Source: a virus. From it: a DNA stretch of 31,638 nucleotides. The position numbers and the translations under genes were made by a program. Of this stretch, positions 1 to 31,638 are shown piece after piece. Location of the stretch: IMG/VR virus record IMGVR_UViG_3300046170_000259, positions 1 through 31,638 of that record; one strand, given 5' to 3'. Every line of letters starts with the position of its first letter. Position 1 is the first letter of the stretch. The notes under the pieces are model-generated. The model made no database searches, had not been told where the DNA came from, and saw nothing but the letters and a program-made list of their open reading frames with translations.

Positions 1-20
1 CATAATATCCCCTAATGGAA

Positions 21-50
21 AGAGAGGGCGGTAAACCCGCCCCCTCTATT
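21..50 (-). terminator. Hairpin terminator after the coat gene
   Basis: A GC-rich inverted repeat (GGGCGG, loop taaac, CCGCCC, extended by an AGAG/CTCT arm with two bulged bases) lies just past the coat-protein stop. On the minus strand the stem is followed by TCTTTCC, and on the plus strand by TATTTT, so it could work in both directions. Its place right after the major coat gene suggests that it ends or attenuates the head transcript. Confidence 0.55.
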
Positions 51-54
51 TTGC

Positions 55-1005
55 TTAGGAACCTGACAGGTCGAAGATGCCAGCGTGTGCCTTTGGAGCT
101 TGTACTTTCAAAGCCCACTCAGTCACAATCTGGAACTTCTCTGCGTCACCTGTTGCCGCAATTTCGTTCTCTACAAAGTTGCGACCATTGATGGTGCAAA
201 GAGAAGCGAAGTCTGGGTCAATCAAGAACGCACGGTCATTGCCCATGAAGCGTGATGGAGCGACCTCGATGGTGCCAAAGTCAGTCAGGAAGACTGATGT
301 TGAACCAACGTAGGTTACTTCTTTCGCCTGAGTCATGTTCACTTGGTTGTTTACCAAGTTTGAAGATGCTGTCAGGTTTGAGAAGTTCGCACGGTTTGTT
401 GCTGAACAAACCATCATCTTCGGGTTACCACCGTCTGTCCAAGCATCTTGCATCGCATCTTCGATGAGAGCAAGTGTCAGAGCGCGGTCATCACCGTCTG
501 TAATGGTGTCTGTGCCGTCTCCTGTGCCAAATGCACCGGCTGTTGCACCGACTGAACCATTTGTAATCCAGCAAGACAGTGATGCTGATTTACGAGGGTC
601 TGAACCAGAACGAGCAACGTCTGTGTCACCGATTGATTTTTCGATGTCACGGCGAAGTTCCAATGATTTCAGTACCTTCTGGTATGCCAGTTCACGGTCA
701 CGGCCAGCTTTTTCGACTGCATCAAGTGTCTTTGATACAGCGACTGCTGCTACTGAAATCTGGTGGTAGTTGCCCAGACGAGTAGTAGCTGTTGGTGTGC
801 CGATGCTGGCGTCTGCGCCTTCATTGACGTAGTTGGTGGCTGATGCGGCAGCCAATTCTTGAACCTGCCACTCAGTAAAGATACCGTTTGAGGTCTCTTT
901 CTTGAGCGCGGAAAAGATTGGTGTCTCATCGGGGTCGATGCGATAAATCACATCGGCTAGTTGTTCTTTCTCGCCTACTGCGAGACTGGTTGTGAATGTG
1001 GCCAT
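55..1005 (-). CDS. Major capsid protein (DUF5309 / SU10-type head protein)
   Basis: The 316-residue product is the main shell protein. The N-terminus (MATFTTSLAVGEKEQLADV, then IDPDETPIFSAL) and the segments VNEGADA, TATTRLGNYHQIS and the C-terminal VTEWALKVQAPKAHAGIF match the DUF5309 coat family, an HK97-fold lineage found in podoviruses with P22-like portals. Length fits the family. The start is fixed by AAGGAG 7 bases upstream of the ATG. It follows the acidic scaffold gene by 14 bases, the usual scaffold-coat order, and is followed by a hairpin terminator. The family call rests on recalled motifs, not a database search. Confidence 0.88.
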   Translation of the reverse strand: MATFTTSLAVGEKEQLADVIYRIDPDETPIFSALKKETSNGIFTEWQVQELAAASATNYVNEGADASIGTPTATTRLGNYHQISVAAVAVSKTLDAVEKAGRDRELAYQKVLKSLELRRDIEKSIGDTDVARSGSDPRKSASLSCWITNGSVGATAGAFGTGDGTDTITDGDDRALTLALIEDAMQDAWTDGGNPKMMVCSATNRANFSNLTASSNLVNNQVNMTQAKEVTYVGSTSVFLTDFGTIEVAPSRFMGNDRAFLIDPDFASLCTINGRNFVENEIAATGDAEKFQIVTEWALKVQAPKAHAGIFDLSGS

Positions 1006-1019
1006 TTTGAAAACTCCTT

Positions 1020-2036
1020 CTAAGTTTTATTGCCCATCAAGTATGATACGGCGGCATCTACTGAACGCTCTTTATTGAGCCTTCCCATAGCTTGCTGCCG
1101 CGAACGACTAGCAGCTTGTTTCTTAGACCGTGGCTGACCAGCTTTAGCCATTTTAGGAGCTTGCTTTGTGCGTTTTTTAGCATTGGGTTTCTTCTTCTGA
1201 AGATTGTCCCACTGCATCGCTTTGTAAAGAATCTCAATAGCTCTTGCGTCAGACGCATTCGCTACCTCTGATTCGCTAAAACCCACATTACGAGCATAGT
1301 TGATTACATCAATACGCTCCGTGCTTCTGCGGTCTTCATCCCTCCACTGAGGGATGCGTTCTAGCATTTCAGACCGTTGTGCTGATAGGTGTTTCTTCAA
1401 CTCCTGTTCGCGTTCAGCGGCCTGTTGTTGAGCAACATACTGTCGCTCCTGCTCCACTTTTGCAAGGTTAGTCATACGGCTGTCGTACTCTGCTCTAATT
1501 GCGTTGTACTCTTCCGCTGTAACCTCTTTTGCTAATGAGACCCAGTCAGGTTCCTGTGGAATTGTCTGACTAATCTGCTGTGCCACAACCTCAAGTTGCT
1601 GTGCGTAGTAATCACGAGCCTGCTTTGCTTCTGCTGCTTCTTTTTCAGCAGCTTTACGCATTTCAGCAGCCTCTTGGCTACGCTTGGTAAAAGCCTTTTG
1701 CCTCTGATAACCTTGTAGGGCTTCGTCCAGGCTGACCTCTAACTCTTCGCCGTCTACTCTGACTTTGTAGAGTTCTTGTTGAGGTTCCTCTTCGTCATCC
1801 TCGTAGTCATCGTCTTCATCAGACTCATCGACATCATCAACATCATCCTCGTCATCTTCGTAGGATTCAGCCTCTGGCTGAGTATCCTCTTCCGTGATTT
1901 CGGCCTCTGTCTCCATCGGCTCGGAAGCTTCCGCTTCCTGTCGCTCTTCTTCAACCTTGTCCGGCTCGGGGGTCGTTAGAAGGCTAATTGCATCATTTAC
2001 TGAAAAATTGCCGGTTCCTTGCGGATTGTCGGACAT
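1020..2036 (-). CDS. Head scaffolding protein
   Basis: The 338-residue protein sits directly before the coat gene, as scaffold genes do. Residues about 25-90 are extremely acidic (long runs of E and D), residues about 105-235 are rich in E, Q, A and K and predicted to be coiled coil, and the last 60 residues are strongly basic (KKKPNAKKRTKQ and similar). Charge separation with a basic C-terminus is typical of P22-like scaffolds, whose C-terminus binds coat protein during procapsid assembly. The start has AAAAGGAAG 6 bases upstream. Function is inferred from position and composition. Confidence 0.75.
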   Translation of the reverse strand: MSDNPQGTGNFSVNDAISLLTTPEPDKVEEERQEAEASEPMETEAEITEEDTQPEAESYEDDEDDVDDVDESDEDDDYEDDEEEPQQELYKVRVDGEELEVSLDEALQGYQRQKAFTKRSQEAAEMRKAAEKEAAEAKQARDYYAQQLEVVAQQISQTIPQEPDWVSLAKEVTAEEYNAIRAEYDSRMTNLAKVEQERQYVAQQQAAEREQELKKHLSAQRSEMLERIPQWRDEDRRSTERIDVINYARNVGFSESEVANASDARAIEILYKAMQWDNLQKKKPNAKKRTKQAPKMAKAGQPRSKKQAASRSRQQAMGRLNKERSVDAAVSYLMGNKT

Positions 2037-2038
2037 AA

Positions 2039-2326
2039 TTACTTCCTTTTCTCAAATTGTTGACGATTATGCAACTCTTGTAGAGTTGCCTTTGCCATTT
2101 TCCCATCCTCGACTACTTTGTGTATGTAGCCTTTTAGTGCCTCTAGGTTCTGGCAAAGCATATACAGACGCTCTCGTGCGTCCGTGTCTTTCAATGCGCT
2201 TTGCTTCCACGCTTTCGTAAATTCATCCTCTAAATACTCAAAGCTCTCGATGAATATTTCGTTCCTAAGTACAGCTTCAGCTTTGTCAGCCCTAGCCATA
2301 TCTTGTCTAGCTTTTCCTTCTTTCAT
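2039..2326 (-). CDS. Small charged helical protein of the head module
   Basis: This 95-residue gene ends two bases before the scaffold start, so it is probably cotranscribed and translationally coupled. The product is rich in K, E, D and A and almost entirely helical in appearance (MKEGKARQDMARADKAEAVL). It has no membrane segment and no cysteine pair. Small genes of this kind lie between portal and scaffold in related podoviruses. I do not recognise a named family. A role in head assembly is suggested by position only. Confidence 0.7.
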   Translation of the reverse strand: MKEGKARQDMARADKAEAVLRNEIFIESFEYLEDEFTKAWKQSALKDTDARERLYMLCQNLEALKGYIHKVVEDGKMAKATLQELHNRQQFEKRK

Positions 2327-2341
2327 ACTCTTCTTTCAAAA

Positions 2342-2698
2342 TTACATTAATAATCCAGTGAAACCACCTGAAAAATCTTTAACAGAACGTAAGGGCGTGT
2401 AATCAGAAACTGGATTTTTGTTTGGGTTTATAGGAGTAATCTGATTGTCAAAAACAGGACGATTCAAATTTTGTAAACCAACAAAATCAGGATTAGCAGA
2501 TGAAAGAGATGTATAGCTAGTAGGATTTTGAGGCAATCCCATATACTCCTCAAGAGAAACACCAACTGCACCAGGAGGTATGGCTACGCGAGTGCGTCTA
2601 TCATATGCCCATCTTGTTCCGTTTGGCAGCTTAAAATAATCAGTAAAGCCACTAGGGTCGGCGGCTAATTTTGGTGAAGTAGGAGACGTGTAACCTAT
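2342..2698 (-). pseudogene. Downstream frame of a frameshifted gene (C-terminal half)
   Basis: This frame is open from just after a TAG at 2701-2699 to the TAA at 2342, but its first ATG comes only at 2542. The residues upstream of that ATG (KLPNGTRWAYDRRTRV, then AIPPGAVGVSLEEY) look like genuine folded-protein sequence and cannot be reached by a normal start. The frame is +1 relative to the upstream ORF 2652-3056. The two together would give one protein of about 235 residues with similar N, P, S, Y and G rich composition. It may be a programmed +1 frameshift, a natural indel or an assembly error. If read separately, the annotated protein would be only 66 residues (2342-2542). Confidence 0.6.
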
Positions 2699-3056
2699 CT
2701 ATACCAAAACCACCACCATACATATCACTAGTGTTTATATTAGGCCCAGGTAAAGGCTCAGGAGATAAGTCATAATATTCAGACGGACTCTGCGCTCCTT
2801 CAAAGGTTTTTTTATTTTCCGATATTGGCTGACCAGTCATGGAAACTTGATTCAAGTTGTTTTTAGGTAAACTATAATCAAGAAGATTGTAGTAAGGTGA
2901 GATTTTAGGGTAGCTAGATTGATTGCTAGGCAAAAATCCCATTGGTGAAGAAAAACCGCCCAAGCTACTGTAGCCCCCACTTTCATTGTAGGACATATTC
3001 CCTAAATTGTTAAATAAAGGGCTTAACTGTATAGGATTTCTTATGTTCTGAAACAT
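2652..3056 (-). CDS. Unknown Asn/Pro/Ser/Tyr-rich protein, upstream frame of a frameshifted gene
   Basis: The 134-codon ORF opens with an ATG behind TTAGGTAG. Residues 1-118 are low-complexity N, P, S, Y, G, with CCT as the usual proline codon. The last 14 or so codons (RLHVSYFTKISRRP) change to rare codons AGG, CGA and CCC, while the +1 frame over the same bases keeps the CCT, TCA, ACT usage. This places the true frame switch near 2695-2705. The ORF ends in CCC TAG (2657-2652), a sequence at which +1 slippage is known in other systems. No family is recognised. The gene lies between two other unknown genes in the head module. Confidence 0.6.
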   Translation of the reverse strand: MFQNIRNPIQLSPLFNNLGNMSYNESGGYSSLGGFSSPMGFLPSNQSSYPKISPYYNLLDYSLPKNNLNQVSMTGQPISENKKTFEGAQSPSEYYDLSPEPLPGPNINTSDMYGGGFGIDRLHVSYFTKISRRP

Positions 3057-3064
3057 TAAACTAC

Positions 3065-4192
3065 CTAACTTAAAAGTGTAAACCCTTCTTTCTGATATGG
3101 GTCTTTATATATGTCAAACTGTGTACCAGCACCTCGGCGGTATGCCAAGTTAGCCGCGCCAAAGTCCTGCGGCCCTAGTCCGTACCTTGTAGCAAAGTCA
3201 GACATGCCAGTTGGGGCTACATCAAGCAAGCCTAAACGTGCATATGTACCAGGGGCGGCAGGCGGTGTTGGTGGTGCTATTGGTAAAAGCCCCGCATCGC
3301 CTCTTGTATCTAATCGGCAAGCCTGCAAGTCCTCATCGAACATATATCCTTCATCACATTGGCCAGTGACAGGGCTAACTGGCTTTATCTCTGGACTTGG
3401 GCCATTGTCACGACCACCGTCTGGCTGACTACCCTCACCAAAACCTGTGTAGACTGAGCGCAGAGCTAAATCCTCTTCAGTCATAGGTGGGCCAAGTAAC
3501 ATATCAGTAAGACCTACAATCCCCTTACCAAATAGGTTAAGGCTAGGAAAAGGCGAGCCTCCTGGTGGCCCATAAAAACCTGTCACTTGACCTTTTGGGC
3601 TAACCTCAAAATTATATGCTCCAGTCTTGTCATATATGTTTTGCATATAACCAGGCATTGCACCGTATTGCTCTCTTGTTAACCCTGCTAGGTTACCACC
3701 TCCAATTGGCATACCAGTCACAGGGTCATAGCCGACATTCTCAGGTGCTGAATAGGGGCTTATACCCAAGCCCTTTTGAGCAGCGTTTATTGCTGCGACT
3801 TGAGCAGCGGTTATGCCGCCTGTTGATTTAGGCTCCTGCGTTACAGCAGCAGCAATATTGTTAAGAGCAGCATTGACAGCCGCCGCATCTACACCCCTAT
3901 CACTAGCTACATTACCTAATCCCGCCATCGCCTGCGCTTCGGCAGCAGCTTGCTCTTCTGCCGCTAAACCTGAGTAAACCCCAGCAGCAACATCACTAAT
4001 AAAGTTATCAGAGTCACCGCCATAAACATCGTCCACAAAACTTTGTTCTCGCGCTCTCATTTCATTTGGATTAGAGCGGTCAGGCTGGCCTCCACCTGCG
4101 CCGCCGCCGTCATCGTCAGAGCCAAAGCAGAACATCTGGCGTTGCATATACTCGCCGTAGTCAAAACCATCAATTAAATCGCGTGAACGCAT
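3065..4192 (-). CDS. Unknown Gly/Ala-rich head-module protein
   Basis: The 375-residue protein has a Gly/Asp patch near residues 25-40, an Ala-rich helical region (about residues 65-140), a Gly/Pro/Tyr-rich middle (VGYDPVTGMPIGGG) and a CDEGYMFDEDLQACR segment near residue 275 with two cysteines. No enzyme motif or membrane segment is seen. The start at 4192 is supported by AAGGAAGG 7 bases upstream and overlaps the preceding gene by 23 bases. The lower-complexity composition and position between portal and scaffold suggest a virion or assembly protein, but I cannot assign a function. Confidence 0.72.
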   Translation of the reverse strand: MRSRDLIDGFDYGEYMQRQMFCFGSDDDGGGAGGGQPDRSNPNEMRAREQSFVDDVYGGDSDNFISDVAAGVYSGLAAEEQAAAEAQAMAGLGNVASDRGVDAAAVNAALNNIAAAVTQEPKSTGGITAAQVAAINAAQKGLGISPYSAPENVGYDPVTGMPIGGGNLAGLTREQYGAMPGYMQNIYDKTGAYNFEVSPKGQVTGFYGPPGGSPFPSLNLFGKGIVGLTDMLLGPPMTEEDLALRSVYTGFGEGSQPDGGRDNGPSPEIKPVSPVTGQCDEGYMFDEDLQACRLDTRGDAGLLPIAPPTPPAAPGTYARLGLLDVAPTGMSDFATRYGLGPQDFGAANLAYRRGAGTQFDIYKDPYQKEGFTLLS

Positions 4193-4586
4193 AACCAGAC
4201 CTTCCTTTCAATGACCTACGCCATTGTCCTTTTATGTTGTCGCCGTATTTTCTACCAAGCTCATCTCTTATTCTTTTAATCCAACTAGCCTTTAAACCAA
4301 ATGGAGAAATAATATCTGGTATAAACAAGTTGTCTCCACTGTTCCATTCATCAGTCTTAATAGAGCGTTCTCCGCTAGTAAGCTCCTTAATGGCACTGTC
4401 ATTTACAAAAGCGTATGACAAAAACATAACCGGCATATCATTGTTTTTAAACAAAAAATACTGTTCTTTAATAATTGGTAACAGCAAAAACTTTTTAAAA
4501 GCAACCATACGCCAGTTGTCATAATACTTGAAATGACTAGCTAAATACATAGCATCACTAAATATCCGTGGTGCTAGTGAACCCAT
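4170..4586 (-). CDS. HlyC-type toxin-activating lysine acyltransferase-like protein
   Basis: The 138-residue protein aligns without gaps over residues 22-97 to HlyC (recalled sequence, residues 23-98). Shared features are N24-W25 (HlyC N25-W26), the following helix, Q42-Y43, P52-V53, W81-x-S83-G84-D85 and D91-x3-P95-F96-G97. HlyC-family enzymes move a fatty acyl group from acyl-ACP to lysines of RTX toxins. The catalytic Asp92 equivalent is D91, but the catalytic His23 position is Y22; the nearest His is H18. The C-terminus is about 30 residues shorter than HlyC. It starts three bases after the portal stop, with GAGGG upstream, so it is made with the head proteins. Fold assignment is fairly firm; activity is uncertain. 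Confidence 0.72.
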   Translation of the reverse strand: MGSLAPRIFSDAMYLASHFKYYDNWRMVAFKKFLLLPIIKEQYFLFKNNDMPVMFLSYAFVNDSAIKELTSGERSIKTDEWNSGDNLFIPDIISPFGLKASWIKRIRDELGRKYGDNIKGQWRRSLKGRSGYAFTRFN

Positions 4587-6653
4587 TTACACCCTCGGCA
4601 AGTTAGTAGAAATCTGTGAATCTGTTACAGCCTTAGCCACGCGAAGCTCTGCCTCTGCTTGTAACTCTTGACGGCGTAGCTCCATTTCCATCTGCATCTT
4701 TTCGCGGTCTAGCATAAGCTGCTGTTCCATCTTCTCACGTTGCAAAGCGATATTCGCCTCAGCCTTTTGCTGCTCAAGAGCCTGCTGTGCCTGTGCTTTT
4801 TGCTGCTCAAGCTGCATAAGCTGTTGCATCTGCATTTGCTCTGGAGACATCTGTGGAGGCTGTTGTGCCTGCTGTTGCTGCATCATCGCTATCTGCTGTG
4901 GTGCATTAAAGAACTGGTCTGCATCCTTAAAGCCGCCAATCTCAGCAATGCTGCGAAGTGTATTAACGTACTGAGACATTGTAACAACAGGATTGTTTGG
5001 CCCTAACTGCTGCAAGATTTGCTCTTGCTTTGTAGCAATCTGCGTCAGGAACGCAATCTTCTGCTCATCATCAGCCGTTCCAAGCCCAACCTGCACAACA
5101 ACGTCAAACTCGCTAGTCCATTCACGCGGGTCAATCGGCACAAAGTTGTTACGCAGACGCACAATACGCGGTTTGTTATCGTACTTGGTAACCAGATGCA
5201 GAATACCACGGAACAAATCCTTGACGCCTGTCTCAGCCATTGTACGAGCATAGCTCTCTAGCTTGACCTGTGCGCCTCTGACAGTCGCGCTAATAGCACT
5301 AGCTGTTGTAGACTGTAGTGCATTTGCATCCAAACCCTGTGACGCCTTGCTCATGCCTGTACGCTGTTCTTTGACGTTGTCCAGATAATCCATCAAAGGC
5401 CGGATTTCACCGCCTACAGCGGTGCCTTGAATGGCTTGCACCATACCAGGCTGACGAGCGCGAATAATACCGCCAGCAGTACCCTCAAGCAAATCATCCA
5501 GATTCACCTGACCCTCAACAGCAACCATTCGTGGCAGTGTGCTTGTATATACGCTGTCCAGATACTGGCGCATCAGAGTAGACTTGATGACCTGCAAGTC
5601 CTCAGTCATATCATAAATGCTGCGGCCAATCATACGATGCGGCATAAGGATTGGGCTAACAACGGCAAATGGAACGTGGTCAAACGGCTCGTTATGCAGG
5701 ATGTGTGCTGCACCGTCACCAATTGCACAGATACGGCGGCGTTCTGCAATGCCGTCACCGTCAAAGTCTACGTTCATAATGCACTCGTAGTACACGACCT
5801 CACGCAATGTGGGGTCTGCTGCATCGGTGCCTGTATTTGCTTCTAGGTCTTGAAAGCGATTGGTACGCTCTTGGTCTACATCTAGGTCTGCTGTACCAGC
5901 GTGTGCCTCAACCTCATCTCTGTCATAGCCCATTGCTACGAGGTCAGAAACTGTCATTGTTGTGCGGTGTGCTACAAAATACGCTTCTTCCAGGCTAGTA
6001 GCGCGGCGATTTACCAGAAACTCCTCTGGCGGTACGTTTATGACTTTAATCTTGCCCTTGCGCTCTGTAACACGGACTGACAAGTCATAATTACTTTCAA
6101 GAGGAACCACCGTTCCATCTTCTTCCATATACGAATTAACAACGGTTTCTTGCTGCTCAACCACATCAATGTCTGGGTTAGACAAGAGCGCAGCCAGTTC
6201 ATTCTCATCAAGTCCATTATATTCTTCTTCAGTGACATTCTCTTCTTCCTCATAGAAATACTTTACAACGCCAAGACGGAACAACAAGGCATCTTTAAAC
6301 CAGTTATACAGGATTTTGTAGCCTTCATTATCGTGGTTGATAATGTAGTTTACATAGTCACTAACCTGTTCAGCACGTTCTACATCTTCTGCTGTGCGAG
6401 GGCTAAAGCGCACATACTTGTCGTTTGCCGTAAACACACGCATCAGGTTTGGCATAATAGCCTCGACCGTATCTGCTACCTCTGTGCTAACAACTGATGA
6501 CCGGCCTTGAACCTCGTTGCCAAATGGCTCACCAAGGTAAAAATCCATTGCACGAATGCGGTCTTGAGAAAATTCACTGTCGAAATGATTAAGGGCATCT
6601 GTTACTTCCGAAGAAACAATGCTGTTAAGCTGATACTCATCCATTTTTGGCAT
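4587..6653 (-). CDS. Portal protein (P22-like)
   Basis: The product (688 residues from the chosen start) forms the ring through which DNA is packaged and ejected. Recognisable family segments are FYLGEPFGNEVQGRSSVVS, VADTVEAIMPNLMRVF, VSDYVNYIINHDNEGY and HVPFAVVSPILMPHRMIGRS. The last 110 residues are a Q/M/E/A-rich coiled coil, likely the portal barrel or tail. An in-frame ATG at 6683 lacks a ribosome site, whereas ATG 6653 has AAGGA 9 bases upstream, so the latter was chosen. It overlaps the upstream small gene by 17 bases. Position after the terminase genes fits standard order. Confidence 0.93.
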   Translation of the reverse strand: MPKMDEYQLNSIVSSEVTDALNHFDSEFSQDRIRAMDFYLGEPFGNEVQGRSSVVSTEVADTVEAIMPNLMRVFTANDKYVRFSPRTAEDVERAEQVSDYVNYIINHDNEGYKILYNWFKDALLFRLGVVKYFYEEEENVTEEEYNGLDENELAALLSNPDIDVVEQQETVVNSYMEEDGTVVPLESNYDLSVRVTERKGKIKVINVPPEEFLVNRRATSLEEAYFVAHRTTMTVSDLVAMGYDRDEVEAHAGTADLDVDQERTNRFQDLEANTGTDAADPTLREVVYYECIMNVDFDGDGIAERRRICAIGDGAAHILHNEPFDHVPFAVVSPILMPHRMIGRSIYDMTEDLQVIKSTLMRQYLDSVYTSTLPRMVAVEGQVNLDDLLEGTAGGIIRARQPGMVQAIQGTAVGGEIRPLMDYLDNVKEQRTGMSKASQGLDANALQSTTASAISATVRGAQVKLESYARTMAETGVKDLFRGILHLVTKYDNKPRIVRLRNNFVPIDPREWTSEFDVVVQVGLGTADDEQKIAFLTQIATKQEQILQQLGPNNPVVTMSQYVNTLRSIAEIGGFKDADQFFNAPQQIAMMQQQQAQQPPQMSPEQMQMQQLMQLEQQKAQAQQALEQQKAEANIALQREKMEQQLMLDREKMQMEMELRRQELQAEAELRVAKAVTDSQISTNLPRV

Positions 6654-6870
6654 TTGATTTTTCCTTCGGCTTGGTTTGCCCATACATACAGCAGCCAGAG
6701 CTTTTGCACATCTTCTTTGCTACGCAGCCCTTGCAAGTCTCAAAACTTGGCAACGCTTCTACTTTCGCAGATGCAGAAACGGAAGCCTTAGCTATTGCTT
6801 GAGCTTCCTTACTTAGTTCTACTGGCCTGGGGCGTTGCACAGGCGGCCTTCTCATAACTCTGGTAAACAT
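6637..6870 (-). CDS. Small Cys-rich basic protein
   Basis: This is a 77-residue protein with a proline/arginine-rich start, an Ala/Ser linker and a cysteine cluster at residues 46, 49, 55, 60 and 61 (C-x2-C-x5-C-x4-C-C) followed by a lysine-rich tail. The cluster could hold zinc or an iron-sulfur centre. The same spacing, less one residue, occurs in the gene at 7013-7201. Its ATG overlaps the stop of the preceding gene by one base (TAATG). Function is unknown. Confidence 0.65.
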   Translation of the reverse strand: MFTRVMRRPPVQRPRPVELSKEAQAIAKASVSASAKVEALPSFETCKGCVAKKMCKSSGCCMYGQTKPKEKSNAKNG

Positions 6871-7016
6871 TACTTATCGCTTGCGTAGTTTCCTGTCATT
6901 ACCATCTTACCGTTTTTAACGGTATATGGAGACTTTGATGCAGCTTCGCGCCTGTCACCAATCTTAGGCTTTGGCATTGGAATGGGTGTGCCTTTAGGTG
7001 TCTTGCCGTAGTTCAT
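6870..7016 (-). CDS. Tiny unknown protein (48 residues)
   Basis: This short ORF encodes MNYGKTPKGTPIPMPKPKIG and then a basic tail ending in NYASDK. It is joined to its neighbours by an ATGA overlap upstream and a TAATG overlap downstream, which is good evidence that it is translated. It is rich in K, P and G, has no cysteine or membrane segment and belongs to no family I recognise. Confidence 0.62.
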   Translation of the reverse strand: MNYGKTPKGTPIPMPKPKIGDRREAASKSPYTVKNGKMVMTGNYASDK

Positions 7017-7201
7017 TTCTTTGCCGCTTTCTTTTTGGATGTCTTTTTAAGGATTCCTGTCATACCAATTCCTGTGCTTGTCATAACCGGCACAGACTCT
7101 GGTTCCTGCATAATAACAGGCTTTGCATCCTTTTTATAGGCTATACAACGTGCCTGTGCTTGACACCGGCTAGGATACGGACATTTATCACAGATACTCA
7201 T
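7013..7201 (-). CDS. Small four-cysteine protein
   Basis: The 62-residue product begins MSICDKCPYPSRCQAQARC: four cysteines at residues 4, 7, 13 and 19 (C-x2-C-x5-C-x5-C), then a Pro/Val linker and a lysine-rich tail (KKTSKKKAAKK). The cysteines may bind zinc or an iron-sulfur cluster. ATG 7201 was chosen over an upstream alternative because AAAAGGAA lies 7 bases before it and the upstream gene ends at 7203. The next gene is entered by an ATGA overlap. Function is unknown. Confidence 0.68.
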   Translation of the reverse strand: MSICDKCPYPSRCQAQARCIAYKKDAKPVIMQEPESVPVMTSTGIGMTGILKKTSKKKAAKK

Positions 7202-7202
7202 A

Positions 7203-7421
7203 CTAATTCCTTTTCTTGCCACTAGCCGTCACCGACCAGTTTACACGTTTCGGGCCTGTCTTCTTCTTGGCCTCTTGCTTGCTAATACGGCCTGCAACCT
7301 TTGCTGGCCTACAAGCAGGGTAAGCACGTTTCTCGCCTTTCTGGCGTCCACACGGCTTTCCTGTGTTTACGTCAACCCACTTGTCTTTGAACCATTTACC
7401 TAGTCCGGCTTGTGCTGGCAT
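7203..7421 (-). CDS. DUF5872-type small basic protein
   Basis: The 72-residue protein has the pattern GLGKWFKDKWVDVNTGKPCG-R-x-KGEKR-x-YP-x-CRP followed by KQEAKKK, matching the DUF5872 family as I remember it: short basic proteins of phages and some large DNA viruses, of unknown role, with a conserved CGR...YPxC pair. ATG 7421 is used because GGGGAAAG precedes it and it overlaps the upstream stop by one base. It lies in the chain of tiny genes between terL and portal. Confidence 0.75.
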   Translation of the reverse strand: MPAQAGLGKWFKDKWVDVNTGKPCGRQKGEKRAYPACRPAKVAGRISKQEAKKKTGPKRVNWSVTASGKKRN

Positions 7422-7591
7422 TACGCTTTCCCCACACGATTGTCTGAGCCGCCCCACTTGCCACCCTTCTCCTTGTACCACTTAGCAGCGTAGGCGTTAG
7501 CGTAAGCAGAAGGATAAACCTTGTACTTACGCTTCGCCGCTGCTTTGGCTCGTGACCAAAGCGCAGGGTCTTTGGGCTTACTTGCCGCCAC
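7421..7591 (-). CDS. Small basic protein, 'KVYPSAYANAYAAKWYK' type
   Basis: Reading from GTG 7591 gives a 56-residue protein: VAASKPKDPALWSRAKAAAK, then KVYPSAYANAYAAKWYKEKG and GGKWGG. The YPSAYAN-A-KWYK core recurs in small proteins beside DUF5872-type genes in marine phages. No ATG exists in this frame after an upstream TGA, and the GTG has only a weak GGTAAG before it, so the start is uncertain. A longer ORF over the same bases in another frame (7396-7593) is judged a shadow. Role is unknown. Confidence 0.68.
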   Translation of the reverse strand: MAASKPKDPALWSRAKAAAKRKYKVYPSAYANAYAAKWYKEKGGKWGGSDNRVGKA

Positions 7592-7637
7592 AATACTTAC
7601 CAGTTTTTGTGTTTGATGTTTTCTTCATTTTACCCAT
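7578..7637 (-). CDS. Possible tiny gene (19 residues)
   Basis: An ORF encoding MGKMKKTSNTKTGKYCGGK bridges two real genes. Its ATG overlaps the upstream stop by one base (TAATG) and its stop overlaps the next start region. GGTG lies 9 bases upstream. The basic, Lys-rich composition resembles its neighbours. The exact packing is the main support; a chance ORF of this size cannot be excluded. Confidence 0.4.
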   Translation of the reverse strand: MGKMKKTSNTKTGKYCGGK

Positions 7638-7918
7638 TACCATTTCACCTTATTTGCCCAATATGCTGCTGAACATCTGCCCTTTGCAATATTCTTGGCG
7701 TGTCTTGCCTTGAATGATTTACGCCGCGCTTTTTCTGATGCTGTACTTGGGCTTTTACCAGCACCAGAAACTCCTTGCTGCCCAAAACGAATAGTTTTTA
7801 CACTGCCATCCTCACATTTGGCCACAACAACGTGGCTTTTAGTCGGGTGGTTGGGTGTGCGCTTAGGCTTATTATAGCCGGATACGCCAATTCTTTCTAG
7901 TCGGGGGTCTTTAGGCAT
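7637..7918 (-). CDS. Small basic protein (possible DUF6321-like)
   Basis: The 93-residue product contains RIGVSGYNKPKRTPNHPTKS, VVVAKCEDGSVKTIRFGQQG and KARRKSFKARHAKNIAKG followed by SAAYWANKVKW. This is a conserved basic small-protein family of phages that I associate, with caution, with DUF6321. It is probably nucleic-acid binding by charge. ATG 7918 overlaps the upstream gene by 8 bases and has GAGG 9 bases before it; an in-frame TTG at 7927 is less likely. It is part of the terL-portal small-gene chain. Confidence 0.78.
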   Translation of the reverse strand: MPKDPRLERIGVSGYNKPKRTPNHPTKSHVVVAKCEDGSVKTIRFGQQGVSGAGKSPSTASEKARRKSFKARHAKNIAKGRCSAAYWANKVKW

Positions 7919-8192
7919 CGTACTCAACCTCGTGAACTTTTGATGTCCTCATCATATCCTGTATTTCTTCTGCGGATATACCAGCGCGAAGACCAGCACT
8001 AACAGCCATACTCATACAAGCATCCATAACGTGCTGCCATTTTGCTTCCGATGTAACAAGCAAACCCGCAATGTGCATCTCTAACATCGTGTTGATGGCC
8101 TCGACCATCTCCATATACTCTTCTTCAGTCTCATCAAGCTCTAGCTCAATGTCTAGCTCCTTGCTCGGGAACTTCACGATGTTGTCAGTCAT
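7911..8192 (-). CDS. Small acidic protein next to terL
   Basis: This 93-residue acidic, helical protein begins MTDNIVKFPSKELDIELELD and contains many E, M and I residues and an LRAGISAEEIQDMMR segment. ATG 8192 forms an ATGA overlap with the terL stop, pointing to coupled translation with the packaging motor; an earlier in-frame start is not needed. There is no known motif. It contrasts in charge with the basic proteins encoded just downstream. Function is unknown. Confidence 0.72.
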   Translation of the reverse strand: MTDNIVKFPSKELDIELELDETEEEYMEMVEAINTMLEMHIAGLLVTSEAKWQHVMDACMSMAVSAGLRAGISAEEIQDMMRTSKVHEVEYDA

Positions 8193-9604
8193 ACCACCCA
8201 TCCTGTGTTTGGCTTCAAGCTGCGCTTGCTACTATAACCTCTTGAGTAGCCGCCAGCAATGGCACCGTTTTCAGCAAAGCTCAAGACAAAAGCATCTGCT
8301 ACGTCTGGACTTCTCTGTCCTCTGCGCTTCATCTCGTCCTTGCTCTCGACCTTCAGTTTACCATTAGATAGGTATTTATACCTAATTCCAGTAATTTCCT
8401 GTATCAACGTAGCATCATTCGGTATATGGCAATCCCTTGCCTCAAACCATTCACGAGCATTCCAGAACAATTCATCCCGCAGCCGGTTAAACCTGTCCTT
8501 CAAACTAGCAGTCTCCGACACAGATATCGCTACGGCAGGCAAATCAAGCTCTCTCAACCTGTCAGCCAGCCCCGCACCAATGCCAATCGCATCAATATAT
8601 ATGCTTTGAGGGCGCATACGATAGTTGCAAGCCTCGTACTCAGACAGCACAATACCTGCCATCTCCATAATATCTCTGCCCTGGTACGTCTTAATCGGCT
8701 CAACAAGCACATTACCTTGCCGTTTAGCGATAGCACTCCTGTCACCGCCAAATCTTGCAACGTCTACTCCCCATACAACCGGCGTAGTGGGTGAGGCTTC
8801 GACTTCTCTCTTAGTTGCCTCTTCAACCAAATATAGCGGCAATAATACATCATCAGATTGCGTAGGAAATTGACCAAGGACACGCACCCTGTAAACATTA
8901 GACTCTTCACCGTATTTGTCCTTCATCTCCTCAAGAAACTGCTCAGAAACCGTGGTTGCCTCGTGACAACTCACCGTCATCGTGTGCCAACGCTCACGCT
9001 GAGAATGGTGACTATCAAAGAAAAAACCCTCAGACCGCGTAGGGTTGCCGCACATAACCGTCTTCGCACCGGCAGTGGACATTGCACCCTCACCGACCTG
9101 GAAGACAACATCCGGTATACCTGACGCTTCCTCACACAAAAATAACATATTCTCTGAGTGAAAACCCTGCAAAGCCTCTGGATTCTCCCTGCGACTTGTT
9201 CGCGCAACCGCAAAGCTGTCACTAGCCCCTTTGAGGCTAATCTTATCGCTCTTGAACTCTAGTAACTGCTTGAAACCCTCTGGCAACTTCCTTGCCCATT
9301 TATCTATCTCAGTCCACAAAACATCACTCAACTGATGCGCCGTGTTCGCCGTTACAGCCACCTTGCAAGGATAATGCGTTACAAGCCACCACAACACCAA
9401 CCAACTCTGAAACGCCGTCTTTCCGACACCGTGACCAGACGCAATGCTAACCTTATCGTGACTTGCAACGGCCCTCAGTGCCTCGGCTTGCCACGGCTGG
9501 GGTTTTGCCTTGAGGATGCTGGTGACGAATAAAACAGGGTCATTGTGCAACTGAACAAGCAGGTCGGTGTTCTCAGTCTTTTTCAACTTCAACAGCCTCC
9601 ACAT
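8189..9604 (-). CDS. terL: Terminase large subunit
   Basis: The 471-residue ATPase-nuclease drives DNA into the prohead. The ATPase half shows Walker A GHGVGKT (about residues 57-63), Walker B LFLCEEA (about 155) and the coupling motif CGNPT. The RNase H-type nuclease half shows DVARFGGDRS (about 290), YIDAIGIGAG (about 345) and SPDVADAF (about 440), which supply the acidic metal ligands. It overlaps terS by 32 bases. ATG 9604 is taken as start; a TTG a few codons downstream, with GGAGG before it, is an alternative. All key residues are present, so the enzyme should be active. Confidence 0.95.
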   Translation of the reverse strand: MWRLLKLKKTENTDLLVQLHNDPVLFVTSILKAKPQPWQAEALRAVASHDKVSIASGHGVGKTAFQSWLVLWWLVTHYPCKVAVTANTAHQLSDVLWTEIDKWARKLPEGFKQLLEFKSDKISLKGASDSFAVARTSRRENPEALQGFHSENMLFLCEEASGIPDVVFQVGEGAMSTAGAKTVMCGNPTRSEGFFFDSHHSQRERWHTMTVSCHEATTVSEQFLEEMKDKYGEESNVYRVRVLGQFPTQSDDVLLPLYLVEEATKREVEASPTTPVVWGVDVARFGGDRSAIAKRQGNVLVEPIKTYQGRDIMEMAGIVLSEYEACNYRMRPQSIYIDAIGIGAGLADRLRELDLPAVAISVSETASLKDRFNRLRDELFWNAREWFEARDCHIPNDATLIQEITGIRYKYLSNGKLKVESKDEMKRRGQRSPDVADAFVLSFAENGAIAGGYSRGYSSKRSLKPNTGWVV

Positions 9605-10037
9605 CAATGGTCTTTTCCTCTAGCCGCTGACGCTCTATCTGCGCCGCTGCTAGCTTCAACTCGTCAACAAAGCTCACAACCTTATGCTCGTGTTCGACCT
9701 TCTGATTTTCGCCGTAAAACTTCGGATACAACTTCGCTGCTCTCCACTTGTAAGTATCAATGACAACTCGCGCCTGCTGGGCATCAAGCTCTCCATACTT
9801 CATAAGCTCAATAGCATCGTCAATATCATCGTCAATCTTCTGAGCGCGAAGCTCCATAGCGACCTTGTACTGGTCGCGGAAATCAGCGTCATCACGCAGC
9901 CACTTGCTAATCGTCATAAACGTAGGGATTTGCTTGTGAGTGCAAGCCTTCCTGGCAGACATACCGTCAGAAACAAGTTCGATGAACTTCTTCTTGCCAC
10001 GGTCTATCTCTTTGGGGTCAGTTATTTTGCGGCCCAT
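9573..10037 (-). CDS. terS: Terminase small subunit
   Basis: The 154-residue protein recognises viral DNA and hands it to TerL. An N-terminal helix-turn-helix is seen at about residues 25-50 (DGMSARKACTHKQIPTFMTI then SKWLRDD), followed by a helical oligomerisation region and the YKWRAAKLYPKFYG segment common in small terminases, then an acidic tail. A strong GAGGAG lies 7 bases before the ATG. It is the first gene of the leftward late unit, directly downstream of the divergent regulatory region, and overlaps terL. Confidence 0.88.
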   Translation of the reverse strand: MGRKITDPKEIDRGKKKFIELVSDGMSARKACTHKQIPTFMTISKWLRDDADFRDQYKVAMELRAQKIDDDIDDAIELMKYGELDAQQARVVIDTYKWRAAKLYPKFYGENQKVEHEHKVVSFVDELKLAAAQIERQRLEEKTIDVEAVEVEKD

Positions 10038-10080
10038 TCGTTACTCCTCTATTCGTCCAATAGCAGACTTGATATAACAG

Positions 10081-10096
10081 TGCAAGAAAACTTGCA
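10081..10096. repeat. TGCAAG / CTTGCA inverted repeat near the terS promoter region
   Basis: TGCAAG-AAAA-CTTGCA is a 6-bp perfect inverted repeat 45-60 bases before terS. AAAACTTGCAA (10087-10097) recurs inverted as TTGCAAGTTTT at 10479-10489, near the rightward promoter. Twin operator-like sites at both ends of the divergent region would allow one regulator to act on both directions; this is inference. Confidence 0.4.
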
Positions 10097-10167
10097 ACTT
10101 TTGGGGTGCTAGGGACGTTTTAGCGTTTTGGTGTTTAAGGGGGGGGTAGGAGGATTAGATGTGGAGT

Positions 10168-10173
10168 ATTATA
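10168..10173 (-). promoter_or_regulatory. Possible -10 element for the leftward late unit
   Basis: The minus strand reads TATAAT exactly, about 130 bases before terS, inside an AT-rich patch (ATAAATATATAAT). No good TTGACA-like -35 lies 16-18 bases before it, because that stretch is G-rich. It might be an activator-dependent or phage-specific promoter, or chance. Confidence 0.25.
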
Positions 10174-10215
10174 TATTTATGACGCCCCCCGCGCGATTTC
10201 GATGGGGGGTTTATC

Positions 10216-10270
10216 AGCGTATTAGCACACTAGCACAAACAATCTGGAATCGTTTTAGCGTGTTAGCACA
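10216..10270. repeat. AGCGTRTTAGCACA direct repeats
   Basis: AGCGTATTAGCACA (10216-10229) and AGCGTGTTAGCACA (10257-10270) differ by one base and lie 41 bases apart. CGTTTTAGCG at 10251-10260 also occurs at 10116-10125. Such paired short repeats in a divergent intergenic region are consistent with binding sites for a regulator or initiator. No protein can be assigned to them. Confidence 0.45.
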
Positions 10271-10411
10271 TTGAAACGCGCCAGGTTGAGGCGTGACGGC
10301 TTGCAACGACTGCCGATGATGAATCATACACCGGAACCACCAACGCCAGCCAGCGAGCGAATATGGGCGATTGTCGCGCGTGTGGTGATATAATACCGCA
10401 TAGAGGTGATG

Positions 10412-10459
10412 CCCCTCAATCCCCTCATTATCCCCTAACCAATCCCCTAACCCATCCCC
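10412..10459. repeat. Five phased CCCC tracts (potential G-quadruplex on minus strand)
   Basis: CCCC occurs at 10412, 10421, 10432, 10444 and 10456, with gaps of 5, 7, 8 and 8 bases; two units read AATCCCCTAACC-like. The minus strand therefore carries five GGGG tracts separated by short loops, enough to fold into a four-layer G-quadruplex. The near 11-base period also puts the tracts on one DNA face. Confidence 0.55.
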
Positions 10460-10512
10460 GCACAAAACGCGCCAAGCGTTGCAAGTTTTTTATATTTTCT
10501 GCCATTTTGCGC

Positions 10513-10540
10513 TTGCATTGTGTCAATTATATATTAACAT
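10513..10540 (+). promoter_or_regulatory. Possible promoter for the rightward small-gene region
   Basis: TTGCAT (10513-10518) and TAACAT (10535-10540) are separated by 16 bases in AT-rich DNA, 36 bases upstream of the first plus-strand ATG. Both hexamers match the sigma70 consensus only partly. The position in front of the first of about thirteen co-directional genes is the main support. Confidence 0.35.
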
Positions 10541-10575
10541 ATATATAAAGCATTACAGAAAAGGGAATCAAAACA

Positions 10576-10677
10576 ATGAAAGCAATTTATCAGCACATCG
10601 AATCATACGGCATCGCTTATATCACAATCGGATTGATGGCCTCGCCTTTGTGGTTCGGCTTCTTTCATAACCTATAA
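10576..10677 (+). CDS. Tiny single-pass membrane protein
   Basis: The 33-residue product (MKAIYQHIESYGIAYITIGL, then MASPLWFGFFHNL) has one hydrophobic segment over residues 12-30. AAAAGGGAATC lies 8 bases before the ATG, the same leader as on following genes, which supports translation. It is the first gene of the rightward small-gene region. Tiny early membrane proteins of phages often act on the host envelope, but no function can be named here. Confidence 0.55.
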   Translation: MKAIYQHIESYGIAYITIGLMASPLWFGFFHNL

Positions 10678-10695
10678 AATAAGGGAACCTAACCA

Positions 10696-10935
10696 ATGAC
10701 CAAACCATTACCAAAACAGCAAGCCGCTCTAGTCGCTGAATATGCCCATTATATCGCTGAACAAGCGAGATTAGAGCAAGCCATTATGTCGGCATCACTC
10801 AAGCGCGATATGGCGACAGTTGTTGACCTAATCGAAACCGCTAAAGCTTCGGCATCGTTTGCAATGACTGCGGCGCGTTGCCTTGGCTTGTCGCCTGATT
10901 TTATACCATCAACCATTAAAGAAAGGGCGCAATAA
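10696..10935 (+). CDS. Unknown small helical protein
   Basis: This 79-residue protein is rich in Ala and appears fully helical (QAALVAEYAHYIAEQARLEQ). No motif, cysteine or membrane segment stands out. AAGGGAACC precedes the ATG, matching the shared leader of the region. It is followed by a stable GAAA-loop hairpin. Function is unknown. Confidence 0.7.
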   Translation: MTKPLPKQQAALVAEYAHYIAEQARLEQAIMSASLKRDMATVVDLIETAKASASFAMTAARCLGLSPDFIPSTIKERAQ

Positions 10936-10941
10936 CCGGCT

Positions 10942-10959
10942 GGCAGGGGAAACCCTGCC
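10942..10959 (+). other. GAAA-tetraloop RNA hairpin
   Basis: GGCAGGG-GAAA-CCCTGCC forms a perfect 7-bp stem closed by a GNRA-type tetraloop, 7 bases after a stop codon. No T run follows, so it is not a classic terminator. A GTCTC-AA-GAGAC palindrome (10972-10983) and a CGGC/GCCG stem (10992-11004) follow before the next gene. RNA processing, stability or attenuation are possible roles. Confidence 0.6.
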
Positions 10960-11025
10960 GCCTCTTGGATTGTCTCAAGAGACACGCCAAGCGGCGAATA
11001 GCCGAAACAGAAAGGGAATCAAACA

Positions 11026-11322
11026 ATGCAAATCGAAACACAAGAGCTTTATTTATACGCCTTAAACGACAGCCAGCTATATGAGCAGCAACGCGAAGCA
11101 ATCGAAAAGAACCTGCAACGCAAGTTCGATAAAGGCATTTATGACAGCGAGAAAGCCGCGAAGCTGTGGCTTTATTTCGCTGACAACGCCGCGAAGAAAT
11201 ACCACAAAGAGTTTTGTGGCAACGGCAAATGGTTTCATATCTTCAACATTGACAGCCGCCGCGAAATGGCGGGCTTGTGCGAGTCTGAGCATCTCGAACT
11301 AATGCAATGCCGCGCCGAATAG
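11026..11322 (+). CDS. Conserved-looking small phage protein, unknown role
   Basis: The 98-residue protein contains ETQELYLYALNDSQLYEQQR, KGIYDSEKAAKLWLYFADNA, AKKYHKEF and REMAGLCESEH. The YDSEKAAKLW...AAKKYHKEF pattern recurs in small hypothetical proteins of phages and plasmids, as I remember them, without known function. GAAAGGGAATC is 6 bases before the ATG. Predicted to be helical and soluble. It sits in the early small-gene array. Confidence 0.75.
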   Translation: MQIETQELYLYALNDSQLYEQQREAIEKNLQRKFDKGIYDSEKAAKLWLYFADNAAKKYHKEFCGNGKWFHIFNIDSRREMAGLCESEHLELMQCRAE

Positions 11323-11335
11323 AAAGGAAAAAACA

Positions 11336-11599
11336 ATGGCTATTAAACTTTCACACATTGAAAACAAGCTTGAAGAACTAAATCAAAAGCTAGGCAGGGC
11401 AAAAGAGCCTTGCCAGCGTGTTGACGGTAAACTTGTCTGGAACATCGGAACATATACGCTTTCTGGCGCATATGGCGGCTGGAATGTTCACAAGATAGTC
11501 AGCGAGGGCGGCGGCGTTTCAGAGCCATTCGGAAGCGGTCACATTAGTAAGCGCGAATGTTATCAGCGCATCATCGACAACTATTACCGCGCAGATTAA
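11336..11599 (+). CDS. Unknown small protein
   Basis: The 87-residue product has a helical start (LSHIENKLEELNQKLGRAK) and a beta-type, Gly-rich middle (YTLSGAYGGWNVHKIVSEGG) ending in a helix with KRECYQRIIDNYY. It carries GAAAGGAAAA before the ATG. There is no recognised family. A UUCG hairpin follows immediately. Similar GGW-VH-x-IV segments occur in small phage proteins, but I cannot name a family. Confidence 0.68.
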   Translation: MAIKLSHIENKLEELNQKLGRAKEPCQRVDGKLVWNIGTYTLSGAYGGWNVHKIVSEGGGVSEPFGSGHISKRECYQRIIDNYYRAD

Positions 11600-11600
11600 A

Positions 11601-11653
11601 CGGCTGGCACGGTTCGCCGTGCCGCTCTATAGCCGCCAGTCAACCGGCTGGCG
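11601..11653 (+). other. UUCG-tetraloop hairpin plus second stem
   Basis: GGCACGG-TTCG-CCGTGCC (11606-11623) is a perfect 7-bp stem with the very stable UUCG loop; CGGCT at 11601-11605 can pair with AGCCG at 11631-11635 as an outer helix. A second stem, CGCCAG/CTGGCG, spans 11634-11653. The segment starts with CGGCTGGCA, as does the hairpin after the gene at 10696, so the two are likely related elements. No T run follows. Confidence 0.6.
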
Positions 11654-11698
11654 TCTATATGGCGAAAGCCTAAACCGAAGCAAAGAAAGGGAAAAACA

Positions 11699-11929
11699 AT
11701 GACACATCATTATATTATTTGGGGCAAATACGGCAACGACAAGCTAGAGTCGCTAATGGTTGAAACCGTCAATGGCGGTTACATCCAGACAATAGCACAA
11801 GCGAACGCAATCATTCGCTATTGGCAAGAAAAGGCTAATGACGGCACGGTTGAAAATGTCAGAGATTGGCGAATTGCTAGGGTTGATTATTCTAATCAGC
11901 CGGATTTTGCTGGCACGATTAACGTATAA
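11699..11929 (+). CDS. Unknown small protein
   Basis: This is a 76-residue soluble protein starting MTHHYIIWGKYGNDKLESLM and ending in RIARVDYSNQPDFAGTINV. Alternating hydrophobic residues at the start and end suggest a small alpha/beta fold. GAAAGGGAAAA lies 5 bases before the ATG. It has no recognised motif and lies in the early small-gene array. Confidence 0.66.
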   Translation: MTHHYIIWGKYGNDKLESLMVETVNGGYIQTIAQANAIIRYWQEKANDGTVENVRDWRIARVDYSNQPDFAGTINV

Positions 11930-11940
11930 GGGGAAAACCA

Positions 11941-12102
11941 ATGACAAAAACAAACTACGATTGCGGCAATTGCCACCACCATTGGCAAGCCGACAAGCTG
12001 CAAATAGAATGCCCCGAATGCGATTCGTTCTACATCATGGCAAGCAATGAGTGGGATTATCACGACAGCCGCGAACCGCTTTTCGAAGATGTGACGCCAT
12101 GA
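11941..12102 (+). CDS. Small zinc-ribbon protein
   Basis: The 53-residue ORF encodes two cysteine pairs, C8-x2-C11 (CGNC) and C24-x2-C27 (CPEC), separated by 12 residues: the zinc-ribbon layout. A histidine cluster (HHHW) follows the first pair. AAGGGGAAAACC precedes the ATG, and the stop overlaps the next ATG as ATGA. It may bind nucleic acid or a protein partner; the target is unknown. Confidence 0.68.
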   Translation: MTKTNYDCGNCHHHWQADKLQIECPECDSFYIMASNEWDYHDSREPLFEDVTP

Positions 12103-12251
12103 ACCGCGAAACCATATCAAGCGGGCTTGCGCTGATTGCGCTTTGCCTTGCCTTTATTGCGGCATCACTTGCCAGCGATGGCTTGCCGGTACTGCTAACC
12201 ATTGCAGCCGGTTGCGTATTGGCAACCGTTGCGAGCCTCATTATAAAATAA
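12099..12251 (+). CDS. Two-pass small membrane protein
   Basis: From ATG 12099 the product has 50 residues with two hydrophobic helices (about residues 8-25, SGLALIALCLAFIAASLA, and 29-49, LPVLLTIAAGCVLATVASLI). The ATGA overlap with the upstream zinc-ribbon gene supports this start over a longer ORF beginning at 12051. It has hairpin topology like small phage membrane proteins, but it is far from the lysis genes and its role is unknown. A 62-base AT-rich gap follows. Confidence 0.62.
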   Translation: MNRETISSGLALIALCLAFIAASLASDGLPVLLTIAAGCVLATVASLIIK

Positions 12252-12313
12252 TGCTTGCAATATGCTTTATATTGCTTAATCTAAATTGACAACATTACGA
12301 AAGGGAACCAGTT

Positions 12314-12523
12314 ATGATTCAGATACCAAAGCAAAAATCGGTTGAAAAATCGGTCAGACTATCGGTTAGCCGGTCAGGTGTTGACCGCCAGTTTCTTGTC
12401 GAAGAGACCAGCCGCAAGCTTTGCCGGTGTTGTATGCAGACAATGCTAGACGACATTGGCGCGACTAAACAGGAAACAGACCAAGCCTATATCGGTTGGG
12501 AATATGAAAGGGGAATCTTGTAA
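12314..12523 (+). CDS. Unknown small protein with Cys cluster
   Basis: The 69-residue product has a basic, Ser/Val-rich start, a CRCC cysteine cluster near residue 38 (RKLCRCCMQTMLDD) and an aromatic end (YIGWEYERGIL). GAAAGGGAACC precedes the ATG. The stop shares one base with the next start (TAATG). The AT-rich gap upstream (12252-12313) might hold an internal promoter. I recognise no family. Confidence 0.65.
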   Translation: MIQIPKQKSVEKSVRLSVSRSGVDRQFLVEETSRKLCRCCMQTMLDDIGATKQETDQAYIGWEYERGIL

Positions 12524-12735
12524 TGCCTAGATATTCAGTTGAAACAAGCGCGGTCATAACGCAAACGGTTGAAATCAACGCCGATAGTTTAGAGACAGCA
12601 AAAGAATGGGCGATGGATTTGCTGAAACGTCAATTAGAAGATTATCAAAAAGATTCTATTTACGGTTCTAATGTTCATCATAATCATTTCTATGTTTACG
12701 ATTTGGAAACATTACAAGCAAGCGAGGCAGGATAA
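12523..12735 (+). CDS. Unknown small protein, possibly DpnD/PcfM-like
   Basis: The 70-residue protein starts MPRYSVETSAVITQTVEINA followed by DSLETAKEWAMDLL. A short beta pair then a helix beginning with 'ADS-x-E-A' resembles small phage and plasmid proteins of the DpnD/PcfM type, but the match is only by pattern. It is coupled on both sides by one-base TAATG overlaps, and AAGGGGAATC precedes the ATG. Confidence 0.66.
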   Translation: MPRYSVETSAVITQTVEINADSLETAKEWAMDLLKRQLEDYQKDSIYGSNVHHNHFYVYDLETLQASEAG

Positions 12736-12968
12736 TGGACAGGTATGAGGAAGCATTTTACGCCGAAGAACGTAAAAAAGAGCGCGAACGGTTGAAAGAT
12801 AACACAGTCACAAGCGCAATCGAATTTGTCATATGGGTTGACCAGTTTGACCCATCTGACGATGAAATGGCAACGGTTGTTCACGCCTTGCCAGACACTG
12901 AACAGCAACGGTTGAAGAACGCTGTCGCTAAAATCAAAGCAATGAAGGGAAGCCAAGACAATGGATAA
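12735..12968 (+). CDS. Unknown small charged protein
   Basis: The 77-residue protein has a highly charged start (EERKKERERLKDN) and a helical body with WVDQFDPSDDEMATVVHALP. It starts on a TAATG overlap and ends 8 bases inside the next gene. No cysteine, membrane segment or known motif is seen. Function is unknown. Confidence 0.64.
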   Translation: MDRYEEAFYAEERKKERERLKDNTVTSAIEFVIWVDQFDPSDDEMATVVHALPDTEQQRLKNAVAKIKAMKGSQDNG

Positions 12969-13236
12969 GGTAATTGATGGATTGCATGACGCCGAAATAC
13001 TGGTCATCGAGGGAGATGAAGACCAAGAGGTGCTTGCAACAATACCATTCGCGCTAGGCTATTCTGCCAGTATGTATGCAGACCCATTCGGCGAGCAAAG
13101 TGAATGCGTCATCATGAAAGAGTTCATGAAAGGGGTCGTGAAAGCAGCAAAGCAACTATCAGACTGCTACCAAACCTACCCTGATAGCCCTATTCACATA
13201 CAAGTAAAATTCAACTTCACAAACGTAAACGCATAG
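12961..13236 (+). CDS. Unknown small protein
   Basis: The 91-residue product begins MDKVIDGLHDAEILVIEGDE and ends with IHIQVKFNFTNVNA, with a helical centre (MKEFMKGVVKAAKQL). It overlaps the upstream gene by 8 bases, with GAAGGGAAGCC before the ATG. The two outer beta-type stretches and central helix suggest a compact fold. No family is recognised. Confidence 0.66.
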   Translation: MDKVIDGLHDAEILVIEGDEDQEVLATIPFALGYSASMYADPFGEQSECVIMKEFMKGVVKAAKQLSDCYQTYPDSPIHIQVKFNFTNVNA

Positions 13237-13252
13237 AAGGGAAACCAAGACA

Positions 13253-13477
13253 ATGGATAACTATCAAAAAATCAGAGCCAAGCGGCTCAAGTTACAAGCT
13301 AAGGGTCTACGCAATATGACTGCCGAACAGCGCGAAGCGGTCAAAGCTGCACAAGAAGCCATTGATAGCTTTATTGGCGAATGGACAGAATCATTCGACA
13401 TTTATGACCCAGACACGCCGCGCAAGCTGCAAACGGCATTCTGGAAATTGCACAACGCTTTCAAGATAGAGGATTAG
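13253..13477 (+). CDS. Unknown small helical protein
   Basis: This is a 74-residue protein, basic at the start (IRAKRLKLQAKGLRNMTAEQ) and helical throughout, ending WKLHNAFKIED. GAAGGGAAACC lies in front of the ATG, nearly identical to the leader of the preceding gene. No family is recognised; the start is simple and unambiguous. Confidence 0.66.
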   Translation: MDNYQKIRAKRLKLQAKGLRNMTAEQREAVKAAQEAIDSFIGEWTESFDIYDPDTPRKLQTAFWKLHNAFKIED

Positions 13478-13480
13478 ACA

Positions 13481-14056
13481 ATGCAGGGGCTTGAGAAGCT
13501 GAAAAAACTAAAAGAAAAAATGGAAGATGAAAAATGGAAAGAAAAAGTTGAAAAGCAAGAAAGAGATATGAAAGCATATCTAAAACGAAGCGCAGCAATG
13601 AAAAAATCATGGGCAGAACGAAAGGCAAAGAAGGACGCCCAGCCGGTCAAGGTCAGCGCAAGACTGACATACCCAAATAAGCAGGCTTATGAAGACAGAT
13701 TGAGCCTGCTTGCACAAGAGCCAGACCAGATGACCAAATACGAAATGATGTGCGACTATTTTCTGGACAAGGTTTTCTGGAAAAGGTTTGGCTCTGGATG
13801 CCACACGATGACCGTTAGATGCTTTGAAATAAAAAAACTTCTTTTTGATGGCACTTACAAAAGCAATTCTGGCAAGTCAAGAATGGGCTATTTTACGCCA
13901 CATTTCATTATAACAAACATTGTAACAGGGAAGGTCAGGGAAATAGGTCTTGATGCGGTTCGCCAGCATATTGAACTAGACAGGACATACGGCAAGAACA
14001 GACGCAATGACCCGAAAAGAAACTTTGGTTTACCTAACAGCAGGGGATATAGATAG
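13481..14056 (+). CDS. Unknown protein with basic coiled-coil N-terminus
   Basis: At 191 residues this is the largest gene of the plus-strand small-gene region. Residues 1-55 are Lys/Glu-rich coiled coil (LEKLKKLKEKMEDEKWKEKV). The C-terminal part has aromatic and Cys/His residues (MMCDYFLDKVFWKRFGSGCH) and a GYFTPHFIITNIVTGKVREI segment, then a basic tail. It begins three bases after the upstream stop and abuts the next gene. A nucleic-acid role is possible from charge, but nothing specific can be assigned. Confidence 0.66.
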   Translation: MQGLEKLKKLKEKMEDEKWKEKVEKQERDMKAYLKRSAAMKKSWAERKAKKDAQPVKVSARLTYPNKQAYEDRLSLLAQEPDQMTKYEMMCDYFLDKVFWKRFGSGCHTMTVRCFEIKKLLFDGTYKSNSGKSRMGYFTPHFIITNIVTGKVREIGLDAVRQHIELDRTYGKNRRNDPKRNFGLPNSRGYR

Positions 14057-14317
14057 ATGCCAAAAGCAAAACCACAAACGGTTACAATCGACAGCAATTA
14101 CAAAGTCGAGATTGAGCCATACAATCACACGCTAATGCGGCGCAACGATAACAAGAAAACTGGCTGGGATACGATGGGCTATTACAGCACAATGGCAACC
14201 GCATTGAGAGCCATCAGCCGTGACAACGTGCTGAACGGCAGAGACTGCAACCTAAACCAATATGCCGAAGGTGTACTGGCGAGGGCATCAGACCTGCTAT
14301 GTCACAAAAACCCCTAG
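14057..14317 (+). CDS. Small protein, possibly DUF5405-like
   Basis: The 86-residue product contains YKVEIEPYNHTLMRRND, then WDTMGYYSTMATALRAISRD and a Cys-containing end. The order (beta strands, a Trp, then YYSTM-x-ALRAI) recalls DUF5405 phage proteins, but this is from memory and weak. It is the last gene before the strong terminator at 14347. It starts directly at the stop of the preceding gene. Confidence 0.62.
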   Translation: MPKAKPQTVTIDSNYKVEIEPYNHTLMRRNDNKKTGWDTMGYYSTMATALRAISRDNVLNGRDCNLNQYAEGVLARASDLLCHKNP

Positions 14318-14346
14318 CGTTTACCTATTCAGCGACACACCAGAAC

Positions 14347-14372
14347 AGGCCGGTCATCCGGCCTTTTCTTTT
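14347..14372 (+). terminator. Rho-independent terminator of the rightward small-gene unit
   Basis: AGGCCGG-TCAT-CCGGCCT is a perfect 7-bp GC-rich stem followed by TTTCTTTT on the plus strand. It lies 30 bases after the last plus gene and just before the convergent minus-strand initiator stop at 14375. The minus-strand side lacks a T run, so it acts on rightward transcription. Confidence 0.9.
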
Positions 14373-14374
14373 GC

Positions 14375-15139
14375 CTAGAATGGACGCGGTAAGCCTGTAC
14401 CTTGGTCACGCCATGATTGGTCTGACTGGTCAGTCATCATAAAAGCATGAACCGCCTTTTCAATAATCTCATAGCTATAGCCCTCATCCTTATATTTTCC
14501 GAACAGCTTGCCAATAGCAGTCTTGGCATATTCTTTCTGCTTTAGGGTTAGTGTCCGACACTCAGATGCCGATTGCTGGCGATTTGAGCGTCCAGGACGG
14601 CGTTTGGCCTCTCTCCGCACCCAACCCTGCCAAAATGCCTTACACGAAGCGTATGACGCTTTATTGCCGTTTTGCTCATTCCAAAGCCTAATGTCCTCAA
14701 ATGTGTCTTCCCAATCGAGTCCGGCATCAGTTGCATATTGCTGGTCAGTGGCGTCAGGTTTCCAATCCACTAGCTTTTGCTTTTTAGCTTTCCCCTTATT
14801 ATTATTATTAACGGTTCTATTATGGTTAGTGTGTCTGTGTGACACCTCTAGAGGTGTCTGTGTGACACCTGTCAGGCTGACACCCACCATGCTCAAGCTG
14901 TACACATCGGTCTTGTTAAACCGCTTTTGCCGTTGCAAGAATCCGCTAGTTTCAAGCAGCTTTAGCTTGCGTAGGACGGTGCTGCGGCTGGCGCATGTCA
15001 TATGCTCAAGACGCTCGACACTAGGCCAAGCGTTGCCGGTGCTTTCATTGATGTGGTCAGCAACCGCTATCAGTACTAGCTTTGCCAGCGGGTCTTTTAT
15101 CTGCTGTTCAAATGCCCAGCTAACCGCCTTGATGCTCAT
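14375..15139 (-). CDS. Replication initiator with winged-helix N-terminus (lambda O-like organisation)
   Basis: The 254-residue protein has an N-terminal HTH_36-type domain (residues about 1-85: MSIKAVSWAFEQQIKDPLAK, then AWPSVERLEHMT-x4-STVLRKLKLLE-x-SGFLQRQ), a linker rich in Thr, His and Asn (residues about 95-118) and a C-terminal domain with FEDIRLWNEQNG, CKAFWQGWVRRE and a Lys-rich helix. This is the layout of phage replication proteins of the lambda O type, which bind iterons with the N-terminal domain and recruit helicase. The linker-encoding DNA carries repeats and an AT-rich tract. The gene overlaps the upstream coiled-coil gene by 4 bases and is the last of the leftward regulatory/replication unit. 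Confidence 0.75.
   Translation of the reverse strand: MSIKAVSWAFEQQIKDPLAKLVLIAVADHINESTGNAWPSVERLEHMTCASRSTVLRKLKLLETSGFLQRQKRFNKTDVYSLSMVGVSLTGVTQTPLEVSHRHTNHNRTVNNNNKGKAKKQKLVDWKPDATDQQYATDAGLDWEDTFEDIRLWNEQNGNKASYASCKAFWQGWVRREAKRRPGRSNRQQSASECRTLTLKQKEYAKTAIGKLFGKYKDEGYSYEIIEKAVHAFMMTDQSDQSWRDQGTGLPRPF
14786..14888. other. Candidate replication origin: iteron-like repeats beside an AT-rich tract
   Basis: GTGTCTGTGTGACACCT occurs twice exactly (14831-14847 and 14854-14870), 23 bases apart. The copies flank and share GACACCTCTAGAGGTGTC (14841-14858), a perfect 18-base palindrome, and a further CTGACACC follows at 14877-14884. Immediately to the left is an AT-rich tract with a repeated TTA unit (14793-14812). 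The whole sits in the middle of the initiator gene, as the lambda origin sits in O. Confidence 0.55.
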
Positions 15140-15474
15140 TTCTTTTTCGCCCTTAACTCTTTGTATTTTCTATCGCATTCAGACAATCTCTCTTTTAACT
15201 GTTGTACTTCGTTCTGCTTTCTCATTGTTTGTTTTCTTTCTAAATCGACCGTTTCCCTTTCCTTTTCTAAAAGCTCATATCTTCTTTGAGACTCGCATTC
15301 TTTAACATTCAACCTTGTGTTCAATGATTCAATTGCGCGGCGAGATTTTGACCAAGCAAATGAAGTCAATCTTAAAGCAGCCATAACATTATGAATGTCC
15401 TCAAGCACAACCTTTCCGCTTAATAATTTCTCATCAAACTCACGCATAAACTTATATACTTCTTCATCAGTCAT
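15136..15474 (-). CDS. Coiled-coil protein of unknown role
   Basis: The 112-residue product has an N-terminal helical part (MTDEEVYKFMREFDEKLLSG) and a long charged coiled coil over residues about 50-112 (ECESQRRYELLEKERETV, ending in REL-RAKKK). Both ends overlap neighbours by 4 bases, so it is translated together with a nuclease upstream and the initiator downstream. It may be a helper or loader in replication, by context only. Confidence 0.68.
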   Translation of the reverse strand: MTDEEVYKFMREFDEKLLSGKVVLEDIHNVMAALRLTSFAWSKSRRAIESLNTRLNVKECESQRRYELLEKERETVDLERKQTMRKQNEVQQLKERLSECDRKYKELRAKKK

Positions 15475-15821
15475 TTCATTAAATCCCCTACTTTTATTAA
15501 AACACCTAAGCTGGTGTTGTTGTCACCGCCCTTGACCACTCCAGTCTTGCGATACTGTTCCCTAGCCACCTCTTTCACAGTGTCCAGCGGAACGATAATC
15601 ACCCGATGACCAGATAATACGAAAGCCCAGTATTCGGCATGACTGGCAGCTATGCCAGATGCCTTTCCCCTGCTCTCGAACTCGATGAATATGTTGCCTG
15701 TCCTTGCCGCCATATAGTCGCGTTTGACCTCAATGGTTGCATTGGTCAGGATGTTTCCAAGCCACTGCTCGTGTATCTGACCTAGTTGCAAGTCATACTT
15801 GAAATCGTTGTTGTATTCCAT
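15471..15821 (-). CDS. PD-(D/E)XK-type nuclease
   Basis: The 116-residue protein has D10 and E19 in the first helix region (FKYDLQLGQIHEQWLGNIL), then TIEVKRD with E-x-K, and NIFIEFESRGKASGI, followed by a hydrophobic strand (HRVIIVPLD). This acidic, E-x-K and SRGK-SG layout fits a small restriction-like (PD-(D/E)XK) nuclease. ATG 15821 is used because it overlaps the preceding stop (TGATG); an upstream in-frame start at 15854 is not required. It directly follows another nuclease of the same superfamily. Substrate is unknown; recombination or host DNA breakdown are options. Confidence 0.7.
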   Translation of the reverse strand: MEYNNDFKYDLQLGQIHEQWLGNILTNATIEVKRDYMAARTGNIFIEFESRGKASGIAASHAEYWAFVLSGHRVIIVPLDTVKEVAREQYRKTGVVKGGDNNTSLGVLIKVGDLMK

Positions 15822-16207
15822 CACGCCCAGCTTTCTCTGACCAGCATGCACCAAGTCTCAAAGCTGATAGTTGCCAAGTCATCCTTGCCAGCAAAGTCAG
15901 CGTTAATGCTAGATAGCCGGACAACGCACCTAATCGGATGCCGGTCATATTTGTAGATAAGCACCGGCTCAGTACCAGACGCATCACTGGCACGTTCCAC
16001 CTGTGACCACCATTCATCTTTGTGCGTCACGCCGTGAGCATACCTCTTCGCCTCGACAGTCCAACCGTCAATGCCAATCAGGTCGCCATGGTCACCCGCC
16101 CTATATTGCTCTAGGTCTCGCTTAACATCATCAATGCCAAGTTCATCCATTGCCATACGAGCCAGTTCGCGTTCAAAATTGGCTCCTTTTCTACGTCCGT
16201 TTGTCAC
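15821..16207 (-). CDS. Holliday-junction-resolvase-like PD-(D/E)XK endonuclease
   Basis: The 128-residue protein starts GRRKGANFERELARM, has KRDLEQYRAGDHGDLIGIDG and WTVEAKRYAHG. The order K-G-x2-FE, then D-L-x-G-x2-G, then E-A-K is the Hjc/phage resolvase version of the PD-(D/E)XK core, with E13, D43 and E52-x-K54 as likely metal ligands and catalytic lysine. Such enzymes cut branched DNA before packaging. It overlaps genes on both sides by 1-4 bases. Confidence 0.78.
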   Translation of the reverse strand: MTNGRRKGANFERELARMAMDELGIDDVKRDLEQYRAGDHGDLIGIDGWTVEAKRYAHGVTHKDEWWSQVERASDASGTEPVLIYKYDRHPIRCVVRLSSINADFAGKDDLATISFETWCMLVRESWA

Positions 16208-16476
16208 TGTGGTTTCTCCCCATTGCCGCGATAGTTACCCATATCGTCACCTTCCATCAGTTGCCCTTCGGATAGTGACCGGCGGTTGTATGCGCCGTGC
16301 TTGTCGCTGGCATTCTCTGCCGCTGGGTCATCCTCAAAGCATCCGGCATCCTTGAACATCTCAGCGTGACGTTCCCATTCTTTTCGATATGCAGGTGTCT
16401 GTGTGATGGCATAATCCAATACCGGCTTGCGCCGTGACCGTGTGCCTCTTGGCGGTGATTCTTTTTTCTTAGGCAT
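16204..16476 (-). CDS. Unknown small basic protein
   Basis: This is a 90-residue hydrophilic protein with a basic start (MPKKKESPPRGTRSRRKP) and a Gly/Asp/Asn-rich, probably disordered end. ATG 16476 has GAGGAA 6 bases before it and overlaps the regulator gene by 8 bases. It lies between the regulator and the resolvase-like nuclease. There is no recognised domain. Confidence 0.62.
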   Translation of the reverse strand: MPKKKESPPRGTRSRRKPVLDYAITQTPAYRKEWERHAEMFKDAGCFEDDPAAENASDKHGAYNRRSLSEGQLMEGDDMGNYRGNGEKPQ

Positions 16477-16666
16477 CAAATTCCTCACACCAATCTTTCA
16501 AACCAACCTTGCCACCTGACCACTTGTAGACTTCCATCATCTTTTGACCAGACGGTGGTGTGCGCCGGTATATCCAATTGTTTACAGTTGCCCTGGTTAC
16601 ATTCAGATGACGCGCTAGTTCGCTCTGTGTCATCCCTCGTTTCATCATATGTTCTGCCAGTTTCAA
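16469..16666 (-). CDS. Cro/CI-like helix-turn-helix regulator (TTG start)
   Basis: The 65-residue protein contains a compact HTH: MTQSELARHLNVTRATVNNW followed by IYRRTPP and a C-terminal helix-strand (MMEVYKWSGGKVGLKDW). Size and fold fit Cro-like phage regulators. The start is TTG 16666, with AGGAGAG about 6 bases before it; the next ATGs are 6 codons in and lack a site. A weak start codon limits the amount made. It is the first gene of the leftward regulatory/replication unit and faces the promoter of the rightward recombination-lysis genes, so repression of that promoter and of itself is likely. Confidence 0.78.
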   Translation of the reverse strand: MKLAEHMMKRGMTQSELARHLNVTRATVNNWIYRRTPPSGQKMMEVYKWSGGKVGLKDWCEEFDA

Positions 16667-16693
16667 GTGACTCTCCTACAAATAGAAATTAAC

Positions 16694-16732
16694 AATATGT
16701 CAATCTGTATAAAATAATTGTTGACAGGTCAA
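16694..16732. promoter_or_regulatory. Operator-like sites between divergent units
   Basis: TTGAC-AG-GTCAA (16721-16732) is an exact inverted repeat laid over the -35 box of the rightward promoter. TTAAC-AATAT-GTCAA (16690-16703 region) is a related imperfect inverted repeat with the same GTCAA half, next to the leftward start. These are the expected places for the Cro-like regulator to bind. Confidence 0.5.
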
Positions 16733-16749
16733 TCACTATTTCGTAATTA
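16721..16749 (+). promoter_or_regulatory. Sigma70-type promoter for recombination-lysis genes
   Basis: TTGACA (16721-16726) matches the -35 consensus exactly; after 17 bases comes TAATTA (16744-16749), a good -10. It lies 40 bases before the exonuclease ATG, which also has AAGGAG. This is the best-formed promoter seen in the window and implies use of the host RNA polymerase. Confidence 0.75.
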
Positions 16750-16788
16750 AAGTTATCAAGCCAATCACGGCACCCAAGGAGTTAGGGA

Positions 16789-17622
16789 ATGACAGACTTA
16801 TTAGATAAGATGAAATCGGTAGGTGTTTACCATTTCAGTCCAAGCCAGTTAAATCGTCCATTGGCGAACTGGATGTTCGATTACGTTTACCTATCAAAAG
16901 ATAAACGCCGCGAGATTATCGTTGGTGAGAACGCCGCATTCGGTACAGCAGTTCATCAGGTTATTCAAGCAGCCGTGTGTCACGGTCAGGATATTGATGA
17001 GGCTGTAGAAGAGGCATTGACCGGCTATGATTTCCATCCGGCTAATTCATCACAAGACAAGCGCGACAAGTTCCGCGAACTAATACCAGACGCCTCTAGC
17101 GTTGGCATCGACTTACTATCTCCCTTATTTAGTGGCGCACAAGAAGAGCGCAAAATCGAGTTGATGCTAGATGGCGTACTGGTGCCTGTTATGGGTTTTG
17201 TTGACCTGTTCAAAGATGGGTCGCTGGCTGAGATAAAGACCAAAGCACCGCGTCAGGGTCAGGTCAAGAAGGACGGCACAAGAAGCTGGACTAAGGCATC
17301 ATTGCCTAAAGAGCCAGCGTGGGAGCATATCCTGCAAGCGGCAGTCTATTGGAAGGCCACTGGTGCCACGCCAAGCATTGCATATGTGTCATCGGTTGAG
17401 GGTGTCATATACAACCCAGATAACTGCGAGAAGATGTCTGAGGATGTGTTGAACTTTGCTATTGAGGAAATCAGACGCAAGGCAATCACACGGCAAAACC
17501 TATTATCGGTCAGCACTGACCCGAAAACATTAGCAGGTTTGATGGAGCCGGACTTTAATCATCCGTTCTATTGGAGCCACCAGTTCGTAAGTGAAGCAAA
17601 GGAGTTATGGAGCAATGTCTAA
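16789..17622 (+). CDS. RecB/Cas4-like exonuclease
   Basis: The 277-residue protein has the PD-(D/E)XK exonuclease pattern: FSPSQLNRPLANW near the start, FGTAVHQVIQAAV (motif with catalytic His, about residues 48-60), VMGFVDLFKDG (catalytic Asp, about 137), LAEIKTKAP (E-x-K, about 147) and a later Q-A-AVYW. Phage enzymes of this kind resect DNA ends for the annealing protein encoded next; the gene pair is a standard viral recombination module. The stop overlaps the next gene by 8 bases. AAGGAG precedes the ATG, behind the strong promoter at 16721. Confidence 0.85.
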   Translation: MTDLLDKMKSVGVYHFSPSQLNRPLANWMFDYVYLSKDKRREIIVGENAAFGTAVHQVIQAAVCHGQDIDEAVEEALTGYDFHPANSSQDKRDKFRELIPDASSVGIDLLSPLFSGAQEERKIELMLDGVLVPVMGFVDLFKDGSLAEIKTKAPRQGQVKKDGTRSWTKASLPKEPAWEHILQAAVYWKATGATPSIAYVSSVEGVIYNPDNCEKMSEDVLNFAIEEIRRKAITRQNLLSVSTDPKTLAGLMEPDFNHPFYWSHQFVSEAKELWSNV

Positions 17623-18247
17623 CGTATGGAACACACTGAGTGCTATTGATTGTTCAAAGCACGTTGAGAAGAAAAACGGATTCACCTACCTGTCGTGGGC
17701 GTGGGCTTGGAGCATTCTAAAGCAGCACTATCCGTCAGCGCAGTACACCAAGCATCTGTTTCAAGTGAACGGCAATAACCTGCCATACATGCTTGATGCA
17801 GACGGTAATGCGTATGTGACCGTTACTGTCAAGATTATGCCGGAGAATAATGCTGATAGCATCACGGCTTTGGAATCAGCTACAGAGATTATGCCTGTGC
17901 TGAACCACGCCAACCGGCCTATCAAGAACCCTAACAGCTTTGAGGTGAACGCTTCACTGCAACGCTGTATGGTAAAGGCAATCGCGGCTCTCGGCCTTGG
18001 TTGCTACATCTATGCTGGTGAGGATATGCCGATGGAATCGCCAACGGCTATGGCTGAGTCTCCGAATATTAAGTCAGATACACCAGCACCAAAGAAGATT
18101 GCTTCACCTCTCACTGTAGAGCAGGAGATAGCATTGGCTCCCAATGAAGAATCACTCATAAAACTGTACCGCCGCTTGGGGGCTGCTGCGGGGCAGTACA
18201 ATAGTTTGTTTACGAAACGTAAGAAGGAGTTAGCAGCTAATGGCTGA
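17615..18247 (+). CDS. DUF1071 single-strand annealing protein (Sak3-like)
   Basis: The 210-residue product begins MSNVWNTLSAIDCSKHVEKK, then GFTYLSWAWAWSILKQHYPS, YVTVTVKIMPE, MPVLNHANRPI and ASLQRCMVKAIAALGLGCYI. This LSW-A-W...NxRCMVKAIA-LGLG order defines DUF1071, placed among Rad52-like annealing proteins (Sak3 group). The last 60 residues form a separate tail (SPLTVEQEIALAPNEESLI). ATG 17615 was chosen over a GTG at 17591 because AGGAG precedes it. The partner exonuclease lies upstream and an SSB-tip protein downstream. Confidence 0.88.
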   Translation: MSNVWNTLSAIDCSKHVEKKNGFTYLSWAWAWSILKQHYPSAQYTKHLFQVNGNNLPYMLDADGNAYVTVTVKIMPENNADSITALESATEIMPVLNHANRPIKNPNSFEVNASLQRCMVKAIAALGLGCYIYAGEDMPMESPTAMAESPNIKSDTPAPKKIASPLTVEQEIALAPNEESLIKLYRRLGAAAGQYNSLFTKRKKELAANG

Positions 18248-18491
18248 TTACGACAACAATTTGAGGGGCGTACTGTTCCCGAATGACAAGGGTGATAACC
18301 CTAAGCGTCCTGATATGACAGGCAGTATGGAGATTGACGGCACAAAGTACCGCATCTCTGCTTGGAACAAAACCAGTCAGAAGGGCAACGACTTCTTGTC
18401 CTTTGTAGTTGAAGAGGATGACGGCAGCCGCAAGGCAGCACCAGCAAACAACGGTGCAAGCAACCAGATGGATGACGCTATTCCGTTTTAG
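18240..18491 (+). CDS. Small ssDNA-binding-type protein with SSB-like C-terminal tip
   Basis: The 83-residue product starts MADYDNNLRGVLFPNDKGDN, then TGSMEIDGTKYRISAWNKTS and a strand ending FVVEED; a flexible Ala/Asn linker leads to the last residues MDDAIPF. The core resembles short OB/DUF736-like phage proteins ('RG-LF-N-D-K...G...I-G-x-Y-x-I-SAW-K-TS-KG'). The tip matches bacterial SSB tails (consensus DDDIPF), which dock replication and repair proteins. Position after exonuclease and annealing genes agrees with an SSB role; this is inference. Confidence 0.75.
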   Translation: MADYDNNLRGVLFPNDKGDNPKRPDMTGSMEIDGTKYRISAWNKTSQKGNDFLSFVVEEDDGSRKAAPANNGASNQMDDAIPF

Positions 18492-18502
18492 TGTCTAACC
18501 TA

Positions 18503-18540
18503 GATAGGCTGGCGGTTCACACCTCGTCCGTCAGCCTATC
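18503..18540 (+). other. 13-bp RNA hairpin between SSB-like and zinc-finger genes
   Basis: GATAGGCTGGCGG (18503-18515) pairs with CCGTCAGCCTATC (18528-18540) with a single G-T wobble and a 12-base loop. No T run follows, so it is not a normal terminator. It lies 20 bases before ATG 18560 and may control expression or processing of the downstream genes. Confidence 0.65.
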
Positions 18541-18559
18541 GCCTCAACAAAGGGAAGAT

Positions 18560-18760
18560 ATGTGGAAGAGAAAAAAACCTAAGAACATTGTCAGTTCAAG
18601 AATGAGCAAATGCAGTTTCTGTGACAAAGAGTTCGATTGGATGACCACACCCGCCATAGTTAATGGAGCAAAAAAGGAGTTTTGTGGATATGAATGCTTT
18701 AGTAAGAATTTTGAAAACGCTGTTCGGCACGACTACGGAAACGACTTCGACAGTCTCTGA
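18560..18760 (+). CDS. Small zinc-finger protein
   Basis: From ATG 18560 the protein has 66 residues: a basic start (MWKRKKPKNIVSSRMSK), C-x2-C (CSFC), a DWMTTPAIVNGAKKEFC strand-turn and C-x3-C (CGYEC), so four cysteines for one zinc. ATG 18560 has AAAGGGAAG just before it; an earlier GTG at 18491 would put a 13-bp hairpin inside the coding region and has no ribosome site. The end overlaps the DnaA-like gene by about 70 bases in another frame. Function is unknown; a DNA-binding helper is plausible. Confidence 0.65.
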   Translation: MWKRKKPKNIVSSRMSKCSFCDKEFDWMTTPAIVNGAKKEFCGYECFSKNFENAVRHDYGNDFDSL

Positions 18761-19034
18761 GATAGATAAAATTATTAATGCAACGACAGAGGTAACAGGC
18801 GTCACACGCTTGCAGATGCTGTCTAAGCGCAGAGTAAAGGAATACGTTCAAGCTAGGCATCTAGCTATGTATATGGCTCGTGAGATGACCACGATGAGTT
18901 TGCCGGAGATAGGAAGAGAAATGCAGCGTGACCATACGACTGTTTGGTACGCCGCTGAGAAGCTGGCAAAGCGCGGTAGAGGCGCAACAAAGCTAAACAG
19001 AAACATAGCTAAAATTAAGCAGCTTGTAGCCTGA
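18690..19034 (+). CDS. Free-standing DnaA domain IV protein
   Basis: The 114-residue product carries, at about residues 43-92, LSKRRVKEYVQARHLAMYMA, REMTTMSLPEIGREM and QRDHTTVWYAAEKL. This matches the DNA-binding domain IV of bacterial DnaA (in E. coli: SKRRSRSVARPRQ, LPEIGDAF, GRDHTTVLHA), one residue shorter before RDHTTV. The AAA+ domain and the DnaB-binding N-terminus are missing, so it should bind DnaA boxes without being an initiator. ATG 18690 has AGGAG about 9 bases upstream. It may target a viral origin or block host initiation. Confidence 0.85.
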   Translation: MNALVRILKTLFGTTTETTSTVSEIDKIINATTEVTGVTRLQMLSKRRVKEYVQARHLAMYMAREMTTMSLPEIGREMQRDHTTVWYAAEKLAKRGRGATKLNRNIAKIKQLVA

Positions 19035-19258
19035 TGAGCGACCTAGTAAACCACCCGCCTCACTATAAGAATGGTGAGGTGGAGTGTATTGACGCAATCA
19101 AAGCTGCGCTAGGTGATGGCTACAAGTATTACCTACAAGGCTCAATAATCAAATACATCTGGCGTTATGAACATAAAGAAAACCCGCCGCAAGATTTGCG
19201 TAAGGCTAGTTGGTACTTGGAGCGTCTTATTGACGTTGTGGAGACTGATGAAATATAA
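19034..19258 (+). CDS. DUF3310 protein
   Basis: The 74-residue protein has the DUF3310 signature: VNHPPHYKNGEVECIDAIKA, then YLQGSIIKYIWRYEHKENP and DLRKASWYLERLID. The family is common in phages and contains conserved HPPHY and K-Y-x-WR-x2-KN-type motifs; it is sometimes called a nucleotide kinase-like protein, but its activity is not established. Its ATG overlaps the DnaA-like stop by one base (TGATG). Confidence 0.88.
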   Translation: MSDLVNHPPHYKNGEVECIDAIKAALGDGYKYYLQGSIIKYIWRYEHKENPPQDLRKASWYLERLIDVVETDEI

Positions 19259-19688
19259 ACATATAGCGGATTGCAGACTTAGCAACAGCACTGCCGGTCT
19301 GGTCGCAGAATACTTAGCTGCGGCCTCTATATTACAGCGTGGCTGGGGTGTCGCCTTAGCCAGCCAAGATTCAGTTGACTTAGTAGCTTGGAACAAGGAC
19401 ACAGGACAAAGGTTTCTGATACAAGTGAAGTCTTGTCAGTTAAGTCGTGGCAACAAATATAGACTAGAATTTAACGTGTCTATTGGTGGAGATAAACGCT
19501 TACCAAGACGGTCAGATTTTGACATAATGGCACTCGTGTCGGTTGAGCAAAGGACAGTGTTCTTTATGCCAGTCGCATCTATAAAAGTTAAACGTATGAA
19601 CCGCACTCCTGCCTTTTTTGAGAATCCAGACCTTGAGGCAGATTCGTGGCGCAAAACCATTGAGGAATTACAAAATGAACTTACCTAA
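19248..19688 (+). CDS. PD-(D/E)XK endonuclease-like protein
   Basis: From ATG 19248 the protein has 146 residues. GLVAEYLAAASILQRGWGVA (catalytic Glu), SQDSVDLVAWNKDTG (Asp) and RFLIQVKSCQL (Q-x-K in place of E-x-K) form the core of a small restriction-fold nuclease similar to PDDEXK_5/archaeal-resolvase types. The Q replacing the usual acidic residue is seen in other members of the superfamily. The ATG overlaps DUF3310 by 11 bases. It is the fourth nuclease of this superfamily in the window. Confidence 0.72.
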   Translation: MKYKHIADCRLSNSTAGLVAEYLAAASILQRGWGVALASQDSVDLVAWNKDTGQRFLIQVKSCQLSRGNKYRLEFNVSIGGDKRLPRRSDFDIMALVSVEQRTVFFMPVASIKVKRMNRTPAFFENPDLEADSWRKTIEELQNELT

Positions 19689-19905
19689 CAGACGCCCTTG
19701 CGTAACAACAGACATTGGTGCAGGACTAGCAGTAACAGTTAGCTTTCACCCGCAAACAGGCGAGGCTGTTGAGGTATTTATGACTGGTCGTGGCAAGGCT
19801 AGTGAGAACTCATTGACGGAAGCTCTGTACCAGCTTGGCGTTACTGCGTCTAAGCTAATGCAGGGAGAGTATGAGGATGAAAATGAAACTCGACAAACTG
19901 CGTGA
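19675..19905 (+). CDS. TSCPD-domain-like small protein
   Basis: The 76-residue product reads NLPNRRPCVTTDIG, AVTVSFHPQTGEAVEVFMTG and RGKASENSLTEALYQLGVTA. The order P-N-R-R-P, beta strands, E-V-F-x-x-G-K, then a helix is that of phage TSCPD-like proteins, related to the C-terminal domain of some ribonucleotide reductases. It overlaps the nuclease gene by 14 bases and the lysozyme gene downstream. Function of the single-domain form is unknown. Confidence 0.7.
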   Translation: MNLPNRRPCVTTDIGAGLAVTVSFHPQTGEAVEVFMTGRGKASENSLTEALYQLGVTASKLMQGEYEDENETRQTA

Positions 19906-20344
19906 CGAAATAGTTGCTGATGAAGGGTGCGAGTTTAAGCTGTATCTCGACCATCTAGCACTTAAAACCTTTGGCATCGGTCACTTGGTTACTGAGAATG
20001 ACCCTGAGCATAAGATGGCTATTGGCACACCTGTCAGCAAAGACAGGGTGCATCAGGCGTTTAATCTGGACATTCTGGTAACGCTGGAAGACTGCCGCCG
20101 GTTGTACGATGACTTCGATGAACTGCCGGAAGAGTGTCAGCATATCATAGCTAATATGATGTTCAATCTTGGCTATCCTCGCCTGTCACGCTTTGTCGGT
20201 ATGAAGGCTGGTGTCGATGCTCGTAACTGGCATAAGGCAGCGGATGAAATGGTTGACAGCAAATGGTATACTCAGGTTCCGAATCGCGCAAAGCGGTTAG
20301 TTGAACGTATGAGAGACCTGGCCAATGAGCAAGACGCTACTTGA
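19877..20344 (+). CDS. Endolysin (T4-type lysozyme, GH24)
   Basis: The product (155 residues from this start) degrades peptidoglycan at lysis. The T4 lysozyme triad is intact: Glu in VADEG, Asp 9 residues later in YLDHLALKTFGIGH and Thr 6 residues further in KTFGIGHL (T4 E11, D20, T26 have the same spacing). FNLGYPRLSRFVGM and the C-terminal helices also fit. There is no signal peptide or N-terminal anchor, so export depends on the holins encoded next. ATG 19877 was preferred for its spacing to GGGAGAG; 19871 and 19883 are alternatives. Confidence 0.92.
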   Translation: MKMKLDKLRDEIVADEGCEFKLYLDHLALKTFGIGHLVTENDPEHKMAIGTPVSKDRVHQAFNLDILVTLEDCRRLYDDFDELPEECQHIIANMMFNLGYPRLSRFVGMKAGVDARNWHKAADEMVDSKWYTQVPNRAKRLVERMRDLANEQDAT

Positions 20345-20522
20345 GTATAAGATAATTCCACGCGGTATGATGCTTGCATTTACCGTAATGGCTTGGAACG
20401 TATGCGATTGGTTTATGAGTTTAGGCACAACCGCCACCACACAACAGACAGCGTTTGTAAGCACCATAGTCGGCGCGGCTACTGGTGCTTTTGCCGTCTG
20501 GATGTCACACGAGGGTAAGTAA
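20325..20522 (+). CDS. Small two-pass membrane protein (holin or antiholin candidate)
   Basis: The 65-residue protein starts MSKTLLEYKIIPRGMMLAFT and has two hydrophobic helices, about residues 15-33 (MMLAFTVMAWNVCDWFMSL) and 43-60 (AFVSTIVGAATGAFAVWM), with a short polar loop. The topology fits a class II holin. It overlaps the endolysin by 20 bases and is followed without gap by a second holin-type gene; one of the two may inhibit the other. Confidence 0.75.
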   Translation: MSKTLLEYKIIPRGMMLAFTVMAWNVCDWFMSLGTTATTQQTAFVSTIVGAATGAFAVWMSHEGK

Positions 20523-20918
20523 ATGTTGCAAGCACTAATCGGCCCAGCCACAGAAATTATCGGCAAGTTTGTTGAGGATAAAGACCAGAAGAACAAGCTG
20601 GCTCACGAAATAGCTACAATGGCTGAACGCCATGCTCAGGAGCTTGCCAAAGGGCAGCTAGAGATAAACAAGGCAGAGGCATCACATCGTAGCATTTTTG
20701 TGGCAGGATGGCGGCCTTTCGTGGGCTGGACTTGCGGGGTTGCTTTGGCTTGGCACTTTGTCCTGGCACCGCTCATCATCTTCGGCAGTGCCTATGCCGG
20801 TGTACCGCTTCCAGAGCTACCACAGTTCGATATGAGCAGTCTGCTGACAGTGCTGATGGGTATGCTGGGTCTAGGCGGCCTAAGAAGCTTTGAGAAGGTC
20901 AAAGGACTAACCAAGTGA
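20523..20918 (+). CDS. GTA-type 3TM holin family protein
   Basis: The 131-residue product matches the GTA_holin_3TM family: a helical, charged N-terminal part (EIIGKFVEDKDQKNKLAHEI), the conserved RPFVGWTCGVALAWHFVLAP with a first membrane segment, a second hydrophobic stretch, and the C-terminal LMGMLGLGGLRSFEKVKG. Members open the inner membrane for release of phage or gene-transfer agents. It starts right after the upstream membrane protein and its stop overlaps a GTG start of the next gene. Confidence 0.87.
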   Translation: MLQALIGPATEIIGKFVEDKDQKNKLAHEIATMAERHAQELAKGQLEINKAEASHRSIFVAGWRPFVGWTCGVALAWHFVLAPLIIFGSAYAGVPLPELPQFDMSSLLTVLMGMLGLGGLRSFEKVKGLTK

Positions 20919-21085
20919 TAGAAGACCACCAGAACGAACGCGGTCACTGTCCACGCTGCGGTAACAGGCTTAGAACGGTATATGTTCACGGACACACGCA
21001 ATGCTTTGAGTGTGACCAGGTGATTGATGATTGCTGTCAGGGAGAAGTGTGTGATGCAGACGAAATCACGCAGACAAAAACGTAA
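20915..21085 (+). CDS. Small Cys-rich zinc-ribbon protein (GTG start)
   Basis: Reading from GTG 20915 (GTGA overlap with the holin stop) gives 56 residues with C12-x2-C15 (CPRC), C30-x2-C33 (CFEC) and further cysteines at 40, 41 and 46. The pattern HCPRCGNR-x11-H-x-QC-x2-C is a zinc ribbon. The gene is short and its downstream end overlaps the next gene by 32 bases in another frame. Such proteins often accompany holin genes in phages, without known role. Confidence 0.68.
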   Translation: MIEDHQNERGHCPRCGNRLRTVYVHGHTQCFECDQVIDDCCQGEVCDADEITQTKT

Positions 21086-21272
21086 GCCAAACAATAGACC
21101 AGAAGATAGCGGAGATAATTACTCTGCTTACAGCAAGGCGTTCTGGACACCGCAAAAGTTCGGTGCAGCATCTGAGGTTCGGTCTATCAGCGTGGAAGAT
21201 TACCTCAAAGAAAAACCCCAGAGGCAAGGGAAAAACCTCTGGGGTGGAGTTAGGGAGGAAACCAAGAGCTAG
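21054..21272 (+). CDS. Unknown small basic protein, last gene of the lysis unit
   Basis: The 72-residue product (MQTKSRRQKRKPNNRPEDSG, then YSAYSKAFWTPQKFGAASEV) is hydrophilic and basic. ATG 21054 has GGGAGAAG 7 bases upstream and is preferred over an in-frame ATG at 21024. The end of the coding region contains the hairpin that terminates leftward transcription, and the stop overlaps the stop of the convergent gene by 4 bases. No family is recognised. Confidence 0.62.
   Translation: MQTKSRRQKRKPNNRPEDSGDNYSAYSKAFWTPQKFGAASEVRSISVEDYLKEKPQRQGKNLWGGVREETKS
21211..21244 (-). terminator. Rho-independent terminator of the leftward tail unit
   Basis: On the minus strand CCCCAGAGG and CCTCTGGGG form a perfect 9-bp stem (21216-21224 with 21236-21244) followed by TTTTT (21215-21211). 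It lies 25 bases after the last minus gene and inside the final codons of the convergent plus gene, whose codons must therefore encode both. Confidence 0.82.
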
Positions 21273-21436
21273 GATTGCGAGTAGCTCTCTTCCCTCCTTT
21301 CTACAAAACTTAGTGCCGCACCGCAAGTATTAAAGAACGATACCTGTATTAATTTTGCACCTTCATATATCTTGACGATGTAATCATTCTCTGATGGTCT
21401 ATGCTCTATATCGTGTCTATAATTTGGCAACCACAT
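21269..21436 (-). CDS. Small unknown protein, last gene of the tail unit
   Basis: This ORF encodes 55 residues (MWLPNYRHDIEHRPSENDYI, then VKIYEGAKLIQVSFF and a Cys-containing end). TAGGAGA lies 6 bases before the ATG, a near-perfect ribosome site that strongly supports translation. It follows the upstream gene by 10 bases and stops 4 bases inside the convergent gene. No family is recognised. Confidence 0.65.
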   Translation of the reverse strand: MWLPNYRHDIEHRPSENDYIVKIYEGAKLIQVSFFNTCGAALSFVERREESYSQS

Positions 21437-21446
21437 ATCTAGTCTC

Positions 21447-21923
21447 CTAGCTGTTTGTTCCTAACCATATAAAGCCTATAAGAATTGCAGCCGCTGTCAA
21501 GCATAATGCGCCGATAACAATGCCTTCTAATATTTGCTGGCGAAGCTCCTGCTGCTTGTAAATAGCTTCTTGGCGTTCTTTGCGGATACGGCCTTCTAGC
21601 TGTATCAGGTCAGCCCAAGCTTGCGGCCCATAGCTCATATTAAGGAATTGCTTTAGCTCGGCTCGTTGCGCTTCTAGTTTTTTCTTGGCAGCGTAAACTT
21701 GCAACGCTTCTTGCTGGACGCTATCGAAACCTTTTAGCTTTTGAAACACAGACGGATTCTTGACACGCTTCTCTGCCTGGTCAACGTCAGACGCCATCTT
21801 CATCCAGCGCGATACGTCACCGATGCAGGACTCTAAGTCTCGCCCAGCAGCTATCATCTGCTTTATGCCGTTAAAGGCCGCTGTAGCCCCGCTGACGGCT
21901 GCTGTGATGGTAATAGGGTCTAT
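21447..21923 (-). CDS. Membrane-anchored helical protein with probable ATA start
   Basis: The first ATG in this frame (21857) gives 136 residues, but the frame continues upstream through DPITITAAVSGATAAFNGIK, which fits the usual 'DPI-x-A...A-F-x-x-IK-x-G' opening of this phage family. No ATG, GTG or TTG exists there; ATA at 21923 overlaps the upstream TAG as ATAG, with AAGGAAAGG 9 bases before it. With that start the protein has 158 residues: an N-terminal helical part, a long charged coiled coil (about residues 55-130) and one C-terminal membrane helix (GIVIGALCLTAAAILIGFIW). Role unknown; possibly lysis or tail related. Confidence 0.62.
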   Translation of the reverse strand: MDPITITAAVSGATAAFNGIKQMIAAGRDLESCIGDVSRWMKMASDVDQAEKRVKNPSVFQKLKGFDSVQQEALQVYAAKKKLEAQRAELKQFLNMSYGPQAWADLIQLEGRIRKERQEAIYKQQELRQQILEGIVIGALCLTAAAILIGFIWLGTNS

Positions 21924-22123
21924 GACAGCATACCTTTCCTTAGAGCTTTACACTTCCAGCTAATAGGCATCAGGCCGTGAGCCATCTCACCGATGTCACG
22001 CCCCATAGCCATAGCACGTTCTTCGCACTTAGCTTGACTAGCGTATGGGCCGCGAGTGTCGTGAAATTCAATACAATCAGTTGGGTTTGCTATCGCACAG
22101 GCCAGTACGATTGCCTTAAACAT
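21920..22123 (-). CDS. Small secreted or lipoprotein-like Cys protein
   Basis: The 67-residue product has a short hydrophobic start (MFKAIVLACAIANPTDC) resembling a signal sequence with cysteines near its end, then EFHDTRGPYASQAKCEERAM and a C-terminal WKC. The D-TRGPY...C pattern recurs in small proteins of phage lysis/tail ends, as I recall. The ATG overlaps the upstream stop (TGATG). A periplasmic role is inferred. Confidence 0.68.
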   Translation of the reverse strand: MFKAIVLACAIANPTDCIEFHDTRGPYASQAKCEERAMAMGRDIGEMAHGLMPISWKCKALRKGMLS

Positions 22124-22350
22124 CAGCCGTTTCGGCTGAGTACCTTATCGAGCTTATCCTCGACTCGGTGCAAAGCGTCCATTACGTTACGCATATCGGA
22201 GCGCACATCTTCCTTTGTGGCGTACTCTTCCCGCGTCTTGTTCAGCAAGATGTTGATGCGCTTTTGCTCTTTGTTAGTCTCGCTCATCCACCACGCTCCA
22301 GCCGCAGCGATGAGGCCAAGCAACATATCTATCAAGCTGGTCATTTGCAT
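22123..22350 (-). CDS. Small protein with N-terminal membrane helix and coiled coil
   Basis: The 75-residue product has one membrane segment (about residues 5-21, SLIDMLLGLIAAAGAWW) followed by a charged coiled coil (ATKEDVRSDMRNVMDALHRV). This inner-membrane-anchored rod layout resembles i-spanins, and the next gene encodes a secreted-type protein, but no spanin signature is clear. GGAG lies 7 bases before the ATG. Confidence 0.66.
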   Translation of the reverse strand: MQMTSLIDMLLGLIAAAGAWWMSETNKEQKRINILLNKTREEYATKEDVRSDMRNVMDALHRVEDKLDKVLSRNG

Positions 22351-22353
22351 TAT

Positions 22354-22569
22354 TTACTCCGTGTCGTCTTCTTTATTGACAGACGCAATAAGCGCATTGG
22401 TCATAGCATTTAACGCTGCCTGTATTTGGTCAGCGTCAAACTTTAGCTTGGCTTGTTTTGTTTGTAAGTCACGGATTTGCGCGATGAAGTATTTGCTGTC
22501 GTCAGCTAGTGCCGCCTCGTCATATTCCTTGCCTTCGATGGTGACTACGTTTGATGCTGCTTCACTCAT
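22354..22569 (-). CDS. Small conserved-type tail-region protein
   Basis: The 71-residue product reads NVVTIEGKEYDEAALADDSK, then YFIAQIRDLQTKQAKLKFDA and a helical end. A small beta hairpin followed by a coiled coil is the common form of a short phage family found next to tail-fibre genes. It is coupled to the upstream gene by an ATGA overlap. It might assist fibre folding or assembly; this is position-based. Confidence 0.7.
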   Translation of the reverse strand: MSEAASNVVTIEGKEYDEAALADDSKYFIAQIRDLQTKQAKLKFDADQIQAALNAMTNALIASVNKEDDTE

Positions 22570-22808
22570 GCTGTGTATGCCTTCCCTGCGGTAATCGCCG
22601 CATTAGCCGCAGTCATATCTTCACCAGTCCAAAAGTCTTTGGCAACCATAATCTCAAGATGCTCAACATTCCTGTTTACACAGTCCTGCTTATCTGCGGC
22701 ATCATTGTCTGCCATAGCTGTTCCAGCAATAATAGCATTGATGAGGTCAACGCTGTGACCCATCGCTGTATAATGCTGTGCGATTTGTTCTGCTGTTAGT
22801 TCGTCCAT
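22566..22808 (-). CDS. Small protein following the tail fibre
   Basis: The 80-residue product contains ELTAEQIAQHYTAMGHSVDL, KQDCVNRNVEHLEIMVAKDF and WTGEDMTAANAAITAGKAY. This small phage family is often encoded directly after a fibre gene. It starts at the fibre stop with GGAGG 6 bases upstream, so fibre and small protein are made together. A chaperone or fibre-tip role is possible; it is not established. Confidence 0.72.
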   Translation of the reverse strand: MDELTAEQIAQHYTAMGHSVDLINAIIAGTAMADNDAADKQDCVNRNVEHLEIMVAKDFWTGEDMTAANAAITAGKAYTA

Positions 22809-24821
22809 TTAAGCCTCCAGTGCTTCTATTCTTGCTGTTAATGCTGTGATTGTTGCTTGCTGTTCTTGTATGGCTGCCACGAGTAGCGGCACCAGTTTTG
22901 CTTGGTCAATTCCTTGATATTTAGGATTGCCATCGTCATCAACTTCGTTATGACTGCCAGTTACTGCTTCTGGCACAACAGTCTGCGCTTCATGTGCAAG
23001 GAAGCCGTCTAGCGTCACACTTGGATTTGCGATGAAGTTAAAGCGTTTAGGGTTGAGTTGTTTTAATCGGGCTGTGGCTCCGGTCAAATCAACCACATTC
23101 TCTTTTAGCCTGTGGTCACTAGAGGTGTTATAAGATATTGAGGTGCCACCAGAGGCAAAAATCGAACCGATTTGGGTGCCAGCTTCAGAAAAGTTAACTC
23201 TAGTTGAGTTGCCGGTGCCAGACGGTGCATTGTTGTCAGCGTAATAGCTAGAGTTTGCAAAGGCCCAATAATTCTGGTCAGAAGCCCTTTTAGGACCATT
23301 GACAACCGTATAGCTACCATCATTGACAATTCTAGGAGCACCAACCCCATCTGCTATCACGATGTTGTTGTTGCCTGTGCGGATGTCTAGGCCATTTTGA
23401 TTGCCGTTGAACCGACCAAGAATGGTGTTGTAGTTGCCGGTTGTCATTAGACTTCCTGAACTAACGCCTATGGCTGTGTTGTAGGATGCGATGGTGTTGT
23501 TTGCAAGTGCATTTTGACCAATCGCAACATTGGCACCCCCTGTTGTGTTGTAATAAAGCGCATCCTTACCAACTGCCGTGTTGCTGCCTGCGGTTGTATT
23601 AAACCTTAAAGCTGAATAACCTATAGCTACGTTATCTACGCCGCTTGTATTTGCATACCCCGCTGTGTAACCCATAGCAACATTTCTAGCTCCTGTGTTG
23701 CTGTAAAGGGCGTAGTTTCCAACAGCAGTGTTGTCGCTTTGAGTAGTAACTGAATAAAGTGATTGAAAACCAAGGGCTACGTTGTGGGTTCCGGTGGTGT
23801 TGTTTTCTAGGGAAGACTCTCCTACAGCAACATTATAATTACCGGAGGTATTGTCATATAAAGCAGAGTTGCCAAGTGCGGTATTGCTTGAGCCGGAAGA
23901 ATTAAATGCTAGAGTATAACCACCTATAGCAGTATTACCCCCGCCGGTTGTGTTAGTGGTCAATGCAATGTAGCCCACTGCTGTGTTGTTGGATGCGGTG
24001 GTGTTTGCCCTCAATGCACTAGAGCCGTAAGCAGTATTGCTGCTGCCTGTTGTATTGGCTTGCATTGCTTCATTACCAGTAGATGTATTATTATCTCCAT
24101 CAGTATTATAAAACAAAGAGTTAACGCCAATAGCGATATTGTAATTACCAGTAGTGTTTGACCTTAAAGATTTACGCCCTAGTGCTACTAATTGAGTGCC
24201 GGTAGTATTAGTATAAGCCGCCTCATAACCCACAGCCGTGTTGTTGTTTGCGGTGGTGTTGTTGTCTAAAGAGCCTAGACCTACAGCTACATTAAAACTT
24301 CCAGTAGTGTTTGCTGGTAAGGACTGGTCGCCAATGGCCGTGTTAGATGCGCCTGTAGTGTTTGCGCCAAGTGCATAATATCCTACGCCGGTATTGTTGC
24401 TTGCTGTGTTTGCATACAAACTGTAAGCACCAATAGATGTGTTTTGAGAACCTGTACTATTAGTTACTGCGTTAAACAAACCAACAGAAGTATTGTTACC
24501 ACCTGTGGTATTACCCTTACCAGCCTGTCCTCCAATAGAAGTGTTACCAGCACCTGTGGTGTTTGCAGTCAAAGCCTCAGAACCAACAGCTACATTAAAA
24601 TTTCCAGACAAGCTACCATCATCAAGCGCATCACCACCCAACGCCACATTGCCTGTGCCAGCAAGATATGCGCCGGTTACAAAGTCCTTCTGATGGCTCA
24701 TCAACTCGCGGATAGCGTTGTTCACGCCGCTAGGAAGCATACCCTCGGCAACGGAAATACCGCCAACGTCAAGGTTGTTGGCAGCGGTGCTGTCGTATTG
24801 GTACAGATTGTCTTTAGCCAT
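22809..24821 (-). CDS. Tail fibre with YadA-like repeats and S74 autochaperone
   Basis: The 670-residue fibre has an N-terminal attachment part (about residues 1-50, VAEGMLPSGVNNAIRELMSH), then about 22 repeats of 17 residues on the pattern NTTG-x-x-NTA-x-G-x-x-AL-x-x (about residues 55-470), a linker, and a C-terminal intramolecular chaperone (from S568: SDHRLKEN, NPKRFNFI, DGFLAHE) ending in a trimeric coiled coil. The repeats resemble the beta-roll of YadA-type adhesins. S74 domains cut themselves off after helping trimer folding; the catalytic Ser and Lys are present. It starts one base inside the stop of the paralogous fibre gene. Confidence 0.9.
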   Translation of the reverse strand: MAKDNLYQYDSTAANNLDVGGISVAEGMLPSGVNNAIRELMSHQKDFVTGAYLAGTGNVALGGDALDDGSLSGNFNVAVGSEALTANTTGAGNTSIGGQAGKGNTTGGNNTSVGLFNAVTNSTGSQNTSIGAYSLYANTASNNTGVGYYALGANTTGASNTAIGDQSLPANTTGSFNVAVGLGSLDNNTTANNNTAVGYEAAYTNTTGTQLVALGRKSLRSNTTGNYNIAIGVNSLFYNTDGDNNTSTGNEAMQANTTGSSNTAYGSSALRANTTASNNTAVGYIALTTNTTGGGNTAIGGYTLAFNSSGSSNTALGNSALYDNTSGNYNVAVGESSLENNTTGTHNVALGFQSLYSVTTQSDNTAVGNYALYSNTGARNVAMGYTAGYANTSGVDNVAIGYSALRFNTTAGSNTAVGKDALYYNTTGGANVAIGQNALANNTIASYNTAIGVSSGSLMTTGNYNTILGRFNGNQNGLDIRTGNNNIVIADGVGAPRIVNDGSYTVVNGPKRASDQNYWAFANSSYYADNNAPSGTGNSTRVNFSEAGTQIGSIFASGGTSISYNTSSDHRLKENVVDLTGATARLKQLNPKRFNFIANPSVTLDGFLAHEAQTVVPEAVTGSHNEVDDDGNPKYQGIDQAKLVPLLVAAIQEQQATITALTARIEALEA

Positions 24822-26341
24822 TAGTTAGCCTCCAGTGCGGTAATACGCGCCTCTAGTTCTTGTATAGTCTTAACGAGCAACGGCACCAGCTTAGACTGGT
24901 CGATGCCTTGGAAATCCGGCACAGACCGTGTACCCATAACCGCTGGAATTGCCTCTGTAAGCACGTTACCTTCGTCATCATAGGTAGCTTCGACTGCTGG
25001 TGTGACCTCGTATTCCTCGTCCATCATTGCGTCTTTAGTGCCGCTGATAGCCTCTGGAACAATGTCCTGAACTTCGTGTGCTAGGAAACCATCGACTGTG
25101 GTATCTGCGTCAGCGATAAAGTTAAAGCGAACAGGGTTGAGTTGCTTGAGGCGTGTGGTTGCATCCCAAGTTGCTGTTACGTTTTCTTTGAGGCGGTAGT
25201 CAGATGTCGTATTGTAGGATGTTGATGAACCGTTTGTTGTGATTGACCCTCTTAGTCCTTGACTTGTGCTGTCAGCAAACCACATTTGATAACGAGTGCC
25301 ACTATCTCCTCTATTCCAACACGCTATAACTTCAGAAGATGCACCACTTGAGAAAACAGCAAGTCCTTTGATGCCATCTATTTGAGCAGCCATAGAACCA
25401 CTCCATTCGTGTGCAGTAGAACCTACCAATAAACTACCGGTGCCGCTGGTGATACGCATACGTTCTGTGTCTGATGTTCCAGTGTGAAACTGAAGTGCGT
25501 CACTTGAACTTGCACAAATGATTGAGGCTCTTTTATTGTTGCTTCCGTCCTCCCAGCCAATCCTTGCTGAGTCACCGTTGCCTTGAGCCATCGTCAGGCC
25601 AAACTGTGGGGTTGTGTGTCCAATGCCCAAATTCCCTGCCGGAGTCAGTAGCATTTTGTTTTGACCAGACAGTGATGGATAGCCGTCTGATTTATACGCA
25701 AAACTTAATGAATTTTCAGTAACTCCACCGCCATCATCATAGCCAACAGCCCAGTTTCCTGCGGTTTGGCCTTGACTAAATACCATCTTGCTGTCGCCTG
25801 CGGAATGAGTTTCCAGAGTTAATTGAGCGTCGTCTGAAGCACCTTGGTCAATGTGGACTATGCTTTGCGGCGAACTCGTCCCAATGCCCACGTTGCCGCT
25901 AATAAATTCAAATTGAGAAGAAGCAAACTGCATTGGTATGTTTGCTGAACGTGCATCATTTAGTGCAGACAAACGCAAAGTGCTACTAGCGTTTTCAACT
26001 TCAAAGTTTAAATTTGTACCAGCTTTAACGTGAAGTTTAGTGTTTGCCGCAACTGTACCTGTACCAATGCCCACGTTGCCGCTGCTGTCCAGCGTCATCG
26101 CAGTGCTTGTAGCGTTATCGTCAATGCCTTGTGAGGTAAATGCACCTGTAACAGTCAAGCTATCAGCGGAAGGACTTTCCAGCGCAACCGCGCCGGTAGA
26201 CACGTCCTTTAGGTCGGCCATAACCTCGCGGATGGCGTTGTTAATGCCAGCCGGTGAACAGCCCTCGGAGATGTCGATGGACTGGATATCGGTGTTGCTG
26301 CTGTTCGTAGCCGAATAATCGCGGATACTGTTCTTTGCCAT
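24821..26341 (-). CDS. Tail fibre with S74 autochaperone (second fibre)
   Basis: The 506-residue protein shares its start with the neighbouring fibre (ISEGCSPAGINNAIREVMAD) and its C-terminal S74 domain (S380 in SDYRLKEN, NPVRFNFI, DGFLAHEV), but its middle is different: repeated SGNVGIGT-type segments (DSSGNVGIGTGTVAA, SGNVGIGTSSPQS, AGNLGIGHTTPQ) and mixed beta sequence. It is probably a second receptor-binding or branch fibre made by duplication. The S74 domain carries an extra acidic insertion (about residues 435-475). GGAG precedes the ATG. Confidence 0.9.
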   Translation of the reverse strand: MAKNSIRDYSATNSSNTDIQSIDISEGCSPAGINNAIREVMADLKDVSTGAVALESPSADSLTVTGAFTSQGIDDNATSTAMTLDSSGNVGIGTGTVAANTKLHVKAGTNLNFEVENASSTLRLSALNDARSANIPMQFASSQFEFISGNVGIGTSSPQSIVHIDQGASDDAQLTLETHSAGDSKMVFSQGQTAGNWAVGYDDGGGVTENSLSFAYKSDGYPSLSGQNKMLLTPAGNLGIGHTTPQFGLTMAQGNGDSARIGWEDGSNNKRASIICASSSDALQFHTGTSDTERMRITSGTGSLLVGSTAHEWSGSMAAQIDGIKGLAVFSSGASSEVIACWNRGDSGTRYQMWFADSTSQGLRGSITTNGSSTSYNTTSDYRLKENVTATWDATTRLKQLNPVRFNFIADADTTVDGFLAHEVQDIVPEAISGTKDAMMDEEYEVTPAVEATYDDEGNVLTEAIPAVMGTRSVPDFQGIDQSKLVPLLVKTIQELEARITALEAN

Positions 26342-26383
26342 TATTTTCTCCTGAAGGCGTATGCCTTATTTATACCATGTATA

Positions 26384-28126
26384 CTATTCGCCTGCTAGTA
26401 GACCGCCTGTTATGCCAGTAATCGCTGGTGCTGACGCTAACGCCCTAGACAAATAACCAGGCGTGGCAAGTATCTCTCTTGCTGTGGCGGCACCAGGGGT
26501 GCCTGTTCTGTATATAGAAGCCAAACCAGCTAAAGCAGGAACGGACTGTGTACCAGCGGCAACCAAACCGCCACCAGTGAGAAGTTTAGGCATAGTCAAT
26601 AGACCTGCTGTTCCTTCTTGTGGTGGAACTGAGCCTATAAGACGCTGACCAGCAGTTTGTGCGCCGGTATACATAGGCGAACTCATATAACCTGGCATCT
26701 TTGATTCCAACGCAGAAATAGCCTGCTCTGGAGTAAATGCGCCTCTAGCACGACCCTTTTTAGCTGCGGCCTTCATAGCAAACATATTTCTGTAGGCTTT
26801 TCTTGCATTAATTAGGTCTTTATTTCCACGATTTTGTGTGACCAATATATCTTCTAGCTGCTCCTTAACTCTGCGAAGAACCTGCTTCACCTCGTTAGAA
26901 TACTCAGCCTTCTTATATGATTTTCCTAACTCGCGTAACGCTGCTTGAGCTTTTTGCCCTGTCATAGTGCCGTCTGAAATACGCTCAATTACCTCTTCAT
27001 TTAACACCTTGCGAAGAGCCTTTATATCTCTTGGCAACAGTTCAACACTTCCTAGAGATACTGGATTTAGAGCCTGTTGCATCAAATCTTCTACAGGCTT
27101 CGTGTTAGGAAGGTTAGCCTTTGCGACAGCCTCTCCGAATGTCTGAGATATTTTATCTTCAGCAAACTTAGCAGATTCAGCAACGTCAAGTTTTTTAGGT
27201 ATTTTTACACCGATGGGGTTAACTGCTTCCTGTATAAAATTCTTGCTAAATCCTTCAAACGCCTTTCTTTGCGCTCTAGGAATGCCAGCAATATCTCCAA
27301 TCAATGTCTTGCCTAAAAGGTTTTCTGTGTAAGCTACAGTCCCACCAAGCTGCTGACCAACAGTCAATGGTACGCCTTCATCAATCAAATCAAGAGCCTC
27401 TTTAGTATTTGACGATGGCATTAAACGGCCAGTCGGCAAGAATTGACCGGCTGTGCCTAAACCAAGACCCAAAACGCCACTAACTGTAGCTGCTTGGCCT
27501 CGTTCTTTTAATCCACCTTCTGCGCCCATACCGCCAGCAATAGCACTCTCAGTTCCGGCCAAAAGTGCTTGTGACAAGCGAGGAGCAGCTTGACCGGCTT
27601 TTGTCGCGGCAAGTTTTAACCCAGAGGCAATGCCTGTAGGTAGTGAACCAGCAATCTCTGATGCAATCGCTGTCTTTGGGTACTCCTTCTTAAACTGCTC
27701 TCTCTGTCCTCTGAACTTTGCCATAGTATCCTGTGCTGCTGGCATAAAATCACCACCAGTAAGGACTGACTGAACACCACTTAAACCACCAAGTAATTCA
27801 TCAGCACTGCCTAATGTAAGGCCGGACACAAACTCACGAGCAATACCAGGCGCGACTTTTTGTGCAGCGGCGGTCTGCTTTGCTGGTACGGCAAGGCCAA
27901 GTGCAGCCATACGCTCACGAGCCATAGACGCAGGTGTAGGGGCATCAGTTTCAGCATCAGCCGCAACGTAATCTATCTCTGCTTTTACAGGCTTTTTATT
28001 TTTAGCGGCAGATAAAGATTGTCTACGCTTTATCTCTTTTGCAAGAGTTGTAGCAGCCTCAACATCCCCAGCTTTATGAGCATTCATAAAAGCGGATTTA
28101 AGTCTTTCCATTGATGCTTCTGTCAT
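26384..28126 (-). CDS. Large virion/ejection-type protein with Gly/Ala-rich hydrophobic segments
   Basis: The 580-residue protein has a charged helical start (MTEASMERLKSAFMNAHKAG), a long stretch of Gly/Ala-rich, weakly hydrophobic sequence (about residues 95-240, for example GVLGLGLGTAGQFLPTG), a charged helical middle (about 290-460) and a Gly-rich hydrophobic end (LLTGGGLVAAGTQSVPALAG). Internal virion proteins that leave the capsid and cross the cell envelope have this composition. The ATGA overlap with the preceding ejection-type gene supports a shared role. No enzymatic motif is seen. Confidence 0.75.
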   Translation of the reverse strand: MTEASMERLKSAFMNAHKAGDVEAATTLAKEIKRRQSLSAAKNKKPVKAEIDYVAADAETDAPTPASMARERMAALGLAVPAKQTAAAQKVAPGIAREFVSGLTLGSADELLGGLSGVQSVLTGGDFMPAAQDTMAKFRGQREQFKKEYPKTAIASEIAGSLPTGIASGLKLAATKAGQAAPRLSQALLAGTESAIAGGMGAEGGLKERGQAATVSGVLGLGLGTAGQFLPTGRLMPSSNTKEALDLIDEGVPLTVGQQLGGTVAYTENLLGKTLIGDIAGIPRAQRKAFEGFSKNFIQEAVNPIGVKIPKKLDVAESAKFAEDKISQTFGEAVAKANLPNTKPVEDLMQQALNPVSLGSVELLPRDIKALRKVLNEEVIERISDGTMTGQKAQAALRELGKSYKKAEYSNEVKQVLRRVKEQLEDILVTQNRGNKDLINARKAYRNMFAMKAAAKKGRARGAFTPEQAISALESKMPGYMSSPMYTGAQTAGQRLIGSVPPQEGTAGLLTMPKLLTGGGLVAAGTQSVPALAGLASIYRTGTPGAATAREILATPGYLSRALASAPAITGITGGLLAGE

Positions 28127-29604
28127 TGATATTGACCTACTGCATATCTGTCTATTAGGGCGTCCACATCGCCGCTAGGAGCATCTGGACCATCCAAGAC
28201 CTCAGATGCTGGGTCTCTCACCTCTGGAATCTCTACAGTTTTGAAGTTCGGTAGTTTTGATGCGCTTGTACTTAAAGCTCTTTGCCGTTGGTAGAAAGGC
28301 AAATCAGTATTGTAGTCGTTAGACTTGTCTCTCAAAACCTTACCTATGGCTGCCTTTACAGTGTCTGGGTCTGTTGTGAGATTTCTTAAATCACCACCCA
28401 AATATGTAATAAGACGTTCAGCATCTTGCTCCGTCATTACGCCAGGGCCAAGAACATCAACGCGAACCTGACCAAGAATGCCTTGCTGCATACCAATAGC
28501 AAGTTGTCTTGCCATTTCTTTTGGAGACAAGTCTTTCCCAAAAAGTGTTTTTGCTTTTGCAGATAATGATGTTCCAAGACCCGCAAAACCGCCCTCTACC
28601 GCGTCCAAGTCACGATATAGCTTGCCAAGAGTTTTTACACCCCTGCTTTGCGTTCTTGTTTCATCTGCAAGTTTTTTAACATCGCCTAGCTTTAATCTTT
28701 CACCGTCTAAATTATCAGAAGAAATAAACTCTTCTGATTCTGGGTTTATAGGGCGAAAGCCACCTTTCGCATCTGGGTCCTCTACTACTGTAACAGTGCT
28801 GCCTTCAGCAGTTGTTTTTCTGTATATGCGTTTTTTAGACAACTCATTATTTTCTAAGAAAACACCCTCTATAGGCTCAACTCCGACACCCTTTTTTGTT
28901 TCGGAAATAAAGCTACCTTTACGCACAACACGACCTGTAGTTGGGTCTCCACCTAAAGCAGCAATAAGGGGGCTGTTTATTGGTAGAAAAGCAACATCAG
29001 CCTTACCAAGCTCACCTGTTTCTGGGTCTTTTACTGTTTGTTGTTTCCAAGGTATAGCCTTTGCTGTGGACGTGCTTGGCTTATTTCTCGCCTCTATCTG
29101 AGACTCAATGTTGCGGCGGCTCAACTCATCAAGCTCTGCCTGCCGTTCAGCAGCAGCTTTCTTCTCAGCAATAGCAGATTCTCTCTCTTGAGCCGTACCA
29201 TACGCCTCACGAGCCTTGCCCAGAGACGCACCAAGGATTTGCCCAAAGGTCATAGGCTTATCCTGCCAGCCACCTAGCTGTGACATAGTTTGCCCGAAAG
29301 CACCTAATGCAGCAGAGCCAGGTGTACCGCGTCCAGGCAGCATAGAACCAAGCCCAGAAGACGCTGTGGTCGGCGTTATCAGCCTTGCTTGCGGTATGCC
29401 CATACTTGGCTTTTGTGACGCTCCTAGAGCCATTAAGGCACGTTGACGAGCATTCTCCACTACAGAGCCAGGTGTTTGCTGTACTGTCTGCTGTGGGGCT
29501 GGGCCAGTTCTGGCATCTGCGTCCAAAAAAGCAGAAATTGCTGGTTTACGAGTAGCACCAGAAAGAACCATTCGTCTTAGGTTTAGCAGGTCTCTAGTGT
29601 CCAT
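28123..29604 (-). CDS. Large virion/ejection-type protein
   Basis: This is a 493-residue protein. Residues about 20-125 are Ala/Pro/Gly-rich and likely disordered; a Gln/Glu/Ala coiled coil follows (about 135-175, ERESAIAEKKAAAERQAELD), then mixed sequence and a helical end with FGKDLSPKEMARQLAIGMQQ and VLGPGVMTEQDAERLITYLG. ATG 29604 is used, with AGGAG 6 bases upstream. It stands between two other likely ejection proteins, as do the internal-protein sets of podoviruses. No catalytic motif is recognised. Confidence 0.74.
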   Translation of the reverse strand: MDTRDLLNLRRMVLSGATRKPAISAFLDADARTGPAPQQTVQQTPGSVVENARQRALMALGASQKPSMGIPQARLITPTTASSGLGSMLPGRGTPGSAALGAFGQTMSQLGGWQDKPMTFGQILGASLGKAREAYGTAQERESAIAEKKAAAERQAELDELSRRNIESQIEARNKPSTSTAKAIPWKQQTVKDPETGELGKADVAFLPINSPLIAALGGDPTTGRVVRKGSFISETKKGVGVEPIEGVFLENNELSKKRIYRKTTAEGSTVTVVEDPDAKGGFRPINPESEEFISSDNLDGERLKLGDVKKLADETRTQSRGVKTLGKLYRDLDAVEGGFAGLGTSLSAKAKTLFGKDLSPKEMARQLAIGMQQGILGQVRVDVLGPGVMTEQDAERLITYLGGDLRNLTTDPDTVKAAIGKVLRDKSNDYNTDLPFYQRQRALSTSASKLPNFKTVEIPEVRDPASEVLDGPDAPSGDVDALIDRYAVGQYQ

Positions 29605-29613
29605 CAAGCTCTC

Positions 29614-30321
29614 CTATGCGCCAAGTAGGCCAAGCTGACTAGCAAGACCAACGCCCTGTGTAGCCATGCCTAAGAAATCTGCTGTTGGGTTTCTGAACTG
29701 CGGCGTAATCTGTTCGCTGCCTACAGTACCACCAGCAACAGTAGCCATATAATCACGCAGCTTCTGCTGTGGACGGTTTTGCTCAAACTGGAAGCGTTCA
29801 ATATCTGCTGCAAGCTCTGCCTGCTGCTGCGCTTCTCTTGCGCCTCCAACCTGTGCCAAGCTCATAAGGTCAGCCATACCAAACTCACGAGCTTGCGGAG
29901 CCTGTGCAATCGCTCGTTGCTGCGCCTCATAAGCCATTGGTGCCAATGCCTGTCCCAACGCAGCCTGCTGGTATCCAGAGCCGTATCTACCGGCCTTGGC
30001 GGCCTGTGCTTGCACTTGCTCAACAACTGGACGGAATGCAGCGGCCTGTAGCGGGTTAGTACCCATCAGGTTCTGCATCACAACATCTTGTACGCCCCTT
30101 ATGAAGGGGCTACCAGTTATAGCTTGCTGTCGAATACCGGACAAGGCCATTTCAGACTCTGGTGAAAATCCAACAGTGGTTTGACCAGGGTAATACTGAG
30201 GCTGGGCAGAGCCATACAAATCCTTTGCTTGTGAAAGTCCGTACTCAAGGAATGGCTTTGCATACTCTGGTGGGTTCACCATCGTATTGATTGTTCTTGT
30301 GCTACCGCCGCCTTTGCTCAT
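29614..30321 (-). CDS. Ala/Gln-rich virion protein, probable ejection component
   Basis: The 235-residue product begins MSKGGGSTRTINTMVNPPEY, has a YYPGQTTVGFSPESEMALSG segment, and is then Ala/Gln-rich and helical (QALAPMAYEAQQRAIAQAPQ) ending in a weakly hydrophobic GLASQLGLLG. Similar proteins lie before the large internal proteins in podoviruses with P22-like portals and are found in virions. AGGA is 9 bases before the ATG. Function by position and composition. Confidence 0.74.
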   Translation of the reverse strand: MSKGGGSTRTINTMVNPPEYAKPFLEYGLSQAKDLYGSAQPQYYPGQTTVGFSPESEMALSGIRQQAITGSPFIRGVQDVVMQNLMGTNPLQAAAFRPVVEQVQAQAAKAGRYGSGYQQAALGQALAPMAYEAQQRAIAQAPQAREFGMADLMSLAQVGGAREAQQQAELAADIERFQFEQNRPQQKLRDYMATVAGGTVGSEQITPQFRNPTADFLGMATQGVGLASQLGLLGA

Positions 30322-30322
30322 C

Positions 30323-30697
30323 TTATATTTCCTTTATCAATACAGTTGACGCTGGCTTATAGTCCTTTAGCTGGCGTTCCCAGCCTTTGCGTCCGATAAT
30401 TTCCATTCCATCGCATCCGTGGCTTCTAGCCCATTCAACAATGCTTTTCTCAGCCTCTATAAGCTCATCCATCTCACCGCCTGCCAACCAAATCCTGCAT
30501 ACGGCTCTTTTCGGGTAGTCAACTATCTCAGTCACTATAACAGAATTTTCAAGTGGAAAAAACTGTGCGCTACCGTCCTTTATAGCATCTACAACATGCA
30601 GAAGGCTATGCGTATCACCAGAGTACGCAAGTGCGGCTTCAATGTGGTGAGCTAGACGTTCTAGTTCATCCAATGATGAGGTAGGCGAAATCTGCAT
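30323..30697 (-). CDS. Small tail-module protein, possible GNAT-fold
   Basis: The 124-residue product has alternating strands and helices: LENSVIVTEIVDYPKRAVCR, IWLAGGEMDELIEAEKSIVE, and the end HGCDGMEIIGRKGWERQLKD. The V-x-E-I...C-R-I-W...W-A-R-x-x-GC-x-x-MEI-x-GR-x-GW-E-R pattern is seen in phage proteins that are often labelled acetyltransferase-like, but no acetyl-CoA loop is obvious. It overlaps the upstream gene by 32 bases and lies two bases before the next gene. Confidence 0.7.
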   Translation of the reverse strand: MQISPTSSLDELERLAHHIEAALAYSGDTHSLLHVVDAIKDGSAQFFPLENSVIVTEIVDYPKRAVCRIWLAGGEMDELIEAEKSIVEWARSHGCDGMEIIGRKGWERQLKDYKPASTVLIKEI

Positions 30698-30989
30698 CGT
30701 GTCCCTGATTGTCGTGGTTAATAATCATAGTGCCGTTAGTGCTTGTGCCATCAATATAAGGGTTATGATGCCACGGATTGTGGTCTACCCCGCAAAAGAA
30801 AACCAAGCTAGATGTGGAGTATCGCGGCTCCTGCACAGTGGTCTGCGTTGTGTTTGCTGGCAATGTCACATAGCCAACGCTGTTCAGGCCGCCGTTAATC
30901 GTGCGGTTTAGAACCTCAGCAATCTCGCGTGTCGTAGCCGTAATAGGGTTTAAGATACGAAAGTTAGTGGTGCGCTGCTCAATAGTCAT
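30666..30989 (-). CDS. Small tail-associated protein
   Basis: The 107-residue product begins MTIEQRTTNFRILNPITATT, continues REIAEVLNRTINGGLNSVGY and ends in beta-rich sequence with several His and Asn residues. The ATGA overlap with the gp10-like tail gene shows tight coupling to tail structure. The family is unknown to me. A minor tail or tail-to-fibre linker role is suggested by position. Confidence 0.7.
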   Translation of the reverse strand: MTIEQRTTNFRILNPITATTREIAEVLNRTINGGLNSVGYVTLPANTTQTTVQEPRYSTSSLVFFCGVDHNPWHHNPYIDGTSTNGTMIINHDNQGHDADFAYLIIG

Positions 30990-31638
30990 CGCCTACCTAC
31001 CTGCCTTGCCTCGATGTCCATACCCTGTGCATATGACCACTGACCTGACAGAACCATCTTAGCCCTGTGATAGCGGTCTTGCGCTCTGAACGGCACAAAC
31101 CCAGCTTCATTAACGCTACCAGCCGCTGTATAGGATACTAGGTCTGTGTGTGCGCCTCTAAGGCCTATAGCCACTGTAACAGTGCCGTCCTCGTGATAAG
31201 GATACGCTCTGGTAACAATCGTGTGATTTCCTGTGGCAATACCTGTTTCACCTGTAATAATGGTGCCTTCTAGCGGGTCTCCAGAAAATGCGTGAATCTT
31301 GTCACCTAAAGCACCACCAAATAGATACTGACCGCCTTTATAAAGCGCACTGTCTAATGATGCTGGCAAGGCATCTACCGATGTAGAAATCTGGTCTAGG
31401 CTTTCTAATGTATAAGCAGCAGTAAAAAATGGTGCTACTAAGTCAGCGCGAACTGTGGCGTATGACCACCTGTTCAAAGCATAGTTGTATATAAGCAAGC
31501 GGTCTGGTGTGGTGTCGATGGCACTATTGCTAACATATGACCAGATAGCTAACTGGTTTTGCGGGTCAACCACAGACGTCATCTTGTCTTTGTAGCCAAA
31601 GTTAAAATCATCAAAAAACCAACGATTAACTTTTTCTG
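30986..31638 (-). CDS. P22 gp10-like tail protein, 5' end outside the window
   Basis: The frame is open to the right edge (about 217 residues visible), so the N-terminal part is missing; the ATG at 31582 is internal, since VNRWFFDDFNFGYKDK precedes it in frame. The visible part, AIWSYVSNSAIDTTPDRLLI, YNYALNRWSYA, TLESLDQIS and RAQDRYHRAKMVLSGQWSY, matches the family of P22 gp10-type tail factors that extend the portal and close it after packaging. It is followed by small tail and ejection genes. Homology is by recalled pattern. Confidence 0.72.
   Translation of the reverse strand, partial: EKVNRWFFDDFNFGYKDKMTSVVDPQNQLAIWSYVSNSAIDTTPDRLLIYNYALNRWSYATVRADLVAPFFTAAYTLESLDQISTSVDALPASLDSALYKGGQYLFGGALGDKIHAFSGDPLEGTIITGETGIATGNHTIVTRAYPYHEDGTVTVAIGLRGAHTDLVSYTAAGSVNEAGFVPFRAQDRYHRAKMVLSGQWSYAQGMDIEARQVGRR

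Follow-up and report, generated by a model that had tools for sequence, protein, structure and literature searches.

A lambda-type replication origin candidate carried within the HTH_36 initiator gene of a phage

The window, by which we mean the whole stretch of 31,638 nt that was analysed (virus record IMGVR_UViG_3300046170_000259, positions 1 to 31,638), may be a fragment of a larger genome and contains structural phage genes, including those for an SU10-type portal and a capsid. At its centre of interest is a gene for a putative replication initiator, which is the last gene of a leftward operon and is faced by convergent genes ending at 14317. In the window, the initiator gene is not followed by a helicase loader resembling lambda P, a search of the window for Rfam families and tRNAs gave no match, and the DnaA box TTATNCACA is absent from it. 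GC skew, which an earlier sequence-only reading of this DNA had proposed as a check for an origin, tracks gene direction along the window and speaks neither for nor against one. The plus strand also encodes DnaA domain IV alone, without the ATPase part (Bac_DnaA_C, E=1.1e-23; 18663-19034), a phage product that might compete with or redirect the host DnaA, and a recombination cassette (16789-18491) that consists of a PDDEXK nuclease-like gene, a Sak-type single-strand annealing protein (PF06378, E=1e-42) and a small ORF, which may code for an SSB-like protein. On the minus strand, two large proteins (22809-26341) share similar C-terminal ends (LKQLNP.RFNFIA...DGFLAHE), and one of them displays many imperfect NTTG-type repeats; they are probably tail fibre or spike proteins.

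The initiator matches Pfam PF13730 HTH_36 at residues 17-68 (E=9e-10, 38.7 bits with a cut-off of 25), and it is also recognized as phrog_1032 'replication initiation protein' (E=7e-20, 73 bits) and phrog_391 'replication initiation O-like' (E=3e-15). The Pfam family Phage_rep_O (PF04492) was not matched by the protein, with Pfam matches taken up to E=1, and the profile of the window initiator's family missed both lambda O and P22 gp18. The gene has an A+T content of 51% and its linker reads, in gene sense, GTGGGTGTCAGCCTGACAGGTGTCACACAGACACCTCTAGAGGTGTCACACAGACACACTAACCATAATAGAACCGTTAATAATAATAATAAGGGG.

The part of the gene that encodes this linker, behind residues 1-82 of the HTH domain, harbors an array of iterons that spans nt 256-310 of the 765 nt of the gene. 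On the plus strand, GTGTCTGTGTGACACCT occurs twice as a perfect direct repeat of 17 bases, at 14831-14847 and 14854-14870, and GACAC/GTGTC arms extend as far as 14884. The unit that is repeated, a dyad of 17 bp, reads GGTGTC-ACACA-GACACC in gene sense and consists of two 6-bp arms around a 5-bp spacer (GGTGTC-N5-GACACC); it is present in two good copies, 23 nt apart, and a degenerate one, at whose position the close relatives L002-L006 carry GGTGTCACACAGACAGG. All the elements reported in the sequence-only reading, namely the 17-base direct repeat, the 18-base palindrome, the GACAC arms and the A+T-rich tract, were recovered at the locus, and the array does lie inside the linker-coding part of an HTH initiator gene and adjoin the A+T-rich tract (Table 1). 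The palindrome was considered as an independent element and rejected, since it is made up of the right arm of one iteron and the left arm of the next.

Table 1. Coordinates of the initiator gene and of the elements located within it.
Feature	Position	Strand	Description or basis
Initiator gene, 254 aa	14375..15139	-	N-terminal winged HTH (HTH_36), iteron-encoding linker, C-terminal domain
DNA-binding domain, residues 1-82	14894..15139	-	HTH_36 match; profile ungapped versus E. coli CRP HTH
Recognition helix SRSTVLRKLKLLE, residues 51-63	14951..14989	-	Covariation with arms; aligned with CRP S179-R185
S53 codon	14981-14983	-	Residue covarying with iteron arms
R57 codon	14969-14971	-	Residue covarying with iteron arms
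Iteron 1, degenerate	14868..14884	-	GGTGTC-AGCCT-GACAGG (gene sense); sequence and relatives
Iteron 2, perfect 6-5-6 dyad	14853..14869	-	GGTGTC-ACACA-GACACC; sequence, synonymous constraint
Iteron 3, 16/17 copy	14830..14846	-	GGTGTC-ACACA-GACACA; frame differs from iteron 2
18-bp palindrome GACACCTCTAGAGGTGTC	14841..14858	.	Junction of iterons 2 and 3
A+T-rich tract, 72.5% A+T	14790..14829	-	Directly 3' of iterons (gene sense); candidate unwinding element

The repeat array is real and non-random. When the gene was shuffled 2000 times with the protein and the codon usage kept, the longest nearby direct repeat never exceeded 13 nt (17 nt were observed), a palindrome of at least 18 appeared in nine shuffles, and two GTGTC-N5-GACAC dyads appeared in only one. 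Moreover, comparison with relatives indicates that selection acts on the DNA itself, as synonymous change is reduced and one DNA word is read in two frames. In a comparison of seven full-length close relatives that share one length, the window being one of them, synonymous differences per comparable codon pair amount to 0.206 for the HTH and 0.220 for the C-terminal part. They fall to 0.030 for the iterons and 0.036 for the A+T tract, about six- to seven-fold lower than elsewhere in the gene, and none of 20000 codon permutations matched the observed constraint. The good copies of the dyad are translated in different frames, yielding GVTQTP and EVSHRH from a single DNA word, and the dyads of 137 related genes occupy all three frames (221/91/91). 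Changes in the arms are also compensatory among relatives, where GTGTC...GACAC becomes GGCTC...GAGCC. The synonymous constraint thus stands out beyond the conservation of the protein, which agrees with the earlier proposal of a DNA function under selection. The idea that the linker is especially free to vary did not hold in close relatives, where its amino-acid difference per codon pair, 0.106, lies between the values for the HTH (0.086) and the C-terminal part (0.148).

Arrays at the same position seem to be a property of the whole family. Of 50 non-redundant initiator genes selected only for the similarity of their proteins, 23 contain at least two dyads that share a 5-bp arm and have a 5-nt spacer, where codon shuffles predict 0.1, and the number of dyads across spacer lengths peaks at a spacer of 5. 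When 26 of the remaining genes were read by eye, nearly all had arrays, with arms that were other or imperfect, and recurrent 6-mers were significant in the linkers of only 38 of the 50 genes, a count that overlooks arrays of two or three copies. Intact initiators devoid of repeats, which the sequence-only reading had named as evidence against an origin, are accordingly scarce among these 50 relatives; a possible exception to the pairing of initiator and array is Salmonella phage SI8 (L197, gene 2001-2633), whose HTH is intact and whose linker, inspected by eye, has no recognisable array. In a diverged group with about 33% HTH identity (L032, L036, L037 and relatives), two GTGTCACACAGACAC dyads lie some tens of bases apart and flank an A+T-rich tract, one on each side.

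The pairing is also found when the DNA pattern alone is the starting point. Blind scans of 2.9 million viral contigs for tandem GTGTC, GTGCA or GGCTC dyads detected at least 119 stretches with GTGTC-N5-GACAC (3 with a permuted arm), at least 120 with GTGCA and at least 55 with GGCTC. Among the matches listed, the ORF running through the dyads encodes an initiator domain in 54 of 84 GTGTC, 66 of 113 GTGCA and 17 of 48 GGCTC loci, and in none of the three loci of the permuted-arm control. ORFs through the GTGTC dyads, clustered at 80%, formed 72 clusters among the matches listed, window excluded, of which 60 match phrog_270 'replication initiation protein', 55 match HTH_36 and 4 match Phage_rep_O (PF04492). 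The dyads from the blind scans lie behind the initiator domain by a median of 70-77 nt; within the family their spacing clusters at 21-24, 33-34 and 44-45 nt, close to two, three and four turns of the helix, and 120 of 137 genes have a raised A+T content on the 3' side of the array. In bacterial genomes, an initiator domain (NTD match) accompanies 16 of the 118 stretches with the GTGTC pattern, the rest being mostly unrelated repeats. The chromosome of Alicyclobacillus sp. ALC3 (L284, L285, L291, L303 and others), for instance, has long arrays with a period of about 82 bases that contain GTGTC-N5-GACAC dyads and are apparently unrelated to initiator genes.

Comparison of the initiators with the repeats in their own genes reveals that the recognition helix and the iteron arms covary. 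In a table of 102 non-redundant proteins, in which the arm class of some protein-selected genes was assigned by eye, position 53 (window numbering) is occupied by Ser in 31 and by Arg in 9 of the 42 proteins of the GTGTC class, by Arg in all 48 of the GTGCA class and by Ala in 11 of the 12 of the GGCTC class, whereas position 57 holds Arg in all 42 GTGTC proteins and in 11 of 12 GGCTC proteins, and usually another residue in the GTGCA class. Mutual information with arm class, computed on the blind set only (90 proteins retrieved solely through the DNA pattern), is highest for S53 (z=31), followed by R57 (z=17) and L56 (z=7), with all other positions below 5. The identity of the NTD outside the helix is 30.4% within arm classes and 28.8% between them (0.304 and 0.288) and, thus, the classes are not simply clades. 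As the family profile aligns ungapped on the E. coli CRP HTH, window R52, S53 and R57 correspond to CRP Arg180, Glu181 and Arg185, which make specific base contacts (PMC12531629). The protein tree, built from about 70 columns and therefore weak and poorly resolved, requires at least 25 changes of arm class and, owing to this poor resolution, offers only four well-supported independent contrasts of GTGCA versus other arms; in these, residue 57 is concordant and residue 53 is never discordant, and tree-based sign tests on the four supported contrasts are not significant. Among the 16 initiators from bacterial genomes, which are independent of the discovery of the rule, 10 have S53 and 15 have R57.

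Since the recognition helix and the arms covary, direct binding between initiator and repeats is supported, and there is strong indirect evidence that each initiator would bind the repeats in its own gene; the window initiator almost certainly recognizes the window iterons. Moreover, a family-wide rule is likely to operate at positions 53 and 57, by which Ser and Arg would specify GTGTC, Arg and a non-Arg residue GTGCA, and Ala and Arg GGCTC. The two positions of the rule, equivalents of CRP Glu181 and Arg185, would set the half-site for the iterons of the same gene. No family-wide rule that ties two helix residues to iteron arms was found in the open-access literature, most subscription journals lying outside the scope of the search.

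A natural recombinant provides another view of this relationship. The locus of L007 has flanks 76-90% identical to the window, and from residue 123 onwards the C-terminal part of its protein shares 94% identity with that of the window. Its HTH, iterons and A+T tract have, nevertheless, been exchanged as one block for a different N-terminal domain and linker, with no GTGTC dyad left in L007 and its own iterons not identified. In this replacement the DNA-binding domain has travelled as a unit with its sites, L007:5599-6432 being a natural chimeric initiator gene.

Several other explanations of the array have to be considered. The most serious one is that the initiator binds the iterons mainly as an intragenic operator, for repression or timing of its own gene, and that replication starts elsewhere; autoregulation is frequent among HTH proteins, and evidence of binding does not by itself establish origin function. 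However, some 255 nt of the ORF separate the site from its start, away from any 5' promoter, an operator would have no use for an A+T tract that is enriched across the family and shows synonymous conservation, and the blind matches are dominated by families annotated as replication initiators, so that this explanation is considered unlikely. That the array serves another protein, in recombination, packaging or partition, and sits in the gene by chance or linkage, is highly improbable: palindromic repeats are generally known at att, pac and par sites too, but the protein whose gene surrounds the repeats is the one whose recognition helix covaries with them, and L007 exchanged HTH and repeats together.

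Two further explanations dispense with a DNA-binding site. The repeats might reflect a constrained or repeated peptide linker, as they are inside an ORF and related GVTQTP peptides recur in relatives, yet a single DNA word gives different peptides in different frames, synonymous sites are nearly frozen, codon shuffling abolishes the repeats and the arm changes are compensatory; we give this explanation hardly any credence. Chance similarity within a low-complexity stretch is more improbable still and practically negligible: GTG and CAC words are common to arms and spacers and could slightly raise chance pairing, but the shuffle tests and the recurrence of the array across dozens of diverged phages argue against it.

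The locus is, therefore, very probably the core of a lambda-type replication origin, made up of iterons and an unwinding tract inside the gene of its own initiator. Such a candidate had been put forward from the sequence alone, and it gained support from every comparative test run, i.e., conservation, position, geometry and covariation. The small size of the array, with two good copies and one weak one compared with four in lambda, counts against an origin, as do the missing P-like loader, the missing PF04492 match, the case of L197 without an array and the presence of the DNA pattern in unrelated repeats of bacterial genomes. By analogy with lambda, the winged HTH, probably as a dimer, would bind each 17-bp dyad through 6-bp half-sites separated by the 5-bp spacer. 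As the dyads are about two helical turns apart, the bound dimers could stack on one face of the DNA and distort it; the adjoining A+T-rich tract would open next, and the C-terminal domain may help to recruit the replicative helicase. Covariation supports the first of these steps, the binding of the winged HTH to the phased dyads; dimer formation, unwinding, helicase loading and origin activity itself would take place as in lambda.

If the recognition rule holds, origins and their specificity could be read directly from the genomes of many uncultured phages, in which a short DNA pattern would locate candidate replication origins and two initiator residues would predict the repeat that is read, and initiator and origin would travel as one self-contained module. 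According to a 2024 review, the structure of the O-iteron complex is unsolved (PMC10797057) and, hence, a rule based on coevolution opens initiator specificity, origin incompatibility and the swapping of modules to direct tests.

Origins located inside initiator genes, with phage-specific iterons, have been described in lambda, P22 and phage L (PMC8022706), a source that, in the portion available, notes the diversity of iterons for these three phages and contains no residue-level rule linking helix and iteron. In lambda, the four iterons are inverted repeats that are bound by dimers of O and precede an A+T-rich region of 40 bp (PMC5043065); in vitro, two iterons are enough if they adjoin the A+T tract (PMC7466680). 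Lambda ori resembles the window in having its array in the initiator gene behind the N-terminal DNA-binding domain and an A+T-rich tract on the 3' side. The lambda iteron is also a dyad with arms of about 6 bp and a 5-bp spacer (TCCCTC-AAAAC-GAGGGA), like the 6-5-6 unit of the window, and its spacing of 20-24 nt in gene O matches the roughly 22-bp phasing of the window family. However, the arm sequence is different, there are four iterons rather than three (one of them weak), O is not detectably related by profile and the window protein falls outside Pfam Phage_rep_O. In addition, lambda has P directly downstream of O, an arrangement that is not universal, whereas the window lacks an adjoining P gene. 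As in the window, gene 18 of P22 and gene 18 of phage L, which encode distantly related initiators, contain their own repeats within the coding region, those of P22 giving a 5-5-5 dyad (GGTAA-AACAT-TTACC), although the arm sequences of both phages differ from those of the window.

Within the window initiator's own group, the HTH_36 initiators of phrog_1032, phrog_391 and phrog_270, arrays occupy the corresponding position in several named phages, with separate arm sequences in each initiator clade: Pseudanabaena phage Pam5 has GGTCA-GAATG-TGACC three times, Pseudomonas phage vB_Pae_U2 has GTGCA-ACGGT-TGCAC twice, and Phage C72C1, whose initiator is 43.5% identical to that of the window, has TGACAC-type arms. 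Iteron plasmids (RK2, F and R6K Rep) also have tandem initiator-binding repeats that adjoin an A+T-rich region. Nevertheless, plasmid iterons are bound by initiator monomers and lambda iterons by O dimers (PMC5043065), and the window repeats are dyads as in lambda, unlike plasmid iterons. Since lambda, P22 and phage L already show this architecture and lambda also shares the geometry, the window element can be regarded as a new case of a lambda-type origin, well supported on comparative grounds, whose initiator belongs to a family other than Pfam Phage_rep_O.
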